Source of the DNA: Blastocatellia bacterium
GTDB lineage: Bacteria; Acidobacteriota; Blastocatellia; Chloracidobacteriales; Chloracidobacteriaceae
Length of the DNA: 64,000 bases
Direction: 5' to 3'
NCBI GenBank assembly: GCA_019695185.1
Contig: JAIBAN010000015.1
Span: 1 to 64,000 of the forward strand
In this document: positions 1-64,000 of the stretch, in pieces
Numbering within the stretch: position 1 is the first letter of the stretch
How the letters are laid out: each line of letters opens with the position of its first letter
Notes under the pieces: generated by a model
Seen by the model: only the letters and a program-made list of their open reading frames with translations
What the model was told of the DNA's origin: nothing
Databases searched by the model: none
Made by a program: the position numbers and the translations under genes

Positions 1-1280
1 AGGTTTCTCCCGGCGTAATAAAAGGAAAGCCCGAAATTATCCAGAAAGACTTTGCGGGGGCCGGTGCCAATATGGTGCATACCAGCCTGAAGGAGCAGAT
101 TTGGATCCGTTTTGGCTTTGTAATAAAAAGGGGCCACGACCCACGAAGCGGCGGCGAAAAAACAGCTCCAGGCAACCATCAGCAGGAGCCCTGCCTGGGT
201 CAACCGGCCAATTCGTTTTTTGGGTTCGGATGGTTGCTGAAGTTGTTGAAAAATCGTCGCCAGCAAAATGAAAATGAAGGGCAAGAGATAGATGACACGG
301 AATAAGTAAACCCGTGAGGCAGAGATGGCGAGAAAAGCCAACAGAAAAGCCACCCAGTGAACCCACTTGGTGCGCAGCACCAACCCCGCCACCAGGGCCA
401 GCGGAAAAAGCGGGCAAAACCGGCAAAAGGTTTCCAGGCTTTTCAGATTTTCCAGCAATCGTCCTCCTGACCAACCTGTGTAACAAAGATAGTCCCCCTG
501 GGCCTGAGCCATGGTTGATTGACCGAGCCCATTTCCATTCAGGATTCCAATTGGTAACAGGAGCAAAATCAACCCCAGGGCAGCACTCCCCAGAAACCAG
601 CCGGCCAGCCGACTGCCGGACCCCACGTCCCATCGAAGCCAGGGTTTTCCTTGCGAAGCCAAAAATCCTTCCGCCAGCAGCAAAGGAAAAAAAACCGCAC
701 TGGTTGGCCAAATGAAAAAATTGATGACGGTTCCGATTCCAACCAGGAGTCCGACTTTTTGCGGCAATCCGGTTGCGGCAGCAGGACGGGAAAGCAGGCT
801 CCACAACATCCAGGCGAGGGCAAACAGAACCGCCAAGCTCCAGGAGTCAACCCGGCCAAACCGGTAACTGACCATTAAATAAGGGTCCAAAAAGAAAAGC
901 ACCCCCAGGGCCGGGACCGTCCAGCCCGAGCCACCACGGGCCCGCAACCAGCCAACCAGCAGGGTTGCCGCCACCATTGCACCAAAAAGTGAAAAAATTC
1001 TGGGACCCAGATGTGAACCTGTGACCTGCCAAGCCAGTTCCTGCAGGACACAGGCCGGATAGGTCACCCCCTGCAAGGGTTTTCCGTTGGTGGTCTGCCA
1101 GACGATGGACCAGGAACTGTGCGGTTCCAACGCCACCCGGCCATACTCGGTAATCTGAACTTCATCCACCCAGATATTGGGGGAAAAAGAAAAGGTAATC
1201 AGATGCAGTCCGGCCATGAGGGCCAGGCCGGTAAACCATAATTTCCAGTCGTCAGGGCCGGAAAATAATCTTCTTTTCAT
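1..1280 (-). CDS. GT39-like integral membrane glycosyltransferase (C-terminus beyond window)
   Basis: An open frame runs from ATG at 1280 (MKRRLFSGPDDWKLWF) on the minus strand past base 1 without a stop, so the 3' end is missing. The translation is a polytopic membrane protein with many hydrophobic helices. Early in the first periplasmic loop it carries WVDEVQITEYGR, the acidic DE pair typical of the PMT/ArnT-like GT-C family (PMT_2). Such enzymes transfer sugars from polyprenyl-phosphate donors to lipid or protein acceptors on the outer face of the inner membrane; acceptor and sugar cannot be read from sequence. Start choice: first ATG ahead of the first membrane helix; no strong SD is visible. 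It is divergent from the ATP-grasp gene across a long spacer. Function is inferred from topology and the DE motif only. Confidence 0.8.
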   Translation of the reverse strand, partial: MKRRLFSGPDDWKLWFTGLALMAGLHLITFSFSPNIWVDEVQITEYGRVALEPHSSWSIVWQTTNGKPLQGVTYPACVLQELAWQVTGSHLGPRIFSLFGAMVAATLLVGWLRARGGSGWTVPALGVLFFLDPYLMVSYRFGRVDSWSLAVLFALAWMLWSLLSRPAAATGLPQKVGLLVGIGTVINFFIWPTSAVFFPLLLAEGFLASQGKPWLRWDVGSGSRLAGWFLGSAALGLILLLLPIGILNGNGLGQSTMAQAQGDYLCYTGWSGGRLLENLKSLETFCRFCPLFPLALVAGLVLRTKWVHWVAFLLAFLAISASRVYLFRVIYLLPFIFILLATIFQQLQQPSEPKKRIGRLTQAGLLLMVAWSCFFAAASWVVAPFYYKAKTDPNLLLQAGMHHIGTGPRKVFLDNFGLSFYYAGRN

Positions 1281-1926
1281 AGGCTGTAGGGAAAAGGAAG
1301 AGCCACATGGTTGAAGACGAAAAAGGCCGTAAAGAACTACCTGAACAACTTGTAACCTGTTGAGTAAGATGACAATAAAGAGTTTGTTCAAGGTTGCAAA
1401 TGGTGAAATCCACAGTCCTTGAAAAAAATGCAAAAAAATTTCCGAGCCGCTTGACGGGGGTTGTTTTTTGAATGGAACAGGAGCCTAGCTTTAATCCTGG
1501 TAGGCAGAACAAGGGGGGATCGGAATTTGTCATCCCTGGTACCACCTGATTTTTTTGTTTCGACCTTAATTACCATGATTCTGGATCCGTTCACTTGGCA
1601 CATGTGCCCAAGCTTGACCTGGCTTCCGATAACCTGTCTAACGGGAATCAATTGAATCTGACTATCCAGGGAAATTTGGTTGTCGGAAAACAAATAAGGC
1701 AGTGGTTGAGTGGTCAAACAGGCTGTTGGAACAAGGAATTTTCCTCCACTTTGAGTGCCTGCTGGACAATCTCGGATTTCTTTTAGAGTATTCCAGATGG
1801 GTGAAAGACCCCAGGCTGAAACAATGGTTTTCGTCAATGTGCGATAACCATTTTCCATTCACCAGAGACAACGGAATTGCAGCACAAATTTCAGAGTCTG
1901 TGGTTGATTTTCTGTGTAGGAACCCA
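1281..1926. other. 646-bp divergent intergenic region, no gene supported
   Basis: This spacer lies between the minus-strand glycosyltransferase and the plus-strand ATP-grasp gene. It is more A/T-rich than its flanks. Open frames inside it (for example minus 1388-1858) have no recognisable domains, poor composition and no ribosome binding site. Promoters for both flanking genes presumably lie here, but no convincing -35/-10 pair stands out. Confidence 0.5.
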
Positions 1927-2823
1927 ATGATTGTTCTGAGTGAAGCAACCGTTCATTCCCCCCGCACCTTGAGCGAGCAGGATAACCAACAGGTCACCAG
2001 AGCGGCAGCCCTTGCAGGATGGCGAGTTTATTATATTCCCAATGATTTTGCGGTTTGTGAACATGCCGACAACGCCCTCTGGCATATTCCGGAACAGCCG
2101 CAGGAAACGCTGACAGTTTGGGTGGGATTTATTCCTTCGTTCGAGCGGTATTCAGAGTTGTACGCTGCCGCAGCCAGGAAAAACCTCCGATTGGTCAATT
2201 CACCCCAGGAGCATATTCGGGCGCAGGAATTTGATCGTTTCTATCCATTGTTGCTTGGCCTGACCCCGGAAAGCGTGACCCTGACCAACCCTGAAGACTG
2301 GCCGGAGAGTGTCCGGTCACTTCCCTTCCCGGTTTTTGTGCGGGGGGCCGTTCGGTCACGCAAAGCCGACGGGTGGCAGGCGTGCGTGGCTTCCAACTCG
2401 ACTGAATTGCAGGCGATTGTCACCTCATTTTTCAAGTCAGCTTACCAATCACGGGGAAAAGTCATTGTGCGCCAGTTAGTCCAACTTAAACATCACCGGG
2501 TGACGGAACAAGGGTTTCCATTGGGAAGAGAGTTCAGGGTGATTGTCTTTCGAGGTCAAGTGGTGGGTTGCGGATACTACTGGGAGGGCCACGACCCCGA
2601 CATGGAGTTGTCTTCCGCCGAGGCAGCCGAAGTTCACCGCCTGGCCCTCTTGGCAGCCCACAGGCTGGAAATCCCGCTTTTGGCAGTTGATGTGGGTCAG
2701 TTGACGGATGGAAACTGGATTGTGATTGAAGTCAATGACGCCCAGTTTGCCGGAATCAGCCAAATTCCGGCTTTGGGCTTGTGGAATGCGCTTGCCGAGG
2801 CGGTTACCAACGGCACAAAGTGA
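1927..2823 (+). CDS. ATP-grasp domain protein
   Basis: The 298-residue protein starts MIVLSEATVHSPRTL. The C-terminal half looks like an ATP-grasp fold: KVIVRQLVQL, then GREFRVIVFRGQVVG, then AVDVGQLTDGNWIVIEVNDAQFAG, whose E-x-N pair matches the metal-binding strand of ATP-grasp ligases. ATP-grasp enzymes activate a carboxylate as acyl-phosphate for attack by an amine or thiol; the substrates here are unknown. The reading frame is open 225 bases further upstream (ATG at 1702), but 1927 is preceded by AGGAA, and the translated upstream part looks non-coding. That start is a judgement call. No operon partner: the downstream gene is 240 bp away. It resembles single-gene ATP-grasp proteins of the DUF4343 kind, but this assignment is tentative. 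Confidence 0.8.
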   Translation: MIVLSEATVHSPRTLSEQDNQQVTRAAALAGWRVYYIPNDFAVCEHADNALWHIPEQPQETLTVWVGFIPSFERYSELYAAAARKNLRLVNSPQEHIRAQEFDRFYPLLLGLTPESVTLTNPEDWPESVRSLPFPVFVRGAVRSRKADGWQACVASNSTELQAIVTSFFKSAYQSRGKVIVRQLVQLKHHRVTEQGFPLGREFRVIVFRGQVVGCGYYWEGHDPDMELSSAEAAEVHRLALLAAHRLEIPLLAVDVGQLTDGNWIVIEVNDAQFAGISQIPALGLWNALAEAVTNGTK

Positions 2824-3063
2824 CCGCGGTCACTTTGTGGTTAAAAGATTGATTCCACTTGAGTTAGTTATACGAATAACCAGGAATTCAAAACCCGGTT
2901 GGGCGGTGTAAGCCGCCCCCTGTGGGTGCTTTTGCTTTTCTTTGGCAGGAAACTTCTTTAAGCTGCCACTGGATTGGATTGATTACCATCCATTTTCTCC
3001 CACCGCTTTCCTCAAAGTACAATCAACTTCACCTGACCCGTTCTTTTGCAAAGGAGTGTCTCT

Positions 3064-5118
3064 ATGCGTTGCATGGCGAAATGCCTCATGTGGACCTGTC
3101 TCATGGTTTTGTTTTCCGGGTTGGCTGGTGCGCAAACCCGTCCGCTATCGGTTATGGATATTTTCAATCTGGAGGTGGCGGTTGACCCGCAACTGTCTCC
3201 GGATGGCACTCGGATTGTTTATGTCCGGCAGTTTTGCGACATCATGACCGACCAGCGAAAATCAAACCTGTGGATGGTGAATTTCGACGGAACCGAACAC
3301 CATGCTCTGACCAGTGGCAACTTTAATGATTCCGCCCCGCGTTGGTCACCGGATGGAAAATCACTGCTCTTTCAGTCGAACCGGGATGGAAGCCCGCAAT
3401 TGTACTGCTATCGGACAGAGGACCGGCAAATGGCCAAACTGACCAGTCTGACTGCGGCTCCCAGTGGAGCCAACTGGTCACCGGACGGAAAATGGATTTC
3501 CTTTACCATGCTGGTGCCGGAAGCCCCTCCCGCCATCATCAAAATGCCGCCCCCGCCTGAAGGAGCCAAATGGGCCGACCCGGCCAAAGTCACCGACCGG
3601 CTGGTGTATCGGTTTAATGGGCTGGGCTATCTGAAACCTGGTTATGCCCAGGTGTTTGTCGTTCCCGCCGAAGGAGGAACCCCGCGCCAGGTCACGCAGG
3701 GAAAATTCCACCACGGAGCCCCTTTCAACGCGAGCGACGCCGTGTGGACGCCCGATGGCAAATATCTCATCTTGGCCGCCAACCGGGGGGAAAACGCGGA
3801 ATTTGATTTTATAGACACCAACATTTATGAATTCTCGGTGGCGGACGGCAAGGTGCGGGCCCTCACCACCCGCAAAGGTCCGGAGCGTTCCCCCGCCGTT
3901 TCACCTGATGGCAAAATGATTGCCTTTGTCGGCTTTGAAGACCGGTATCAGTCCTATCAGGAAACCAAACTCAGCGTCATGGACCGGGAGGGCGGCAATC
4001 AACGGGTCATTTCCGCCAAATGGGACCGGGATGTGGAAGCCCCGCAATGGGCACCGGATGGCAGCGGCATCTATTTCCTTTCGGATAGTGAAGGCAATAC
4101 CGGGCTCTATTTCATCACGTTGGACGGCACGGTCAAAAAACTGCTGGGCAATGTTGGCAGCGGGCTGGGAGCACCACAAGGGAGCGTGTCATTTGCCAAA
4201 AACGGGGCGTTTGCCATCACGCTGTGCCATCCCCACCGGCCCGGTGATATTGCCGTTGGTACCGTTGCCAAACCCGCGACCCAGTTTCTGACTGCCATCA
4301 ATGACGATGTGCTGTCAGACCGCAAACTCGGCCAGGTTGAGGAAATCTGGTATGAATCCGCCAAGGACAAACGGAAAATCCAGGGTTGGATTATCAAACC
4401 GCCTGATTTTGACCCGGCCAAAAAATATCCCCTGATTTTGGAAATTCACGGTGGTCCGTTTGCCAATTACGGGGACCGGTTCGATGTGGAAAAACAACTG
4501 ATGGCGGCTGCCGGTTATGTGGTGCTCTATACCAATCCACGGGGTTCCACCAGCTATGGCGAAGAATTTTCCGCCCTGATTCACCATGCCTATCCGGGAG
4601 ACGATTTTTATGACCTGAACTCCGGGGTGGATGCAGTGATTGCCAAAGGCTACGTTGACCCGGAACAACTCTATGTCACCGGCGGCAGCGGCGGCGGGGT
4701 GCTGACCTGCTGGATGATTGGTCGTTCCAACCGGTTTCGGGCGGCGGTTTCAAATTACCCGGTCATCAACTGGACCAGTTTTGTGCTGACTTCCGACATT
4801 GGCAACTTCACCCATAACCGCTGGTTTCCCGGCCTACCCTGGGAACACGAACAAAACTATGCGTCCCGTTCGCTGCTGTCGGTGGTCAAAAATGTCAAAA
4901 CCCCCACGATGGTCATGTGTGGCGAAGAAGACTATCGCACGCCGATTTCCGAAGCGGAACAGTATTACCAGGCGTTGAAACTTCTGGGAGTCGAGAGCGT
5001 TTTGGTTCGCGTGCCGAACGAGCCACACGGCATCCGCGTCCGGCCCAGCCACCATATTTCCAAAATTCTTCATGTGATTGGCTGGTTTGACCAACATCGC
5101 AAGGCGGAAAAAAAGTAA
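3064..5118 (+). CDS. Secreted S9 family prolyl oligopeptidase-type peptidase
   Basis: A 684-residue exported serine peptidase. The start ATG at 3064 follows AAGGAG at 3051-3056 (7-nt spacing) and opens a signal peptide ending near LAGAQ. Residues about 30-400 hold WD40/TolB-like repeats (SPDGTRIVYV, RWSPDGKSLLF, NWSPDGKWISF, QWAPDGSGIYF), forming the beta-propeller gate. The C-terminal 270 residues form the alpha/beta-hydrolase peptidase domain: HGGPFANYGDRF oxyanion region, nucleophile Ser542 in GGSGGG, Asp623 in GEEDYRTP, His655 in EPHGIR. Such enzymes cleave short peptides, often after proline or as acylaminoacyl peptidases, here in the periplasm or outside. The nucleophile elbow has Gly where most relatives have Tyr (GGSYGG). 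The GNAT gene follows after about 40 bp and could be co-transcribed. Confidence 0.95.
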   Translation: MRCMAKCLMWTCLMVLFSGLAGAQTRPLSVMDIFNLEVAVDPQLSPDGTRIVYVRQFCDIMTDQRKSNLWMVNFDGTEHHALTSGNFNDSAPRWSPDGKSLLFQSNRDGSPQLYCYRTEDRQMAKLTSLTAAPSGANWSPDGKWISFTMLVPEAPPAIIKMPPPPEGAKWADPAKVTDRLVYRFNGLGYLKPGYAQVFVVPAEGGTPRQVTQGKFHHGAPFNASDAVWTPDGKYLILAANRGENAEFDFIDTNIYEFSVADGKVRALTTRKGPERSPAVSPDGKMIAFVGFEDRYQSYQETKLSVMDREGGNQRVISAKWDRDVEAPQWAPDGSGIYFLSDSEGNTGLYFITLDGTVKKLLGNVGSGLGAPQGSVSFAKNGAFAITLCHPHRPGDIAVGTVAKPATQFLTAINDDVLSDRKLGQVEEIWYESAKDKRKIQGWIIKPPDFDPAKKYPLILEIHGGPFANYGDRFDVEKQLMAAAGYVVLYTNPRGSTSYGEEFSALIHHAYPGDDFYDLNSGVDAVIAKGYVDPEQLYVTGGSGGGVLTCWMIGRSNRFRAAVSNYPVINWTSFVLTSDIGNFTHNRWFPGLPWEHEQNYASRSLLSVVKNVKTPTMVMCGEEDYRTPISEAEQYYQALKLLGVESVLVRVPNEPHGIRVRPSHHISKILHVIGWFDQHRKAEKK

Positions 5119-5161
5119 CCGAATCCGTCTGAGTCCAATTCCCGAAAGGAACGATTTGACA

Positions 5162-5680
5162 GTGAACAGTCCTGTGCTTGAAACCGAACGAATGCTCCTC
5201 CGGTGGTTCACGCCGGAGGATGTTGATGCTTTGTACCTGCTGGGAACCATTCCGGAAATCATCAAATACACCGGCAACCAGCCCTTCGCTTCAAAAGAAG
5301 CAGCCCGTGCATATCTGGAAGCGCAACCCTTGCGGGATTATCAGGTCTATGGCTATGGCCGGTTTGCCCTGGTTTGGAAGGAAACCGGCTCCGTGATTGG
5401 GTTTTCCGGCGTCAAACGGTGGGAGGAAATTGATGAGGATGAACTTGGGTACCGGCTGTTGCCGGAATTCTGGGGAAAGGGCTTGGCCAAGGAAGCCGCC
5501 CGCGTTGTGATTGCCGATGCCCAACAGAACTTGGGATTGAAACGGCTGGTCAGCGTGATTCACCCGGAAAACGAGGCATCCAAGAACGTCGTCTGCAAAC
5601 TCGGATTTGCTTACGAAAAGGACATTAGGATTTCATTTGTTGAAGGTGTGGCGATGGAACTGTTTTCCCGTTCCATCTGA
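5162..5680 (+). CDS. GNAT family N-acetyltransferase (RimJ/RimL type)
   Basis: A 172-residue acetyltransferase. It opens NSPVLETERMLLRWFTPEDVDAL, the typical start of the RimJ/RimL-type Acetyltransf_3 family. It then has GSVIGFSGVKRW (beta4), ELGYRLLPEFWGKGLAKEAARVV (acetyl-CoA pyrophosphate loop of the Q/RxxGxG/A type) and HPENEASKNVVCKLGFAYEKD. These enzymes move an acetyl group from acetyl-CoA to an amine, often a protein N-terminus or small molecule; the target is unknown. A GTG start at 5162 is chosen because GAAAGGA lies at 5144-5150 and family members begin just here; TTG at 5156 is the alternative. It lies 43 bp after the S9 peptidase and ends at a hairpin terminator. Confidence 0.88.
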   Translation: MNSPVLETERMLLRWFTPEDVDALYLLGTIPEIIKYTGNQPFASKEAARAYLEAQPLRDYQVYGYGRFALVWKETGSVIGFSGVKRWEEIDEDELGYRLLPEFWGKGLAKEAARVVIADAQQNLGLKRLVSVIHPENEASKNVVCKLGFAYEKDIRISFVEGVAMELFSRSI

Positions 5681-5689
5681 GTGCGGTTC

Positions 5690-5714
5690 AAGGGGCTTTA
5701 ATCAGCCCCTTTTT
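5690..5714 (+). terminator. Rho-independent terminator after the GNAT gene
   Basis: AAGGGGCT (5690-5697) pairs with AGCCCCTT (5704-5711) across a 6-nt loop, followed by TTT within a run of five Ts. It starts 10 bases after the GNAT stop and overlaps the 3' end of the convergent VWFA gene. Confidence 0.75.
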
Positions 5715-6783
5715 CCTCGGACCGATAGTTTTGGCGCGCCCGGATGGTCAATCCCTGGCGGGAAACTTCAACCTTGAGGCCATGCCGTCCGGCTGCCGTG
5801 GTTGATTCGGGATAGAAACCCAGCGTGTATTGCGCCCGCAATTCATCGGAAATCGTGCGAAACGCAAGCTTCAGGTCCCCGACATCACTGATGAAATCCC
5901 GTCCGGCGGTGACATAGGCCAACTCATGCATAAAAGCCTGGGCCGACCGGTTCCGCCGTTCCATCCACTCGCGGCGGGCATTGGCATCGGTCAAAAGCAG
6001 TTCCACTCGTTCCTTTTGCGTCATGGAATCAGTGACCACCCGTCGGGGCCGGCCTTTTTCACTGTCGGATGACTGGCTGGCGGCATCCTTCGGGGGAACC
6101 ACTTCCGATTCCGTCCGGAAAAAAATGGTGTAAATCACCGTGTTGGTTTCAGCCGTCAGGGAGAGCAACTGTTCTGCCGTGATACGGCTTTTGAGGTCTT
6201 TGCCATCCGTCAGGAGCACAATGGCCTTGCGCCCGGTGACGGCCCGCAGGTGTTGTTTGACAGTTTGGGAAATCGCGTCATTTAACCGGGTCCCATAGAT
6301 TTTGCCAATTTCAGCCAGGGCCACCCCCCGTGCCATCAGGTTTTTATCACCCGTCTGCCCCATCAACAGCTTGATTTCACTGTCAAAACTTAACACCAGA
6401 GCCTGGTCGCGGGGGCGCAATTCCTGCAAAAAAGCGGTGGCGGCCTCCTTGATTTGAGGCAATACAGAACTGGTGCTGAAACTGGTGTCCAGCAGAATTG
6501 CAACCGTCAAAGGCGCATCGGCAGCATCAAAAAACGTGATTTCCTGTTTGGTGTTTTCATCCAGTAAGGTGAAATCGGCTTGCTTCAGCCCGGTCACACA
6601 ATGCCCCTTGGCATCAGTCACGATAACGGGAACGGTGACCAGCGTGGCCTCGATGGAAAAGGCATCCTCTTCGGCTTTGGCAGGCGGAGCTGATTGAGCC
6701 GGGGTTTGGGCTGCTGCTGTCCAGTTCCCGGCACCCAGAAAGAAGGCTCCCAATAGGAAAAAAATAAGTAATCGAACAGACAT
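5698..6783 (-). CDS. Secreted VWFA-related protein (Acidobacteria-type)
   Basis: A 361-residue exported protein. The start at 6783 (MSVRLLIFFLLGAFFLGAG) gives a clean signal peptide ending at AAAQ; the frame is open upstream but those residues look non-coding. After a short linker comes a beta-rich strand region (EATLVTVPVIVTDAKGHCVTGLKQADFTLLDENTKQEI) and then a von Willebrand A domain with a MIDAS DTSFSTS and GRKAIVLLTDGKD. The end, DELRAQYTLGFYPE...GLKVEVSRQGLTIRARQNY, is the conserved tail of the VWFA-related family (TIGR03436) that is abundant in Acidobacteria. Role is likely metal-dependent protein binding at the cell surface; no ligand can be named. It is divergent from the lipoprotein gene. 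Confidence 0.92.
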   Translation of the reverse strand: MSVRLLIFFLLGAFFLGAGNWTAAAQTPAQSAPPAKAEEDAFSIEATLVTVPVIVTDAKGHCVTGLKQADFTLLDENTKQEITFFDAADAPLTVAILLDTSFSTSSVLPQIKEAATAFLQELRPRDQALVLSFDSEIKLLMGQTGDKNLMARGVALAEIGKIYGTRLNDAISQTVKQHLRAVTGRKAIVLLTDGKDLKSRITAEQLLSLTAETNTVIYTIFFRTESEVVPPKDAASQSSDSEKGRPRRVVTDSMTQKERVELLLTDANARREWMERRNRSAQAFMHELAYVTAGRDFISDVGDLKLAFRTISDELRAQYTLGFYPESTTAAGRHGLKVEVSRQGLTIRARQNYRSEEKGAD

Positions 6784-6970
6784 CGGCGACCTCAGAAAAA
6801 GTCCATTGTGGAAAAAACTGGTTAAGGAGGGCTTGAATCTTGCCACCGGGCACAGGTTCAAACAAAATGGAAAAAGATCAAGAAGCTTTCCCTGCCTGTT
6901 TTGCAACAAAAAACAATTGCTTCAACACTTTTGCCTCATCGGTCAAAAACCTTGTCAAAGGAGACATCCA

Positions 6971-7528
6971 ATGGTCTTGCGATATGTTTGCGGAGTCCTC
7001 GCGTTGGTTGGAATGCTCGGTTGCTCTTCCGAAACGACTTTAGCCCAAAAAGCACGCAGTTCAAAGAAACCCAAAACCACCAAGTCCGCGCCTGCTCCGG
7101 CGGCTCCGGTCAAAACAGCCAATACGGCAGCGGCGGAAAAACGCGCCGGGGCGCAACAGATTGCCGTACAATTAAAGGGAATGACTCAGTTCCTGTATGT
7201 TTTTGGCGGGATTACCAAAGGATTTGAAGCAGTTGAAGAAGCCTCTGATGCCAACAACGTCCCTTCCTCAGTCACACGCAAAACGGAGCGGACCCGATAC
7301 GCCCTGGCTGACACCATCCGCACCATCCAGGGAAATCTGGAACGGCTGGAAAATGATTTCAGCAGCAGTTCAAACCTCCGACCCTATTTTCATTTTATTG
7401 TTGGTGCTGCCGACACGGCAGCCCTGAGTCAACGGCAAGTCAAAGACGGACAGCTAAAGGAAGCAGGCCAGTCTTTAATCAAAATTGCCAACCAACTGAC
7501 GGAAGCCCTGGCCGGGATGCAGGATTAA
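6971..7528 (+). CDS. Small predicted lipoprotein, function unknown
   Basis: A 185-residue protein. ATG at 6971 follows AAAGGAG (6957-6963) at 7 nt. The N-terminus MVLRYVCGVLALVGMLGCSSE carries a lipobox-like VGMLGC, so Cys17 is probably lipidated. A low-complexity Lys/Ala/Pro linker (about residues 25-50) leads to a helical region of about 130 residues (GAQQIAVQLKGMTQFLYVFGGITKGFEAVEEA ... NQLTEALAGMQD) with no family I recognise. The helical part might be a four-helix bundle. It sits alone, divergent from the VWFA gene and convergent with the OmpA-family gene, with a repeat element filling the convergent gap. Confidence 0.8.
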   Translation: MVLRYVCGVLALVGMLGCSSETTLAQKARSSKKPKTTKSAPAPAAPVKTANTAAAEKRAGAQQIAVQLKGMTQFLYVFGGITKGFEAVEEASDANNVPSSVTRKTERTRYALADTIRTIQGNLERLENDFSSSSNLRPYFHFIVGAADTAALSQRQVKDGQLKEAGQSLIKIANQLTEALAGMQD

Positions 7529-7677
7529 AAGACAGGACTGAGGACTGAGGACTGAGCCAAAAGACAGGACTGAGGACTGAGGACTGAGCTTGTTTTTAGG
7601 GTACATCGTAATATCAGTTTTTTCCTACAACAGTTGGGTGAAAGCCCAGTCCTCAGTCCTCAGTCCTCAGTCCTCAG
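7529..7677. repeat. Heptamer-armed inverted repeat element, copy A
   Basis: The left arm holds tandem GGACTGA heptamers and is itself two copies of a roughly 32-bp unit (7527-7558 and 7559-7590). The right arm (7648-7677) holds the reverse complement, TCAGTCC repeats. The inner core, starting GAGCTTGTTTTT, containing AATATCAG and ending GAAAGC, is homologous to the reverse complement of the core at 12452-12508. The element fills the convergent gap exactly: it begins just after the lipoprotein stop (7528) and abuts the OmpA-family stop (7678). Confidence 0.85.
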
Positions 7678-8643
7678 TTAATTGGTTGCCGTCATTTCTC
7701 CCTTATTGACCAGAATCTTGACTTCAACGCGACGGTTTTGTTCCCGCCCTTCCTTGGTTGTATTGTCCGCAACGGCCTGTGAGGAACCATAACCAAATGG
7801 CGTAATCATCCGGCGCAACGGAATCCGGTGCATTTCAGCCAGGTAACGGACGACCTCGTCAGCCCGGTTCTGACTTAATACCCGGTTTTTCTCAAGAGAC
7901 CCGGTTGTGTCCGTATGACCCGAAATTTCAATCAGGTACCCACGGGTGTTGAGGGCTTTTTGCGCCAAAGTGTCCAGGTTTTGTTTGGCATCGGGTGAAA
8001 GGTCATATTTGTTGACCTTGAAATTCACGGTGGTTGAATCCTTCACATCGTAATCATCCAATGCGGAAATCCGGTCATTGACTTTGCTGTTGAGGTCTTT
8101 CATTTCGGTGCGCGTGGCATCAATGTCGGTTTTCAGGCTTTTTGAGATGTTGTTGAGTTCATCAACCTGACTGGCAAGTTCTTCGTTGGCGGTTTCAACG
8201 CGGGCCACGCGGTCTTCAACCGGGGCCACGCGGGTGTCTATGCTTTTGGCAACTTCCAGGTCGGATTCCTTAAATCGGATTTTCTGGGCAGCAAGCTGAC
8301 CTTCGCTGTTGCCAAAGCCCTCGACTTCGACACGCAGCCCTACAAGCAGGGAATCCTGGCTGAAATCTTTACCGGATGAGAGAAAGCCGCCTTTGGATTT
8401 GATACTGGTGGCGCTGGTCAAAAGCATGACCACATCACCCCGGTCATAGGTTTTGAGGGTTACCAAATCACCCTGCCGTTTGGCCACCCGGCCTTTGGTT
8501 TTGACTTTTTCCCCGTTACGAACCCCGGTTTGCGCCCACACGGCAGCAGTTCCGGCGGGCAACCAGACCGGAGCCCCCATCTGGAGCGCGAAAACTGTGG
8601 TCAAAGCCAAAACAAAAACAAAGCGGTTACTTCTGGATTTCAT
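7678..8643 (-). CDS. OmpA-family peptidoglycan-associated protein with N-terminal DUF5666-like domain
   Basis: A 321-residue exported protein starting with a signal peptide (MKSRSNRFVFVLALTTVFALQ ... VWAQ). Residues about 45-125 resemble a small OB-like/DUF5666 domain (KVKTKGRVAKRQGDLVTLKT ... GLRVEVEGFG). Residues 130-195 are a predicted coiled coil (VEDRVARVETANEELASQVDELNNISKSLK). The C-terminal 110 residues are an OmpA domain: YLIEISGHTDTTGS, NRVLSQNRADEVVRYL and EGREQNRRVEV, with the Asp and Arg positions that bind diaminopimelate in peptidoglycan. It probably anchors envelope layers; the coiled coil suggests a trimer. Stop codon TAA lies at the edge of repeat element A. Confidence 0.93.
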   Translation of the reverse strand: MKSRSNRFVFVLALTTVFALQMGAPVWLPAGTAAVWAQTGVRNGEKVKTKGRVAKRQGDLVTLKTYDRGDVVMLLTSATSIKSKGGFLSSGKDFSQDSLLVGLRVEVEGFGNSEGQLAAQKIRFKESDLEVAKSIDTRVAPVEDRVARVETANEELASQVDELNNISKSLKTDIDATRTEMKDLNSKVNDRISALDDYDVKDSTTVNFKVNKYDLSPDAKQNLDTLAQKALNTRGYLIEISGHTDTTGSLEKNRVLSQNRADEVVRYLAEMHRIPLRRMITPFGYGSSQAVADNTTKEGREQNRRVEVKILVNKGEMTATN

Positions 8644-8976
8644 ATTGACACCTCAAAAAAAGAATTTGTTTGGTTGCGTGAAAATTCAGGTTCAAACCAG
8701 TCCAAACTGGGCGTTGTGAATTGAAAGTCTCCCAAGTGGTTGCTCTTCGGACAGGCAAAATAGCCCTCTTGACAGGTTTCTCCGGTACTTTGTCATCGTA
8801 ATTTCAGTTTCAGAGCGAGCAGGGATAGGGAAAAATCACATCACAACAATGAATTTTGTTGCTTTACTCAATCACTGAGGCATTGTGCAACCCTTTCCTT
8901 CCCTTTACAATGCCCGCCTCACCAAAATCGCTTGAAATCCCTGTCACTTCTTTTTGCTTGGGAAGGTTGGTTTCCA
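8644..8976. other. 333-bp divergent spacer, no gene seen
   Basis: This lies between the OmpA-family gene (-) and the allantoinase gene (+). It is A/T-richer than its neighbours and should hold promoters for both. A TTGACA occurs at 8769-8774 but no good -10 box sits at the right distance. Confidence 0.4.
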
Positions 8977-10341
8977 ATGAGTCAGCCTGATTTTGTGATT
9001 CGCAGTCAAAGGATTTTAACCCCCGATAGGATCCAAGCGGGGACTATCCATGTGGAAAAAGGGAAAATCACCGCCGTTGCCGGTTGGAATGAAATACCGC
9101 CCGGTTGCCCGGTGGTGGAGGTTGGAAACGATGTTCTGATGCCCGGTCTGATTGACCCGCATGTCCATTTGAATGAACCGGGCCGAACCGAATGGGAAGG
9201 TTTTGCCACGGCTACCCGTGCCGCCGCCGCCGGCGGCATTACTACAGTTGTGGATATGCCCCTCAACAGCATTCCACCCACCACCACCCTGGCCCACCTG
9301 GAAACCAAGGCCGAGGCAGCTTCCGGTCAATGTCAGGTGGATGTGGGTTTTTGGGGCGGAGCCATTCCGGGCAACAGCGGAGAGTTTGCCGCAATGCTCA
9401 AGGCCGGGGTTTTCGGATTCAAATGTTTCATGGTGGATTCAGGCGTGGAGGAATTCCCTTTCGTCACGGAAAGCGACCTCCGTTTGGCCATGCGCGAACT
9501 GGCCCGTTTGGATGGCCAGTTGCTGGCCCATGCCGAACTAGGGGGGCCAATTGAGGCTGCCTGTGCTCATCAAAGTCATTTTTCAGCGGAAGAACACCGC
9601 CGCTACCATAATTATCTTGCATCCCGTCCGCCGGCGGCTGAAAACGAAGCCATTGCCCTGCTGATTCGCCTGTGCCGCGAATACCGGACCAGAACCCATA
9701 TCGTCCACCTTTCATCCTCGGCTGGAATTGATTTGCTCTGTGATTCATGGGACGACGACCTGCCCACCACAGCGGAAACCTGTCTCCATTATCTGCACTT
9801 TGCTGCCGAGGAGATTCCGGACGGAGCCACGGAATTCAAATGCGCGCCGCCAATCCGTGAACGGGCCAATCAAAAACGACTTTGGCACGGCTTGATGGAT
9901 GGCATGATTCAATTTGTCGTTTCGGACCATTCGCCCTGTACGCCCAACCTGAAACATCAGGAAACCGGCGATTTCAGCCAAGCCTGGGGAGGAATTTCCT
10001 CGCTCCAGCTTGGTCTTTCAGTCATCTGGACGGGCCTTGAGAAACGGGGCCTGGGCATGGAGTTCCTGCCTCAATGGATGTGTGAGGGACCGGCGCAATT
10101 TCTCGGATTGAGCGGTCGCAAAGGGAGTTTTTCAGTCGGTGCTGATGCCGATTTTGTCGTGTGGAATCCGGAAGCCGAATTCCAACTGGCGGCGGAACAG
10201 CTTCACCATCGGCACAAGCTGACACCCTATGCCGGACAAACGTTGAAGGGCGTTGTGCGGGAAACCTGGCTGCGGGGTGAAAAAATTTACGAAAACGGGC
10301 AATTTGTGGGAAATCCGCGAGGGGCCTGGATCAAACCATAA
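8977..10341 (+). CDS. allB: Allantoinase
   Basis: A 454-residue amidohydrolase that opens the ring of allantoin to give allantoate in the cytosol. The metal site is readable: DPHVHLNEPG with His62 and His64, the carbamylated Lys149 in FGFKCFM, His in LLAHAE, HIVHLSS, and Asp in VVSDHSPC. The segment HVHLNEPGRTEWEGF separates allantoinase from dihydroorotase and hydantoinase. Length matches the family (about 450). ATG at 8977 follows GGAAGG at 8961-8966; a longer frame from 8932 is unlikely. It is the first gene of a four-gene urate degradation operon; the next gene acts on its product. Confidence 0.95.
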   Translation: MSQPDFVIRSQRILTPDRIQAGTIHVEKGKITAVAGWNEIPPGCPVVEVGNDVLMPGLIDPHVHLNEPGRTEWEGFATATRAAAAGGITTVVDMPLNSIPPTTTLAHLETKAEAASGQCQVDVGFWGGAIPGNSGEFAAMLKAGVFGFKCFMVDSGVEEFPFVTESDLRLAMRELARLDGQLLAHAELGGPIEAACAHQSHFSAEEHRRYHNYLASRPPAAENEAIALLIRLCREYRTRTHIVHLSSSAGIDLLCDSWDDDLPTTAETCLHYLHFAAEEIPDGATEFKCAPPIRERANQKRLWHGLMDGMIQFVVSDHSPCTPNLKHQETGDFSQAWGGISSLQLGLSVIWTGLEKRGLGMEFLPQWMCEGPAQFLGLSGRKGSFSVGADADFVVWNPEAEFQLAAEQLHHRHKLTPYAGQTLKGVVRETWLRGEKIYENGQFVGNPRGAWIKP

Positions 10342-10346
10342 TTCGT

Positions 10347-10562
10347 TCTGAGTTCCGCCTTCAGGCGGCAGTTTAGAGTTCCGCCTTCAGGCGGCCTCTT
10401 TCCAGAAAAAAGGAAAAAAACCAAAATTTAAGGAATTTCTGCTGTTTGTATTTCTTTTGACAACTTCAAGACTGCACAAAGAACCGCCGCCTGAAGGCGG
10501 AACTCCAAACTGCCGCCTGAAGGCGGAACTCCAAACTGCCGCCTGAAGGCGGAACTCCAAAC
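10347..10562. repeat. Palindromic CCGCCTTCAGGCGG repeat cluster
   Basis: Two units containing CCGCCTTCAGGCGG lie at 10356-10395, and three units with the reverse orientation, CCGCCTGAAGGCGG plus spacer AACTCCAAACTG, lie at 10485-10562. The units are themselves hairpins and are arranged as outward arms around a roughly 90-bp A/T-rich centre. The cluster fills the gap between allantoinase and the allantoicase fusion. Its last bases (ACGGAA) lie where the next gene's ribosome binding site should be. Confidence 0.85.
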
Positions 10563-10571
10563 GGAATACCA

Positions 10572-12080
10572 ATGGAATTTACCGAATTGATTGATTTGGC
10601 TGCCGAAAAACTGGGGGCCACGGTTCTGGAAGCGAGCGATGATTTTTTTGCTGAAAAGGAAAATCTGCTCAAACCGACCACTCCCATTTTTATTGAAGGA
10701 AAATACACTGACCGGGGCAAATGGATGGACGGTTGGGAAAGCCGCCGTAAACGGGTTTCGGGTCATGACTGGTGTCTGATTCGGCTGGGATTGCCGGGAA
10801 TTGTTCGGGGTGTGGTGGTGGATACAGCCTTTTTCCGGGGGAATTTTCCCTCACATTGTTCCATTGAAGGCTGCTGGATGGCCGGACACCCCACGGTTGG
10901 ACAGTTGTTGGACCCGGCTAACCAATGGGTGGAGTTGCTGCCCAAGGTGGAATTGCAAGGCGACAGCAAAAACCCGTTTTCCATTGCCATTCCGGTCGGA
11001 GTCACCCACTTGCGGTTCAATATTTTTCCTGATGGCGGCGTAGCCCGGCTCAGGGTATATGGTGATGTGGTACCCGATTGGAAACGGCTGCTGCGAGGCA
11101 ATCGGGAACTGGACCTGGCGGCAGTGGAAAACGGGGGCGTGTCGGAAGTTTCCAGCGATATGTTTTTTGGCTCGCGCCATAACCTGATTATGCCGGGGTT
11201 TTCACCGAACATGGGCGACGGCTGGGAAACCAAACGGCGGCGCGGTCCAGGCTTCGACTGGAATATCATCCGACTGGCGACCGAAGGCGAAATCGAACAC
11301 ATTGAAGTGGACACTTCGCATTTCAAGGGCAATTTTCCTGATACCTGTTCGCTCGAAGCCTGCCATGCTCCGGGGGCGACCGTGGCCGAATTGACTGCAC
11401 CTGACCGGGAATGGACAGAAATCCTGCCCCGAACCAAGCTTTTGGCCCATACCCGACACCATTTTGAAAACGAACTGGCCACTGTGGGACCGGTTACCCA
11501 CGTTAAATTCAACATTTATCCCGATGGCGGCGTGGCCCGCCTGCGGCTGTGGGGAACCATCACTCCGACCGGGCGCATGATGGCCGGTCTGCAACGGCTC
11601 AACGCTTTGTGGTCCGAGGCCGCCGCCAAGGAACTGCTTGGCTGTTGTGGCTCCCGCGCCTGGGCCAACCGGATGGCCCAATCCCGGCCTTTTACTTCCA
11701 TTCAAACCCTGTTCCAAACGGCAGATGAAATCTGGAACGAACTGGATTCAGCCGCTTGGCTGGAGGCTTTTAGCGCCCATCCCAAAATTGGGGAACGCCC
11801 CCAGGCAGCTTCTCCAACCAAAGGATGGTCGGAACAGGAACAGGCAGGGACCAAAGACGCCGCCCAGGAAACAATGGAAGCACTGGCCGAAGCCAACCGG
11901 GCCTATGAAGCGAAGTACGGCTTTATTTTTATTGTTTGTGCGACAGGCAAGACGGCGGCTGAAATGCTGGCACTGTGCCGGGCACGGATGGAAAACTCAT
12001 CTGACGCAGAGCTTCCGATAGCAGCCGAGGAACAACGACGCATCACCCATATCCGACTGGAGAAACTGTTAAATCTATGA
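10572..12080 (+). CDS. Allantoicase / OHCU decarboxylase fusion protein
   Basis: A 502-residue two-domain enzyme. Residues about 15-335 form allantoicase, with its two homologous jelly-roll repeats: GKWMDGWESRRKR...DWCLIRLG...FRGNFP and GDGWETKRRRGPGFDWNIIRLA...FKGNFP, each ending FPDGGVARLRVYG or YPDGGVARLRLWG. It cleaves allantoate to ureidoglycolate and urea. Residues about 340-502 form 2-oxo-4-hydroxy-4-carboxy-5-ureidoimidazoline (OHCU) decarboxylase: catalytic-type HPKIGER, WSEQEQAG, YGFIFIVCATGKTAAEML and a C-terminal arginine-rich helix. That step gives S-allantoin. So steps before and after the allantoinase reaction are joined in one chain. ATG at 10572 follows ACGGAA. Its stop overlaps the next start (ATGA), which indicates translational coupling. 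Confidence 0.93.
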   Translation: MEFTELIDLAAEKLGATVLEASDDFFAEKENLLKPTTPIFIEGKYTDRGKWMDGWESRRKRVSGHDWCLIRLGLPGIVRGVVVDTAFFRGNFPSHCSIEGCWMAGHPTVGQLLDPANQWVELLPKVELQGDSKNPFSIAIPVGVTHLRFNIFPDGGVARLRVYGDVVPDWKRLLRGNRELDLAAVENGGVSEVSSDMFFGSRHNLIMPGFSPNMGDGWETKRRRGPGFDWNIIRLATEGEIEHIEVDTSHFKGNFPDTCSLEACHAPGATVAELTAPDREWTEILPRTKLLAHTRHHFENELATVGPVTHVKFNIYPDGGVARLRLWGTITPTGRMMAGLQRLNALWSEAAAKELLGCCGSRAWANRMAQSRPFTSIQTLFQTADEIWNELDSAAWLEAFSAHPKIGERPQAASPTKGWSEQEQAGTKDAAQETMEALAEANRAYEAKYGFIFIVCATGKTAAEMLALCRARMENSSDAELPIAAEEQRRITHIRLEKLLNL

Positions 12081-12418
12081 GTGGAATTACAACGCACGTG
12101 CTTGACACCACTTTGGGCCGCCCGGCAAGCGGCGTTCCGCTCACATTGGAATGCCAAACCGCAGAGGGCTGGTCCGTTCTGGGGACCGGAGCAACCGACC
12201 AGGATGGCCGCTGCCGCACTCTGCTCGGTCCAGAACCCAAAGTGGAGCCAGGTGTTTACCGCCTGACTTTTGACACCGGAACCTATTTTGACGCCATCGG
12301 CCAGGAGGGGTTTTACCCTTCCGTCACGGTGGTTTTCACCATTCGCAATGCCGAACAGCATTACCACGTCCCCCTGCTTTTGAGCCTGTTCGGTTATTCA
12401 ACCTATCGAGGAAGCTAA
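12077..12418 (+). CDS. uraH: 5-hydroxyisourate hydrolase
   Basis: A 113-residue transthyretin-related protein. It hydrolyses 5-hydroxyisourate, the uricase product, to OHCU. The family marks are present: N-terminal TTHVLDTTLGRPA with the active-site His, an internal Arg region (DGRCR), and the C-terminal tetrapeptide YRGS that closes the active site of the tetramer. Length is normal. The start codon overlaps the stop of the fusion gene by four bases. Confidence 0.96.
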   Translation: MSGITTHVLDTTLGRPASGVPLTLECQTAEGWSVLGTGATDQDGRCRTLLGPEPKVEPGVYRLTFDTGTYFDAIGQEGFYPSVTVVFTIRNAEQHYHVPLLLSLFGYSTYRGS

Positions 12419-12419
12419 A

Positions 12420-12540
12420 ATCAGGACTGAGGACTGAGGACCGAGGACTGAGCTTTTATCCAGCGGTTGCGGGACAAGAGCTGATATTCAGATTTTCCCA
12501 AAAAACAAGCTCAGTCCTCAGTCCTCAGTCCTCAGTCCTT
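12420..12540. repeat. Heptamer-armed inverted repeat element, copy B
   Basis: The left arm (12421-12451) holds GGACTGA repeats and the right arm (12510-12539) TCAGTCC repeats. Its core is the reverse complement of copy A's core: read on the minus strand it begins GAGCTTGTTTTTTGGG, contains GAATATCAG and ends AAAAGC. It starts directly after the uraH stop and ends directly before the uricase ribosome binding site, inside an operon. Confidence 0.85.
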
Positions 12541-12556
12541 TTCTTGGAGGCTCACC

Positions 12557-13408
12557 ATGTCCATTACCCTCAAGCACAGCAATTATGGAAAATCACGTGT
12601 CCGCCTGGCCAAAATCACCCGGAAAACCGACCAATACCATGAATTCAAAGAGGTGACTTTGGCCATCCAGTTTGAAGGCGACTGGGAAAACGCCTACCTG
12701 GAAGGAAGTAACGCCAAGGTGCTTCCCACTGATACCATGAAAAACACGGTCTTTGCCCTGGCCAAAGACAACCCGGTGGAACAGGTTGAACGTTTCTCTC
12801 AGGTCTTAATCAATCACTTTCTGGAACACAACCCCCAGGTGACCAGAATCCGGATTGAAGGCGTGGAACCGGTCTGGTTGCGGATTCCGGTCAACGGTGA
12901 ACCCCATCCGCATTCATTCTATCGGGCACATGAAGTGCGGACCTCCTGTGTGACAGGTACCCGCGAAGGAGTGGCGGTCCAATCCGGCATTGACAACCTT
13001 CTGGTTTTGAAAACCACTCGCTCGGGCTTTGTGGGGTTTATCAAAGACAAGTTCACGACCCTTCCGGAAGTCAGTGACCGGATTTTTTCAACCTCGATTA
13101 AAGCCGTGTGGGACTGGAACTGCCCCGATGCGGATTTTGGACCTGCCTGGGAGCGGGCGCGGCACTTGTGCCTGGAGGTCTTTGCCGAGCATGACAGCCT
13201 CTCGGTTCAACAAACGCTCTATGAAATGGGAAAATCAATCCTGGCAGCCTTTCCGGATATGACGCAAATCCGGCTTTCCCTGCCGAATAAACATTACCTG
13301 CCGGTCAACCTGGGACTTTTTGGGATGGAAAACCGCAATGAGATTTTTGTGGCCACCGATGAACCTTTTGGACTGATTGAGGCCACGGTTGCCAGAGAGA
13401 GCCAGTAG
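12557..13408 (+). CDS. Urate oxidase (uricase)
   Basis: A 283-residue cofactor-free urate oxidase that converts urate and O2 to 5-hydroxyisourate and H2O2. Visible marks are the N-terminal GKSRVRLAKI with the catalytic-type Lys, VLPTDTMKNTVFALAK containing the conserved Thr, the internal FSTSIKAVWDW, and NKHYLPVNLGLFGMENRNEIF with the second T-fold's substrate region. Length is close to the 290-300 norm. It has a clear ribosome binding site, TTGGAGG at 12543-12549. It is last in the operon though it acts first in the pathway, and repeat element B separates it from uraH. No xanthine dehydrogenase or purine permease is in the window. Confidence 0.96.
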   Translation: MSITLKHSNYGKSRVRLAKITRKTDQYHEFKEVTLAIQFEGDWENAYLEGSNAKVLPTDTMKNTVFALAKDNPVEQVERFSQVLINHFLEHNPQVTRIRIEGVEPVWLRIPVNGEPHPHSFYRAHEVRTSCVTGTREGVAVQSGIDNLLVLKTTRSGFVGFIKDKFTTLPEVSDRIFSTSIKAVWDWNCPDADFGPAWERARHLCLEVFAEHDSLSVQQTLYEMGKSILAAFPDMTQIRLSLPNKHYLPVNLGLFGMENRNEIFVATDEPFGLIEATVARESQ

Positions 13409-13426
13409 GCGGGCAAGGCTCTTTTC

Positions 13427-13449
13427 GGGTTCAGGGAAACCCTGAACCC
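13427..13449. terminator. Perfect hairpin in convergent gap, built of GGGTTCA heptamers
   Basis: GGGTTCAGGG (13427-13436) pairs perfectly with CCCTGAACCC (13440-13449) across a 3-nt loop, and a further CTGAACC unit follows. It lies between the stops of urate oxidase (+) and the acyl-CoA reductase (-). No U-tract follows, so it is terminator-like by position and structure only. The same heptamer forms the large array at 21374-21526. Confidence 0.5.
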
Positions 13450-13468
13450 TGAACCCTGCCCCCAATGT

Positions 13469-15463
13469 TTACCAGTGTTCACCCTTGAAGAGGAGGGCAA
13501 ACAATACCTGTTCCAAGGTGGGTTTGGCCTGCTGTGGTTCGGCCTCGTTTTTGCCCTTGGCCGCCGCCGAGGAAGGAAACAACTGGAACCCTTTGGACAA
13601 AATGAAATCGTTCACTTTGGGCCACAGTGCATAACTGATGGCGGCAGCCGTTCCGACCGGAGTGGCCACGCTCTTGGGTCGTTCCAAAATGGAGCGGACA
13701 ATCGTATTGGCCGCATCCAGGGGTGACCACGTGGGCACATAGTTATAGATTTTGGTCGGTGCAATCATCGGCGTCCGCACCAGCGGCATATAAATCGCCG
13801 TGATTTCAATGTTATAGGCTTTGACTTCGGCAGACAGGCAACGACTGAACGCATCCAGCGCCGCCTTGCTGGCAACGTAGGCCGAAAAGCGGGCCGCATT
13901 CAACTGCACGCCAATCGAACTGATATTGATGACATGGCCGCTTTTGCGTTCCTGCATCGTGGGCAGCAGGGCCATAATCAGCCGGACCGCGCCGAAATAG
14001 TTCAGTTGCATGGTGCGCTGGAAATCATGAAACCGGTCGTAGGATTCCTCCACCGCCCGCCGGATGGAGCGTCCGGCATTGTTGACCAGCACATCCACGT
14101 GGCCGAAATCGCGCAGGACATCTTCCGCCATTTTATCAATCCCTTCGAGGTCGTTCAGGTCGCACGGATAGACATAGGCTTCGCCGCCCATGTTTTCGAT
14201 GATGCGCTGGGTTTCTTCGAGTTTTTCGCGGGTCCGGGCCACCAGAATCACCCGCGCCCCGGCCCCAGCCAGTTTTTTTGCAGTGGCAAACCCGATGCCG
14301 CTTGAAGCCCCGGTGATGAGCACCACTTTCCCTGCCAGCTTTTGCGCCATGCGGGCTGGAACTTCGCGGTCATAGTCCAGGTGTTGTTCCCAATACTGCC
14401 AGATGACCGAGGCGTAATCCGCCAGGTTCGGGCATTTGATGCCGGTTCCTTTGAGGGCTGCCCTGGCATTTTTGTCGTCAAAAATGGTGGTCATGAACGA
14501 ATAGGCAATCGTCGAAACCGGTGCTCCGATGACCTTCGAAAGCCGTTTCTTAATCATTTCCGGCGTAAACCGTTCCATGGTGCCGGTGGCCGTATGAAGC
14601 GCGTCGGTCAGCCAGGGCAACTCCAGCTTGGTGGCGAATCCGGGGCCATGCCCGGCGGTCAAAAAGGTTTCGATGACTTCGCCCAGCGAAGGTGCCTTTG
14701 ATTGAAGCAGGAAAAAGGCTTTGCCGTCCCAGCCCGGTTTATGGGCAATGGCGTCCATTGCCGCCGCCACATAGTCCACCGGCACAATCGGCACCTTGCC
14801 GCCGTGAATGCCGAGCAGGGGCAGCCATTTCGGCACTTTGTAGCTGATGGTCTGGAGCATCTTGAAGAAATAATAGGGGCCGTCAATCTTATCAATTTCG
14901 CCGGTCACGCTGGAGCCAATCACAATACCCGGACGATAGACCCGGAACGGCACCTTGCATTCTTCGCGCACAACCTGTTCCGATTCGAATTTCGTGCGAT
15001 AGTAAGGATGGTTCAGGGATTGCCCCTCGTCGAACATGTCTTCAGTGAAGCGGCCCCGGAAGGAACCTCCCGCCACCGCCACCGAACTGGTATGGTGCAA
15101 CCGCACGTCGCCTCCCAGCTTGTTGGCAAACTGAACCACATTGCGGGTGCCCTCGACGTTGTACCAGTCTGCTGTTTCGTCATCCATGTCCATGTCATAG
15201 ATGGCCGCCAAATGAAACACATGGTCAATCTGGCCCTTGATTTTCTTCATTTTGGCCGGAGCAATGAGGCCCTTTTTGGTGATGTCACCAATAATCGGAA
15301 CCAGTTTGTCGGCATGTTCGCCGATTCGTTCCTTGAGGGCTTCAAATTTGTCCATGGACGATTCACGGACCAGGACGTAAACCGTCGCGTCTTTGCGTTT
15401 TGCCAGACGTTCAACCAGAAATTTTCCAATAAAACCGGTACCACCGGTAACAAAGTAATTCAT
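13469..15463 (-). CDS. Two-domain fatty acyl-CoA reductase (SDR family)
   Basis: A 664-residue protein with two Rossmann units. The N-terminal one (about 1-370) is an extended SDR of the NAD-binding_4/male-sterility type: TGGTGFIGKF, HLAAIYDMD, and active-site YxxxK in HPYYRTKFESEQ. The C-terminal one (about 375-640) is a classical SDR: TGASSGIGFA, NNAG, and SAYVASKAALDAF. This layout and length match the long bacterial fatty acyl-CoA reductases (Marinobacter Maqu_2507, mycobacterial AcrA1), which reduce acyl-CoA through the aldehyde to the alcohol with NADPH. A role in wax ester or alkyl-lipid synthesis is an inference. ATG at 15463 follows GAGGGAG. Monocistronic by layout. Confidence 0.88.
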   Translation of the reverse strand: MNYFVTGGTGFIGKFLVERLAKRKDATVYVLVRESSMDKFEALKERIGEHADKLVPIIGDITKKGLIAPAKMKKIKGQIDHVFHLAAIYDMDMDDETADWYNVEGTRNVVQFANKLGGDVRLHHTSSVAVAGGSFRGRFTEDMFDEGQSLNHPYYRTKFESEQVVREECKVPFRVYRPGIVIGSSVTGEIDKIDGPYYFFKMLQTISYKVPKWLPLLGIHGGKVPIVPVDYVAAAMDAIAHKPGWDGKAFFLLQSKAPSLGEVIETFLTAGHGPGFATKLELPWLTDALHTATGTMERFTPEMIKKRLSKVIGAPVSTIAYSFMTTIFDDKNARAALKGTGIKCPNLADYASVIWQYWEQHLDYDREVPARMAQKLAGKVVLITGASSGIGFATAKKLAGAGARVILVARTREKLEETQRIIENMGGEAYVYPCDLNDLEGIDKMAEDVLRDFGHVDVLVNNAGRSIRRAVEESYDRFHDFQRTMQLNYFGAVRLIMALLPTMQERKSGHVINISSIGVQLNAARFSAYVASKAALDAFSRCLSAEVKAYNIEITAIYMPLVRTPMIAPTKIYNYVPTWSPLDAANTIVRSILERPKSVATPVGTAAAISYALWPKVNDFILSKGFQLFPSSAAAKGKNEAEPQQAKPTLEQVLFALLFKGEHW

Positions 15464-15682
15464 GCTCCCTCACGAAGTAAGGATTTTAGGGTATGGACCA
15501 AAATGGTTATGAGTCCGTTGAGTTGGGATGCTTCAAGCTGATTTTTCCGATTGGGTGAAACGTGAATGAACCGGAACCGCAGGGCTTTGAGAATTTCCAC
15601 ATTGAACTAGCCCCTTTCCGGTTTGTCAATCCGCATGGTAAAGAACTCTCCCCCCAATTCATGAAAACAGGATTCTTCTCTC

Positions 15683-17131
15683 ATGACACGTTTTCGTTGG
15701 CTGTCAGGTGTGATTTTTCTGGCGCTGGGGTTCTCTTCAACCGCCTTTGCCCAAACGGAAAAACCAGGTGCCTCATCTGCCCGATATGAAGTTACCCGCG
15801 CGGAGTTGGGCCGTCGAACCCAACAGGTGGAACGCGCTTGGTTGGGCTGTTCCGACCCGACTGCGCGCCGTAAAGCGATTCCGCTCATGCAAAAAGCTGT
15901 TTCCGGTTTTTTCGGGGGGAAACTGGCTGCGGTGGCTCAAACCCTGGATGAAACGACCGGAACGCTCAACAACGAAGCCCGGACCAGTGAGCAGGTTTGG
16001 GCCGATTCCCTGACCTTTTTGCTCACGCCCAAATTGCTGGACCCGAAGCGCCCAGCCACCTTGCAGGTCAAACAGGCATATCAGGCGGGATTTCCAGCCG
16101 CCAAACTGCTGCTGCGCCTGTCCGGCCAGCGGGTTCTGCTGCAAGCCGAGATTGGTGAACTGCCGCTCACAACCACATGTTCAGTCGCAAAATTACCTGC
16201 CGGGGAGGTTCCGCTGCGGATTGAGATTGTGACCGGGCAAGGGCACATCGTCCGCAGTTGGCCGACGGTTCTCAGCCTCCAGCCGGACCTCTCAGCCACA
16301 TTGCACAAAATCAAAGCCAATCTGGAGCACATTCAAAAAGCTGAAACTGCCGGGAACCCGGTTCAGTCACTGGAATTTGTCAGTTTGTCCGCCCAATTCA
16401 ACCGATTGGAACAGTTGGCCCAGGGACAGACCTTTGAAACCGATTTTCCGGCTGCCGCAATGCTGCAAAAAACCCTGGCTGCCTCAACAACCTTGAAACA
16501 GGGAAAAACCAGTCCTTCGGTTTTGGCAGGTCCCGGCAACCTCTTCCTGGAAGTCCCGGCCAGCGGCGGCACCAAGTCGGTCAGAGCCTGGGTTCCAACC
16601 AAACCGGCGGATGTGCTGGTGCTGGCCCTGCACGGAGCGGGAGGCAGTGAAAATATGTTTTTTGCTGCTTACGGAGATGGCCTGTTGGTGAAATTATGTC
16701 AGCAACGGGGTTGGGCAGTGGTGGCACCCAGGGTCGGAAACCCATTGGAGGATTTTTTTACGGTGGTCGAAGCGGTCCGTCCTTTGGTAGCCCCCAAAGC
16801 CACCAAAATCTTTGTGGTTGGCCATTCGTTGGGGGCGATTGCCGCCTTGCGCCTGGTTGAGCACAATCCCCAAGCCTTTGCCGGATTGGCTTTGATTTCC
16901 GGCGGGGCCATTGGTGAATTGGAAAAACTGAAGCAGGTTCCGGTGCTGATTGCGGCGGGAACGGAGGATTTTTCCCGTGGGGGGTCTGCCAAACTGGCTG
17001 AAATGCTCAAGGGAAAAGGGGTTACGACGGTTTTCAAAACCTATGAAGCGGAACATCTGCTCGTGGTGCCTGAGGCCCTTCCGGATGTCGTGAACTGGAT
17101 GGACTCACTCAGCCGGAACCGTCAGCCGTAA
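15683..17131 (+). CDS. Exported alpha/beta hydrolase
   Basis: A 482-residue protein with a signal peptide (MTRFRWLSGVIFLALGFSSTAFAQ). Residues about 25-280 are a helical region of no recognised family. Residues about 290-480 form an alpha/beta hydrolase: oxyanion-type LALHGAGGSENMFF, nucleophile elbow VVGHSLGAIAAL, acid in IAAGTEDFSRGG, and base in YEAEHLLVVPEAL. It resembles esterases or dienelactone hydrolase-type enzymes; the substrate is unknown. The long N-terminal region is unusual for a simple esterase and may bind a partner or the envelope. ATG at 15683 has only a weak upstream ACAGGA. Confidence 0.88.
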   Translation: MTRFRWLSGVIFLALGFSSTAFAQTEKPGASSARYEVTRAELGRRTQQVERAWLGCSDPTARRKAIPLMQKAVSGFFGGKLAAVAQTLDETTGTLNNEARTSEQVWADSLTFLLTPKLLDPKRPATLQVKQAYQAGFPAAKLLLRLSGQRVLLQAEIGELPLTTTCSVAKLPAGEVPLRIEIVTGQGHIVRSWPTVLSLQPDLSATLHKIKANLEHIQKAETAGNPVQSLEFVSLSAQFNRLEQLAQGQTFETDFPAAAMLQKTLAASTTLKQGKTSPSVLAGPGNLFLEVPASGGTKSVRAWVPTKPADVLVLALHGAGGSENMFFAAYGDGLLVKLCQQRGWAVVAPRVGNPLEDFFTVVEAVRPLVAPKATKIFVVGHSLGAIAALRLVEHNPQAFAGLALISGGAIGELEKLKQVPVLIAAGTEDFSRGGSAKLAEMLKGKGVTTVFKTYEAEHLLVVPEALPDVVNWMDSLSRNRQP

Positions 17132-17199
17132 CCCCAATTCAACTACAGAGAGGAAACCAACTGCTGATTTTGTTTTCCTCTGAAAGAACAGGCTGAAAA

Positions 17200-17433
17200 T
17201 CAGGCAGTCCGGCCTAAATTTTGAAGCAAATGCGGGATGTTCAGCCTGGGGGAATCCTCCGGCTGAACCACAGCCTGAAGCTGGTTACGGTCCAAGCCGT
17301 GCAGTGTCGGCAATGGCAACCCGTCTCCAACCGGTTCCGCCGGGGTTTCAGCCGCTTCAGGCAGGTGTGTTGGTGATTCCGCCGGATTCCGCCGAAGAAC
17401 CGGGACGATAAAGGAAAAAGCTCCGATTGACAT
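17200..17433 (-). CDS. Possible small hypothetical protein, weakly supported
   Basis: A 77-residue frame beginning MSIGAFSFIVPVLRRNPAESPTHLPEAAE. It has a short hydrophobic N-terminus and a Pro/Glu-rich middle, with no known family. The upstream ACAGG is only a poor ribosome binding site. It fills an otherwise empty 494-bp gap between the hydrolase and the GNAT gene. It may be spurious. Confidence 0.3.
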   Translation of the reverse strand: MSIGAFSFIVPVLRRNPAESPTHLPEAAETPAEPVGDGLPLPTLHGLDRNQLQAVVQPEDSPRLNIPHLLQNLGRTA

Positions 17434-17625
17434 AAAAAACCTGTTCGTGACCTTGTTGAGGTGGTTTGATTTGGTGTTTGGTTGTGTTTTCAAAACGAAC
17501 TGCCACCACACGCGCGAGGTTTGGCCCAAATAGGTTGCTGTGGGTTTGAAGTGCTGCACCAGGCCACAGCAGGGCTGCGTGCAGGTGGTTTTCAGAATTC
17601 CAGAATTCAATTCGGAGGTCAAAAC

Positions 17626-18150
17626 GTGGAATCGCAACAGTACATCATCCGTCCTGCCCGGCTGGAGGAGGCTGCGCTCCTGGCCGCTGCGGAGCGCGAG
17701 ATTGCCAGGGTTCCGGGGCGACTGGCGTCCAGCCCCGATGAGTTAAAAGACGACATGTTCCGCGACAGGATTGCCTTACTTGCCCAACACGATGCGGGAC
17801 TTTGCATTGTGCTTGAAACCGAAGGCGAAATTGTGGGCCATGCCTTTCTGGAGCCACACCGACTGGCGGCGCTCTCTCATGTGGTGTTTCTGACGATTGC
17901 CATTCATGAGGGCCACCAGGGGCGCGGGCTGGGGAAAAAAATGATGGTCCATCTGATTGACTGGGTGCGGTCCCATCCCCGGATTGAGAAGTTTGAACTT
18001 CAGGTCCGGTCGTCAAACGAGCGGGCCATCAGACTGTATCAAAGCCTGGGATTTGTCGAAGAAGGTCGGAAAACCCGGCGGATTAAGTACGGGGCGGATG
18101 ACTATCAGGACGACGTGTATATGGCGCTGTGGGTTGGTTCATTCATCTGA
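17626..18150 (+). CDS. GNAT family N-acetyltransferase
   Basis: A 174-residue acetyltransferase with a GTG start at 17626 following CGGAGGT (17613-17619). It opens YIIRPARLEEAALLAAAEREIARVPG. The core has GEIVGHAFLEPHRLAALSHVVFLTIAIHEGHQGRGLGKKMMVHLIDWV, with the acetyl-CoA loop QGRGLG, and then EKFELQVRSSNERAIRLYQSLGFVEEGRKTRRIKYG, the usual alpha4-beta7 segment. It resembles acetyltransferases that act on amines of small molecules or proteins; the substrate is unknown. Its last 12 bases overlap the 3' end of the convergent Sel1-repeat gene. Confidence 0.9.
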   Translation: MESQQYIIRPARLEEAALLAAAEREIARVPGRLASSPDELKDDMFRDRIALLAQHDAGLCIVLETEGEIVGHAFLEPHRLAALSHVVFLTIAIHEGHQGRGLGKKMMVHLIDWVRSHPRIEKFELQVRSSNERAIRLYQSLGFVEEGRKTRRIKYGADDYQDDVYMALWVGSFI

Positions 18151-19050
18151 CGAAAGCCCCACTGATTCCCGATACTCCGTGGTGTCCGCTCCCATATCCT
18201 CAGCCATGTCAAAAAGCTCCACGGCATATTCAAGGTCCGGTTCGACCCCATCCCCCGTTGCATACATGATGGCGAGGGTGATTGTGGCATTGGGATTACC
18301 AGCATCGGAGGATTTTTCATACCACTCAACCGCTTTCGCCATGTCTTTTTCGCCAAAGCGGCCCGTTGCCAGAAAAGCCCCCATATTGTACATGGCCCGG
18401 TAATGCCCGGCCTCGGCAGCCTTGCGATTGGCCTCAAAACCTGCTTTTTCGTCTTTCGGGACCCCCATGCCGGCGGAATAATGGACATAGAGTTCAAACC
18501 ATGCATTTGAGTTCCCTAAATTGGCCGCTTTGGTTTGGAATTCAAAGGCTTTTGAGGGGTCGGCCTGGGTCCCGAACCCGGCATTGATGATTTGCCCCAA
18601 CATGAACAATGCGTGGTCATCCTGGTCGTTTTCCCCTACCAGCTCACGGAGGTACTGGCAGGCATCGGTTTTTTGTTCCTCTGTGGCTTCATCCCGCAGA
18701 AAATACCAGACTAATTCCACCAGTTTGTGTTTGGCTTTCGGCACCTTGAGTGTGATGGCCTGCCGGAGAGCCTGTTCCGCCGCAGCAAAATCGGGTGGAC
18801 CAAAAGGCGGCTGGGTGAGCCACGAGGCCAACTCCATCCATGCTTCGGAAATACCACACAGTGCCGCCTGCCGGAACGCCACCGGAACCTGTTGCGCCTC
18901 CGCAACCGACAGGATTCCCAACATCATGTCACCCCGTTCGATGTTGTTTTTGGTGTGGCGGGCCCATTGCAGTAATTTCTGGCCGACCTCTTCCCCAGGT
19001 GGTGCAGTCAGCAGTTGTTGGAAGTTTCCAAAATCGGGTATGTATTCCAT
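18139..19050 (-). CDS. Sel1-repeat (TPR-like) protein
   Basis: A 303-residue cytosolic-looking protein with no signal peptide. Its C-terminal two thirds carry Sel1-like repeats: HALFMLGQIINAGFGTQADPSKAFEFQTKAAN, AWFELYVHYSAGMGVPKDEKAGFEANRKAAE, AMYNMGAFLATGRFGEKDMAKAVEWYEKSSD and ATITLAIMYATGDGVEPDLEYAVELFDMAED. These form solenoid scaffolds for protein binding. The tail is acidic. The partner is unknown. It converges with, and overlaps, the GNAT gene and is divergent from the LytTR regulator. Confidence 0.88.
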   Translation of the reverse strand: MEYIPDFGNFQQLLTAPPGEEVGQKLLQWARHTKNNIERGDMMLGILSVAEAQQVPVAFRQAALCGISEAWMELASWLTQPPFGPPDFAAAEQALRQAITLKVPKAKHKLVELVWYFLRDEATEEQKTDACQYLRELVGENDQDDHALFMLGQIINAGFGTQADPSKAFEFQTKAANLGNSNAWFELYVHYSAGMGVPKDEKAGFEANRKAAEAGHYRAMYNMGAFLATGRFGEKDMAKAVEWYEKSSDAGNPNATITLAIMYATGDGVEPDLEYAVELFDMAEDMGADTTEYRESVGLSSDE

Positions 19051-19251
19051 ATGCGTGGCAATTGCCGTAACACAAGGTCCGGGAATGGATGAATCGCTTC
19101 AAATGTATGGTCTTTTCTGTTGGCGTTTTGAGCGAATTGGGTAAACTCTAGCCCAAAGGGCCAGCAATCCACAAACCGAATCATCCGGCCCAACCTTTCC
19201 AATCACCGGTAGTCCGCTCAATCCAAACAGAAATATGTCCGGAGTCGTGTC

Positions 19252-19974
19252 ATGCTCAAAGCCGTGTTGGTTGATGACGAACCTTCCGCCCGCAAATTGT
19301 TGCGCCTGACGTTGCAAACCACCGGGGCGGTGACGGTGGTGGGGGAAGCCGGGTCCGTAGCCGAAGCGGTCACGGTTCTGCAAAACGCCCAACCGGATGT
19401 GGTTTTTCTGGATGTGCAACTGCGCGAGGAAACCGGGTTCGACCTGCTGGACCAGATGGAGCTGAAGTGCCGGGTGGTTTTTGTGACCTCGCACGACCAA
19501 TATGCCGCCCGTGCCTTTGAGGTGAATGCCCTTGATTACCTTATCAAACCTCCGGAACCGGCCCGGTTGAAACAAACCATTCAGCGACTGCACCAGGCCC
19601 AGCCGGTTGGAGCACCTCGAACCGCCGAAAAATTTGCCTATCAGGACCGTCTTTTTCTCAAAATCAACAACCGTTCCGGGTTTCTCAAAATCAGCACCAT
19701 CAAATGTATCCAGGCGGAAGCCTATCTTTCCCGCCTCTGGACCATCACGGCAGCCAACGTGCAAACGAACCTGTCGCTCAAGGATTGGGAGGAGCTTCTG
19801 CCCGAACGCCAGTTTCTGAAAATCCACCGCTCGACAATAGTCAATCTGGAATTTGTGACCGAAGTGGAGGACTGGTCCAACCGGTCCTATCGAATCCACT
19901 TGGCCGGGATGACCGAACCCCAGGTGGTCAGTCGCCGGGTTGCCACTCAGTTGCGGGAACGGTTGCGTCCCTGA
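19252..19974 (+). CDS. LytTR-type response regulator
   Basis: A 240-residue two-domain regulator. Residues 1-120 form a receiver: acidic pair in VLVDDEPSARK, phospho-acceptor Asp54 in VVFLDVQLREETGFDLLDQM, Thr/Ser switch in VFVTSHDQYAARAFEVNALDYLIKPPEPARL with the conserved Lys. Residues 135-238 form a LytTR DNA-binding domain: FLKINNRSGFLKISTIKCIQAEAYLSRLW and ERQFLKIHRSTIVNLEFVTEVE. It probably binds tandem imperfect direct repeats upstream of its targets. ATG at 19252 follows CGGAG. The 3' end overlaps the convergent histidine kinase gene by 47 bp; that kinase is the obvious candidate partner. Confidence 0.95.
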   Translation: MLKAVLVDDEPSARKLLRLTLQTTGAVTVVGEAGSVAEAVTVLQNAQPDVVFLDVQLREETGFDLLDQMELKCRVVFVTSHDQYAARAFEVNALDYLIKPPEPARLKQTIQRLHQAQPVGAPRTAEKFAYQDRLFLKINNRSGFLKISTIKCIQAEAYLSRLWTITAANVQTNLSLKDWEELLPERQFLKIHRSTIVNLEFVTEVEDWSNRSYRIHLAGMTEPQVVSRRVATQLRERLRP

Positions 19975-21370
19975 CCCCGCTCCCTGTCGCAGGCAGTGAT
20001 ACCCAAAAGGTGCTTCCCTGCCCGACAGCGGTTTCCAGCCAAATCCGGCCCTGGTGGGCCAGTACCAATTGTTTGACAATCCAAAGCCCCAGACCGACCG
20101 ACGATTCCCCTGCCGTGGGCCGGGCGCTCAAACGACGGAATTTCTCAAACACATGGTCACAGTCTTCCGGGGTAAAGCCGGGGCCTTCATCCTGGACCGA
20201 AACCAGCACCGCCTGTTTTTCCAGTCGCGCTTTGACCTGAATCGTGGTGTCGAGCGGGGCATACTTGATGGCGTTGCCAATCAGGTTTTCCAGAATTTCC
20301 CGCAAGCGGAGTTCGTCGGCTTCCACCTGAAGGGAAGGTTCAACCTCCCAAACCAGCTTTTGCCCTTTGCTCAGGGCCAGCGGGAGCAACTGCTCTCCCA
20401 AAGCCGAAAACAAGGTTTGCATCGGCACAGGTTTTTTGTGGAGCACCAGTTCGTACTGCTCAATCAGGGCGGTATCAAGGAGTTTGGTAATCAGCGCCAG
20501 CATGTTCTGACTGGCCTGCTCGATTTCATTGAGCAGGTCCTGGCTGTCCAGAACCCAGTCAGGATGGTCCGGGGCTGTTTTCAGTAATCCGGTATAGCCT
20601 TTGATGGTTGCCAGCGGTCCCCGCAGGTCATGGGCGGCGATTTCCAGCAAATCCGATTTGAGTTGATTGGCAACCCGCAATTCTTCGTTTAATTGGACCA
20701 AATCCCGGTTTTTGGCGGCGATGACTGCCGCCTGCGCCTCAATTTCCTTGCGGTTGAGGAAATTGGCCACCCGTGACCGAAGAAGCACCTGTGCCCAGAC
20801 CCAGCCGGAGGCGGTCAACAGCAGACCGAAGAAATACGCCTCTTTCCGGTGGGCCGGCTCCGGGTGAAACCGCGATACGACCACCAGAAAATACAATAAA
20901 TTGACCCAATACAAGTGTCGCCACCACCCCGGCAGGGTAAAACAGGCCGCCAGCCCGAAAACCAGAACGGCAAACGGAAGCGGATTTGCCTGTTGTTGCA
21001 CCTGCACACTGAAAACCACATTCACGCCAATCACAAAAAAACCAATCAGAACGTACATCCAGCGCCGATGAGCCGGAGTCATTTCTCCTGCGGAGGAGAT
21101 GTCGCGGGTCCGCACAAACCAGCCAAACCCAAGCGCTCCCAGCAAAAAAATCAAATGGACGCAAAAAGTCAGCCACGAGGGTTCATAGTGCAGGTTGAAA
21201 ACATTGAGCCAGTTGACAACAACAATCAGCAACAGGTTGGTCATCCCCATAAACGGATTGACCGCTCTGCCTGTCGCATAGTTGCCAAACCATGCCTCCC
21301 GTTCAAATTCCTGGCGGAATGCAGCCGGTATCATAATTGTCGGGTCTCGGAAGATGGCTGTCAGGTGCAT
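19928..21370 (-). CDS. Membrane sensor histidine kinase
   Basis: A 480-residue protein. Residues about 35-200 hold several hydrophobic helices (NLLLIVVVNWLNVF, FCVHLIFLLGALGFGWFV, WMYVLIGFFVIGVNVVFSV, FAVLVFGLAACFTLPGWW, LYWVNLLYFLVVV, AYFFGLLLTASGWVW). A coiled linker leads to HisKA with His247 in LEIAAHDLRGPLATIKGY, then HATPase_c with the N box (LIGNAIKYAP), G1 (DEGPGF) and G2 (VGLGLWIV). It autophosphorylates and passes phosphate to a receiver, probably the convergent LytTR regulator. The start is uncertain: ATG 21370 lies 3 bases from a GGGTTCA array with no ribosome binding site; ATG at 21334 is an alternative. Confidence 0.93.
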   Translation of the reverse strand: MHLTAIFRDPTIMIPAAFRQEFEREAWFGNYATGRAVNPFMGMTNLLLIVVVNWLNVFNLHYEPSWLTFCVHLIFLLGALGFGWFVRTRDISSAGEMTPAHRRWMYVLIGFFVIGVNVVFSVQVQQQANPLPFAVLVFGLAACFTLPGWWRHLYWVNLLYFLVVVSRFHPEPAHRKEAYFFGLLLTASGWVWAQVLLRSRVANFLNRKEIEAQAAVIAAKNRDLVQLNEELRVANQLKSDLLEIAAHDLRGPLATIKGYTGLLKTAPDHPDWVLDSQDLLNEIEQASQNMLALITKLLDTALIEQYELVLHKKPVPMQTLFSALGEQLLPLALSKGQKLVWEVEPSLQVEADELRLREILENLIGNAIKYAPLDTTIQVKARLEKQAVLVSVQDEGPGFTPEDCDHVFEKFRRLSARPTAGESSVGLGLWIVKQLVLAHQGRIWLETAVGQGSTFWVSLPATGSGVRDATVPATEWQPGD

Positions 21371-21373
21371 AAA

Positions 21374-21526
21374 ACCAGGGTTCAGGGTTCAGGGTTCAGG
21401 GTTCAGGGTTCAGGATTCAGGATTCAGGATTCAGGGTTCAGGGTTCAGGGTTCAGGGTTCAGGGTCTTGGGTCTTGGGTTCAGGGTCTTGGGTTCAGGGT
21501 CCAGGGTTCAGGGTCTTCTGAGTGGA
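21374..21526. repeat. Tandem GGGTTCA heptamer array (left arm)
   Basis: About twenty head-to-tail 7-bp units of GGGTTCA with variants GGATTCA, GGTCTTG and GGTCCAG. It starts right at the histidine kinase start codon and runs through its 5' leader. An inverted right arm lies at 21589-21636. Confidence 0.9.
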
Positions 21527-21588
21527 CAATTGAAAATGGCCAATTGACAATTTAATCCAAATTCCATCCCTCAGTTTTCAGTTATTCT

Positions 21589-21636
21589 AAAACCCTGAAC
21601 TCTGAACCCTAGACCCTGAACCCTAGACCCTGAATC
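21589..21636. repeat. Inverted right arm of heptamer element (AACCCTG units)
   Basis: Units of AACCCTG and variants (TAGACCC, GAACTCT) are the reverse complement of the left array at 21374-21526. Together they make a long imperfect inverted repeat around a roughly 60-bp centre. Confidence 0.85.
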
Positions 21637-21779
21637 CTAGCCCCTCCCGCTCATAGTCGCCAGGGACCGTTCATCAGTATTTGGGACCGTTCGTTGGAAA
21701 ATGCTTCATTATCGCAAGACTCCAACTGCACTATCCAGCCCAAAATTCCTTACTTTTCGGGGTTTTGGGGAGCATTTTT

Positions 21780-24700
21780 ATGGTTCGTGGGCGTTTGTCC
21801 GGCGGGGTGTGGGTGTGGGCCTTGTGTCTTTTGTGTCTGGGCCAGATTGGGAGAGGGCTGGTTTCCGGGCAAAGCTTCGGTTTCAACAGGAATGGCTCCC
21901 ACCCGGCCCGGAATTTCAGCCAACCGAACCAAAGTTCCGTTGCCACCTTTACGGTCACAAATTCAAACGATGCGGGAACCGGCTCGTTGCGCCAGGCGAT
22001 GCTGGATGCCAATGCCGCCAGTGAAACACGGGTGCTCATCACCATTCTGCCCCTTTCGCAGCCCATCAATCTGTTGAGTTCCCTGCCAGCCATCAATAAA
22101 CCCATCTTTCAGCTTTACGGGTCCACTTCCAGTCAGGCACAGGTGAAAAGGGCCAGCGGAGCCGCAAATTTTCGAATTTTTACGGTAAATGCCGGTTTAA
22201 CCGCCTGTGATTTCCGCTTTTTGACGATTGCAGGCGGTTCCGCCCCCGGTTCCGGCGGGGCGATTGAAAGCGCCAGCCGCCTCATCCTGCAAGATTGCCT
22301 GCTGAACGGCAATGCGGCTGCCGATTCAGGCGGTGCCATCAGTCTGACCGGAGGTTCGGCCACGCTGCAAAACTGCACTTTCAGCAATAACACGGCTGCC
22401 AGTTTCGGCGGGGCGTTGCGCGTCACCGGCGGCGCTTCCCTGACGATGACGGACTGCACCGTCACCGGCAACAGTGCCACCAACGGCGGCGGAATCAGTG
22501 TTGCAGGTTCAACCCTCAGCCTGCTTCAGTCATGTGTAGGAACCAACACCGCCAGCGTCTGGGGCGGCGGGGTGTATGTGGATTCCTCGGTGACGACGGT
22601 GACCAACTGCACCATTTCCGGCAACCAGGCACAGGGAAATTCCTTTTTCGGGGGATACGGCGGAGGAATTCTCAACCTCAATTCAACCTCCTGTACCATT
22701 TCACATTGCACCATTGTCAATAACACGCTTTCCACCACGGGAGCCACCCCCAAAGGCGGAGCCGTGGCAACCATCACTTCCAGCGCCGGGCCAAACGCCA
22801 CCACCACCCTCACCAACACCATTTTGGGAAGCAACAGCCTGCCCAACCTCGGCACATTGAATGTTCTTGGGCAGGGTAACACTCCCGTGGTGACTTCAAC
22901 CGGAAATAATCTCTCCGCCGATGACGGGAGCGGCTTGTTGAATCAGCCGGGCGACCTGCTCAACTCCAACCCCAAATTGGGCAGTCTCAGTTCAATTTCA
23001 GGCTCCACGCAATTCTATCCGCTTTTGTCCGGCAGTCCCGCCATAGATGCCGGAAACAGTCAAGTCAGCGGGCTTCCCACCAGTGACCAGCGGGGATACA
23101 GCCGCCCTCCAGGCAACGCCCCCGACATCGGGTCCTGCGAAGTCAGACATTTGGTGGTCACCAGTGCCAATGACAATGGCAGCGGAACCTTGCGCGCAAC
23201 CCTCACCGAAGCCAACACCACGGTTGAACCGGAAACCATCTTGTTTTCGCTGCCGACCGGCCAGCAAACCATTACGATTCTCAGCGCCCTGCCAGCCATA
23301 ACCGGAGAAGTCACCCTTTCCGGACCCGGAGCCGACAAGCTGACGGTTCAGCCAGGAGCCGGTGCCAATTGCCGGATTTTCTCCATTGCCACCGGTTTAA
23401 GCAACGTCACCATTGCGGGACTTTCCATTTCCGGGGGTAACATTTCCGGGGCTTTCGGCGGCGGGGTGGAAGCTAACAGTCCCTTGCAACTGCTCAACTG
23501 TACGTTGTCCAACAACCAGTCCGGCGGCAGCAATGGCGGCGGCGGCGGGCTGTATCTGGCGGCTCAGGGAATCGTTTCCGGCTGCACCTTTGTCAATAAT
23601 TCAGCCAGCGTGGGAGGGGGAATTTATTTTAACGGAAGCTCCGGTGTCACGCTCACAGTGTCAAATTGCACGCTGACCGGCAACACGGCTACGGGCGGCG
23701 GGTTCCTTGGAGCACTTGGCGGAGGAATTCTGAACGCCAGTTTTGCAAGCGGTCCGGCCACGCTTTCCCTGACCAACTGCACGTTGGTGAACAACTCCGC
23801 ACCGGGCGGAAAAGGCGGAGCCCTGCTCACCGGGGCATTCAACCTCAACAACAATGCCGGTTCCACCTTGCAAAACAATATTTTGGCCGGAAACAGCCCG
23901 ACCACCCTGGAACTCCTGGGCCTCAACGGCAACCAGCCCAGCATTCAATCTGCGGGGGGAAATCTGTCTGATGGAACCGGGAATGGCTTTTTAACCGCAT
24001 CGGGTGACCAAACCAACACCAATCCGGGCCTCAGCAATTCCGGGCAGTTTGGCAGTCCGACGCCGGTTTATGGGTTGCTCCCCGGCAGTGCCGCCATCAA
24101 TGCCGGACTTTCCACCGGAGCGCCAACCACCGACCAGCGCGGGTTTGGACGGGTCGGCAACGTTGATTGCGGGGCCTTTGAATCACAAGGTTTTACCGTC
24201 ACCATTACCGGCGGGAACAACCAGTCCACGGTTCCCGGCAGCGCTTTTCCCCAACCTCTGAATGTTACGGTCAGCGCCTCCAACAATGAACCCGTGGAAG
24301 GCGGACGACTCTTCTTTACCTTTCCAGTCAGCGGAGCCAGTGCCTCGATTGCGGTGAATCCGGTGACCATTCCGGCCAATGGGCAGGTTTCGAGCGGAAC
24401 CGTGATTGCCAATTCCAGCGCCGGAACCTATCAGGTCAGCGCCGCTGCCACCGGCGTCCTGTCTCCGGCGGTGCTGACCCTCAGCAACAGCCCGCTGATT
24501 TTGAATGTGCAACCCAGCGGCGGCTCCCTGGTGGCTGGTTTTGCCACGTCTGTCACCTGGACCAATGCCGGTTATTCCGGGAATGTGAACCTGGCGCTTT
24601 CGACCGACAGCGGAGCGACTTTTCCGTTGATGATTGCCACCGACCTGACCAATGCGGGCAGCTATTCCTGGAATGTTCCGAACCTGGCGACCTCCCAGGC

Positions 24701-27700
24701 CCGAATCCGGGTACAGGATGCCGCAACCGGAACCCCCACCGGCATTTCCGCAGCGGATTTTACAATTGGGTCGATTTCCAACGTCCAGCCCAGCGGCGAT
24801 ACCTTTTCAGCCGGAGCCGGCACCGTCATTTCCTGGGTGAATCCCACAGGCTTTTCCGGCAATGTGGACCTCTTGCTTTCAACCGACGGAGGCGCGACGT
24901 TTCCAACCTTGATTGCCGGCAATCTTGCCAACAGCGGCAGTTACGGCTGGACAATCCCGCTCGTTCAAACCAATCAGGGCAAAATTCGGGTTCAATCCAG
25001 CACCAACCCGGTGTTGCAGGCGGAATCAGCCAACAGCTTCGGCATTGTCTTTTTCACGAATGTGCAGCCCAGCGGCACCCTGTTGCCGGTTCCCGGTTCA
25101 ACCACCATTTCCTGGACCAGTCCAAACGGATTTGGCGGAAATGTGGACCTGCTTTTTTCCGCTGACGGCGGGGCGACGTTCCCCCAAACCATTGCCCAAA
25201 ATCTCACCAACACCGGCAGTTATGTCTGGACCTTGCCGTTGGCCCCGACCACTCAAGGCCGGGTTTTGGTTCAGGTGGCCGGAGATGCCAGCCGGAACGG
25301 GGTTTCCGCCCAGAATCTCACCCTTCAGGCCAGCGGCCCCGTGATTACCAATGTTCAGCCCACAGCCGGACGGTTGCAGGCCGGGAGCCAGACCACCATT
25401 CGCTGGACGAATAACTTCGGGTTTGCGGCTGCGGTGACATTGGAATTCTCAGCCAATGGCGGGACAAGCTGGTCCCCGATTGTGACCAATCTGGCCAATC
25501 CGACCGCCCAGGGTTCCTACACCTGGACGGTCCCCAATGTTTCCAGTGCAACCTGCCGGGTCCGGGTGCGGGAAACCGTGCTGGGAACCCCCAGCGGCCA
25601 ATCAGCCACGAGCTTTGCCATCAACACCACCACCGCCACCATCACCAATGTCGAGCCGAGTTTCGGCATTTTCGCCGTGGGAAGCACCACCGCCATCACC
25701 TGGCTGAATGCCAACGGTTTTGCCAATCCGGTCAACCTGGCTTTGATTGCGGATGACAGTTCCTTTACCCCGGTTACGATTGCCACCAACGTCCCAAACA
25801 GTGGAGCAAATGGAACCTACCTGTGGACCGTTCCCAACCTCTCGACCACTCGTGCAAGAATTCGGGTGTCCGATGCAACCTTTCCGCCGCGTAACACCAC
25901 ATCGTCCGCCAGTTTTACAATTCAGCCGCTGTGCTCAGGGGGCACCGTCACCCTGAGTGGAACCACGGCACTGCCGCCGGGTGCCACTCTCAATCTGAAT
26001 GCGACCGTCACCGGCGGCTCAGGAAATTATCAATTTTCCTGGAGGAAACAGGACTCAGCCCGGGTTTTGTCCACTTCCGCCAGCCTGACGATTGCAACGG
26101 TGACCCAAACCGACAGCGGAACTTATGCCGTGACGGTCAACGACCTCGACAACGGATGCAGTCTGTTTGGGCAGACCACCGTTGCACTGCAAGTGAATGA
26201 AGGCCCAGGCAGTTTTTCCTACACAGTCACCGGAACCACCTATCCCGGAGCCCAGCCGGTCAACCCGCCTCCGGCTCCGGCAGTTGATACCAGCACGTAC
26301 ACGACCTTTGGGATTTCGGGAACCTTGCAAAACAACAGCGGCCTGGTCTATCAGTCGCTCTTTTTCGAAATCACCCAGTTGAATGTCACAAACCCCGACC
26401 CGCAACGCCCCTACTGGGTGGACAACCGTTCCAGCGGGACCGGGGGAACCGGTTCACGAGTGACGGTGGCCGGGGTTCCTTTGGCTGGCAATGGTTCCAC
26501 CCCGGTTACCTTCAATGTGGCGGTTGATGCCACCAATCGCCGGACGTTTTCTCTGGTTGCCAATCTCTATGGAGCCACCGGCACCTCATCCGTTCAGCAA
26601 AAACTGGGCAGCTTTCTCATTGAAGGACAACCCGTCAGAAAATCAGCCCCGTCAGCAAAGCCTGAAATCAACCTGGGGACCGTCACGGAATTGACCTCCG
26701 GCGAGACGCCCTTTGTGACCGGGGCGGGAATCCAGGCAAATCCCGTGATAGCGGTTGACCGCAAGGAAAACCGCCGGATGGCCGTCAGTTGTACCAATTT
26801 TGCCACCGGCCAAATCTCAGTGAAATGTACCGAGGATGGGCAAACCTGGAGGGAAATGCTGTTGCCCGGAACGGTGGGGGGAATCACCTACCAACAGGCA
26901 TTTGACCCCGCCCTGGCCTACGACGGCAATGGGAATCTGACGGTGGCCTATTGTCTGGCGAATGCCGAGGACAATGCCTGTGCCGTGGTTTCAGCCACCA
27001 AACTGCTTGACCGCCTTTCGTTTAACCCGCCCACCATACTGACCGCAGTTGCCCCTGGTGACCGGGTTTTCGTCAAACGAACCACGCTTGACTCCGTTGG
27101 CTCCCGAAACGTGGTGGTTTGGGAAGAACGCACCCCAACCGGCGGGCGCATCAGGTTGGCTGACTCCCAAAGCAAATTTCCCCTCACCCTCGCCCAGGGT
27201 GCCCTGTCCCAGCCAACCCTGACTTTGGGACCGGAGGGCCGCACCTATGTTGGTTGGTTGGAGACCTCCACCGGAAATCTGTTTTGTGCCACAAGCCAAG
27301 ACGGGCTTACGTTTGGCGCTCCGATTCTGCTTGCCAAAACCGGAATGGGAGCCGGACGGACCATCCCCGCATTGGCTGATGTTCCGGTGCTTGCCGGCCT
27401 GCAACTGAAAGCCGACCCCCTCCAACCGGGCACGGTTTACGCTGTCCTGGTTGATGCCGGAGCCAGCCTGGACGTGTGGCTGACACGTTCCACGACGGCG
27501 GGAGCCAGTTGGGAGACCCGCCGGAACGTCAATGATGATACGGCTGAGGGTGACCAATTCAACCCGGCCTTGGCCGTTGCCCCGGACAGGAAAGAAATCG
27601 CCGTCAGTTTTTCTGACACCCGACTGGATGGAACCCGCCAGACCGTCAACCAATTTCTGGCTCGTTCAACCAACGGGGGCGTGAGCTTTCTGCCGAATGA

Positions 27701-27878
27701 AAGACTGTCGGCGGTGGCTTCCAATACCTCACACCAAAATCCAACCCGGACGGCCTGCGTGAATCTGGGCGAACGAACCGGAATGGCCCCCGGCGGAAAA
27801 GGCAGCTATGTCTGCGTCTGGACCGATAACCGGAACGGAACCGAAGATGTTTTTCTGGGTCGGTCTTTCCCTCAATGA
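21780..27878 (+). CDS. Giant exported beta-helix / Kre9-like repeat / propeller protein
   Basis: A 2032-residue exported protein. ATG at 21780 follows GGGGAG and opens a signal peptide (GGVWVWALCLLCLGQIG). Two parallel beta-helix domains come first, each starting with a CSLREA-like motif (DAGTGSLRQAMLDANA, DNGSGTLRATLTEANT) and with short GGGI/GGA turns between strands. They are followed by five repeats of about 93 residues of the Kre9/KNH type (FSGNVDLLLSTDGGATFP...GSYSWTVP...ARIRV). An Ig/PKD-like domain (LPPGATLNLNATVTGGSGNYQFSWRK) comes next, then a beta domain, then a C-terminal sialidase-like propeller of about 400 residues (IQANPVIAVDRKENRRMAVS ... TDNRNGTEDVFLGRS). The C-terminal half parallels the protein at 58202-63436. 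Likely a surface or secreted adhesin or carbohydrate-binding protein; catalytic residues are not evident. Confidence 0.9.
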   Translation: MVRGRLSGGVWVWALCLLCLGQIGRGLVSGQSFGFNRNGSHPARNFSQPNQSSVATFTVTNSNDAGTGSLRQAMLDANAASETRVLITILPLSQPINLLSSLPAINKPIFQLYGSTSSQAQVKRASGAANFRIFTVNAGLTACDFRFLTIAGGSAPGSGGAIESASRLILQDCLLNGNAAADSGGAISLTGGSATLQNCTFSNNTAASFGGALRVTGGASLTMTDCTVTGNSATNGGGISVAGSTLSLLQSCVGTNTASVWGGGVYVDSSVTTVTNCTISGNQAQGNSFFGGYGGGILNLNSTSCTISHCTIVNNTLSTTGATPKGGAVATITSSAGPNATTTLTNTILGSNSLPNLGTLNVLGQGNTPVVTSTGNNLSADDGSGLLNQPGDLLNSNPKLGSLSSISGSTQFYPLLSGSPAIDAGNSQVSGLPTSDQRGYSRPPGNAPDIGSCEVRHLVVTSANDNGSGTLRATLTEANTTVEPETILFSLPTGQQTITILSALPAITGEVTLSGPGADKLTVQPGAGANCRIFSIATGLSNVTIAGLSISGGNISGAFGGGVEANSPLQLLNCTLSNNQSGGSNGGGGGLYLAAQGIVSGCTFVNNSASVGGGIYFNGSSGVTLTVSNCTLTGNTATGGGFLGALGGGILNASFASGPATLSLTNCTLVNNSAPGGKGGALLTGAFNLNNNAGSTLQNNILAGNSPTTLELLGLNGNQPSIQSAGGNLSDGTGNGFLTASGDQTNTNPGLSNSGQFGSPTPVYGLLPGSAAINAGLSTGAPTTDQRGFGRVGNVDCGAFESQGFTVTITGGNNQSTVPGSAFPQPLNVTVSASNNEPVEGGRLFFTFPVSGASASIAVNPVTIPANGQVSSGTVIANSSAGTYQVSAAATGVLSPAVLTLSNSPLILNVQPSGGSLVAGFATSVTWTNAGYSGNVNLALSTDSGATFPLMIATDLTNAGSYSWNVPNLATSQARIRVQDAATGTPTGISAADFTIGSISNVQPSGDTFSAGAGTVISWVNPTGFSGNVDLLLSTDGGATFPTLIAGNLANSGSYGWTIPLVQTNQGKIRVQSSTNPVLQAESANSFGIVFFTNVQPSGTLLPVPGSTTISWTSPNGFGGNVDLLFSADGGATFPQTIAQNLTNTGSYVWTLPLAPTTQGRVLVQVAGDASRNGVSAQNLTLQASGPVITNVQPTAGRLQAGSQTTIRWTNNFGFAAAVTLEFSANGGTSWSPIVTNLANPTAQGSYTWTVPNVSSATCRVRVRETVLGTPSGQSATSFAINTTTATITNVEPSFGIFAVGSTTAITWLNANGFANPVNLALIADDSSFTPVTIATNVPNSGANGTYLWTVPNLSTTRARIRVSDATFPPRNTTSSASFTIQPLCSGGTVTLSGTTALPPGATLNLNATVTGGSGNYQFSWRKQDSARVLSTSASLTIATVTQTDSGTYAVTVNDLDNGCSLFGQTTVALQVNEGPGSFSYTVTGTTYPGAQPVNPPPAPAVDTSTYTTFGISGTLQNNSGLVYQSLFFEITQLNVTNPDPQRPYWVDNRSSGTGGTGSRVTVAGVPLAGNGSTPVTFNVAVDATNRRTFSLVANLYGATGTSSVQQKLGSFLIEGQPVRKSAPSAKPEINLGTVTELTSGETPFVTGAGIQANPVIAVDRKENRRMAVSCTNFATGQISVKCTEDGQTWREMLLPGTVGGITYQQAFDPALAYDGNGNLTVAYCLANAEDNACAVVSATKLLDRLSFNPPTILTAVAPGDRVFVKRTTLDSVGSRNVVVWEERTPTGGRIRLADSQSKFPLTLAQGALSQPTLTLGPEGRTYVGWLETSTGNLFCATSQDGLTFGAPILLAKTGMGAGRTIPALADVPVLAGLQLKADPLQPGTVYAVLVDAGASLDVWLTRSTTAGASWETRRNVNDDTAEGDQFNPALAVAPDRKEIAVSFSDTRLDGTRQTVNQFLARSTNGGVSFLPNERLSAVASNTSHQNPTRTACVNLGERTGMAPGGKGSYVCVWTDNRNGTEDVFLGRSFPQ
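24505..25930 (+). repeat. Five tandem Kre9/KNH-like domains within the beta-helix exoprotein
   Basis: Five protein repeats of about 93 residues, each beginning NVQPSG or NVEPSF, with W-T/S-N near residue 20, STDGGATFP in the middle and a closing SYxWTVP...ARIRV. The copies have diverged at the DNA level, so this is old domain duplication rather than recent expansion. Confidence 0.8.
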
Positions 27879-28065
27879 ACCCGACCCAACTGCCGCCATT
27901 TAGATTTGCCTGATTCTTCCCACCTCTTCCGGAAATCCAGTTGTTTCTTTTGCCGGTTTGACTAAACTGTAAGCTGAAGGCCAAAACAACAATTTCTGGC
28001 CGCAATCCTCCAGCACACCAGCAGCCCCTTAATTTCTGAGAGACATAGCCCCCCAGGAGGATTCC

Positions 28066-31000
28066 ATGAACCATCCTGAGCTTGGTTGGACTGTTTTTTT
28101 GCGCAGTTTGTTTCGGCAAACGGGCTGCCAGCGTTGGCTCGTCAGACTTTGTCTCCTGCTGTGCGGCTGTTGCGGTGCGGGCCTCCCTTTCCCGGTAGCT
28201 GGTGACACCGTGCAGGAAGCAGCGCAATCCAAACCAAATCTGCCCCAGGAATTGCAGGAAGGTACCGAACTGGAAACCACCCTCGGCGAAAAGGAAACCC
28301 ATTCCTTCCAGATCAAAATCAAGGCAGGCGATTTTCTGCATGTGGCGGCCAAACCCACCCGCCCTGATTTGGTTTTCGAATTGGCTGCTGCGGATGGCAA
28401 TACCATCACCAGAGTTGAACAAAAATCGTATCAGACGCGTCATCGTCTTCATTTTGTGGCTCAGCAGGAGGGTACCTATACCTTCACCATTTTGCGAAAT
28501 AAAGAGGCGCAAAAGACCAACTCCTACAAAATGCAGGTGTTAGCCTTACATCCTCTCTCCAGCCGGGACCGCACCCTGATCACAGCCACAGAGAAGTTCG
28601 ACCAGGGGCAGACACTTTATTTTCAGGCGAAGAAAGAATCCTTTGAAAAGGCCATTCCCATTTTTCAGGAAACCCTGAAACTGTTTGAGGACATTGGAGA
28701 CACCGGGAACGTAGGGGTTTCTTACAACTTTCTGGGCGATTGTTATGGCAACTTAAATCAATTGGACAAAGCGGTTGAGTCCTTTCAAAAAGCCGCCGGG
28801 CAGTACGAAAAAATCCGGGACAAGGAAAACCTGGCCCCGACTTTTGCCAATATTTTCCATATTTACAACCTGTTTGATGAACACAAGAAAGGATTGCCTT
28901 ATAGTGAAAAGGCGATTGCCCTGTATCGGGAACTGGGGGACACAGAACGGGTGGCCGTTTCCCTGCTGGAGCTGGGTGTCGCCTGCAACCGCCTGGGCGA
29001 CAAGCAGAAAGCCCTGGCAGTTTACCTGGAAGCCTTACCCATTCTCAAAGCAAAAGAAAATCATCCGGGCTATCCGGCCCTGCTTAATAATATTGGGCGG
29101 GTCTATTACGATGTGGGGGAAAAGCAAAAAGCACTTGATTACTATTATGAATCCCTCAATCTGCAACCGAACTATGCTTTGATGCCCAAAGCTTCAGTGT
29201 TGGGCAACATTGCGGTGCTCTATACGGAATTTGGCGATTACGCCCAGGCCCTGCCGGTTTATGAAAAAGCTCTGAGCTTCGTCAACCAAACCAGTGACAT
29301 CAATGCGAAACTCAGTATTTTGCTCAATCAGGGAAAAAATTATTACTTCCTACGGGATTTCACCAAGGCCAAAGAGGTTTTCCAATCGGCTCTGGACACC
29401 GCACTGACTATCGGGAACCGGGCGATTCAGGCCCGCATGTATCTTGAACTGGGCAAACTGGAGGAAACCGCACATAACTTTTCTTTGGCCGAATCCCATT
29501 ACCAAAAAACACTCGCTTTGGCCCAGTCACTGGGGAACAAAAGTATTCAGGGCTATGCAACGGCCAATCTGGGACGGCTCCAGGCCAAGCAGGGCCAACC
29601 ACAAAGCGGTCTGAAGTTACTTGAACAGGCTTACCAGATGGGGGTCGAGTTGTCAGCCCCCCAACTGCAATTTCAAATTCTGTTTGAAATGGGCAAGATC
29701 GAATCCAGCCAGGGTCAATGGCCCGAAGCACAGGCCCACTTGGAAGAAGCCATCCGCCTGATTGAATCCCAGCGGACCAAGGTGGTCAGCCAATCCCTGC
29801 GGACTTCTTTTTTCTCCAAGGTGCTTGATTATTATGAACTGTATGTGGATGTGCTGATGGAGCGGCACCGGTTGAATCCCAGTGCCGGATTTGACCGGAA
29901 AGCGTTTACCGTGGCGGAAACGGCACGGGCCCGCTCCCTGCTGGACCAGTTGACCGAAAGCCAGATTGACCTCAGAAGCAGTGTGGACCCGGCTTTGTTT
30001 GCTGAAGAACAGAATGTGACGGCCCTGATGCAGGCCCTTTCCGACCGGCTGGTCCGACTCAAGGCAGCCAAGGCCAAGCCTGAAACCCTGACTCAGGCGG
30101 AAAATGATTTTGCAGAACTGGGAACCCAACTGGGGCTCATTCAAACCAAAATCCGTCAAAACAACCGCCAATATGCCGCGTTGACCCAGCCCAAACCGCT
30201 TTCGTTGGAAGAAATCCAAAAGCAACTGCTCCCATCAGATACCCTGCTGTTGGAATATTTTCTGGGAGAAAAACACAGCTATGTCTGGGCGGTCACCCAA
30301 ACAAGCATCCACAGTTTTCAACTGCCCCCCATGGCGGAAATTACCCAGGCAGCCCGTGAAACCAGTCGGTTGTTGTCTCACGCCAGTCAAAAACAGCGGA
30401 ACCTGACCAAAATGGAGTCAGGCTCCGGCAAAGGAGATGAAAAAGAAGCGCTCAAAGCAATCCAGCACCTGAGTCGTTTGATTTTGCAGCCAGTGGCCGA
30501 AAAACTCGGCAAAAAACGCCTTCTGGTCGTGGCGGACGGAGCTTTGCAACTGGTTCCGTTTGCAGCCCTGGCGGAACCGGGACCGGCCAAAAGCTACCGC
30601 CCCTTACTGGAAAACCATGAAATTGCGTTCCTGCCTTCGGCCAGCACGTTGGCAGTCTTGCGGCAGGAGTTGCAAGGGCGCAAACCTGCTCCGCAATGGA
30701 TGGCCCTGGTGGCTGACCCGGTTTTTTCGGAACATGACCCACGGGTGTTCCGGACTGCCACCCAAGCAGACAAAATACCCCAGCCGGCACAGGTCAAAAG
30801 TTCTTCCGGCACCGCCGAGGTGAACCGCATTCTGGTGCGCCCTGAGGAAAAAAACGGCGGCTTCCCCACCAGCCTCACAATCAGCCGTTTGCCCGGCACC
30901 CGGCAGGAAGCCCAGGCCATCACTTCAATTTTTGGTCGGAAAAATACCTTTCTGGCTTTGGATTTTGCAGCTAACCGCGAGTTGGTGACCAAAGCCGAAT

Positions 31001-31458
31001 TCGGCCAGCATCGAATCATTCATTTTGCCACCCACGGGTTTGTCAATCCGGAACACCCGGAACTTTCCGGACTGGTCTTGAATTTGGTTGACCAACAGGG
31101 CCAGGAACAAAACGGGTTCCTCCTCATGCAGGACATCTACCAAATGAAATTAAAGGCGGATTTGGTCGTGTTGTCGGCTTGCGAAACCGGCCTCGGAAAG
31201 GAATATCGCGGCGAAGGGCTGGTCGGCCTCACCCGTGGCTTCATGTATGCCGGAGCCCCCCGCGTCGTGGTCAGCCTGTGGAGCATCAACGACCGGGCCA
31301 CCGCCAAATTGATGGAACACTTTTACCTGGCCCTGCATAAGGAAGGAAAATCGGCGGCGGCGGCATTGCGCCAAGCCCAACTGGCAATTTCCCGTGACAA
31401 ACGCTGGAAGGCTCCTTATTTCTGGGCCGCATTTCAGCTTCAAGGCGAGTTTAAGTGA
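28066..31458 (+). CDS. Exported TPR-CHAT domain protein with PPC-like N-terminal domain
   Basis: A 1130-residue protein. AGGAGG precedes ATG 28066 by 5 nt. A hydrophobic segment (LVRLCLLLCGCCGAG) indicates export, possibly as a lipoprotein. Residues about 60-165 resemble a PPC-type domain (LGEKETHSFQIKIKAGDFLHVAA). Residues 190-600 hold about ten TPRs (LGDCYGNLNQLDKAVESFQKAAG, IGRVYYDVGEKQKALDYYYES). The last 380 residues form a CHAT peptidase domain with catalytic dyad His990 (HFATHG) and Cys1039 (LSACETGLG). CHAT domains are caspase-like cysteine proteases or their inactive relatives; the dyad is intact here. Target unknown. It converges with the BNR protein gene. A paralogue with a different TPR part lies at 53011-55872. 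Confidence 0.93.
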   Translation: MNHPELGWTVFLRSLFRQTGCQRWLVRLCLLLCGCCGAGLPFPVAGDTVQEAAQSKPNLPQELQEGTELETTLGEKETHSFQIKIKAGDFLHVAAKPTRPDLVFELAAADGNTITRVEQKSYQTRHRLHFVAQQEGTYTFTILRNKEAQKTNSYKMQVLALHPLSSRDRTLITATEKFDQGQTLYFQAKKESFEKAIPIFQETLKLFEDIGDTGNVGVSYNFLGDCYGNLNQLDKAVESFQKAAGQYEKIRDKENLAPTFANIFHIYNLFDEHKKGLPYSEKAIALYRELGDTERVAVSLLELGVACNRLGDKQKALAVYLEALPILKAKENHPGYPALLNNIGRVYYDVGEKQKALDYYYESLNLQPNYALMPKASVLGNIAVLYTEFGDYAQALPVYEKALSFVNQTSDINAKLSILLNQGKNYYFLRDFTKAKEVFQSALDTALTIGNRAIQARMYLELGKLEETAHNFSLAESHYQKTLALAQSLGNKSIQGYATANLGRLQAKQGQPQSGLKLLEQAYQMGVELSAPQLQFQILFEMGKIESSQGQWPEAQAHLEEAIRLIESQRTKVVSQSLRTSFFSKVLDYYELYVDVLMERHRLNPSAGFDRKAFTVAETARARSLLDQLTESQIDLRSSVDPALFAEEQNVTALMQALSDRLVRLKAAKAKPETLTQAENDFAELGTQLGLIQTKIRQNNRQYAALTQPKPLSLEEIQKQLLPSDTLLLEYFLGEKHSYVWAVTQTSIHSFQLPPMAEITQAARETSRLLSHASQKQRNLTKMESGSGKGDEKEALKAIQHLSRLILQPVAEKLGKKRLLVVADGALQLVPFAALAEPGPAKSYRPLLENHEIAFLPSASTLAVLRQELQGRKPAPQWMALVADPVFSEHDPRVFRTATQADKIPQPAQVKSSSGTAEVNRILVRPEEKNGGFPTSLTISRLPGTRQEAQAITSIFGRKNTFLALDFAANRELVTKAEFGQHRIIHFATHGFVNPEHPELSGLVLNLVDQQGQEQNGFLLMQDIYQMKLKADLVVLSACETGLGKEYRGEGLVGLTRGFMYAGAPRVVVSLWSINDRATAKLMEHFYLALHKEGKSAAAALRQAQLAISRDKRWKAPYFWAAFQLQGEFK

Positions 31459-31479
31459 CTATCCCCCATCGGGTTTTTG

Positions 31480-31509
31480 TGGAGTGCGGGGACTTGTCAC
31501 CGCACTCCA
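31480..31509. terminator. Perfect 10-bp dyad in convergent gap
   Basis: TGGAGTGCGG (31480-31489) pairs with CCGCACTCCA (31500-31509) across a 10-nt loop; flanking T and A runs extend the stem. It lies between the CHAT gene stop (31458) and the BNR protein stop (31554). It lacks a U-tract after the stem, so it is a bidirectional terminator-like structure by position only. Confidence 0.5.
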
Positions 31510-31553
31510 AAAAACGAGTTTCCCAATTCGCTCCAAAGGTTTTTCCGAGCTGG

Positions 31554-34500
31554 TTAATAACCTTTGGCTTCGGTCTCTTTACATTCCTTCCATTGCCGTA
31601 ACCCGCGCTCCAAGTCACGCCGAAAGGCTTCCTCCGCAGCTAGAACCTGGGTGGTTGGAGGCATGTCCGCCCCTTGTAAAATGTCCAATAACCGGTTCAA
31701 CCCGGATTGAATGAGGGCCAGATTTTTTATTTCTGTCACCGGTTGTGGTGCATTGGCTGGTCCCCGTGGTGTAGTTCGCTCAAAAGCCGCCAGCTTTTCG
31801 TCCAGTTTATTGAGGGCTTCAAGCTTTTCTCCGGCTTTGCCTTCTTCTTTCAATTTGGCAATTCGGCTCCGCATCTGGCGAATTTCAATCAGAGCTTTGT
31901 CCAACGTAACCAAATCATCGTAGACATTTTTGGAGTGGATAAACTGGTTTTTCAAATCCGCCAGCGGGGTTTTGACCCGTGGGTCCAGTTTGACCACCAG
32001 GGGCTGGGCATAGGTTTTTCCATTCACCGTCAAAATCGCCTGATAGGTTCCAGGCATGACCGCCGGTCCCAAAGGTTCGGTTGGTGTATCACGATAAATG
32101 GCTGAAATTGGCAAGGCCCGTGGCAAACCGGGCGGGGCCGGATACAGCAAATCCCAGACAAACCGCTGCATTCCAGCTTTCGCACTCAATGGCTGGTGCA
32201 GGCGAAACCAGTAACCCGGATAGGGATGCTCGGCCTCGGTGATGGGTTCGGGCCGGTCTTCACTGGAAAAGCGGCGGACCAACCGGTTTTCAGCATCCAC
32301 AATGTCCAGTGTGACCGGCTGTTTGGCATCGGCTTGCAGGCAATAATTGAAAATGGCTCCATCCGGCGGATTTTGCCCCATCGGTTCTTCGGGTGGAATC
32401 GGGGTATCAGTGTTGAGACTGCGACGAATCCGGATGGCGGTCTGGGGTTTGAAAAAAACCGCTTCCGCCAAGGCGGTTTCCTTCGTGATTTGGCGGAGTG
32501 GTGTGATGTCATCCAAAATCCAGAAAGACCGTCCGTGGGTTCCGACTACGATGTCGTCTCCATGCACCACCACATCCCGGATGGCAGTGGAGGGCATGTT
32601 CAACCGCAGGGTTTGCCAGTTGTCCCCATCATCTATTGAGAAATACACGGCCCGTTCGGTCCCGGCATAGAGCAACCCCCGTCGTTCGGGGTCCTCCCGG
32701 ACGGCATTGACCACTTCGTTGGAGGGAATGCCTTTGGTGATTTCCTGCCAGGATTTGCCACCGTCATGCGTGCGGTAGATATGCGGGCGTACATCATCCA
32801 ACCGAAAGCGATTGATGGCGGCATACGCGGTTTCACTGTCGAAATGCGAGGCATCAAGCAGTGAAACCTTGCTCCAGGAGGTCAATTCCGGCGGCGTCAC
32901 ATTGCGCCAGTTTTTGCCCCCGTCCCGTGTCACGTGAATCAAACCGTCGTCGGTTCCGGCCCAAATCAGATTGACATCCCGGCTGGAGGGCGCAACCGTG
33001 TAAATCACCCCCCGGCGGGGCATGGTTTCCATGGCCGGTGTCCGGTACACCCCAATACTTTCCGGCACCTCCGTTTTTTCCCGACTTAAATCCGGGCTGA
33101 TGATGTCCCAGGAATGGCCGCCATTGAGCGTTTTGAAGAGTACGTTCCCCGCATAAAACAGCAGTTTTGGATTGACCGGGGAAAAAAGCACCGGAGCCGT
33201 GCGCAGAAACCGGTATTTCCCACTGCGGACCGCTTCGGGCGAAATGTCCTGCACCTGCCCGGTGGAACGGTCGAAACGGGTCAGTTTCCCGCCGTAAATC
33301 AGATTTGGGTTGAGTGGGTCGGGAGCCACATAACCATATTCCTCAACCCCCACGGTCTGCCAGTCGCGCCACGTGATGGCCCCATAATCGCCCCGGCTGG
33401 CCACTCCGGCGGAACCGCTTTCCTGCTGCCCGCCATAGACCCAATAGGGAAACTGATTGTCGGTCATCACATGGTAAAACTGGGCGGTGGGCTGGTTGTA
33501 CCAACTGCTCCAGGTGCGGCCACCATTGACCGTGATGGTGGCTCCCTGGTCGGTGGCAAAGAGCATGATGTCCGGTTGTTCCGGGTTTATCCAAATCCGA
33601 TGGTAATCATCGCCACCCGGCGCACCTTTGAACGCCGCGAAGGTTTTGCCGCCATCGGTTGATTTGTAGGAACAGGTATTGGCGACAAAAACCACTTCCG
33701 GATTGCGGGGATGAACTTTCACCTCGGCAAAGTCATCTCCCCGGCCCCACAGACGCGGGTCGCTGTTCATCAACCGCCAGTGCTCGCCGCCATCATCAGA
33801 ACGGTAGATGCCGCCGCCCTGATTGGCCTGGACGGTCGCATACAGGCGGCTGGAATCAGCCGGGGCAATCGTAAAACCAATCCGCGACAGCCCCTTTTCG
33901 ACGGTGGGAAGCCCTTCGGTCAGCTTCTTCCAGGTGTCTCCTCCGTCGGTGGATTTGAACAAACCGCTTTCCGGACCATTCCACTGTCCGTTTTCCCACG
34001 GCCCCTGCCGCCCCGCCCACAAATCGGCGTACACAGTTTTGGAATTGTTGGGGTCCAGCGTCACCTGAACGGCACCGGTATTGACATCTTTGTACAAAAC
34101 CCTTTTCCAGGTTTCCCCGCCGTCGAGTGAACGATAAACGCCCCGTTCCTCGTTGGCACCGTAGGGATGCCCCAAAACAGCCACAAACAGCCGGTTTTCA
34201 TCCTTGGGGTCAACCGCAATGCCGCCAATTTGCTGACCATCCCGCAAACCCATATTGCGCCAGGTTTTGCCGCCGTCGGTGGATTTATAGAGACCGTCCC
34301 CCACCGACAAATCCGGGCGTTGCAGTCCCTCGCCGCTGCCCACGTAAATTGTGTTGGGATTGGCCGGAGAAACCGCCACATCACCTATTGAACCGGTCGG
34401 CTGGTCGTCAAAAATCGGTTTCCAGGTGCGTCCGGCATCATCGGTTTTCCAGACTCCGCCATGATTGACGCCGATGAAAAACACATTGGGCTGATTGGGA

Positions 34501-34664
34501 ATCCCCACCGCTCCCACGGTACGGCCACCCCGAAATGGACCAATACACCGCCATTTCAGATTTTGATACAGCCGGGAATCAACCGATTGAGCGGCCAAAG
34601 TGGAGAACAAACCAAAAAAAATCAGGGCCGGAAAGCAAAGTACGCTGAAGGATTTGAGCTTCAA
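31554..34664 (-). CDS. Exported BNR/VPS10-like beta-propeller protein ('glycosyl hydrolase' of the sortilin type)
   Basis: A 1036-residue exported protein with a TTG start at 34664 preceded by GAGGTG at 7 nt, then a signal peptide (FSVLCFPALIFFGLFSTLAAQ). Residues 30-720 carry many BNR/Asp-box motifs (KTDDAGRTWKP, KSTDGGKTWRN, RSLDGGETWKR, KSTDGGDTWKK, RSDDGGEHW, THDGGKSWQE), forming two large propellers as in VPS10/sortilin and GH74-like proteins. The C-terminal 300 residues (VTLDIVDAENRLVRRFSS ... LPISAIYRDTPTEPLGPAVMPGTYQAILTVNGKTY) form a beta-sandwich and a helical tail, conserved in proteins annotated as glycosyl hydrolases. No glycosidase active site can be verified from sequence. Upstream lies an inverted repeat at 34685-34762. 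Confidence 0.93.
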   Translation of the reverse strand: MKLKSFSVLCFPALIFFGLFSTLAAQSVDSRLYQNLKWRCIGPFRGGRTVGAVGIPNQPNVFFIGVNHGGVWKTDDAGRTWKPIFDDQPTGSIGDVAVSPANPNTIYVGSGEGLQRPDLSVGDGLYKSTDGGKTWRNMGLRDGQQIGGIAVDPKDENRLFVAVLGHPYGANEERGVYRSLDGGETWKRVLYKDVNTGAVQVTLDPNNSKTVYADLWAGRQGPWENGQWNGPESGLFKSTDGGDTWKKLTEGLPTVEKGLSRIGFTIAPADSSRLYATVQANQGGGIYRSDDGGEHWRLMNSDPRLWGRGDDFAEVKVHPRNPEVVFVANTCSYKSTDGGKTFAAFKGAPGGDDYHRIWINPEQPDIMLFATDQGATITVNGGRTWSSWYNQPTAQFYHVMTDNQFPYWVYGGQQESGSAGVASRGDYGAITWRDWQTVGVEEYGYVAPDPLNPNLIYGGKLTRFDRSTGQVQDISPEAVRSGKYRFLRTAPVLFSPVNPKLLFYAGNVLFKTLNGGHSWDIISPDLSREKTEVPESIGVYRTPAMETMPRRGVIYTVAPSSRDVNLIWAGTDDGLIHVTRDGGKNWRNVTPPELTSWSKVSLLDASHFDSETAYAAINRFRLDDVRPHIYRTHDGGKSWQEITKGIPSNEVVNAVREDPERRGLLYAGTERAVYFSIDDGDNWQTLRLNMPSTAIRDVVVHGDDIVVGTHGRSFWILDDITPLRQITKETALAEAVFFKPQTAIRIRRSLNTDTPIPPEEPMGQNPPDGAIFNYCLQADAKQPVTLDIVDAENRLVRRFSSEDRPEPITEAEHPYPGYWFRLHQPLSAKAGMQRFVWDLLYPAPPGLPRALPISAIYRDTPTEPLGPAVMPGTYQAILTVNGKTYAQPLVVKLDPRVKTPLADLKNQFIHSKNVYDDLVTLDKALIEIRQMRSRIAKLKEEGKAGEKLEALNKLDEKLAAFERTTPRGPANAPQPVTEIKNLALIQSGLNRLLDILQGADMPPTTQVLAAEEAFRRDLERGLRQWKECKETEAKGY

Positions 34665-34684
34665 GAGTCACCTCGTTTTACGCA

Positions 34685-34762
34685 AACCGCGAAGGATGCA
34701 AGACAACCGCACCATGTGCCGCCAACTCGTTCTTTTTTTATGTCTTTGCATCGTTCGCGGTT
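34685..34762. repeat. Inverted repeat with about 21-bp arms
   Basis: The left arm (34685-34705) begins AACCGCGAAGGATGCA and the right arm (34741-34762) ends GCATCGTTCGCGGTT; 20 of 22 positions pair, across a 35-nt centre. It sits in the leader of the BNR protein gene and downstream of the 188-aa gene, both on the minus strand. It does not resemble a canonical terminator because its T-run lies inside the loop. Confidence 0.75.
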
Positions 34763-34812
34763 AAAAAAGAAAACCGCCAACCCGGTCAGGTTCACGGTTG
34801 TTCCAAGCCCGG

Positions 34813-35379
34813 TTATTCATCCGGGCGAAGTTGAATGGCGTTGAGCTTGCCGTTAAGCCGTTCCCAGGCATCCTGGTGAGCCGGTCGGACCCAATCGTAC
34901 CCAATCCGCTCCCAATCCGGGTCGGTCGGTTCCAGTCCCAAAACCCGGATATAGTCCGCCGTACAAATGAAATACTGACTCCTGAACGGCAGCAGAAACC
35001 CGCCTGCCTGTTCCAAGGACCGGCGGGCGACTTCGTAACTTCCATGCCATTCGTTCAGAAAACCGGCACAACGGCGGGGATAGAGTGGTGAAAACGCACG
35101 CTGGGCACGCAACGCTTCGCGTCGTTCCCAATACCGTTTGAAATCCGTCCAACTCGGCTGTTTGTTTTCAACGGCAATCACAGTCAGGGCGTGTTTGAGT
35201 TTGATGGATTCCCGGTTGACCAACAGGCTGGAAATGGAATGGTCGGAAAACTGCGGCAGTTGGTGAAACCGGGTTGCGGCCTTGAGGGCTCGGACTTGTT
35301 CCTGGGACCGCAGGTCTTTTAAGAGAATTGCAGCTTGAACCTTGAATTCCTCAAGGTTGAGGGGACGTTTGACAGCCAT
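34813..35379 (-). CDS. Conserved-looking hypothetical protein (188 aa)
   Basis: A soluble protein without signal peptide or membrane helix, with a clear ribosome binding site (AAAAGGAGT ahead of ATG 35379). Tryptophan- and arginine-rich segments stand out: SWTDFKRYWERREALRAQRAF, YPRRCAGFLNEWHGSYEVARRSLEQAGGFLLPFRSQYFICTADYIRVLGLEPTDPDWERIGYDWVRP. Composition and periodicity look genuinely coding. I recognise no family. It precedes the BNR protein on the same strand with the inverted repeat between them. Confidence 0.8.
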   Translation of the reverse strand: MAVKRPLNLEEFKVQAAILLKDLRSQEQVRALKAATRFHQLPQFSDHSISSLLVNRESIKLKHALTVIAVENKQPSWTDFKRYWERREALRAQRAFSPLYPRRCAGFLNEWHGSYEVARRSLEQAGGFLLPFRSQYFICTADYIRVLGLEPTDPDWERIGYDWVRPAHQDAWERLNGKLNAIQLRPDE

Positions 35380-35890
35380 AAAGACTCCTTTTGAGCAGTT
35401 GTTCCCAAACCCGCGCCTGAAGGGAAACGATGGAATGTTTATGACCTGTAAAGGTTGGAAAGAAGGGTGAGGTCCTCTTTTGCGGGTGCAGGCCCCCCTG
35501 GGTGCCTTTTCCCAAACTAACCAAATTCGGGGAAATTGTCAAAAACTCTTTGCCCGCCCGTGCCCATCACGTTCCGGGGCACTGCATCCAACTCGAAACC
35601 CGGATTGAAAAAAACCTGAAATCGGTTAGGCTTTTTCAGTACCATTCTGGTCGCACGGTTGAACCAAAAACTCGGACTGTGGGAATTCCCGGAACTGGGA
35701 ACCCCGGACTGTGGACAATCCCAGGGTGGTACCGCCCGGATTGTGGACAATCCGGGTTCACAGTCCTTAATTTTTTTCATTTCGAACGATTTTACCGTTG
35801 ACAGACATTGGCGGGTTCCACAGGCGGAACCGCCGCTCATTTCCTTTTTTCACCGCTTCGTATTTTCCAAAAAGGACATTGAATTGCGCT
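35380..35890. other. 511-bp divergent spacer with an inverted repeat, no gene supported
   Basis: This lies between the 188-aa gene (-) and the VIT-VWA gene (+). Arms 35693-35730 and 35731-35767 form an imperfect inverted repeat centred on GGTACC, each arm containing GTGGACAATCC. Open frames here overlap both strands and have no recognisable protein signature. Confidence 0.5.
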
Positions 35891-38284
35891 ATGGGAAGGC
35901 TTCGTTTGTTGCGCTGCGTTGTGCTTGGATTGGCCGTTTCCGTATTGGGTTGGAGCGCCATGCAACCTCCCCCAACACAGGCCCAATCAGGCGTCCTGAT
36001 TCCATCCACCCTAAAAAACACACCCGATGCGAGCATGCTTTCGTTGCAGGTCATGAATGTGGACATCCGGATTGACAACCAGCATGCCTGGGTGCGGGTG
36101 CTCCAGGTTTTTGACAGCCATGTGGCTCAGGTATTGGAAGGAAAATACCTGTTTGCCCTGCCCCGCACCGCCTCCATTTCGGATTTTGCGGTGTGGGACG
36201 GCTACACCAGGATTCCCGGCGTAGTGATGGAAATCCGGCGGGCCAACCAGATTTACACCCAAATCAAAAACCAGCGGGTGGACCCTGGGATTCTCCAGCA
36301 GGATGACGAGCATGGCGGAACATCGGCTTTTTCAGCCAAGGTGTTTCCGATTCCTTCCTACGGAACCAAGCGGGTGGAAATGGAATATTCGGAAATGCTG
36401 CCCGTGGATGGACTGATGAGCCATTTCACGTTTCCGCTTAAACCCTCGTTTGGGGACCCGCAAACCTGTGCGGAATTCAACCTGAACCTGCATATTGTCA
36501 GTGAAACCCCGCTTTCGGCTCCGGTCTTTGCAAGTCAAGCCTACCCTTTGCAAACCGTGAAGGCAGGACCGCAGGAGTATGAATTCACCTGCCATGCCCG
36601 GAATGTCACGTTTACTTCGGATTTTTCCTTTGATTACCGGCTGAATGTCCCAAACAGCACCATTTCCTGGGTTGCCTATCGGGCTCCGGAAACGATTTCC
36701 GCCTATGATTTGCGGGACCCGGCCCTGGCTGCGCGAAATCCGGACGGCTATTTTCAGGCGAGCGCCATTTTTAACCAGCAGGGGCCGCAAACCACCGAGC
36801 CGGGAAAATCCTTCAAGTCCCGTAATCTGGTGTTCCTGTTTGATACGTCACTTTCGATGCACGGGTTGAAACTGAACCGGGCGGTTGAGGCCCTGGATTA
36901 CTTTCTGCACAATTTGACGGAAGGTGACCGGTTCAACCTGATATTGTTCAACTCCGGGCTGTCAACCCTGGCGGCGGAACCACTGCCGGGAACGGCGGAG
37001 AATGTGGAAAAAGCCCTGCGCATGCTGCGGGAATCCTACCTTTCCGGTGGCACGGACCTCAGAAAAGCTCTCCAGACAGCCAAGGAAATGACGGCCACAT
37101 ATCCGCCGGGCGAGCGCTGCATTGTGCTGGTTTCCGATGTCAACCCCACGCTCGGAACCATTTCCTTCAATTCGATTGCCAGTCTTTTTGAGCCTGCCCA
37201 AACCCAGGAAAAATCCAATCTGCGGCTCTTTGCGTTTGCCGTCGGGAGCGACGCCGACACAAGGCTGCTGGAGGAATTGACCACCCGCACGCACGGCTCC
37301 TTTTTCCAGGCCCGTGAAACCGACGACATTTCCAGCCAGTTGCGGATTTTCTTTGAAAAAGTCGGAACCGAAAGTATTGAAAACCTGCAATTTTCCAGCC
37401 CCAGCAAAGACGCCTTCCGGCACGTGTATGCCACCGGCGGCCACACCTTTGACGGAGCCGGTTTTTCCTTCGTCGGTCGGTATACCAAGCCCACTCCGGA
37501 AACCACCGTCAAAATCGAAGGGAGGTTGGGAAACCATCCGATAGAACTCGGCAAAACCGTATCCCTGCCCGAATTTGACGACCGGCACGACCAGTTGCCC
37601 CGCCTTTGGGCCAGGGCCAGGGTGGATGCCCTGCTGCATGAAATTGATGTCAACGGCGAAAGCGAAGCACTGATTTCGGAAATCATCCGGCTGGCCCAGA
37701 AATACAAATTTGACACCCCGTACACTGCGTTTATTGCAGCTCCCCGGTCTTTGCTGCGGCCCCGCCTGATTCAACCCGGCGACCCGGTTTTGCGGGTCAA
37801 AACCGACCCGTCCATCCGTTCGGTGTTTGCCGTCTTTCCTTTTGGCGAAACCCTGCCGCTCACGTTCCTGCCCAGCCAGCAGGTCTGGGAAGTCCGGTTT
37901 TTTGCTCCTGCCTGGCTGCCTGACGGGGCCTATCAATGCCGCCTGCTGCTGACCGACAAAGATGGAAACGGGTACCAGGAAACCAAGAGTTTTGTGGTGG
38001 ACAGCCATGCACCCCAAATTAGCCCCACGGCCCAGCCCCAATCCGCCAAAGCCGGTGATGAAATCGAACTGCGGGTGGATGCGGACCGCGATACGCTCCG
38101 GCTTGCGGCCCGGATGTACGGAGCCCCGGCGGTGCCGCTGCTGTGGTCGGACGCGGCGAAAACCAATCTCGGCAAACTGCGGATTCCGGCGGGAATCGCC
38201 CCTGGCCGGTATCCCATTACCGTCACGGCGGAGGATTTCGCCCATAATCAATCAAGTGCGGAAATCATTGTGGAAGTGCATTGA
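35891..38284 (+). CDS. Exported VIT and VWA domain protein
   Basis: A 797-residue protein starting MGRLRLLRCVVLGLAVSVLGW (signal peptide ending near QAQS). Residues about 45-190 form a VIT domain (VDIRIDNQHAWVRVLQVFDSHVAQVLEGKYLFALP ... SAKVFPIPSYGTKRVEMEYSE), as in inter-alpha-trypsin inhibitor heavy chains. Residues about 310-490 form a VWA domain with MIDAS DTSLS at 318-322 and GTD in LSGGTDLRKAL. Then come a beta-rich region and a C-terminal Ig-like domain (SAKAGDEIELRVDADRD). These proteins bind partners through the metal site. It is first of three exported proteins in line; the next gene starts 56 bp on. The start is uncertain: the ATG is far from AAAGGA, and TTG at 35879 is closer. Confidence 0.92.
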   Translation: MGRLRLLRCVVLGLAVSVLGWSAMQPPPTQAQSGVLIPSTLKNTPDASMLSLQVMNVDIRIDNQHAWVRVLQVFDSHVAQVLEGKYLFALPRTASISDFAVWDGYTRIPGVVMEIRRANQIYTQIKNQRVDPGILQQDDEHGGTSAFSAKVFPIPSYGTKRVEMEYSEMLPVDGLMSHFTFPLKPSFGDPQTCAEFNLNLHIVSETPLSAPVFASQAYPLQTVKAGPQEYEFTCHARNVTFTSDFSFDYRLNVPNSTISWVAYRAPETISAYDLRDPALAARNPDGYFQASAIFNQQGPQTTEPGKSFKSRNLVFLFDTSLSMHGLKLNRAVEALDYFLHNLTEGDRFNLILFNSGLSTLAAEPLPGTAENVEKALRMLRESYLSGGTDLRKALQTAKEMTATYPPGERCIVLVSDVNPTLGTISFNSIASLFEPAQTQEKSNLRLFAFAVGSDADTRLLEELTTRTHGSFFQARETDDISSQLRIFFEKVGTESIENLQFSSPSKDAFRHVYATGGHTFDGAGFSFVGRYTKPTPETTVKIEGRLGNHPIELGKTVSLPEFDDRHDQLPRLWARARVDALLHEIDVNGESEALISEIIRLAQKYKFDTPYTAFIAAPRSLLRPRLIQPGDPVLRVKTDPSIRSVFAVFPFGETLPLTFLPSQQVWEVRFFAPAWLPDGAYQCRLLLTDKDGNGYQETKSFVVDSHAPQISPTAQPQSAKAGDEIELRVDADRDTLRLAARMYGAPAVPLLWSDAAKTNLGKLRIPAGIAPGRYPITVTAEDFAHNQSSAEIIVEVH

Positions 38285-38285
38285 A

Positions 38286-38310
38286 ACAGGACCGAGGATT
38301 GAGGACTGAG
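38286..38310. repeat. Partial heptamer repeat (GAGGACT units)
   Basis: Three degenerate units (AGGACCG, AGGATTG, AGGACTG) match the arms of the elements at 7529-7677 and 12420-12540. Neither a core nor a second arm follows. It sits between the VIT-VWA stop and the giant TPR gene. Confidence 0.65.
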
Positions 38311-38340
38311 TTTCTCATACCGGAAAAGAGTAAAGGACCC

Positions 38341-41300
38341 ATGAAACGTTTTATTCCGCTTCTCGCACTTTTTTTGCTGGTGGCCGGTTTGCTCCTGGCG
38401 GGAAACGGCTTTCCGCCCGAAAGCAGGACCCAGGCTGACAATTCCCCTCAGCCAACGGCAGACGTTGAACTGGAGCGCCAAATAGAAAGCGCCCGCTATA
38501 CCAGGGAGGAATTTTTTGGCTCCCAGGCACTGGTTCCGCTCCCCACCGAAACCGCCCGCAGGAACCTCAGTGGACTCCTGGCCAAAAACCCGCAATCGGC
38601 GCGGATTCTGGAATTGCTGGCAGAATCCGACGAAAAACTGGGTCAAACCGCCAGCGCCGAAAAAGAACTGGAACAATATGTCAAACTGGAGCACGAAAGC
38701 CGTGAAAGCCTGGAAATTCAGGCTGCCTTCTTTCACCGCCAGACCCAGTTTGACCGCGAAGCCATGTGCCTGGAACGGATGCTGAACCAGGCACCAGGCA
38801 GTGAACGGGCGGAACTGGTTGAACGCCTGCTGGCCCATGCCCGTACCCATAACCTGGACAGCTATCTCAAACCTGAATTTTATAAACAGTTGATTGACCG
38901 CGACCCATCCGTTTTTTCTGTGTTTGAGCAGTACATCAATAAACTGGAGGAAGGAAAAAATTACCGGGAGGCCCTGCACATGCTGGAAACCTCCCAGCCG
39001 GGATTTCCCAGCCATCTGACCTACTTTTTGACGAAAAGGGCGGAGCTCCTCACGACGCTGGGGCAGGAAAAAACAGCGGAACAGATGTTCCGCCAGGAAA
39101 TCGAAAGCCGCTGGTCGGAACCCGTGGCCGATGCTTTTTTTGAGTTCCTGCAAAACCGGAACCGGTTTCGGGCTTACGGGTACGAAATCAAACAGGCATT
39201 TCGGAAAAATCCGGGTGATTTTCAACTGACCATCCGCCTGCTTTATTACCTCAAAAAATCCTACACTTCCGAATCGGTAGGGGAAGTCATCCAACAGCTT
39301 GAACGCGCCCGCACCACCAAAAAACAGAACTGGAAACCTGAAGAACTGGTCACCCTTTCCAATTACCTGCTGCAAAACGGGTATCGGGAGGAAGCCATTC
39401 GGTACCTCTACACGCTCTGTCTGCAAGGGTCGTTGAAACCCGGTGACCCGGTGCGGGCCAAGGTTCTCTATCAGTTGTTCCAAATCCTGATGGATGCCGG
39501 CAACCAACGGCTCTCCCTGACGGATGGCGACGTTCGGTTTTTCCGGGACATTGCGGTGGCTGACTCCAGTCCGGGACTCCTGGGTGCGGTGCTTTCCCTG
39601 GTTTTTGCCGACAGCAAAATCGGAGCCCGGTTCCGGCAAACCGAAGGCAATGCCGTGAGTTTGTTTAACCGGGCCACGGCGTATCGGATATTTTCCACCT
39701 ACAAACAGGAATATCCGACCGCCCCCGAACTGGCCCAGATGTATCTTGATATTGTGCGGCTCTACATTTCGGTCAATGACACCCGGATTGCCGGCGAAAC
39801 CCTGGCTGAGTTTGAAAAACGGTATGCCGACGCCCCCGAATTCCCCACTGTCGCGCTGAAGCTGGCTGATTGTTACATTGCGCTCCAGCAACCGGAAAAC
39901 GAACAGGCGGTCTATCAGCGGATTCTTGATTATCAGGGAAAAAACCGGAAACCCGGCACCCTCATGCTCCAGGTGAAGACAGAACTGGAAGAACTGACGG
40001 AGGTTGCCCCCACGGTTCCGGCCTACCCGCCGGTTGCCTCAAACCGGGGAATTGCCCTGACCCTGCCGGAAAGCTCGTCGGAGAGTTCCTCCGAAAATGG
40101 GGAATCCTCCGAAACGGATTCGTTGGTCAACCAAAGCGAAACCTCCTATCAAACCGTTTTGGGTCGTTTGGTATCCTCCCTGGCCAAGCAAAACCGGACC
40201 CAGGACATCCTGGTGCTCTATGGACGGGAAATCAAAAAATATCCTGACGAGCCAGGATTGTATGAGCACCTGCTGCAATGGCTGGGACAAACCAATTTCA
40301 TTGACCAGCAGCGCAGCGTTTACCAGGAAGCCCTGAAACAGTTTCCCACCACGAGGTGGCAGGACCGTTTGGCCCGCTGGTTGATTCGCCGTGAATTCCG
40401 CCAGGAATTTGCCACCTATTCACACAACCTGCTGGCGTCGTTCAACGATGCCGAGACCGTCTCGTATCTGGGGAAATTCATCACCAAGGGGGGAGGCTCG
40501 GATGACAGGGATTTTGACAAGAATCTGTATCTGGGGCTTTACAGTCTGGCTCATGAACGCTTTCCCCATAATTTAACCTTTGTCAACGGATTGCTGTTTG
40601 CCTACCAAAACCAGAATCGGACGGCGGACTGGCTTCGGTTGACCGGTGAATATTACTTTGAATCAGACACCATCCGGGCGCAGTACCTGCACAGATTGGC
40701 GGCCACCAATCAACTGCGGGACGCGATTGAGCGTGCCCGGCAGGCTGAAGCCAAACTCAAGGCAGGCGGGACAGGCCCGGCGGCGGCCCTGCCTTACAAA
40801 CTGTTCCGGGCCGACGCCGCCCTGCGGCTTTCCAGTTTTGAGGAAGCGGTGGAAACTTATCGGGAATTGAATCGCCTGTATCCCAACACCCCCGAATTTT
40901 CCGAACGGCTGGTGACCCTGACCCGGTCTTTCGGACAGCGGCAACGAGGCTTCCTCGAAGAAGCAGCCAAACACCAACTCGTGGTGGCCAACGCCAACCC
41001 CGCTTCCGAAGAGGAACGCACCAAAGCCGGGGAAATCCTGGCCGAGCTGGGCGATTACCCCAAAGCCAAAGCGGAATGGGCAAAACTGATTGGATTGGCC
41101 AGCGGCGACCCGGAAACCTATCTCAACACGGCCACGCTGTATTGGGATTATTACCAGTATGACGATGCCCTGCGGACCATTGAGTCGCTGCGGGAAAAAA
41201 CCGGAGATTTGGATAAGTTTGCCTTTCAGGCCGGAGCCATTTACGAAGCCAAACACAATCTGGACCGGGCGCTGGCTGAATATGTCAAAGCCCTGAATGA

Positions 41301-44300
41301 GGAAACCACCGAATATCACGACCGGGTCAGCACCAAAAACCGGCTGGCGGTGTTATTTGAACGGGAGGGGGTGCCCGCCCGCCTCCAGGCTGCTTTTGCC
41401 CATGAAGCAGCCCAACAGAACGACGCTTCCTGGCTGACCCTGGGCTTTGTCGAATTCCTGAAACAAAACGAGCATTGGAAAGAAGGACGCCCCTTGCTCC
41501 TCAAAGCGGTCGCGCAAAGCACCTCACAAAATTATCTGGCCCGCGCCAGGGACATGTTTGTGGAAGCCGAAGATGCGGCTGGCGAAACCGAGGCTTTGAA
41601 AAAACTGATTGGAGCCGCCAAAAGCCCGCGTTTTTCCATATCCTACCGGTTGCAACTGGCCGACCAATACCGAAAAACCAAAGACAATGCCAAAGCCGAA
41701 CAAACCCTGCGGGAACTGTTGCGGGCCTTCCCTCGCAACTATGGTGTGATTTCGGAAACGGCTGCCGCGCTTTGGCGAATGCACAAGCAGGCAGCAGCCA
41801 TCCAGGTGTTGCAGACCGCCATGCGGGTGGGGAAAGGAAAGTACCGCTACATTTTTGCCCGCAAGCTGGTGGACCGCTACAAAGATGCCAAACAGACGGC
41901 CCAGGCCGAAAAAATGCTGCTCGCCCTCTACAAGGAAAATGACCTTGATTCGGATGTCTTTCACGAACTGGCCAGCCTTTATGTCAAAACCTCGCAACCG
42001 GCCCGCCTTCAGGTGATTTTCAAACAGACGCTGAACTCGATTGCCAACCAGGATTCCGATATCAAGGAAATCAAATACCAGGTGGCCGACCTGCGCAAAG
42101 AAATGATTGCGGCCTTTACCGACCTCAAAGACTTCGATTCCGCCATTGAGCAACATATCGAAATCATCAACCGCAACCCGGAAGATGAAACCTATCTGAA
42201 TGCCGCCCTGGAATTTACCAAACGGTATGGCGGGGGTGACAAACTGTTGGCCTACTATCAGCAAACAGCCGCCCAGGCGTTCAAAAATTACCGCTGGAAT
42301 CTGGTCCTGGCCCGGATTTACGAGGCCAAAGGGGACCTTCCCCAGGCCGTTCAGAATTACCGGACTGCGCTGGCCAACCAACCTGAAATGGTTGACCTTC
42401 ATTTGGGTCTGGCCAGCCTCTTAACCCGCCAGAATGATTTCTCCGGCGCGGTCACAGCCCTGACCAAAGCGGCTGAACTCTCAAATGATGCGCCCGACAC
42501 CTTGAAACTTTTGATTGCCGCCCTGGAAAAGGCCGGACGGACAGCCGAAGCCGACCGAGTGCGGGCCCGGCTGCCCAAGGAAACCGCACCGCCCCTGACG
42601 TTGGCTGAACAAATGGCAGCGGCATCCCGGTTGCGTTTTACCGAAAAGGAAAAAGCGGTGGCCGCTTACCGCAAGGTGATGGCCGAAATTCAGGCGGACC
42701 TCTACAAGACCGACCCCGGTTCCTCGGATTTGATTGCCTACATTGAAACGTTACGCATGGTCGAACCGCTGCCCAACGTCGCCACAGGGTTATGGGAGTT
42801 ACGGTCCCGCCTGATTGCCGAAGCCGAACGCAAGGACAACGAAAAAGCCGGAAAGGCGCGGGATTTTCTGCGCAATCTGGACTACGCCATTTCAGAGGGC
42901 ATTGGCAAAGTGGCAGCCGAACGGGCCACCGGGGATGAACTGGCCGGCCTGGAATCCGACATCCGCGAGCGGCTGGCCACGGCTTCCCAAATTCCGGCCC
43001 AATATGGAACAGAGGCTTTGCTCCAAAACCTGTGCCGGAGGGCTGGTTTGGTGCGCCTGGAGGAAGACCTGCTGGTGACGGAAAAGGTTCAGGCCCAAAA
43101 AACCGACGGCGGGGCCTATCATAACAGTTTGCAGAAACTCATGGCTTTTTACGCTGACCACGGGGCCTTCCAAAAAGCCATTGAAGTCCTGCAAACCGAG
43201 CAAAAAAACAACCCGGAGCACAATTTCCACGATTTTGACTGGGTTTTGGCACAATATGCCCGCCTGCTGGGAAATACCGAACTGGAGTTGCAGACCCTCC
43301 GTCACTATTACCAAACCCTGGAACAAACCGACTTGAACCAAGGCGACCCCGCCACCCTGCGATATTTCGAGATGTTGGCCGCCAAAGGCCCGGAGGGACG
43401 GGAGGAATTCCGGGTTTTGGTTGAAAATCCGGCTCTCCGCCACCTGCAACTGGTGAATTTTCTGATTTCACGGGGAGATTTTGAACTGGCCCGGACCGGC
43501 ATTGACAAAGCTTCTCTGCCGGAAGCCTGGCGGCGCTCGCGGGGAGCGGAAATCGGGCTTGCCTTGCGGGTTTTTACCGAAACCAATCGAGTGGCTTTTC
43601 ACGAAGCCCTGCAAGTCAAACCCATTGGCGCAGCATTGGGCGGGCAGCCCGACCCGCAAGCCTACCTTGTTGGAGATGAGTGGTTTGCACTGGCTCAAAC
43701 CTATGGTCAGTGGGCCTATTTGAACCGCAAAACCGGGGTTCCCGGCGGCCTCAAACAACCGGAACCGGATTACCTGCCGGCCCTGATTGAAAACCGCCCC
43801 AAAGACGTGGCCGCCCAAACCCAGACCGCCCGCTGGTACGTCCAGCAAAAGGATGCCCCGGCAGCCATCCTGCATTACAAACTGGCGCTGGAAAAAACGC
43901 CATCTGACAAATCCCTGCTGGTTGAACTGGGAGCCGCTTACCTGCTCGGTGGTGACCGGCAGCAGGCGTTTGAAACCTGGGAAAAACTGCTGGGGAAAAA
44001 CCCATCAGCACAGGATTGTGCTTTTTACCTCGAAACCCTGACCAGTCATGGCTTTGACAACGAAGGACGGGCCAAAATCCTGCCTTTTTTGAAAAACTGG
44101 CTGGTTGTGCTCAATAGCCCGCCGGTTGAAGGCAAACTGGTAACCATCACCTTTGAGACGGTGCGCCCGTTGCTCCAATCCGTAGCCCTTTCGTTCCGTT
44201 CCAACACCTGGAAGGAAGGCCCTCTTCCGCCCCAGGTTGATACAGCACGGGTCAACCTCTTTCTGGACCTGTGCAACACGGCTCCGAAACTGGCCGAACT

Positions 44301-46095
44301 GCCGACGCTGGTTATCAAAAACCTGTTGGTGACCGAGACGGAGTTGACCCCCTTCTACCAACTGGTGATTCCGCTCAAAACCGGTCTGTCCAAATTTGAC
44401 CAGGATTATCTTTATTCCGAAATGGTCAAAAACACGGGTCATCCCGAACAACTGGAAGAACCTTTTGACCACCAGACCAACTTCAGAAATCCCGAACCCA
44501 ATAACGAACGCTACACCTGGCAAAAAGAGTTTGTGAAATATCTCTTTGACCAGCACCAAAACCAGGAGGCAGCGACTCAGGTCGCCTCCATTGAAAGCGA
44601 CCTGGCCGAGCGATTTCCCCGCCCCGACTGGCTCCGGTTGGCACGATTCAGGCTGGCGGTCCGGGGTGGCCAGGTGGACTTTGCCAAACTGCTGCATTTT
44701 GTCGGAATTGAAACCCGGCCCGAAATCAATCCCGTCCAGGTGCCAAATCTGGTGCGGCTCAACGACTGTCAAACCATGCTGCGCAAGGAAGGATTTCCGG
44801 ACCAGGCCGATGCTTTGGGGCGGGCCTTTCACGAACGGCTGATTGCACTGGAGCAGTATGACCCGCTGTCATTTCTGGAACTGGCCCGGCAGTCCTTTAC
44901 CCAAAAACAAACTCCCGCAGGACTGAAACTGCTGGACCTCATGCTTGACCTTTCCCGGCCTGAAACCAAAGCCGCCACGGAAGCCCAGATGAGTTCACTG
45001 GGCTGGGTCCAACCCAGGCGGATTGAAGCAACAAGTACCCAAAAACCAGCGCCCCAAAACTCCATCCAAACCGCCAGGGCTTTGCAGCAGGCAGCCGAAT
45101 TGACCACCCGTTTTGGTTTGTTTGAGGCAAGCCTTGGGTATCGTTCCCGGCTTCAGGCGGTGGAACCGGAAAATGCAACCAATGGGTTGGAAAAAATCCG
45201 GTTGTTGGCGGCAACCAGGAAAATCACCGAAGCAATTCAGCAACTGGCTCAGATATTGGGTGACCGGCAAACAACCCGCTTAACCAGGTGGACTGCCGTT
45301 TGGCTGGCCAACGACCTGCTGGTGGGTGCCCAGGCGGACCGCTGGAACCAGTTGCAAACAGCTTTGGCCGCCACTGGAACCGCCGACCTGGAAATTTCGA
45401 CCGCCGCCAGCCTCCTCGAACAAGCCGCAACTGGCCGCCAAATTGATTTTGAGCGGTTTTTTTCTAAAAAACAGGGATTCACCCCAACCACCTATTCTGA
45501 ATTCCTCCTGGGGATTTTAAAACAAAAAACAAACCCAGCGGAAGCGCTGGTCCATTTGGCACGGGCCGATGCCTATCAGTCCCAAACCCCGTTGATGAAT
45601 GCCTGCGGATTTGCCCAGGAATCGCCACGCCGGCAGTTGGTCCGACTTTATTGCGTCCGGAGCCAGCCGGAAGCAGCGCTCAAACTGGCCTCCACCATGA
45701 GTGAATTTCAAATCAAACGGCCTCCGGTGCAACCGGAACCGGTCGAATCAACTGCAACCGGTGAGTCCAATGATTACCAAACCCCGGTTCCGCCCGGAGA
45801 AACCGGAACAAACGTTTTCCATTTGCTTTTGGCGGAACGAAACCAGGGGCAACAACCGGCTTCAAACGAATCCTTGTTGCGGTTGCTGTCCCAGGCAGCG
45901 GAAACCATTGGTGACGTTGACCGGGCCATCGGGTTTGAGGAAACCCGGCAAAACTGGCTGACCGGGGCAACCGCCTTCAGGGAATCCAACCTGCACATTG
46001 TCAGGCTGGAAGACCTCAGGAAAAAACGGCCAACCCCATTTTCAACCCCTTATCGGGTGACCCAACAAAATGTGGGAAACGGGTTTGGGTTTTGA
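38341..46095 (+). CDS. Giant exported TPR protein (2584 aa)
   Basis: ATG at 38341 follows AAAGGA and opens a signal peptide or anchor (MKRFIPLLALFLLVAGLLLAG). Nearly all the rest is helix pairs of TPR type over about 2400 residues, for example ALAEYVKALNEETTEYHDRVS, LARIYEAKGDLPQAVQNYRTALANQPEMVDLHLGLASLLTRQNDFSGAVTALTKAAELSNDAP and YKLALEKTPSDKSLLVELGAAYLLGGDRQQAFETWEKLLGKNP. A Ser/Glu-rich stretch (about residues 577-600) breaks the solenoid. No enzyme domain is visible. It is probably a periplasmic or surface scaffold. It lies between the VIT-VWA gene (56 bp) and another exported protein (128 bp), suggesting one transcription unit and perhaps one complex. Confidence 0.92.
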   Translation: MKRFIPLLALFLLVAGLLLAGNGFPPESRTQADNSPQPTADVELERQIESARYTREEFFGSQALVPLPTETARRNLSGLLAKNPQSARILELLAESDEKLGQTASAEKELEQYVKLEHESRESLEIQAAFFHRQTQFDREAMCLERMLNQAPGSERAELVERLLAHARTHNLDSYLKPEFYKQLIDRDPSVFSVFEQYINKLEEGKNYREALHMLETSQPGFPSHLTYFLTKRAELLTTLGQEKTAEQMFRQEIESRWSEPVADAFFEFLQNRNRFRAYGYEIKQAFRKNPGDFQLTIRLLYYLKKSYTSESVGEVIQQLERARTTKKQNWKPEELVTLSNYLLQNGYREEAIRYLYTLCLQGSLKPGDPVRAKVLYQLFQILMDAGNQRLSLTDGDVRFFRDIAVADSSPGLLGAVLSLVFADSKIGARFRQTEGNAVSLFNRATAYRIFSTYKQEYPTAPELAQMYLDIVRLYISVNDTRIAGETLAEFEKRYADAPEFPTVALKLADCYIALQQPENEQAVYQRILDYQGKNRKPGTLMLQVKTELEELTEVAPTVPAYPPVASNRGIALTLPESSSESSSENGESSETDSLVNQSETSYQTVLGRLVSSLAKQNRTQDILVLYGREIKKYPDEPGLYEHLLQWLGQTNFIDQQRSVYQEALKQFPTTRWQDRLARWLIRREFRQEFATYSHNLLASFNDAETVSYLGKFITKGGGSDDRDFDKNLYLGLYSLAHERFPHNLTFVNGLLFAYQNQNRTADWLRLTGEYYFESDTIRAQYLHRLAATNQLRDAIERARQAEAKLKAGGTGPAAALPYKLFRADAALRLSSFEEAVETYRELNRLYPNTPEFSERLVTLTRSFGQRQRGFLEEAAKHQLVVANANPASEEERTKAGEILAELGDYPKAKAEWAKLIGLASGDPETYLNTATLYWDYYQYDDALRTIESLREKTGDLDKFAFQAGAIYEAKHNLDRALAEYVKALNEETTEYHDRVSTKNRLAVLFEREGVPARLQAAFAHEAAQQNDASWLTLGFVEFLKQNEHWKEGRPLLLKAVAQSTSQNYLARARDMFVEAEDAAGETEALKKLIGAAKSPRFSISYRLQLADQYRKTKDNAKAEQTLRELLRAFPRNYGVISETAAALWRMHKQAAAIQVLQTAMRVGKGKYRYIFARKLVDRYKDAKQTAQAEKMLLALYKENDLDSDVFHELASLYVKTSQPARLQVIFKQTLNSIANQDSDIKEIKYQVADLRKEMIAAFTDLKDFDSAIEQHIEIINRNPEDETYLNAALEFTKRYGGGDKLLAYYQQTAAQAFKNYRWNLVLARIYEAKGDLPQAVQNYRTALANQPEMVDLHLGLASLLTRQNDFSGAVTALTKAAELSNDAPDTLKLLIAALEKAGRTAEADRVRARLPKETAPPLTLAEQMAAASRLRFTEKEKAVAAYRKVMAEIQADLYKTDPGSSDLIAYIETLRMVEPLPNVATGLWELRSRLIAEAERKDNEKAGKARDFLRNLDYAISEGIGKVAAERATGDELAGLESDIRERLATASQIPAQYGTEALLQNLCRRAGLVRLEEDLLVTEKVQAQKTDGGAYHNSLQKLMAFYADHGAFQKAIEVLQTEQKNNPEHNFHDFDWVLAQYARLLGNTELELQTLRHYYQTLEQTDLNQGDPATLRYFEMLAAKGPEGREEFRVLVENPALRHLQLVNFLISRGDFELARTGIDKASLPEAWRRSRGAEIGLALRVFTETNRVAFHEALQVKPIGAALGGQPDPQAYLVGDEWFALAQTYGQWAYLNRKTGVPGGLKQPEPDYLPALIENRPKDVAAQTQTARWYVQQKDAPAAILHYKLALEKTPSDKSLLVELGAAYLLGGDRQQAFETWEKLLGKNPSAQDCAFYLETLTSHGFDNEGRAKILPFLKNWLVVLNSPPVEGKLVTITFETVRPLLQSVALSFRSNTWKEGPLPPQVDTARVNLFLDLCNTAPKLAELPTLVIKNLLVTETELTPFYQLVIPLKTGLSKFDQDYLYSEMVKNTGHPEQLEEPFDHQTNFRNPEPNNERYTWQKEFVKYLFDQHQNQEAATQVASIESDLAERFPRPDWLRLARFRLAVRGGQVDFAKLLHFVGIETRPEINPVQVPNLVRLNDCQTMLRKEGFPDQADALGRAFHERLIALEQYDPLSFLELARQSFTQKQTPAGLKLLDLMLDLSRPETKAATEAQMSSLGWVQPRRIEATSTQKPAPQNSIQTARALQQAAELTTRFGLFEASLGYRSRLQAVEPENATNGLEKIRLLAATRKITEAIQQLAQILGDRQTTRLTRWTAVWLANDLLVGAQADRWNQLQTALAATGTADLEISTAASLLEQAATGRQIDFERFFSKKQGFTPTTYSEFLLGILKQKTNPAEALVHLARADAYQSQTPLMNACGFAQESPRRQLVRLYCVRSQPEAALKLASTMSEFQIKRPPVQPEPVESTATGESNDYQTPVPPGETGTNVFHLLLAERNQGQQPASNESLLRLLSQAAETIGDVDRAIGFEETRQNWLTGATAFRESNLHIVRLEDLRKKRPTPFSTPYRVTQQNVGNGFGF

Positions 46096-46138
46096 GTTTT
46101 GAGTTGGAACCTTGAACTCAACTCCTCAAATCCCTGGT

Positions 46139-46185
46139 TTTCGAAACCCTGAACCCTGAATCCCTAAACCCTAAACCCTGGACCT
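46139..46185. repeat. Partial AACCCTG heptamer repeat
   Basis: Units AACCCTG, AATCCCT and AACCCTA run head to tail just before the 621-aa gene, matching the arm type at 21589-21636. The opposite arm is absent or reduced. Confidence 0.6.
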
Positions 46186-46223
46186 GAAAAATGGATGTGA
46201 GAGGTTCGAAGAGGTGGCAAGCT

Positions 46224-48089
46224 ATGAAACGTGGATTTGTTTGGCCCTGGCAACAACGACCGAACCGGTTTCAGGTTACATTCCTGGTCCTGCTGGCAGG
46301 ACTGGCGGCAGTCCTTTCGGCTCAATCGGCCAAAACCCCTGCCAGCCCCTATGAACTTGCCAGAGCCTGTCCCCGTGGTGCCTGTATCTACGTTCAGTTC
46401 AGGAACCTGCCGGAATTTCTGGATTTGTGGAATCGTTCGGCTCTGCGGGAACGCTACCTTCAGAGTGTCAACTTCGACCAATTCCAGAAACGGCACCTGG
46501 GCATCAAACTGCTTGAAAGATTCGACGAAGTTTCCCTCGCACTCGGGTTTCCGCTGGACTCGCGGGCTTTTCACGGTGCCACGCAAAACCAGGCTGCCCT
46601 GGCTGTTTACGACATTGGAAAAATGGAGATGGTTTTTGTGGCTCCGGTGGATGAAGCCACCTTCAAGGCTTCCGTGTTTGCCCTCAATCAGGACCATTTC
46701 GACCACAATGAACTGCCTGACGGGTCGGTCTTTTACACCACGCAAATGGCCGTGGACCGGGACCGGCAGAAACAGAACTTTCTGTTTTCTTTTTGCAAAG
46801 GGAAACTGGTGCTGGCGACCAATACCTCACTGTTGCTGCGCACGCTGGCCAACCTGAATGGAAAAAATATCAAAGACCGCCTTTCCGATGAACCCGCCTT
46901 TCAGATTCTCACTGGTGAAATCAACCCACACTTTGTCACCTCCTGGATTGACCAGCAGAAACTCAACCGTGATTGGTATTTCAAGGAATATTGGATCCAT
47001 CCCGGACTGGACAAAGTGAAGGGAGTGCAGGCCGGTATCTTCGATTTTGAAATGCAGGCCGACCGGTGGTTTGAACATCGCCGGTTTCTCCGCAGCGGTA
47101 TGCCCGCCGCCGGACCTTTGGGAATGTTGGCTGAAACCGAAGTTGAACGTCTGCGCGGGTTGCTTCCGGCGGATATTCCCTATCTCCGGCTGCAACCGTT
47201 TTCCCTTTCAGCAGGGGCCCCGGCGGATGCGGTTGGCACCGTGTTTTTTGAACCTGTGGAAACCAAAACCACCGTGGTCAAAAAATCCTGGGGTGGGAAC
47301 CCGTTTGGCTATTCCGAATCGTGGCGGGATACCTGGGAGTCATCGGAAGAGGATGATTTTTCCTATCAGTACCTTGATTACCGGTATGACCGGCAAATTG
47401 ACGATGAAGCAGAAACTGGGCAATCCCCGCCCGCCAACTTTGAAAAAACCAAGGTTGGCCTTGAGGCAGCCTACCGGGCTCATTTTGCCGAGGCATTGCG
47501 CGAAGCACGTCCCACCATGCAGGCTACCTTGTACAGCCCTGAATTCCTGCCCCAGCCACTGTTTGCCAATTTCCGAAAAGCGGTGGTCCTTTCACTGAAA
47601 ACACCCGGTGCCGTGAAGACTGAGAGATTGGAACAGGCGTTCAACGAATTGATCCAGGCTCGGCTGGCCCTGCCGCAAAGCTCCAATCACCTTCAGTGGG
47701 TGAAGCAGAATCAGGATGGGGTTTCCTGGGTTGAATTAACCCTTCCCGAACTGGGGCGAAAGCTTGGTTATGCAGTCCACCGGAATCATCTCATTTTTTC
47801 CAACCGGATTGATTTACTGAAATCCCTGTTGCTTGAAAAAGCACCTGCCCGACTCAACCCAAACCCAAACGGCCAATGGTCTGAAGTGACCGTGGTCCAA
47901 TTTGACCAGGGGCAGAAAATTTTAGGTCAGTTTTTTGAACCATTGGAAACGGACAAGTTCTTTTCCAGTGAAGTTCGCGGGTTGCTTGATGTTTCTCGTG
48001 AAGTCCGGGCGCTAACCTTGAAGCGGCGTTCTCTTCCCGGCAGGCTGGTGGAGGATTTGGAAATCGGGTTTGTTTCCGGGCAACCTTGA
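46224..48089 (+). CDS. Exported protein of unknown function (621 aa)
   Basis: ATG at 46224 follows GAGGTGG at about 7 nt. A hydrophobic segment (FLVLLAGLAAVLSAQ) indicates a signal peptide. The mature part starts SPYELARACPRGACIYVQFRNLPEFLDLWNRSALRERYLQS, a pattern like the opening of DUF3352-type proteins. It contains repeated beta-helix-beta units (AALAVYDIGKMEMVFVAPVDEATFKASVFAL, LATNTSLLLRTLANLNGKN, HLIFSNRIDLLKSLLLE). A charged, Tyr-rich insert (WESSEEDDFSYQYLDYRYDRQIDDEAE) lies mid-protein. No catalytic signature is seen. Third in line after VIT-VWA and the giant TPR protein, so possibly part of the same envelope complex. Confidence 0.85.
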   Translation: MKRGFVWPWQQRPNRFQVTFLVLLAGLAAVLSAQSAKTPASPYELARACPRGACIYVQFRNLPEFLDLWNRSALRERYLQSVNFDQFQKRHLGIKLLERFDEVSLALGFPLDSRAFHGATQNQAALAVYDIGKMEMVFVAPVDEATFKASVFALNQDHFDHNELPDGSVFYTTQMAVDRDRQKQNFLFSFCKGKLVLATNTSLLLRTLANLNGKNIKDRLSDEPAFQILTGEINPHFVTSWIDQQKLNRDWYFKEYWIHPGLDKVKGVQAGIFDFEMQADRWFEHRRFLRSGMPAAGPLGMLAETEVERLRGLLPADIPYLRLQPFSLSAGAPADAVGTVFFEPVETKTTVVKKSWGGNPFGYSESWRDTWESSEEDDFSYQYLDYRYDRQIDDEAETGQSPPANFEKTKVGLEAAYRAHFAEALREARPTMQATLYSPEFLPQPLFANFRKAVVLSLKTPGAVKTERLEQAFNELIQARLALPQSSNHLQWVKQNQDGVSWVELTLPELGRKLGYAVHRNHLIFSNRIDLLKSLLLEKAPARLNPNPNGQWSEVTVVQFDQGQKILGQFFEPLETDKFFSSEVRGLLDVSREVRALTLKRRSLPGRLVEDLEIGFVSGQP

Positions 48090-48181
48090 TTTGCTGGCGG
48101 GTGGATTTTGGTTTTCCACTGAGTGGTTCTCTCCAGGTTTGGGCAACCCTGGTTGAGATCGGTTTTTATGGGTTTCCTTCC

Positions 48182-49165
48182 TTACTTGCCGGGTTTTGTT
48201 TCCGGATTTTTTCCCCACTTGGCGTCCCGCATCGGTTTGATGCGTTTTTCCCAGGTTGCAACCACATACTTGTGATACTCGTCGAGGGTGGCGGGCAATT
48301 CCTTGTTTTGTTGTTGTTCAAGCAACAGGTCAATTTCCTGGGTGAAATAATTGAAACTGCGGATGGGCTGTTTGGCGGTGTTGCCTCTCAGTTTTTTCTC
48401 TATGGTGCTGATGAAAGCGATTTCGATAATGCGCAGGTCGGTCCCGTTGTACTTGACGCCTTCGCGGTCGTCCCGGCGTGTCCACGCCTGTCCGGCGTAA
48501 CGCTGGTAGCGCATGATGATATCATCATGTGTATTAAATATCATCATGTCATCATGTGCTACATTTGTAGCCACCAGACCTTTGAAGGTTTGACCCAATG
48601 TGGCTACATTTGTAGCCGCCAGTTCAATAATGTGTGTAGCCACCACGTCCCAGAATTCCTGCTGAGTCATGTGCAAGGTAATACATAATTCCTTTATTTT
48701 CTGGGATTTTGCCGAATCAAGCCGAATATTGAACTGTTCTTTTCCTTCATATTTATGACGGTCTTTGCTACGAGGTTGCTTGTAGCCACCGGTTGAATGT
48801 TGTTTGTAGCCACCACTTTGAGGTGTGGCTACGTTTGTAGCCACCACCGGGGAACTGGTGGCTACATTTGTAGCCACCACTGGGTTTGTGTAGCCACCAC
48901 TTTGGGGTCTTGGAACCCGTTTCAAAGGGGTGTCCACCTGGGAGGGAAGAGGGCCTGAACCGGGTTCAACAGGCGGTTCAGGGAACTCCGCTGCAGGATT
49001 TTCCACTTCCTCAGGTTGACGAGCCAATTCCAGTTGCTCTTGTATCAAATACTGGTCCAGAGCCGTCCCGGCAAAATCAAGATTCAACCGGCGAAAGGTG
49101 GAAGGCCGTTTCCCAGGCTTGAAGGGAGTGACTTTACGGTGTGGTTCGGGTGGTTCTTTCGACAC
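48182..49165 (-). CDS. Putative ribbon-helix-helix DNA-binding partner of ParA
   Basis: A 327-residue protein with a GTG start at 49165 preceded by AAGGAG. Its first 32 bases overlap the end of the parA-like gene, so the two are translationally coupled. The N-terminus is basic (EPHRKVTPFKPGKRPSTFRR), as in ParA-stimulating tails. Residues 85-130 and 185-205 are repeats such as VVATNVAT and GGYKQ, encoded by DNA palindromes. Residues about 140-182 (EGKEQFNIRLDSAKSQKIKELCITLHMTQQEFWDVVATHIIEL) fit a ribbon-helix-helix: one strand then two helices. The C-terminal 110 residues are helical and unknown. Position after ParA suggests a centromere-binding adaptor. The RHH call is by eye only. Confidence 0.75.
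   Translation of the reverse strand: MSKEPPEPHRKVTPFKPGKRPSTFRRLNLDFAGTALDQYLIQEQLELARQPEEVENPAAEFPEPPVEPGSGPLPSQVDTPLKRVPRPQSGGYTNPVVATNVATSSPVVATNVATPQSGGYKQHSTGGYKQPRSKDRHKYEGKEQFNIRLDSAKSQKIKELCITLHMTQQEFWDVVATHIIELAATNVATLGQTFKGLVATNVAHDDMMIFNTHDDIIMRYQRYAGQAWTRRDDREGVKYNGTDLRIIEIAFISTIEKKLRGNTAKQPIRSFNYFTQEIDLLLEQQQNKELPATLDEYHKYVVATWEKRIKPMRDAKWGKNPETKPGK
48512..48529. promoter_or_regulatory. 18-bp perfect palindrome inside the RHH gene
   Basis: CATGATGATATCATCATG is a perfect palindrome. Two further ATCATCATG copies follow at about 48540-48556, leading directly into the first GTGGCTAC-type site. It is a candidate protein-binding site overlapping coding sequence. Confidence 0.5.
48556..48645. 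repeat. Centromere-like palindrome cluster 1 (inside RHH gene)
   Basis: Two near-complete palindromes of the form GTGGCTACATTTGTAGCCAC (48556-48575, one base short in the left arm; 48600-48620, one mismatch in the right) and a half-site TGTAGCCACCA at 48635-48645. Confidence 0.7.
48781..48900. repeat. Centromere-like palindrome cluster 2 (inside RHH gene)
   Basis: Two complete palindromes (48825-48845 with GTTTG centre; 48857-48878 with ATTTG centre) and three half-sites TGTAGCCACC (about 48781, 48805 and 48890). Spacing is irregular. Tandem half and full sites within 120 bp resemble iterons bound by plasmid partition or replication proteins. Confidence 0.7.
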
Positions 49166-50123
49166 GTTCCAAAATCTCCTTCCACAACGAACGATAGGCC
49201 AATGCCCCTTTGGAATCAGGGGCGGTCAAATTGATGGGGGCCTTTTGGGCCGGGCTTTCCGTAATCCGCACATTGTCCGGAATGACCGTTTCCAACACCA
49301 TTCCGGGAAAGGTGGCTTTCAGGGTTTCCATGGCCTCTTTGCACACCCGCCGCCGGGCATCAAAGCGGGTGAGGAAAAATCCAAGCAAACTGGGGAAGGG
49401 GCTGCGGTTAATCGCTCTGGCCCGTTGCAATTGCCGCGTTAATTGAGCCGTGCCATCAACGGAAAGGACATCCGCCTGGACCGGACACAGCACAAAATGA
49501 CTTCCCACCTGGGCCATGGATACCAAGGTTCCGAAGGAAGGGTCCGTATCAATGAAGACAAAATCGTAAGGGGATTCATCCCAGGTTTCAAAAAACTCGC
49601 GCAGAGCGGGCACCACTTCCAAGGGGTTGGAACGGTCAATCTGGTCGTTTTGGGGATGGCTGGGGATGCAATCGAAGGTGAACTCCTGGAACCGGACCGG
49701 CTTAATCAATTCCTCAAAAGGAACATCACCTTTCAGCCAGGAGAGCAGTACCGGGGCTTTGGACGTGGAGGCCGGTTTGTCGTCAAAGAGGGAAGTGGTC
49801 GCCGAGGCCTGAGGAGCCGCATCTATCAGAAGGGCTTTGAACCCGTCGTTGGCCGCCTCGGCAGCCAGGGAGATGGCGGAGGTGGTTTTGGCAACCCCGC
49901 CTTTATTATTACTGATGGTGATGACCCGATGGCGGGTGGAAATCAACGGTGGCGCTTTGCGCAGTGCCTCAATCGAGGACCGGTCATAAAGCCGGACCCG
50001 CCCATCGGTCGGGTCCGAGATGGTCAATAATTGGTTTTCCCGCGCAATCTTGCGAAAGGTATCAGGAGAAACCCCTAAAATTTCACAGGCTTCTGATGCA
50101 GTTACAACGTTGTTCTCAGGCAT
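49134..50123 (-). CDS. ParA-family ATPase with N-terminal HTH domain
   Basis: A 329-residue protein. Residues 5-55 form a MerR/excisionase-like helix-turn-helix (VTASEACEILGVSPDTFRKIARENQLL ... VRLYDRSSIEAL). Residues 65-325 form a ParA/MinD ATPase: deviant Walker A NNKGGVAKTT at 72-81, DAAPQAS (the usual D-x-x-PQ), and YDFVFIDTDPSFGTL as Walker B region. An N-terminal HTH is the layout of type Ia plasmid ParA proteins, which repress their own operon and move DNA by ATP-driven binding to the nucleoid. The longer frame to 50246 is not favoured. ATG 50123 has no good ribosome binding site. It forms a two-gene unit with the RHH gene; together they look like a plasmid-type partition cassette on what otherwise appears chromosomal. 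Confidence 0.9.
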   Translation of the reverse strand: MPENNVVTASEACEILGVSPDTFRKIARENQLLTISDPTDGRVRLYDRSSIEALRKAPPLISTRHRVITISNNKGGVAKTTSAISLAAEAANDGFKALLIDAAPQASATTSLFDDKPASTSKAPVLLSWLKGDVPFEELIKPVRFQEFTFDCIPSHPQNDQIDRSNPLEVVPALREFFETWDESPYDFVFIDTDPSFGTLVSMAQVGSHFVLCPVQADVLSVDGTAQLTRQLQRARAINRSPFPSLLGFFLTRFDARRRVCKEAMETLKATFPGMVLETVIPDNVRITESPAQKAPINLTAPDSKGALAYRSLWKEILERVERTTRTTP

Positions 50124-50175
50124 ATTAGTGCGGATTAGTGCGAGTGGGTTAGGTATAACTCGGCATAGATTATGC
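50124..50175. promoter_or_regulatory. Candidate operator region upstream of parA
   Basis: Two 10-bp direct repeats (ATTAGTGCGG at 50124-50133, ATTAGTGCGA at 50134-50143) touch the start codon. A dyad GCATA-GAT-TATGC lies at 50163-50175. These fit self-regulation by the ParA HTH, which is an inference. Confidence 0.4.
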
Positions 50176-50227
50176 GAAATGGTCGGATTTGTCGAAGCAT
50201 TTTTAGGTATGTTTGGGAAGAAATGAC

Positions 50228-50242
50228 TGGTTTTCAAAACCA
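50228..50242. promoter_or_regulatory. Perfect dyad TGGTTTT-C-AAAACCA
   Basis: A 7-bp inverted repeat around one base, between the parA promoter region and the terminator of the upstream gene. A possible operator; no other support. Confidence 0.3.
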
Positions 50243-50273
50243 ACAAACACCCTTGTGAGCATGTTCAATCCAG

Positions 50274-50306
50274 AACAAAAAAGGCGCGCCTGCTGGCGCG
50301 CCTTTT
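50274..50306 (-). terminator. Strong rho-independent terminator of the 488-aa gene
   Basis: AAAAGGCGCGCC (50279-50290) and GGCGCGCCTTTT (50295-50306) form a perfect 12-bp stem with a 4-nt loop. Read on the minus strand it is followed by a T-run into GTTC. It lies 23 bp after the stop of the 488-aa gene and insulates the parA-like unit. Confidence 0.9.
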
Positions 50307-50328
50307 CGGGCAATCGAACGGGAAAAAA

Positions 50329-51795
50329 TCAGAAATAGTGTCCCAGTGATTGTTCCAACAGTTCAATCCGTTTATCAAAGGGAAGGCGGACCAGTTTGTC
50401 CAACACCTCGGCTTCCCCAAGTTCGGAAAGCAGAACCGTGACTTCCCACATGATTTCCTGGCGGCGGCGGCGGCTTTCGGTTTTGGCTGGGGCTTTGGAA
50501 GGGTCAATCCATTCATTGGAGGCAGCTTCCAGAAAGGTTTCCTGTTCAGACCGCAGGGAGTCCAGATGGCCCTTGAGCATTGATACCCGAACTTCCCGTG
50601 CTTCTTTTTCATCCATCCGGTGGCGGGGTTCGGTGGCATACAGGCGAAACCGGTCCACTATGCGTTCCGCAACTGACAAGGGCAATCCAGCAGCGGCGGC
50701 CATGTCGGTGGGTCTGGCTGTGACATAGGCTGAAAGGGTAATCACCCCGGCTGCAAACAGGCGGCGGATGGCGGGTCGCCCAACGTTCACCTGTTTGAGC
50801 AGGGAACTGATGATGATGGATTCCGGCGTATTGAAATCATCCGGAATCAAAAAGACCTTGGGCAAATAGTTTTCCAGGGTCAGATAGGATTCATGGATTT
50901 CGTCCCGCAGGATTTCATCCGTGTCGGGATTGTCCCCATAGGAAAGTTCGGCTTTGCGTAAAACCGTTTCAAAGGCTTCCATGTGGGTGGCCAGGTTTCC
51001 AATCCCGATTCCCAACGCTGCGGTGCGCACCGATTTACAGGCTGCCAGGCAGGGTTCAATCCAGTCTTTTCCGCCCCGCCCAAGCCGGACCTGGGCGACA
51101 AATTCACGCAAGGGGCGCACAAAAGCAGTAGCGATTTCAGAGAACAGCTCACGCACCGTTTCGTCGTCGGCTTCGGTCTGGCCGGTGGGGACTTCGCCGG
51201 TGGAGGGTTCTCCGGCCCAGACCTCATTGCCTGTGTCCCCAAACCCTTCCAGAAATGAGCCAATTTCATCCTCGCCCAAAGCCAGAAGGTCAAATGGGTC
51301 ATCGTGGGGCAGGCTTTCACGGGGAGGTGTAGCAGAATCAACTGGTGCCAGAGCCGTTTCCGTGCGGGAAGGAACCTCCATCACCTTGCGCAACAGCTTG
51401 ATGGTGGGGATCGCCTGCGAAGGAACGATGCCATGCTGGAAACCCTGGGCACGGGCAGCCAACCCTCGAAAAATCGGAGGGGCTTCACTTAACGTGACCC
51501 GCAGCCTTTCATAGAAATCACCATCCATTTCTCCCAACCGCCAACCGGCGACCCGCACCAATTCACCCAAATCAATCATCATGGCGACAGCCATTTCATC
51601 GTAAATCGGCATCGGGTGGGATTTTAATTTGAGGCCAAATTGCTCGGCAGCATAGGCAATGGCGTCGGTGTGTTCCGCCACCTGCTCAAAATAGGAATCA
51701 GCCAGGGGGGATTTGACTGCGACGCGCTCCAGGCAATGTGATAACAGGACCGAACTGTCATCAATAGCAGCCACAAATTCGCCAATGGTGTTCAT
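50329..51795 (-). CDS. Unknown protein with HPt-like helical and helix-hairpin-helix-like segments
   Basis: A 488-residue cytosolic protein starting MNTIGEFVAAIDDSSVLLSHCLERVA. The N-terminal 150 residues are helical with a conserved acidic face. A low-complexity linker (residues about 150-205) follows. Residues about 230-315 (RELFSEIATAFVRPLREFVAQVRLG ... IGNLATHMEAFETVLRKAEL) resemble a histidine phosphotransfer bundle, with His271 near the usual place but without the full HxxKGxS motif. Residues about 333-387 (LLKQVNVGRPAIRRLFAAGVITLSAYVTARPTDMAAAAGLPLSVAERIVDRFRLY) read as helix-hairpin-helix motifs. Role unknown; its own strong terminator separates it from parA, so it is probably independent. 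Confidence 0.8.
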   Translation of the reverse strand: MNTIGEFVAAIDDSSVLLSHCLERVAVKSPLADSYFEQVAEHTDAIAYAAEQFGLKLKSHPMPIYDEMAVAMMIDLGELVRVAGWRLGEMDGDFYERLRVTLSEAPPIFRGLAARAQGFQHGIVPSQAIPTIKLLRKVMEVPSRTETALAPVDSATPPRESLPHDDPFDLLALGEDEIGSFLEGFGDTGNEVWAGEPSTGEVPTGQTEADDETVRELFSEIATAFVRPLREFVAQVRLGRGGKDWIEPCLAACKSVRTAALGIGIGNLATHMEAFETVLRKAELSYGDNPDTDEILRDEIHESYLTLENYLPKVFLIPDDFNTPESIIISSLLKQVNVGRPAIRRLFAAGVITLSAYVTARPTDMAAAAGLPLSVAERIVDRFRLYATEPRHRMDEKEAREVRVSMLKGHLDSLRSEQETFLEAASNEWIDPSKAPAKTESRRRRQEIMWEVTVLLSELGEAEVLDKLVRLPFDKRIELLEQSLGHYF

Positions 51796-52114
51796 GTAAA
51801 AACCGATGTTGTCATTCTGCTGGAGAAAGCCAGAATGGAACACCGCTCCTTTCGAGAAAATGAAGTGGACAGGGTAGCACGACGCACGCCTGCCGAGGGA
51901 CATTTTTCAAGCTTGTGAGTATCGGGTTTGTCTTGAAAAAAGGGCCAAACTGAAAGGGATTTGCCGCCAGACCGCAACGGACCGGACCGAAGGTGGGGTC
52001 CTGCTGGGTGGCACGGGGAATTATCAACAAAAGAGGGGCAACTGGCTACCCCAAAAGCCCTTGGAGCCAAGGGGAAATAGCATTTTTCGCAGGCTTTTTC
52101 TGAAGTTTTGTTGT
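51796..52114. other. 319-bp spacer, nothing recognised
   Basis: This lies upstream of the 488-aa gene and downstream of the DUF1223 gene, both on the minus strand. Open frames here have no domain, and no hairpin or repeat stands out. It should contain the promoter of the 488-aa gene. Confidence 0.4.
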
Positions 52115-52945
52115 TTACCAGTGATAAGAGCCAGCTCCCACAATCCGACCTGAATTGATTTCCTGCAAAAAGGCCACCAGCCGCAGGTTTTTGGGGTTCC
52201 AATCGGGAGAGATGGAGATGGTTTGGGTAAAGCCGGCAGAGGGGCTTGATGAATCAATGGATACTTGCCCGACCTGCCACAGTTTCCGCACGACACCAGT
52301 GTGCGAAAGGGTGCGACCGCCGTTTTCACCGCGCAAAACATTGGAATGGAGTTTGGATTCGGTCAGGGCAAGCCAGAGGTCAAATTTCCGCCCGGCAGGT
52401 ATCTGGGTCGGGGCCGCCAGTTTGATTGAAACAGGCAGGTCTGCGTTTTGTTTCAAAGCTGGAACGGAAAGGTCAATCCGGATTTTGGCCAAGTGACTGG
52501 CGTCAACAATGGCTGCAAACGCATCACTGCGGCGGCCACCCACAAATTCATTTTTTCCGTCCACCACCATTTGCGGGGTGTAAATGCTGCGCAGTCCCAT
52601 GGTTTCGCCGTAAGCCCGTTGTCGTTCGGTAAATTGGCGTGAGGCAAAAGGGTCCACCCAACCCAATTCATTCCAATAGTCCACATGAAAAGCCAGGGGC
52701 AGGATTTCAACATTGGCTATGGGTTGGCTGCTTTCCAATTGTTCCAGCAGGGAGTCAGCCGGCGGACAACTGGAACAGCCCTCAGAGGTGAACAGTTCCA
52801 CCACAACCGGAACAGGAGCAGAAGGACGCTGGGGGGATTGAGCTTCGGTGGTCATAGATGAGGTTGAAGGGAGGTGGCAGGCAAAGCCGCCTAAAATGAC
52901 CTGGAACGCCAGGGCTACACCAATGATGGTCAATGATTTTTTCAT
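52115..52945 (-). CDS. Exported DUF1223 (thioredoxin-fold) protein
   Basis: A 276-residue exported protein. The start MKKSLTIIGVALAFQVILGGFACHL has a lipobox-like LGGFAC, so it may be a lipoprotein. The family signature VVELFTSEGCSSCPPADSLLEQLE carries the CSSC pair on a thioredoxin-like fold, followed by LAFHVDYWNELGWVDPFASRQFTERQRAYGE and YTPQMVVDGKNEFVGG, both hallmarks of DUF1223. The second half is a beta-rich domain. A redox role in the periplasm is plausible but unproven. It follows the CHAT gene by 65 bp on the same strand, so they may be co-transcribed. Confidence 0.93.
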   Translation of the reverse strand: MKKSLTIIGVALAFQVILGGFACHLPSTSSMTTEAQSPQRPSAPVPVVVELFTSEGCSSCPPADSLLEQLESSQPIANVEILPLAFHVDYWNELGWVDPFASRQFTERQRAYGETMGLRSIYTPQMVVDGKNEFVGGRRSDAFAAIVDASHLAKIRIDLSVPALKQNADLPVSIKLAAPTQIPAGRKFDLWLALTESKLHSNVLRGENGGRTLSHTGVVRKLWQVGQVSIDSSSPSAGFTQTISISPDWNPKNLRLVAFLQEINSGRIVGAGSYHW

Positions 52946-53010
52946 GGTTGGCACATTTCGGGAAATTTGTTGAAAGCCGTGAGAAATTCTGCTGCCTGAC
53001 TGAAATCCGA

Positions 53011-55872
53011 CTACAGTTCTTTCCATTCCCCGGAAAGAATAAAACCAGCCCAGTAAAAGGGATGGTTGCGGTTGGGGTTTTTCAACAACTCCAGCCGCAC
53101 CTGCCGCAGAGCCGCACTCCGGCTGGCACCACTGCGCAACCGTTTGTAAAATCCAACCATAAGGTCTTTGGTGCCCTGGTCGGAAACCGGCCAGAGGCTC
53201 ATCATTTGGGTTTCGCTCCCCGCCAAAACCAGAGCTCGCCGCAGGCCATAAACACCATCCCCGTTGACCGCCTTACCCAGTCCGGTGTCGCAGGCGGAAA
53301 GCACCACCAGTCTCGTCCCGGACAATTTGAGCCCAATGGCTTCATAAGCGGTCAGCACTGATTGCTCGTTGGCATGGTTGGCTCCGGCGAAGAAAAGCCA
53401 GGAACGAAACAGCGGGTTGGCTTTGCGGAGTTGTTCCAGGTTGGGGGCCAAGTCAGTTTCCCGGTCCAGCCGGGTCAAATTGCGTTGGCTGATGTCGGCC
53501 ACTACTGGCCCCATGTCGGCCAAAAACTGCCCATGCGTGGCGATATGTAAGAGAAAAGGGTTCTGTGCCGCCAACAAGGCCTGTTTCGTAGCTTGCCCTT
53601 TGGTCAAAATGGTGGGATTGGGAAACATTTTTCCTATGGAAGCAGCCTCTTCGGCAGTGCCAGCCAATCGTTCGAGAGGGGCAAAGGAAACCCCTCCAAT
53701 TTGTGGACCCGGCCCCTGGGAATAATCCGGGTCAGCCACCACCAGAGTGGTCCCAACCTCCGTTTTTGCCAGTTGGAAGCGAAGCAGGTCCCGCCCGCTG
53801 GTCAGATAGGAAATTTCATAATGATTGACTGCATAGAGTCCTTTTTCATCAACCAGGGCGTCATAAGGAATCAGGTTTAACACGCCGTCCGGGGAAATCA
53901 GAAGCCGGGTGGTTCCACCCAACAGTTTCCGAACCGGTTGGAAAATCAGGCTGTCCAGTTTGCGGCCAGCCGTTTGTAGGGCTCCCTTGGGATTCGCCTT
54001 TCCCTCCCGCAGATGATTCCGCCAAGCACCAACCGCCGGTTCAATGATGGACAGGGGGCCTAAATCCAACCCCCTTGGTTCTCCTGTTTTTTTCAGGACA
54101 TACACAGCCAGTCGGGCCTCACCAAACACCTGTTTCAGCGGGTCAAAAGGACGATAGGTCGCATATTCGACCAGAGCGCTTTGTTCAGGTAACGCCGATT
54201 GAAGCGCTTCAAGCGTGATGGCGGTCCGTTCCAGACGGGTTTCCAGCCCTTTTCGGCTGAGTTGGCCTTCAAGCTGTTCGACTGCTTCCTCAAGGGATTT
54301 AATGTCTTCCTGGTAGCGGGAGGCACCCTGTTTGCCGGGTTCCTTGAGCAGGAGCGCGGCCAGTTGAGACCGCGTCCGGCTGAGTTCATCCAGCAAGGCC
54401 CCATCAGCAGGATTGGAATTTTGCCTGACTTTGTGCAAAACATCGGCCATGGCATCCAGACTGCGGCCTTTGGTGTTCAAAATCATGGTCAAAGCCAACC
54501 GGGCGGCCTCTGGTTGGTTTTTGGCAGTGCGGGTATGAAAGGAAATGGTTTGGTTTTTAATTGGATCAATTTTGGCCTGATATTTCAGTTTCTGGTTTTC
54601 GGAACCCACTGACAGGTTGCGAACCAAATCCTGTTCCAAAATCTGGTTGCTCCGTCCAAGTTGTTCAACTGCCTCCTGATAGTTTCCCTGACCCCAGGAA
54701 AGAAGCGCCAGATAATTCAAGACTGAGGCGGTTTGCGGGTGATTTGGTCCAAAGGTTTTCAACCGGATTGCCAGGGCTCTTTCCAATAACTGGCGGGCTT
54801 CCGCCAGGTTTCCGGAATGAACGCGGTTTTCCGCCAACTTGACCAGACAGCGGGCAACGGTTGGATGGTCACCATTCCAGGTCTTTTCGGCAATTGATTG
54901 GGCACGTTGGAGGAGGGCTGCCGCTGGTTCGAATTCCTCTCGCTTGGAATGCAGGTCAGCAAAACTGAGCAGCGGAACAATCAGGTTTTGGTGTTCTTTC
55001 CCGTAGGTTTTTTCCAAAATGGCCAAAGCCTTGTTGAGCAACTCCGCTGCTTTGCCAGATTCCCCTTGGAGTAAGAATACAGAACCTAAATTCAAATAGC
55101 TTTTGGCGGTTTGCGGATGGTCGGGGCCGTAGGTTTGGTTCCGCAATGCAAAAGCCTGCTCATGAAATGCCAGGGCTTGAGCCAGATCACCTCTTTGGCG
55201 CAGGGTCAGCCCCAGGTTGTCACAGGTGGTGGCCCGATTTTGCAGGATTTGCTGGTTGTTGGGGACCGTTTCATACAGGGAGAGCCCCTGCCGATACTCA
55301 GCCTCAGCTTTGATATGGTCGGATATTTCATTATAGACCCCACCCAAATTGTTGTGCAGCAAGCCCAAATCAATATTCTTTTTAGGATCGGTGCTTTTTT
55401 CCCAGATGGGCAGCGCCCGGAGGTAGCAGGTTTCGGCAGCAGCGTAAACCCCAATCTGGGTGTAAAAAAGTCCCAGGTTGAGCAGGGTCCGGCCAACGTC
55501 CGGATGAGTTGGCCCCAGCGCTTTTTCCTGTATGGCCAAAGCCCGGTTGAGGTAGCTTTCAACCTTTTTGAAATCCCCGTTAGCCCGGTGCAAAACTCCC
55601 AAATCATTTAAAGTCGCGGCAGTTTCGTAATGTTCTGCGCCGTAGAATTTTTCTTTAAGAGCCAGGATTTTTTCAAAGTAGGGGATCGCCTCACTGTGTT
55701 TTCCCGCTACATAGAACTTGCCGCCCTGGTCGAACAATTCCTTGATTTCTTTGGCAACAGGGTTTTCCGCTTCATTTTGGGTCGGGCTTGGGGTTTGTCC
55801 CGTAACCGGGTATGAAGCAGCCCCCAACCAGACCGCCAGACCAACTGCCAAAAAACGGTTGCAGAAACTCAT
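53011..55872 (-). CDS. Exported TPR-CHAT domain protein
   Basis: A 953-residue protein. ATG 55872 follows AAGGAG and opens a signal peptide (FCNRFLAVGLAVWLGAASYPVTGQ). Residues about 40-410 are kinesin-light-chain-like TPRs with the 42-residue period (GAEHYETAATLNDLGVLHRANGDFKKVESYLNRALAIQEKALGPTHPDV). A helical linker precedes a CHAT domain with His780 (HIATHGQF) and Cys861 (LSACDTGLG), so a caspase-like dyad is intact. The domain order matches the protein at 28066-31458, but the TPR class differs and the PPC-like domain is missing. It is probably a processed periplasmic protease or sensor; the target is unknown. The DUF1223 gene follows on the same strand. Confidence 0.93.
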   Translation of the reverse strand: MSFCNRFLAVGLAVWLGAASYPVTGQTPSPTQNEAENPVAKEIKELFDQGGKFYVAGKHSEAIPYFEKILALKEKFYGAEHYETAATLNDLGVLHRANGDFKKVESYLNRALAIQEKALGPTHPDVGRTLLNLGLFYTQIGVYAAAETCYLRALPIWEKSTDPKKNIDLGLLHNNLGGVYNEISDHIKAEAEYRQGLSLYETVPNNQQILQNRATTCDNLGLTLRQRGDLAQALAFHEQAFALRNQTYGPDHPQTAKSYLNLGSVFLLQGESGKAAELLNKALAILEKTYGKEHQNLIVPLLSFADLHSKREEFEPAAALLQRAQSIAEKTWNGDHPTVARCLVKLAENRVHSGNLAEARQLLERALAIRLKTFGPNHPQTASVLNYLALLSWGQGNYQEAVEQLGRSNQILEQDLVRNLSVGSENQKLKYQAKIDPIKNQTISFHTRTAKNQPEAARLALTMILNTKGRSLDAMADVLHKVRQNSNPADGALLDELSRTRSQLAALLLKEPGKQGASRYQEDIKSLEEAVEQLEGQLSRKGLETRLERTAITLEALQSALPEQSALVEYATYRPFDPLKQVFGEARLAVYVLKKTGEPRGLDLGPLSIIEPAVGAWRNHLREGKANPKGALQTAGRKLDSLIFQPVRKLLGGTTRLLISPDGVLNLIPYDALVDEKGLYAVNHYEISYLTSGRDLLRFQLAKTEVGTTLVVADPDYSQGPGPQIGGVSFAPLERLAGTAEEAASIGKMFPNPTILTKGQATKQALLAAQNPFLLHIATHGQFLADMGPVVADISQRNLTRLDRETDLAPNLEQLRKANPLFRSWLFFAGANHANEQSVLTAYEAIGLKLSGTRLVVLSACDTGLGKAVNGDGVYGLRRALVLAGSETQMMSLWPVSDQGTKDLMVGFYKRLRSGASRSAALRQVRLELLKNPNRNHPFYWAGFILSGEWKEL

Positions 55873-56241
55873 AGTGCTCCTTCGCATAAATCAACCATCC
55901 CCACGAAAAACAATGTCCGACTCGCGTCCTGGTCTTTGCTTACCTGTCAGTTCGGGAATGACTGCCGTCCCCCCAGACAAGGTTGGGCGGAATTGTAAGG
56001 AAGGAAAGAAAACAATGCCACCCGGAGAACCAAACTGGCCGTGGCACCACCTGTAAGGTAGCTGCAAACCAAAAGAAGATCAGCCAAACCCAACCCCTTT
56101 GGCCAATTATCTCAAAAAAACCGATTTCCGATTCTGCTGGAGCCTGGACCCATGAAAAACCACTATTCACACAGCCCGCACTTTCGGTAATGTAGCAGTC
56201 CACGTACCTCATTCCGAATCTCCTCAAGGAGCCGTCAACCA
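55873..56241. other. 369-bp divergent spacer, no gene seen
   Basis: This lies between the CHAT gene (-) and the acyl-CoA dehydrogenase gene (+). The AAGGAG of the latter lies at its right end. No repeat or clear promoter hexamers are seen. Confidence 0.4.
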
Positions 56242-57939
56242 ATGCTACTTTTCAATCCAAAACAGCACCAGCGTTCCTATGCCGATGAACGTTCCCGCAC
56301 CATTATGCAGAAAACCATCGAGTTTTTTGAATCCAAAGGGAAAAAAAGACTCAAAGCGGATGACTTCAATCGGGTGTGGTATGCGGATTTCCTTCAGTTC
56401 ATTAAACGCGAAGGGATTTTTGCCACGCTTCTGACACCGCCTGCTTACGGCGGCGAGGATGCCCGCTGGGATACCTGGCGCAATTGTGAGTTCAACGAAA
56501 TTTTGGGGTTTTACGGACTCTGTTACTGGTATACCTGGCAGGTTTCCATCCTGGGGTTGGGACCCATCTGGATGAGCGACAATGAAGCGGTCAAACACAA
56601 AACCGCCGGTTTGCTGAAGGAAGGGGGAATTTTTGCTTTTGGCCTTTCTGAAAAAGAGCATGGGGCGGATATTTACTCAACTGATATGGAATTGGCTCCC
56701 AAGGGTGACGGCACTTTTCTGGCGCGAGGAGACAAATACTACATTGGCAATGGAAACGCGGCAGCGCTGATTTCAACTTTTGGCAAGCGAACCGATACGG
56801 GTGACTATGTTTTTTTCGCCGTCAGTTCAAAGCATGAATCTTTTGCCTGTGTGCAGAATGTGACCGCCAGCCAGTCGTATGTTTCGGAATTCATTCTGCA
56901 CGAGTACCCCTTGACCGAGGCCGACATTTTATCCCAGGGACAGGCTGCCTGGGACGCTGCTCTCAACACGGTCAACGTCGGGAAATACAATCTGGGCTGG
57001 GCCTCCATCGGCATTTGTACCCATGCCTTTTATGAAGCCATCAACCACGCCGCCAACCGTCGCCTGTACAACATGTATGTGACCGATTTTCCGCATGTCA
57101 AACAGATGTTCACCGAAGCCTATTGCCGGTTGGTGGCGATGAAACTGTTTGCTTTGCGGGCGGCTGATTACATGCGCACGGCTTCGCCGGAAGACCGGCG
57201 CTATCTGCTCTATAATCCAATTGTCAAAATGAAGGTCACCACCCAGGGCGAAGAGGTGGTCAACCTGCTGTGGGACGTGATTGCCGCCAAAGGGTTTGAG
57301 AAAGACACCTACTTTGAGATGGCGGCCCGTGACATTCGCGCTTTGCCAAAACTGGAAGGCACCGTCCATGTCAACATTGCCCTGATTCTGAAATTCATGC
57401 CGTCCTATTTTGGTGAACCGGCGGATTTGCCCACCATCCCCCAATGTAGTGACCCGGTACATGATGAATTTCTTTTCCGCCAGGGACCGGCCAAAAACCT
57501 CCATCATATTCGGTTTCACGACCACAAACCCGTGTTTGACCGGTATGACATTCCCAACCTCAAACTTTTCAAAGAGCAAATCAAGGCATTCAAGGTCCTG
57601 CTTTTCAAAGCGCCGCCCAGCCCGGCCCAAACCAAGGATTTGGACTTCATTCTGACCTTGGGCGAGCTTTTTACCATCATCGTCTATAGCCAACTGATGC
57701 TGGAAAACGTGGAGACCTACGGGATTGAACCGGAACTGGTGGACCAGATGTTTGATTGTTTTGTGCGGGATTTCTCGAAGTTTGCTTTGCAACTGCACAG
57801 CAAACCGAGCAGTACCGAAGAACAGATGGAACTGTGCCTCAAAATGATCCGCAAGCCGGTAGTGGACGAGGCCCGTTACCAGAAAATCTGGCAGGAACAC
57901 GTGTATGCCTTGAAAGGCGTTTACCAGATGAATGACTGA
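56242..57939 (+). CDS. Acyl-CoA dehydrogenase family protein
   Basis: A 565-residue flavoprotein. It begins with the N-terminal helical domain (ERSRTIMQKTIEFFESKGKKRLKADDFNRVWYADFLQFIKREGIFATLLTPPAYGG). The FAD/acyl-binding middle domain has FAFGLSEKEHGADIYSTDMELAP and KYYIGNGNAAALISTFGKR. The C-terminal helical domain follows (YNLGWASIGICTHAFYEAINHAANRRLYNMYVTDFPHVKQMFTEAYCRLVAMKL), with VKMKVTTQGEEVVNLLWDVIAAKGFEKD. The length exceeds classic 380-residue dehydrogenases and fits a longer subfamily with a C-terminal extension. It oxidises the alpha-beta bond of an acyl-CoA, passing electrons to ETF; chain length cannot be told. AAGGAG lies 10 bases before the ATG. Confidence 0.9.
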   Translation: MLLFNPKQHQRSYADERSRTIMQKTIEFFESKGKKRLKADDFNRVWYADFLQFIKREGIFATLLTPPAYGGEDARWDTWRNCEFNEILGFYGLCYWYTWQVSILGLGPIWMSDNEAVKHKTAGLLKEGGIFAFGLSEKEHGADIYSTDMELAPKGDGTFLARGDKYYIGNGNAAALISTFGKRTDTGDYVFFAVSSKHESFACVQNVTASQSYVSEFILHEYPLTEADILSQGQAAWDAALNTVNVGKYNLGWASIGICTHAFYEAINHAANRRLYNMYVTDFPHVKQMFTEAYCRLVAMKLFALRAADYMRTASPEDRRYLLYNPIVKMKVTTQGEEVVNLLWDVIAAKGFEKDTYFEMAARDIRALPKLEGTVHVNIALILKFMPSYFGEPADLPTIPQCSDPVHDEFLFRQGPAKNLHHIRFHDHKPVFDRYDIPNLKLFKEQIKAFKVLLFKAPPSPAQTKDLDFILTLGELFTIIVYSQLMLENVETYGIEPELVDQMFDCFVRDFSKFALQLHSKPSSTEEQMELCLKMIRKPVVDEARYQKIWQEHVYALKGVYQMND

Positions 57940-58125
57940 CTTTTGAAAGTCCATTGGTACATCACACCAGGGTATGGCTCCAGGTTCCAGGCTTTCCGAG
58001 TGCGACCATTGGTGGGGAAAGGCGGTGGTTTCGGTAATCCGAAGGGCCGCCTTTGAGGCCAATGCCCGGTTGTTCCTCAGCCCAATGACAGTGTTGACCT
58101 CGGTGCGCTCGCAGGCAAAAGGAAT

Positions 58126-58154
58126 GTGGGGCACTCCCACCGGGAATGCCCCAC
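58126..58154. terminator. Hairpin in convergent gap
   Basis: GTGGGGCA (58126-58133) pairs with TGCCCCAC (58147-58154), with an inner TCCC/GGGA stem. It lies between the acyl-CoA dehydrogenase stop (57939) and the giant propeller gene stop (58202). There is no good U-tract; terminator-like by place and strength. Confidence 0.5.
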
Positions 58155-58201
58155 TCGGTTCAAAAGGGAATCGGATGCGAACGTTTGGGCTCAATCACCT
58201 T

Positions 58202-61200
58202 TTATGGGGTGAGCCATTTGAGGAAAATGTCGGCACTTCCCTGACGGGTATCGGTCCAGACCACCACAACGGTTCCATTGGCCAGCACTCCGAAACCGGT
58301 GCGGGTGCCGAGGTTGGTATTGAAATCCCGGAAGGGGTTGGTCACCGAGGCATTTGCCGGAAGCGTCGAGACCGGGGTTTCGGCAACCGTCACCCCCCGG
58401 TCAGTTGATTTTGCCAGCCGGACCAGCACGGTTTGGTCGGTGATGTCGTGGCGGGTGTCATAAAAGGTAACGAACAGATTTCCTTTCAGGTCAAACTCGG
58501 CGGCAGGGTGAAACTGGTCGCCGTTGGTGCCGTTGGTCAGAGGGTGGGGCTGGCTCCAGGTGCGGCCCCCGTCGGAGGTTGTAGTCATAAAAATATCCAA
58601 CCCGTTGCCAATTCCGGTAAACACCGCCGTCAGGCTGTCGGGTTGTTTCACGTCCGGCAGCAGAGTCAGATTTGGGGTCACAAGGGCTTCGGGCATGGCG
58701 GCGGTATAGAGCCCGGCTCCCAGCCCGGTAATGGCAATTGGGGTAGGGGTTGCGAAACTCACCCCGTCCCGGCTGGAGCTGACCAGCAGCGTGCCATCTT
58801 CACTTGATTTCTCAGCATTCCATTGATTCCAGCCGACCAACAGGCTGCCGTCCGAGGTGGCTGCAATGGCAGGGTGGCCAACCGCTCCGGTGGCAATCGT
58901 GACGGGTTGGCGGAGACTGCCGAGGGTGGCGGTCACCGGACGGTATTCAATTGTGTTGGTTTCAGTGAAGGAATTCCTGGTTTCCCATACCGCCACGACC
59001 TGTCCCGCCGGAGTGACGGCCAACGCCGGGCGGCTGAAGAACCTGAAATCGGTGGCGCTCGCACTGGCCAGCGCGGTGGGTACCGTGAAGGTCAGTCGGT
59101 CACTCAGGCGGGCGACGAGCACCGCATTGGCGGAATCCTCCAGGTTGCCCGCAATGTAGGCCACATACAGTTCGCCCTTGGAAAAGACCAGACTTGGGGA
59201 TTGGGCACTGTCATAGGTTTGCCCCCCCAGGTTTTTGAGTGGCGTCAGGGTACGCCACGAAAGGCCGCCGTCCTGCGACAGTTTCACCAGCACCGTTTGG
59301 CTCAGATAATCAGTCGCCGCCACGGCAATGAGGCGCGGGTTGGCAGGGTCCACGGCCACGACCGGACTGGTCTGCACACCAATTCCGCTTATGAGTGCCG
59401 TGCTGCCGTCGCTGGCAGTCTGGTGGTCCTCGACCGCCTGGAACTGAATCCCGGATTTCCCGGTGCCAAACTGCTGGTTGACGGTAAATTCATAATGCCC
59501 CATCCGTCCCCCCTGGGGTGAGGCGGTCGTCACGGCATAGAGGTCCACGAAAAGCTGGAAGGGTTGCCGCCCTCCTCCGATACCGACGCCGAAATTCACG
59601 GGGAAGGACCCGCCTGGGGCGAGCGACCCAATCGGGACGGTTTGGGTATCCCCCACGACACCTGCGCCGTTGTTGGCGGAGCGCAACCGGTAGGGCTGAC
59701 CGGGAAAGAGGTCCGTTCCGACTTTGTTAAGCTGGGTGACGCGGAAAAATGCGCCCACCAGGGGGGCGGTACCGGTGTTGGTGAGGGTCGTGCCAATTGT
59801 GAAGGTGCCGACATAACCGGGGACCGGTTGCATATCAAAGTTTCTGGAAGTGACGCTCAAACTGGCGACCGCATTGGTATTGACCGAGACTATGGTGGAA
59901 GCCGAACCCGAGCAACCGCCGCTGGTGACCGTCACCCGATAGAGCCCGGAATGGATGCGTTGCACATTGGGAATGGTCGGGTTTTGCAGTACGGAGGTAA
60001 ATCCGTTCGGACCAACCCAACTGTAGGTCGCGCCGCCGGGCCCGGTGGCGGTCAGTTGGAGTAGATTCCCTAGATTGAGGGGGCCGTTGTTGGAAGCCGT
60101 GGCGGTGACGGCGCACACCGTCGCCACAAACACATCGTTCAAACCATTCCAGTCATTCGGAATCAGGTTGTTGCCAGCACTCCGAAACGCGACTCTGGTC
60201 CCGTTCGGGCTGATGGCCGGCGTATCTGAACTCCCGTTGCCTGAGGTGGTGGCAACGGTGGCATTCCGGCTGACCAGCGAGGTCGTCCCAGCCCCCAGGT
60301 CACGCAGAAAGACATCCGTGCCGGTCCCGTTTCCGTCGGAAAAGCCGGTCACGAGGTCCGTGGCCCGGCTCAGAAACGCGACTTTGATGCCGTCCGCGCT
60401 GATGACCGGCGTATCTGAAGTGTTATTCCCGGAGGTGGTGGCCACGGTGGCATTCCGGCTGACAAGGGTCGTTGTCCCCGCCGTCAGGTCGCGCAGGAAG
60501 ACATCCGTGCCGCCGTTCCCGTCAGTAAAGCCGGTTACGAGGTCCGTGGCAAAGCTGACAAACACGACCCTGGTGCCATCCGAACTGAGAGCCGGCGCAC
60601 TTGAAGTGTTATTCGCGGAGGTGGTGGCCACGGTGGCATTTCGGGTGATGAGGGTGGTCGTCCCTGCGGTCAGGTCAAACAGGAAGATATCCGGAAAGCC
60701 GCCGCCGTTCCCGTCGGTAAATCCGGTTACGAGGTCCGTGGCAAAGCTCCGAAACGCGATTTTGGTCCCGTCCGCGCTGAGGACTGTCGTATCTGAAAGG
60801 CTATTGGCCGAGGTGGTGGCCACTGTGGCGGTACGACTGATGAGGGTCGTCGTCCCCGCCGTCAGGTCGCGCAGGAAGACATCCGTGTTGGTGCCGTTTC
60901 CGTCGATAAATCCGGTGACGAGGTTTGTGGCTCTGCTCCGAAATGCAATTTTGGTCCCGTCGGCGTTGATGACCGGCGAATCCGAGGCGTTATTTCCCGA
61001 AGTGGTGGCCACCGTGGCGGTGCGGCTCAGGAGCGTGGTCGTCCCCGCCGTCAGGTCGCGCAGAAAGATATCGATACTGGCACCGTTTCCGTCGGTAAAT
61101 CCGGTCACGAGGTTCGTGGCCGAGCTTTGAAAGGCGACTTTGGTCCCGTCCGCGCTGATGACCGGCGAATCCGAGCTGTTGTTGCCCGAGGTCGTGGCCA

Positions 61201-63436
61201 GAGTGGCGGTGCGGCTGATGAGGGTCGTCGTCCCGGCCGTCAGGTCGCGCAGGAACACATCGGTACCGGCCCCGTTCCCGTCGGTAAACCCGGTTACGAG
61301 GTCCGTGGCGGTACTATGGAATGCGACTTTGGTCCCGTCCGTACTGAGGACTGGTAAAGATGAAACTCCGTTCCCGCTGCCGGTTCCGGTTGAATTGATG
61401 CTGACCAGGCGGATTTCTCCGGTTTGCAAATCCCGCCAATAAATATCCTGTAAATCATTGGTGTCGGTGGGCCCAAAATCGGAGGCAGTGCTGGTAAACA
61501 CAACGTAGCGTCCCTGGGCGTTGCTGATGGTGGTATTCCTCCGGGGGAAACCCGGCTCCTGGGAATTGTTATTCCCGGTCACCGAAGGTGAAACACTCAC
61601 CGAAACCAGCATATTGGCTCCCGTCGGCACGTTGTACTCAAGCACACTGGAAATTGGATTGGGGTCATTGGTCACCAGATTGGTTCCCTGACTCACAAAG
61701 GCGACTTTGGTCCCGTCCCCGCTGAGGAGCGGCAAGGTTGAATTCCCGTTACCCGAAGTGGTAACCACCGTGGCAATCCGACTCACCAGCCTTGTCGTTC
61801 CGGCCGTCAGGTCCCGCAGGAACGCATCGGTACTGGCACCATTCCCATCGGTAAACCCGGTTACGAGGTCCGTGGCCGTACTCTGAAACGCGACTTTGGT
61901 TCCGTCCGCGCTGAGGGACAGCGTATCGGAATTCCCGTTGCCCGAGGTGGTGGCCACGGCGGCAGTGCGGCTGACGAGGGTGGTTGTCCCCGCCGTCAGG
62001 TTGCGCAGGAAGATATCCGTCGAGGTGCCGTTCCCGTCAGTAAACCCGGCTATGAGGTCCGTGGCTGTGCTGATAAACGCGACCCTGGTCCCATCCGAAC
62101 TGAGGACCGGCTGATCGGAATTTCCGTTGCCCGAGGTCGTCGCGCTGGCGGCCGTGCGACTGATGAGGGTCGTCGTCCCCGCTGTCAGATCACGCCGGAA
62201 GACATCCGTTGAGGTGCCGTTCCCGTCGGTAAAGCCGGCCACGAGGTCCGTGGCCGTGCTCACAAACGTGATTTTAGTCCCGTCCGCGCTGAGGGCCGGC
62301 GAAAATGAAAGATTGTTGCCCGAAGTGGTGGCCACCGTAGCGTTACGGCTGACGAGGGTGGTCGTCCCCGCCGTCAGGTCGCGCAGGAAGACATCCGTGC
62401 TGGTGCCGTTCCCGTCGGTAAAGCCGGTCACGAGGTCCGTGGCTCGGCTCAGAAACGCGACTTTGGTCCCGTCCGCGCTGAGGAGCGCCGTATCTGAAAG
62501 ACTGTTGCCCGAGGTGGTGGCCACCGTGGCGTTCCGGCTGATGAGCGTGGTCGTTCCTGCCGTCAGGTCGCGCAGGAAGACATCCGTGTTGCTGCCGTTC
62601 CCGTCGGTAAAGCCGGTCACAAGGTCGGTGGCTGTGCTCCGAAATGCGACTTTGGTCCCGTCCGCGCTCATGACTGGTGAATCTGAGGAGTTGTTCCCCG
62701 AAGTGGTGGCGACCGTGGCAGTGCGACTGACGACCGTCGTGGTTCCGGTTGTCAGGTCGCGCAGGAAAACATCGTGATTGACGGCACCATTCCCGTCCGT
62801 AAAGCCGGCCACGAGGTCCGTGGCCCTGCTCCGAAACGCGACTTTGGTCCCGTCTGCGCTGAGGACCTCCAAATCTGAAACATTATTGCCGCTGCCGGTT
62901 CCGGTCGCATTGACGCTCACCAACACCGTCACTGCGGAGGCCGTGTCACGCAGATAGACATCTGTCACATTGTTGGTGTCCTCAGGCACCAGGGCTGCAT
63001 TGCTGGTAAACACGACATACCGCCCGTCGGTGCTGGTGGTGTTACGACCTCTCGAGTTGTTATTCAGGAAGCCTTCTGAGTCAAAGCCACGCAGGGTTGG
63101 GTCATTCAGGGAAACACATTCGACCGGGTCGCCGGCTGTCTGGGGACCAACCACCAGGTTGGTGGAATCGTTTTCGGAGACTGGTTCCTGCCAGCCAGTT
63201 CCAGGTTGAGCCTGCACCTTCGCCGGAGAGTGCAACTGCACCAGGGGCAACACAGCCCAGACTGCCAGCAGCAGGCTCACGAACCCAACCACGTGACGCT
63301 GTGCGCGGTTGGACCGAAACCCACCTGTCAGGGGCGTTGACTTCAATGGAATCGGGTTCAGGTGACGGACAGAGCTGCCCTCTGAGGTGGTCAGGCGGGT
63401 CAACCGGGACAATCTGAATCTAAAAGGAAAAGACAT
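58202..63436 (-). CDS. Giant exported double-propeller protein with shared C-terminal module
   Basis: A 1744-residue protein. ATG 63436 is preferred over GTG 63445; a late hydrophobic segment (HVVGFVSLLLAVWAVLPLVQL) acts as signal or anchor. Residues about 140-580 and 643-1080 are two TolB/WD40-like arrays of about 63-residue blades (VAFRSTATDLVTGFTDGNG ... TDVFLRDLTAGTTTLISR ... SADGTK). Each array opens with a divergent YVVFTS unit, runs seven units and ends with a partial one, as expected of two closed seven-blade propellers. An Ig/PKD-like domain (LLQLTATGPGGATYSWVGPNGF) follows, then a beta domain (GTFTIGTTLTNTGTAPLVGAFFRVTQLN) and a sialidase-like propeller (VVAVDPANPRLIAVAATDYLSQTVLVKLSQDGGLSWRTL ... 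WTDTRQGSADIFLKWL). The latter three parallel the protein at 21780-27878. Surface or secreted; ligand unknown. Confidence 0.92.
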   Translation of the reverse strand: MSFPFRFRLSRLTRLTTSEGSSVRHLNPIPLKSTPLTGGFRSNRAQRHVVGFVSLLLAVWAVLPLVQLHSPAKVQAQPGTGWQEPVSENDSTNLVVGPQTAGDPVECVSLNDPTLRGFDSEGFLNNNSRGRNTTSTDGRYVVFTSNAALVPEDTNNVTDVYLRDTASAVTVLVSVNATGTGSGNNVSDLEVLSADGTKVAFRSRATDLVAGFTDGNGAVNHDVFLRDLTTGTTTVVSRTATVATTSGNNSSDSPVMSADGTKVAFRSTATDLVTGFTDGNGSNTDVFLRDLTAGTTTLISRNATVATTSGNSLSDTALLSADGTKVAFLSRATDLVTGFTDGNGTSTDVFLRDLTAGTTTLVSRNATVATTSGNNLSFSPALSADGTKITFVSTATDLVAGFTDGNGTSTDVFRRDLTAGTTTLISRTAASATTSGNGNSDQPVLSSDGTRVAFISTATDLIAGFTDGNGTSTDIFLRNLTAGTTTLVSRTAAVATTSGNGNSDTLSLSADGTKVAFQSTATDLVTGFTDGNGASTDAFLRDLTAGTTRLVSRIATVVTTSGNGNSTLPLLSGDGTKVAFVSQGTNLVTNDPNPISSVLEYNVPTGANMLVSVSVSPSVTGNNNSQEPGFPRRNTTISNAQGRYVVFTSTASDFGPTDTNDLQDIYWRDLQTGEIRLVSINSTGTGSGNGVSSLPVLSTDGTKVAFHSTATDLVTGFTDGNGAGTDVFLRDLTAGTTTLISRTATLATTSGNNSSDSPVISADGTKVAFQSSATNLVTGFTDGNGASIDIFLRDLTAGTTTLLSRTATVATTSGNNASDSPVINADGTKIAFRSRATNLVTGFIDGNGTNTDVFLRDLTAGTTTLISRTATVATTSANSLSDTTVLSADGTKIAFRSFATDLVTGFTDGNGGGFPDIFLFDLTAGTTTLITRNATVATTSANNTSSAPALSSDGTRVVFVSFATDLVTGFTDGNGGTDVFLRDLTAGTTTLVSRNATVATTSGNNTSDTPVISADGIKVAFLSRATDLVTGFSDGNGTGTDVFLRDLGAGTTSLVSRNATVATTSGNGSSDTPAISPNGTRVAFRSAGNNLIPNDWNGLNDVFVATVCAVTATASNNGPLNLGNLLQLTATGPGGATYSWVGPNGFTSVLQNPTIPNVQRIHSGLYRVTVTSGGCSGSASTIVSVNTNAVASLSVTSRNFDMQPVPGYVGTFTIGTTLTNTGTAPLVGAFFRVTQLNKVGTDLFPGQPYRLRSANNGAGVVGDTQTVPIGSLAPGGSFPVNFGVGIGGGRQPFQLFVDLYAVTTASPQGGRMGHYEFTVNQQFGTGKSGIQFQAVEDHQTASDGSTALISGIGVQTSPVVAVDPANPRLIAVAATDYLSQTVLVKLSQDGGLSWRTLTPLKNLGGQTYDSAQSPSLVFSKGELYVAYIAGNLEDSANAVLVARLSDRLTFTVPTALASASATDFRFFSRPALAVTPAGQVVAVWETRNSFTETNTIEYRPVTATLGSLRQPVTIATGAVGHPAIAATSDGSLLVGWNQWNAEKSSEDGTLLVSSSRDGVSFATPTPIAITGLGAGLYTAAMPEALVTPNLTLLPDVKQPDSLTAVFTGIGNGLDIFMTTTSDGGRTWSQPHPLTNGTNGDQFHPAAEFDLKGNLFVTFYDTRHDITDQTVLVRLAKSTDRGVTVAETPVSTLPANASVTNPFRDFNTNLGTRTGFGVLANGTVVVVWTDTRQGSADIFLKWLTP
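60195..61509 (-). repeat. Propeller array 2 (about 189-bp tandem repeats)
   Basis: Seven consecutive roughly 63-codon blades plus a partial closing unit. DNA similarity between units is high: the phrase coding LTAGTTTL and TDLVTGFTDGNG recurs almost unchanged. This suggests recent or ongoing expansion or gene conversion. Confidence 0.88.
61707..63019 (-). repeat. Propeller array 1 (about 189-bp tandem repeats)
   Basis: Seven blades with the same consensus as array 2, the first (YVVFTSNAALVPEDTNNVTDVY) divergent in the same way as the first blade of array 2. The pair therefore looks like duplication of a whole propeller. Confidence 0.88.
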
Positions 63437-64000
63437 AAAAATCACTTTTTAGCTGGCGTGAGTGGGGAATTGTTCAACGGGTTCATAAAACTGAGGGTTT
63501 GCTGTCCAAACAAGCTGGTCAGGGAAAGCCAATGAGGGGAAGCCATTGTGGGCTTGTGGTCGTGCGCTGAGGTGTTGGGAACTTCAGGTTTTGGCCAAGC
63601 CAAAACGAAGGTCGGCCTGACCACCTGGTTGCCGAATGTAAGAAACCCTGGTTGTTTGAAACTGGAGGACGACGGCTGTTTCATCAACTTTTCCTCAGAA
63701 AGTTTCAGGAAGGAATTCAAGATGAGGAAAAGTATAAAGAAAGAAGATGACAATTTCGTGAGTAGAACTACTCAATTTATATGAGTAGTTCTACTCATTT
63801 TTCAGTTCAAAACCCCGAAATTACAGCGGGTCGCTTCCCGCACCAGCCGCATATTCCCGTTCCTGGTCACTTCTCCTCCGCTGAACTCGGCTTCTGCATT
63901 CCGTTTCCGACAGGCTGGAAACAAAGTGATTTTTTCGGTAGGATGGAGCACGTTCAAAGGGCTCCTTTTTCTTTTTGTAAATTCTTGTTCAAAAAAGGGT
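63437..64000. other. Upstream region of giant propeller gene to window end, no gene supported
   Basis: The right end of the window holds no convincing coding frame; the minus frame 63442-63753 lacks a ribosome binding site and any known family. It contains the paired dyads at 63760-63797 and an A/T-rich stretch. A gene starting beyond base 64000 cannot be excluded. Confidence 0.4.
63760..63797. promoter_or_regulatory. Paired dyads GAGTAG-AA-CTACTC and GAGTAG-TT-CTACTC
   Basis: Two 14-bp dyads with 6-bp arms, separated by about 10 A/T-rich bases (AATTTATAT). Each can fold alone, and each is the exact reverse complement of the other, so the pair can also form one larger hairpin. An operator pair for a dimeric repressor is plausible. 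Confidence 0.5.

What the first reader, a model, noticed from the sequence alone, without database searches (positions are those of the whole stretch)
48556..48900. Centromere-like palindromes embedded in the coding sequence of a ParA-linked RHH gene
Four palindromes of the form GTGGCTACATTTGTAGCCAC and at least four half-sites (TGTAGCCACC) lie inside the gene that follows and overlaps a ParA-type ATPase. They force the protein to contain VATNVAT and GGYKQ repeats. Partition centromeres usually flank the par operon; an array inside the open frame of the presumed centromere-binding protein is unusual. This could be an undescribed compact partition cassette, in which the gene body doubles as its own parS. 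The role is inference; the sites and gene order are seen.
Basis: partly seen in the sequence, partly recalled or inferred. Interest (0 to 1): 0.78.

Follow-up and report, generated by a model that had tools for sequence, protein, structure and literature searches.

The report
DNA-sorting genes containing private address sites
In this soil-type bacterium at least 13 separate two-gene DNA-partition-like cassettes each carry their own unique short DNA address, repeated 4-12 times inside the gene for the protein that most likely reads that address, so one stretch of DNA appears to be both gene and docking site.

Summary
GTGGCTACA half-sites (9 exact; 3 good palindromes and 1 degraded one) lie inside the gene overlapping parA. 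The palindrome occurs nowhere else in the 8.33 Mb genome. The genome holds 12 more full paralogues of this gene. Every one carries its own, different 8-10 bp half-site, repeated inside its own ORF and absent from the rest of its locus and from the other paralogues. The sites occur in several reading frames and on both strands. Synonymous recoding destroys them in 19 of 20 genes tested. Spacing follows an 11-bp period. Site similarity follows the RHH domain (Mantel p=0.0002) but not the ATPase, N-terminus or C-domain. Two sister loci keep about 90% identical flanks and C-domain while ATPase, array and RHH are swapped. Sixteen HTH-type ParB genes in the same genome have no array.

Best reading: in-gene centromere arrays, each read by its own RHH domain. 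In the Selenomonas plasmid pSRC7 the repeats in the downstream gene also occur upstream of parA. Main rival: replication-origin iterons inside an initiator gene (as in lambda O and pSK41), supported by a weak DnaD-like resemblance and O-like relatives. Binding is untested. New variant of a known kind.

The parts
49134..50123 (-). ParA-type Walker ATPase with an N-terminal HTH; ORF open from 50246, likely start ATG 50123
   Evidence: Pfam AAA_31 E 3e-27, HTH_17 E 2e-5; PHROG ParA-like partition protein E 8e-53; 62-74% identical to ParAs of other Blastocatellia that are followed by wHTH partners
48182..49165 (-). Array-bearing gene, 327 aa: N-terminal peptide, disordered linker (array 1), RHH domain, array 2, C-terminal helical domain
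   Evidence: GTG start shared with L041/L042
49031..49165 (-). N-terminal peptide, presumed ATPase-contact segment; its type co-varies with the partner ATPase
   Evidence: window type shared only with cassettes having the same ParA type; GSFAxL-like N-terminus in cassettes with AAA_22 ATPase
48781..48897 (.). Array 1: exact half-sites 48781-48789, 48805-48813, 48836-48844, 48858-48866, 48869-48877, 48889-48897, plus one-mismatch site 48825-48833
48825..48844 (.). Palindrome GTGGCTACGTTTGTAGCCAC
48858..48877 (.). Perfect palindrome GTGGCTACATTTGTAGCCAC
48608..48739 (-). RHH domain (EQFNIRLD strand, helices aa 151-163 and 168-185)
48566..48643 (.). Array 2 at the end of RHH helix 2 and the following linker: exact half-sites 48566-48574, 48600-48608, 48635-48643; palindrome 48600-48619
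48555..48574 (.). Degraded palindrome TGTGCTACATTTGTAGCCAC
   Evidence: 3 mismatches
48185..48556 (-). C-terminal five-helix domain, 49-74% identical in the nearest 16 paralogues (30-43% in the two most distant); insignificant but top-ranked DnaD-like structural resemblance
48512..48529 (.). CATGATGATATCATCATG palindrome encoding HDDIIM at the start of the C-domain, perfect in three cassettes and near-perfect in others; not cassette-specific

Best explanation
The array is a centromere-like set of binding sites for the RHH domain encoded by the same gene. The ATPase upstream (ParA here) contacts the N-terminal peptide of the RHH protein. RHH dimers coat the in-gene half-sites, arranged as palindromes about 33 bp apart and in register with the helix, and form a partition complex that moves or tethers this DNA. 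The linker coding region tolerates the sites because it is disordered. Each cassette in the genome uses private letters so that cassettes do not cross-talk, as in plasmid incompatibility. Shown by sequence: private arrays, DNA-level constraint, co-variation with the RHH domain, module swap. Inferred: binding, ATPase stimulation, segregation function.
For: All 13 full family members in the genome, found by protein similarity and not by arrays, have a private array confined to the ORF, and the motif-by-ORF table is diagonal within the genome. Synonymous shuffles never reach the observed counts in 19 of 20 genes, and ATPase genes show none. 11-bp phasing R=0.33 against a null maximum of 0.15. Site similarity tracks the RHH domain (rho 0.46, p 0.0002) and the 8-aa strand (p 0.0004), not N-terminus, C-domain or ATPase. 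L034/L038: same site, 68% RHH identity, ATPases 31% identical. RHH about 25% identical against a conserved C-domain. C88/C56 swap of ATPase+array+RHH between flanks and C-domain at roughly 90%. pSRC7: TGTACA 5 times in the gene and 6 times upstream of parA, with separate rep and repeats. In L079 (62% related ParA) the partner gene lacks an array but repeats (CCCCCGTA x6) lie just downstream. No array in 16 HTH-ParB genes of the same genome.
Against: No binding or segregation data. The window and several other cassettes sit among chromosomal-looking genes (dapA/dapB beside L038), so there may be no plasmid to partition. The C-domain resembles DnaD weakly and is shared with O-like wHTH relatives, pointing to replication. 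Four cassettes use an AAA_22 ATPase instead of ParA. ParA here has an N-terminal HTH, unlike small type Ib ParAs. In-gene repeat excess in pSRC7 is modest after synonymous shuffling (53 of 2000).
Confidence: 0.6

Rival explanations
1. The array is a replication origin (iterons) inside the gene of its initiator: RHH or wHTH domain binds the iterons, the DnaD-like C-domain recruits the replicative helicase, and ParA/AAA is a linked maintenance gene. The cassette would be a whole mini-replicon (perhaps with the centromere role combined).
For: Known precedents: lambda ori lies within the O gene (PMC5043065); pSK41 Rep boxes lie in the rep linker between an N-terminal DNA-binding domain and a conserved C-terminal domain (PMC5703833). 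L042 partner matches phage replication O-like families (PHROG E 1e-9; Pfam E 1e-5). C-domain Foldseek top hit DnaD-like 2zc2, another DnaD in the list. C-domain similarity links RHH and wHTH types. RHH-coding segment mildly AT-rich (60% against 48% of the loci). CyRepA1-like rep genes were found only on other contigs than the RHH cassettes.
Against: Foldseek hits not significant (E>3). No consistent AT-rich unwinding element. In pSRC7 the in-gene array is distinct from the repeats beside a separate rep gene. Directly downstream of parA with an N-terminus that follows ATPase type, as expected of a partition partner.
Confidence: 0.27
2. The sites are operators: the RHH protein represses its own operon or neighbours.
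For: RHH proteins are often autorepressors (established knowledge); sites lie within the operon.
Against: No copies upstream of the ATPase genes; best upstream PWM score at most 0.45 of maximum against 0.90-1.00 in the gene. Typically 7-12 sites spread over 180-490 bp far from the promoter is poor operator design.
Confidence: 0.05
3. Protein-level repeats: the amino-acid repeats matter and the DNA repeats are a by-product.
For: Repeats fall in a disordered linker, where low-complexity peptides expand easily.
Against: Same DNA word read in several frames and on both strands, giving different peptides; synonymous shuffles lose it in 19 of 20 genes; each paralogue has different peptides; helical phasing.
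Confidence: 0.02
4. The cassettes are selfish or domesticated chromosomal modules (insulation, locus positioning, or exclusion of incoming replicons that share a site) rather than maintenance of their own replicon; the in-gene array still is the protein's target.
For: 13 solitary two-gene cassettes with unrelated, often chromosomal-looking neighbours; same locus beside the 524-aa gene in G003 holds a different ATPase and site; orphan ParI on a genomic island destabilises IncP-7 plasmids (PMC9178275).
Against: The organism has many partition loci (16 ParB genes) and at least seven CyRepA1-like rep copies, so many may be true plasmids or chromids; draft contigs prevent assignment to replicons.
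Confidence: 0.06

Closest known systems
Type I RHH-ParB partition systems (pSM19035 delta/omega, TP228 ParFG)
   Same: ParA-type ATPase, RHH-type partner, array of short repeats in mixed orientation, specificity pairs
   Different: pSM19035 parS repeats overlap promoter regions (PMC9499535); here all sites lie inside the partner gene; extra conserved C-domain; half-sites about 11-24 bp apart rather than contiguous heptads; ParA has an N-terminal HTH
pSK41 RepA_N initiator and phage lambda O
   Same: Binding sites inside the coding DNA of the DNA-binding protein's linker; conserved C-terminal domain; private site/protein pairs
   Different: Those are replication initiators that are not the overlapping partner of an upstream ParA gene; DNA-binding domains differ (RepA_N or O wHTH against RHH); replication not shown here
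Selenomonas ruminantium plasmid pSRC7 parA and downstream gene (NC_017077.1)
   Same: RHH-like gene after parA with an in-gene TGTACA array at multiples of 9 bp
   Different: Same repeats also upstream of parA; 164-aa protein without the C-domain; separate rep gene
Bacillus subtilis spo0J with a parS inside the gene (recalled, not checked here)
   Same: A centromere site inside the gene for its binding protein
   Different: One of several sites, HTH-ParB with spreading; not a private in-gene array

Membership tests
Type I RHH partition system (ParA + RHH CBP + repeat centromere) | Walker-type ParA ATPase | tested here: met
   Pfam AAA_31 E 3e-27, PHROG ParA-like E 8e-53
Type I RHH partition system (ParA + RHH CBP + repeat centromere) | Small ParA without N-terminal HTH | tested here: not met
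   HTH_17 match at residues 48-95 (E 2e-5); several paralogous cassettes do have small ParAs
Type I RHH partition system (ParA + RHH CBP + repeat centromere) | RHH DNA-binding domain in the partner | tested here: inconclusive
   Pattern and AF2 helices fit; profile hits weak (Arc-like E 0.011 for L040, 2kel E 0.042); no Pfam match
Type I RHH partition system (ParA + RHH CBP + repeat centromere) | Array of short repeats linked to the operon | tested here: met
   9 exact half-sites here, private arrays in all paralogues
Type I RHH partition system (ParA + RHH CBP + repeat centromere) | Partner binds the array and stimulates ParA; array and genes stabilise a replicon | not testable with these tools
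   Only indirect: RHH-site co-variation
HTH-ParB ParABS | ParB_N domain in the partner | tested here: not met
   No Pfam match in the partner; the 16 ParB_N genes of the genome are other loci
Initiator with origin inside its gene (lambda O, pSK41 Rep) | Iteron-like sites in the linker-coding DNA of the DNA-binding protein | tested here: met
Initiator with origin inside its gene (lambda O, pSK41 Rep) | Recognisable initiator domain | tested here: inconclusive
   None in the window protein; O-like wHTH in relative L042; C-domain DnaD-like hits not significant
Initiator with origin inside its gene (lambda O, pSK41 Rep) | Drives autonomous replication | not testable with these tools
   needs experiment

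The most novel reading that the evidence does not exclude
A family of self-addressed cassettes of about 2 kb in which one gene body is at once coding sequence and the only site (centromere, possibly also origin) of its own product, with at least 13 mutually insulated specificities evolved inside one genome by swapping the ATPase-array-RHH module while keeping the C-domain.
Probability: 0.4. Interest if true: 0.85.

Novelty: new variant of a known kind. Interest (0 to 1): 0.76.

Why it matters
It gives a natural panel of about 20 protein-site pairs with conserved geometry and different letters, so the RHH recognition code and the evolution of centromere specificity (incompatibility) can be tested directly. 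It also shows that the same DNA can be constrained both as gene and as centromere or origin, and that searches for centromeres should look inside the partner gene: several sequenced plasmids in the small control set show in-gene repeats too.

Tried and rejected
Pfam, NCBIfam and PHROGs gave no family for the window partner. Whole-model Foldseek was uninformative; the C-domain alone gave only insignificant DnaD-like hits. The plasmid (tblastn) and viral collections hold no relative of the partner; a sequence word search of papers gave chance hits. tRNA search to place the contig on a chromosome found none. AT-content search for an unwinding element was not decisive. Within-genome distinctness of sites compared with between-genome sharing (0 of 78 pairs against 3 of 65, my count from the table) is suggestive only. 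Papers on centromeres inside partner genes: none found in the held library, which lacks most subscription journals. One synonymous-shuffle test (L032) was not significant with 9-mers (71 of 500) because its site is a shorter self-overlapping palindrome.

Full report
WHAT IS THERE. The half-site GTGGCTACA occurs nine times exactly between 48566 and 48897 (0.21 expected in the whole window), forming three good palindromes and one degraded one. All lie in the minus-strand ORF 48182-49165, which overlaps a ParA gene (49134-50246). In the 8.33 Mb draft genome the palindrome occurs nowhere else, and 9 of 26 half-site copies are here. The organism belongs to the acidobacterial class Blastocatellia, because the same-order genome G013 has a contig matching JAHFUF01, a Blastocatellia MAG.

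A FAMILY WITH PRIVATE ARRAYS. Searching by protein similarity gave 13 full copies in this genome, three in the related genome G003 and single copies elsewhere in the class. A sample of 396 genomes of the phylum added none outside the class. Each copy sits behind an ATPase gene. Each has its own half-site, 4-12 copies inside the ORF (15 with the short 7-bp word in L034), mostly in both orientations; the table of motifs against ORFs is diagonal within the genome, and with one exception no copy lies elsewhere in a locus of 6-20 kb. Some sites recur between genomes: GACGTC-type in L034 and L038, TGTATAGC in L036 and L039, GTGGACGGC in L026 and L040. The copies were not chosen for arrays, so 13 of 13 is not a selection effect.

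DNA-LEVEL CONSTRAINT. The same word is read in several frames and strands. Shuffling synonymous codons while keeping the protein, and counting the commonest 9-mer of any kind, never reaches the observed count in 500 trials for 19 of 20 genes; the exception is L032. ATPase genes used as controls have at most 2-3. Distances between sites have an 11-bp period (R 0.33, null maximum 0.15). A core of two palindromes about 33 bp apart recurs in cassettes with different letters.

ANATOMY. AF2 predicts residues 48-142 disordered, then RHH-like helices, then a folded helical C-domain (C-domain alone pLDDT 90). Sites fall in the linker before the RHH and in a second cluster at its end. RHH segments are 18-29% identical to the window's, C-domains 30-74%. 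Upstream ATPases are ParA in most cassettes but AAA_22 type in L027, L029, L037 and L040, and the N-terminal peptide changes with ATPase type. The window's ParA type is otherwise followed by wHTH partners, also with in-gene arrays flanking the wHTH (L077, L078, L080); a further ParA-linked wHTH-type gene in this genome (L110) has TACGGAACA 11 times.

WHO READS THE SITES. Site similarity correlates with RHH similarity (rho 0.46, p 0.0002) and with the 8-aa strand (rho 0.37, p 0.0004), but not with N-terminus, C-domain or ATPase. L034 and L038 share site and RHH while their ATPases are 31% identical. In contigs C88 and C56 the flanks and C-domain are mostly 87-99% identical by 100-bp window, while ATPase, array and RHH are about 45-60%: the specificity module was exchanged as a unit. 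In G003 the locus beside the 71%-identical 524-aa neighbour gene carries a different ATPase and a different site.

CENTROMERE OR ORIGIN. For centromere: position behind parA; the plasmid pSRC7, where TGTACA occurs five times in the downstream RHH-like gene and six times upstream of parA, with a separate rep gene and repeats; and L079, where the related partner has no array but repeats lie just downstream. For origin: lambda O and pSK41 Rep precedents, O-like wHTH in L042, weak DnaD-like resemblance of the C-domain, mild AT-richness of the RHH segment. Sites are absent upstream of the ATPase genes, which argues against simple operators. I favour centromere at 0.6, origin or combined at 0.27.

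CONTROLS. Sixteen HTH-ParB genes in the genome have no array (commonest 9-mer 2-3). Of 19 plasmid partner genes sampled, most have none; pSRC7, two cyanobacterial RHH-like genes (L157, L161) and two ParB genes (L155, L163) do show in-gene repeats, and four others have repeats upstream of parA. These plasmid cases, apart from pSRC7, were not tested by shuffling. So in-gene arrays are not unique to this class, but I found no paper describing them for partition partners (limited library).

LIMITS. Draft genome; replicon assignment unknown; RHH assignment weak at profile level; binding and function untested.

Noticed in passing
G000 contigs C111, C222, C121, C6, C12, C65, C27, C48, C83, C60, C28, C214, C45, C199, C117, C172: The genome has 16 ParB_N loci (G003 has 11; other family members 2-3), an unusual number of partition systems.
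   Followed up: partly
G000 contigs C214, C28, C45, C48, C90, C107, C117: Seven copies of a CyRepA1-like plasmid replication helicase (name by recall) at 90% identity or more; at least five sit on contigs that also carry a ParB gene, and these ParB genes differ: same replication gene, different partition genes.
   Followed up: partly
L110:1046-2539: Another ParA-linked gene, wHTH-type with no RHH, with TACGGAACA 11 times inside, directly beside a ParAB pair.
   Followed up: partly
window 48512-48529 and start of the C-domain in paralogues: Palindrome CATGATGATATCATCATG or variants (GAAGATATCTTC in L035, GGATGATATTATCATCC in L036) at the start of the C-domain, kept in some paralogues through paired changes; not cassette-specific.
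   Followed up: no
L039 (G003:C43): An array cassette lies about 3 kb from a ParAB pair on the same contig; C199 and C121 of G000 likewise carry both kinds.
   Followed up: no
NC_017077.1:908-967 (L154): Selenomonas plasmid pSRC7 has TGTACA at multiples of 9 bp inside the gene after parA and six more copies upstream of parA.
   Followed up: yes
L155:925-2034 and L163:3256-4368: Two plasmid ParB genes carry in-gene repeats (CCTCACGAA x6; CCCATAACG x6).
   Followed up: no
window 50329-51903: 524-aa gene upstream of the cassette with no Pfam family; 71% orthologue beside a cassette in G003, 31-38% paralogues in every family member.
   Followed up: partly
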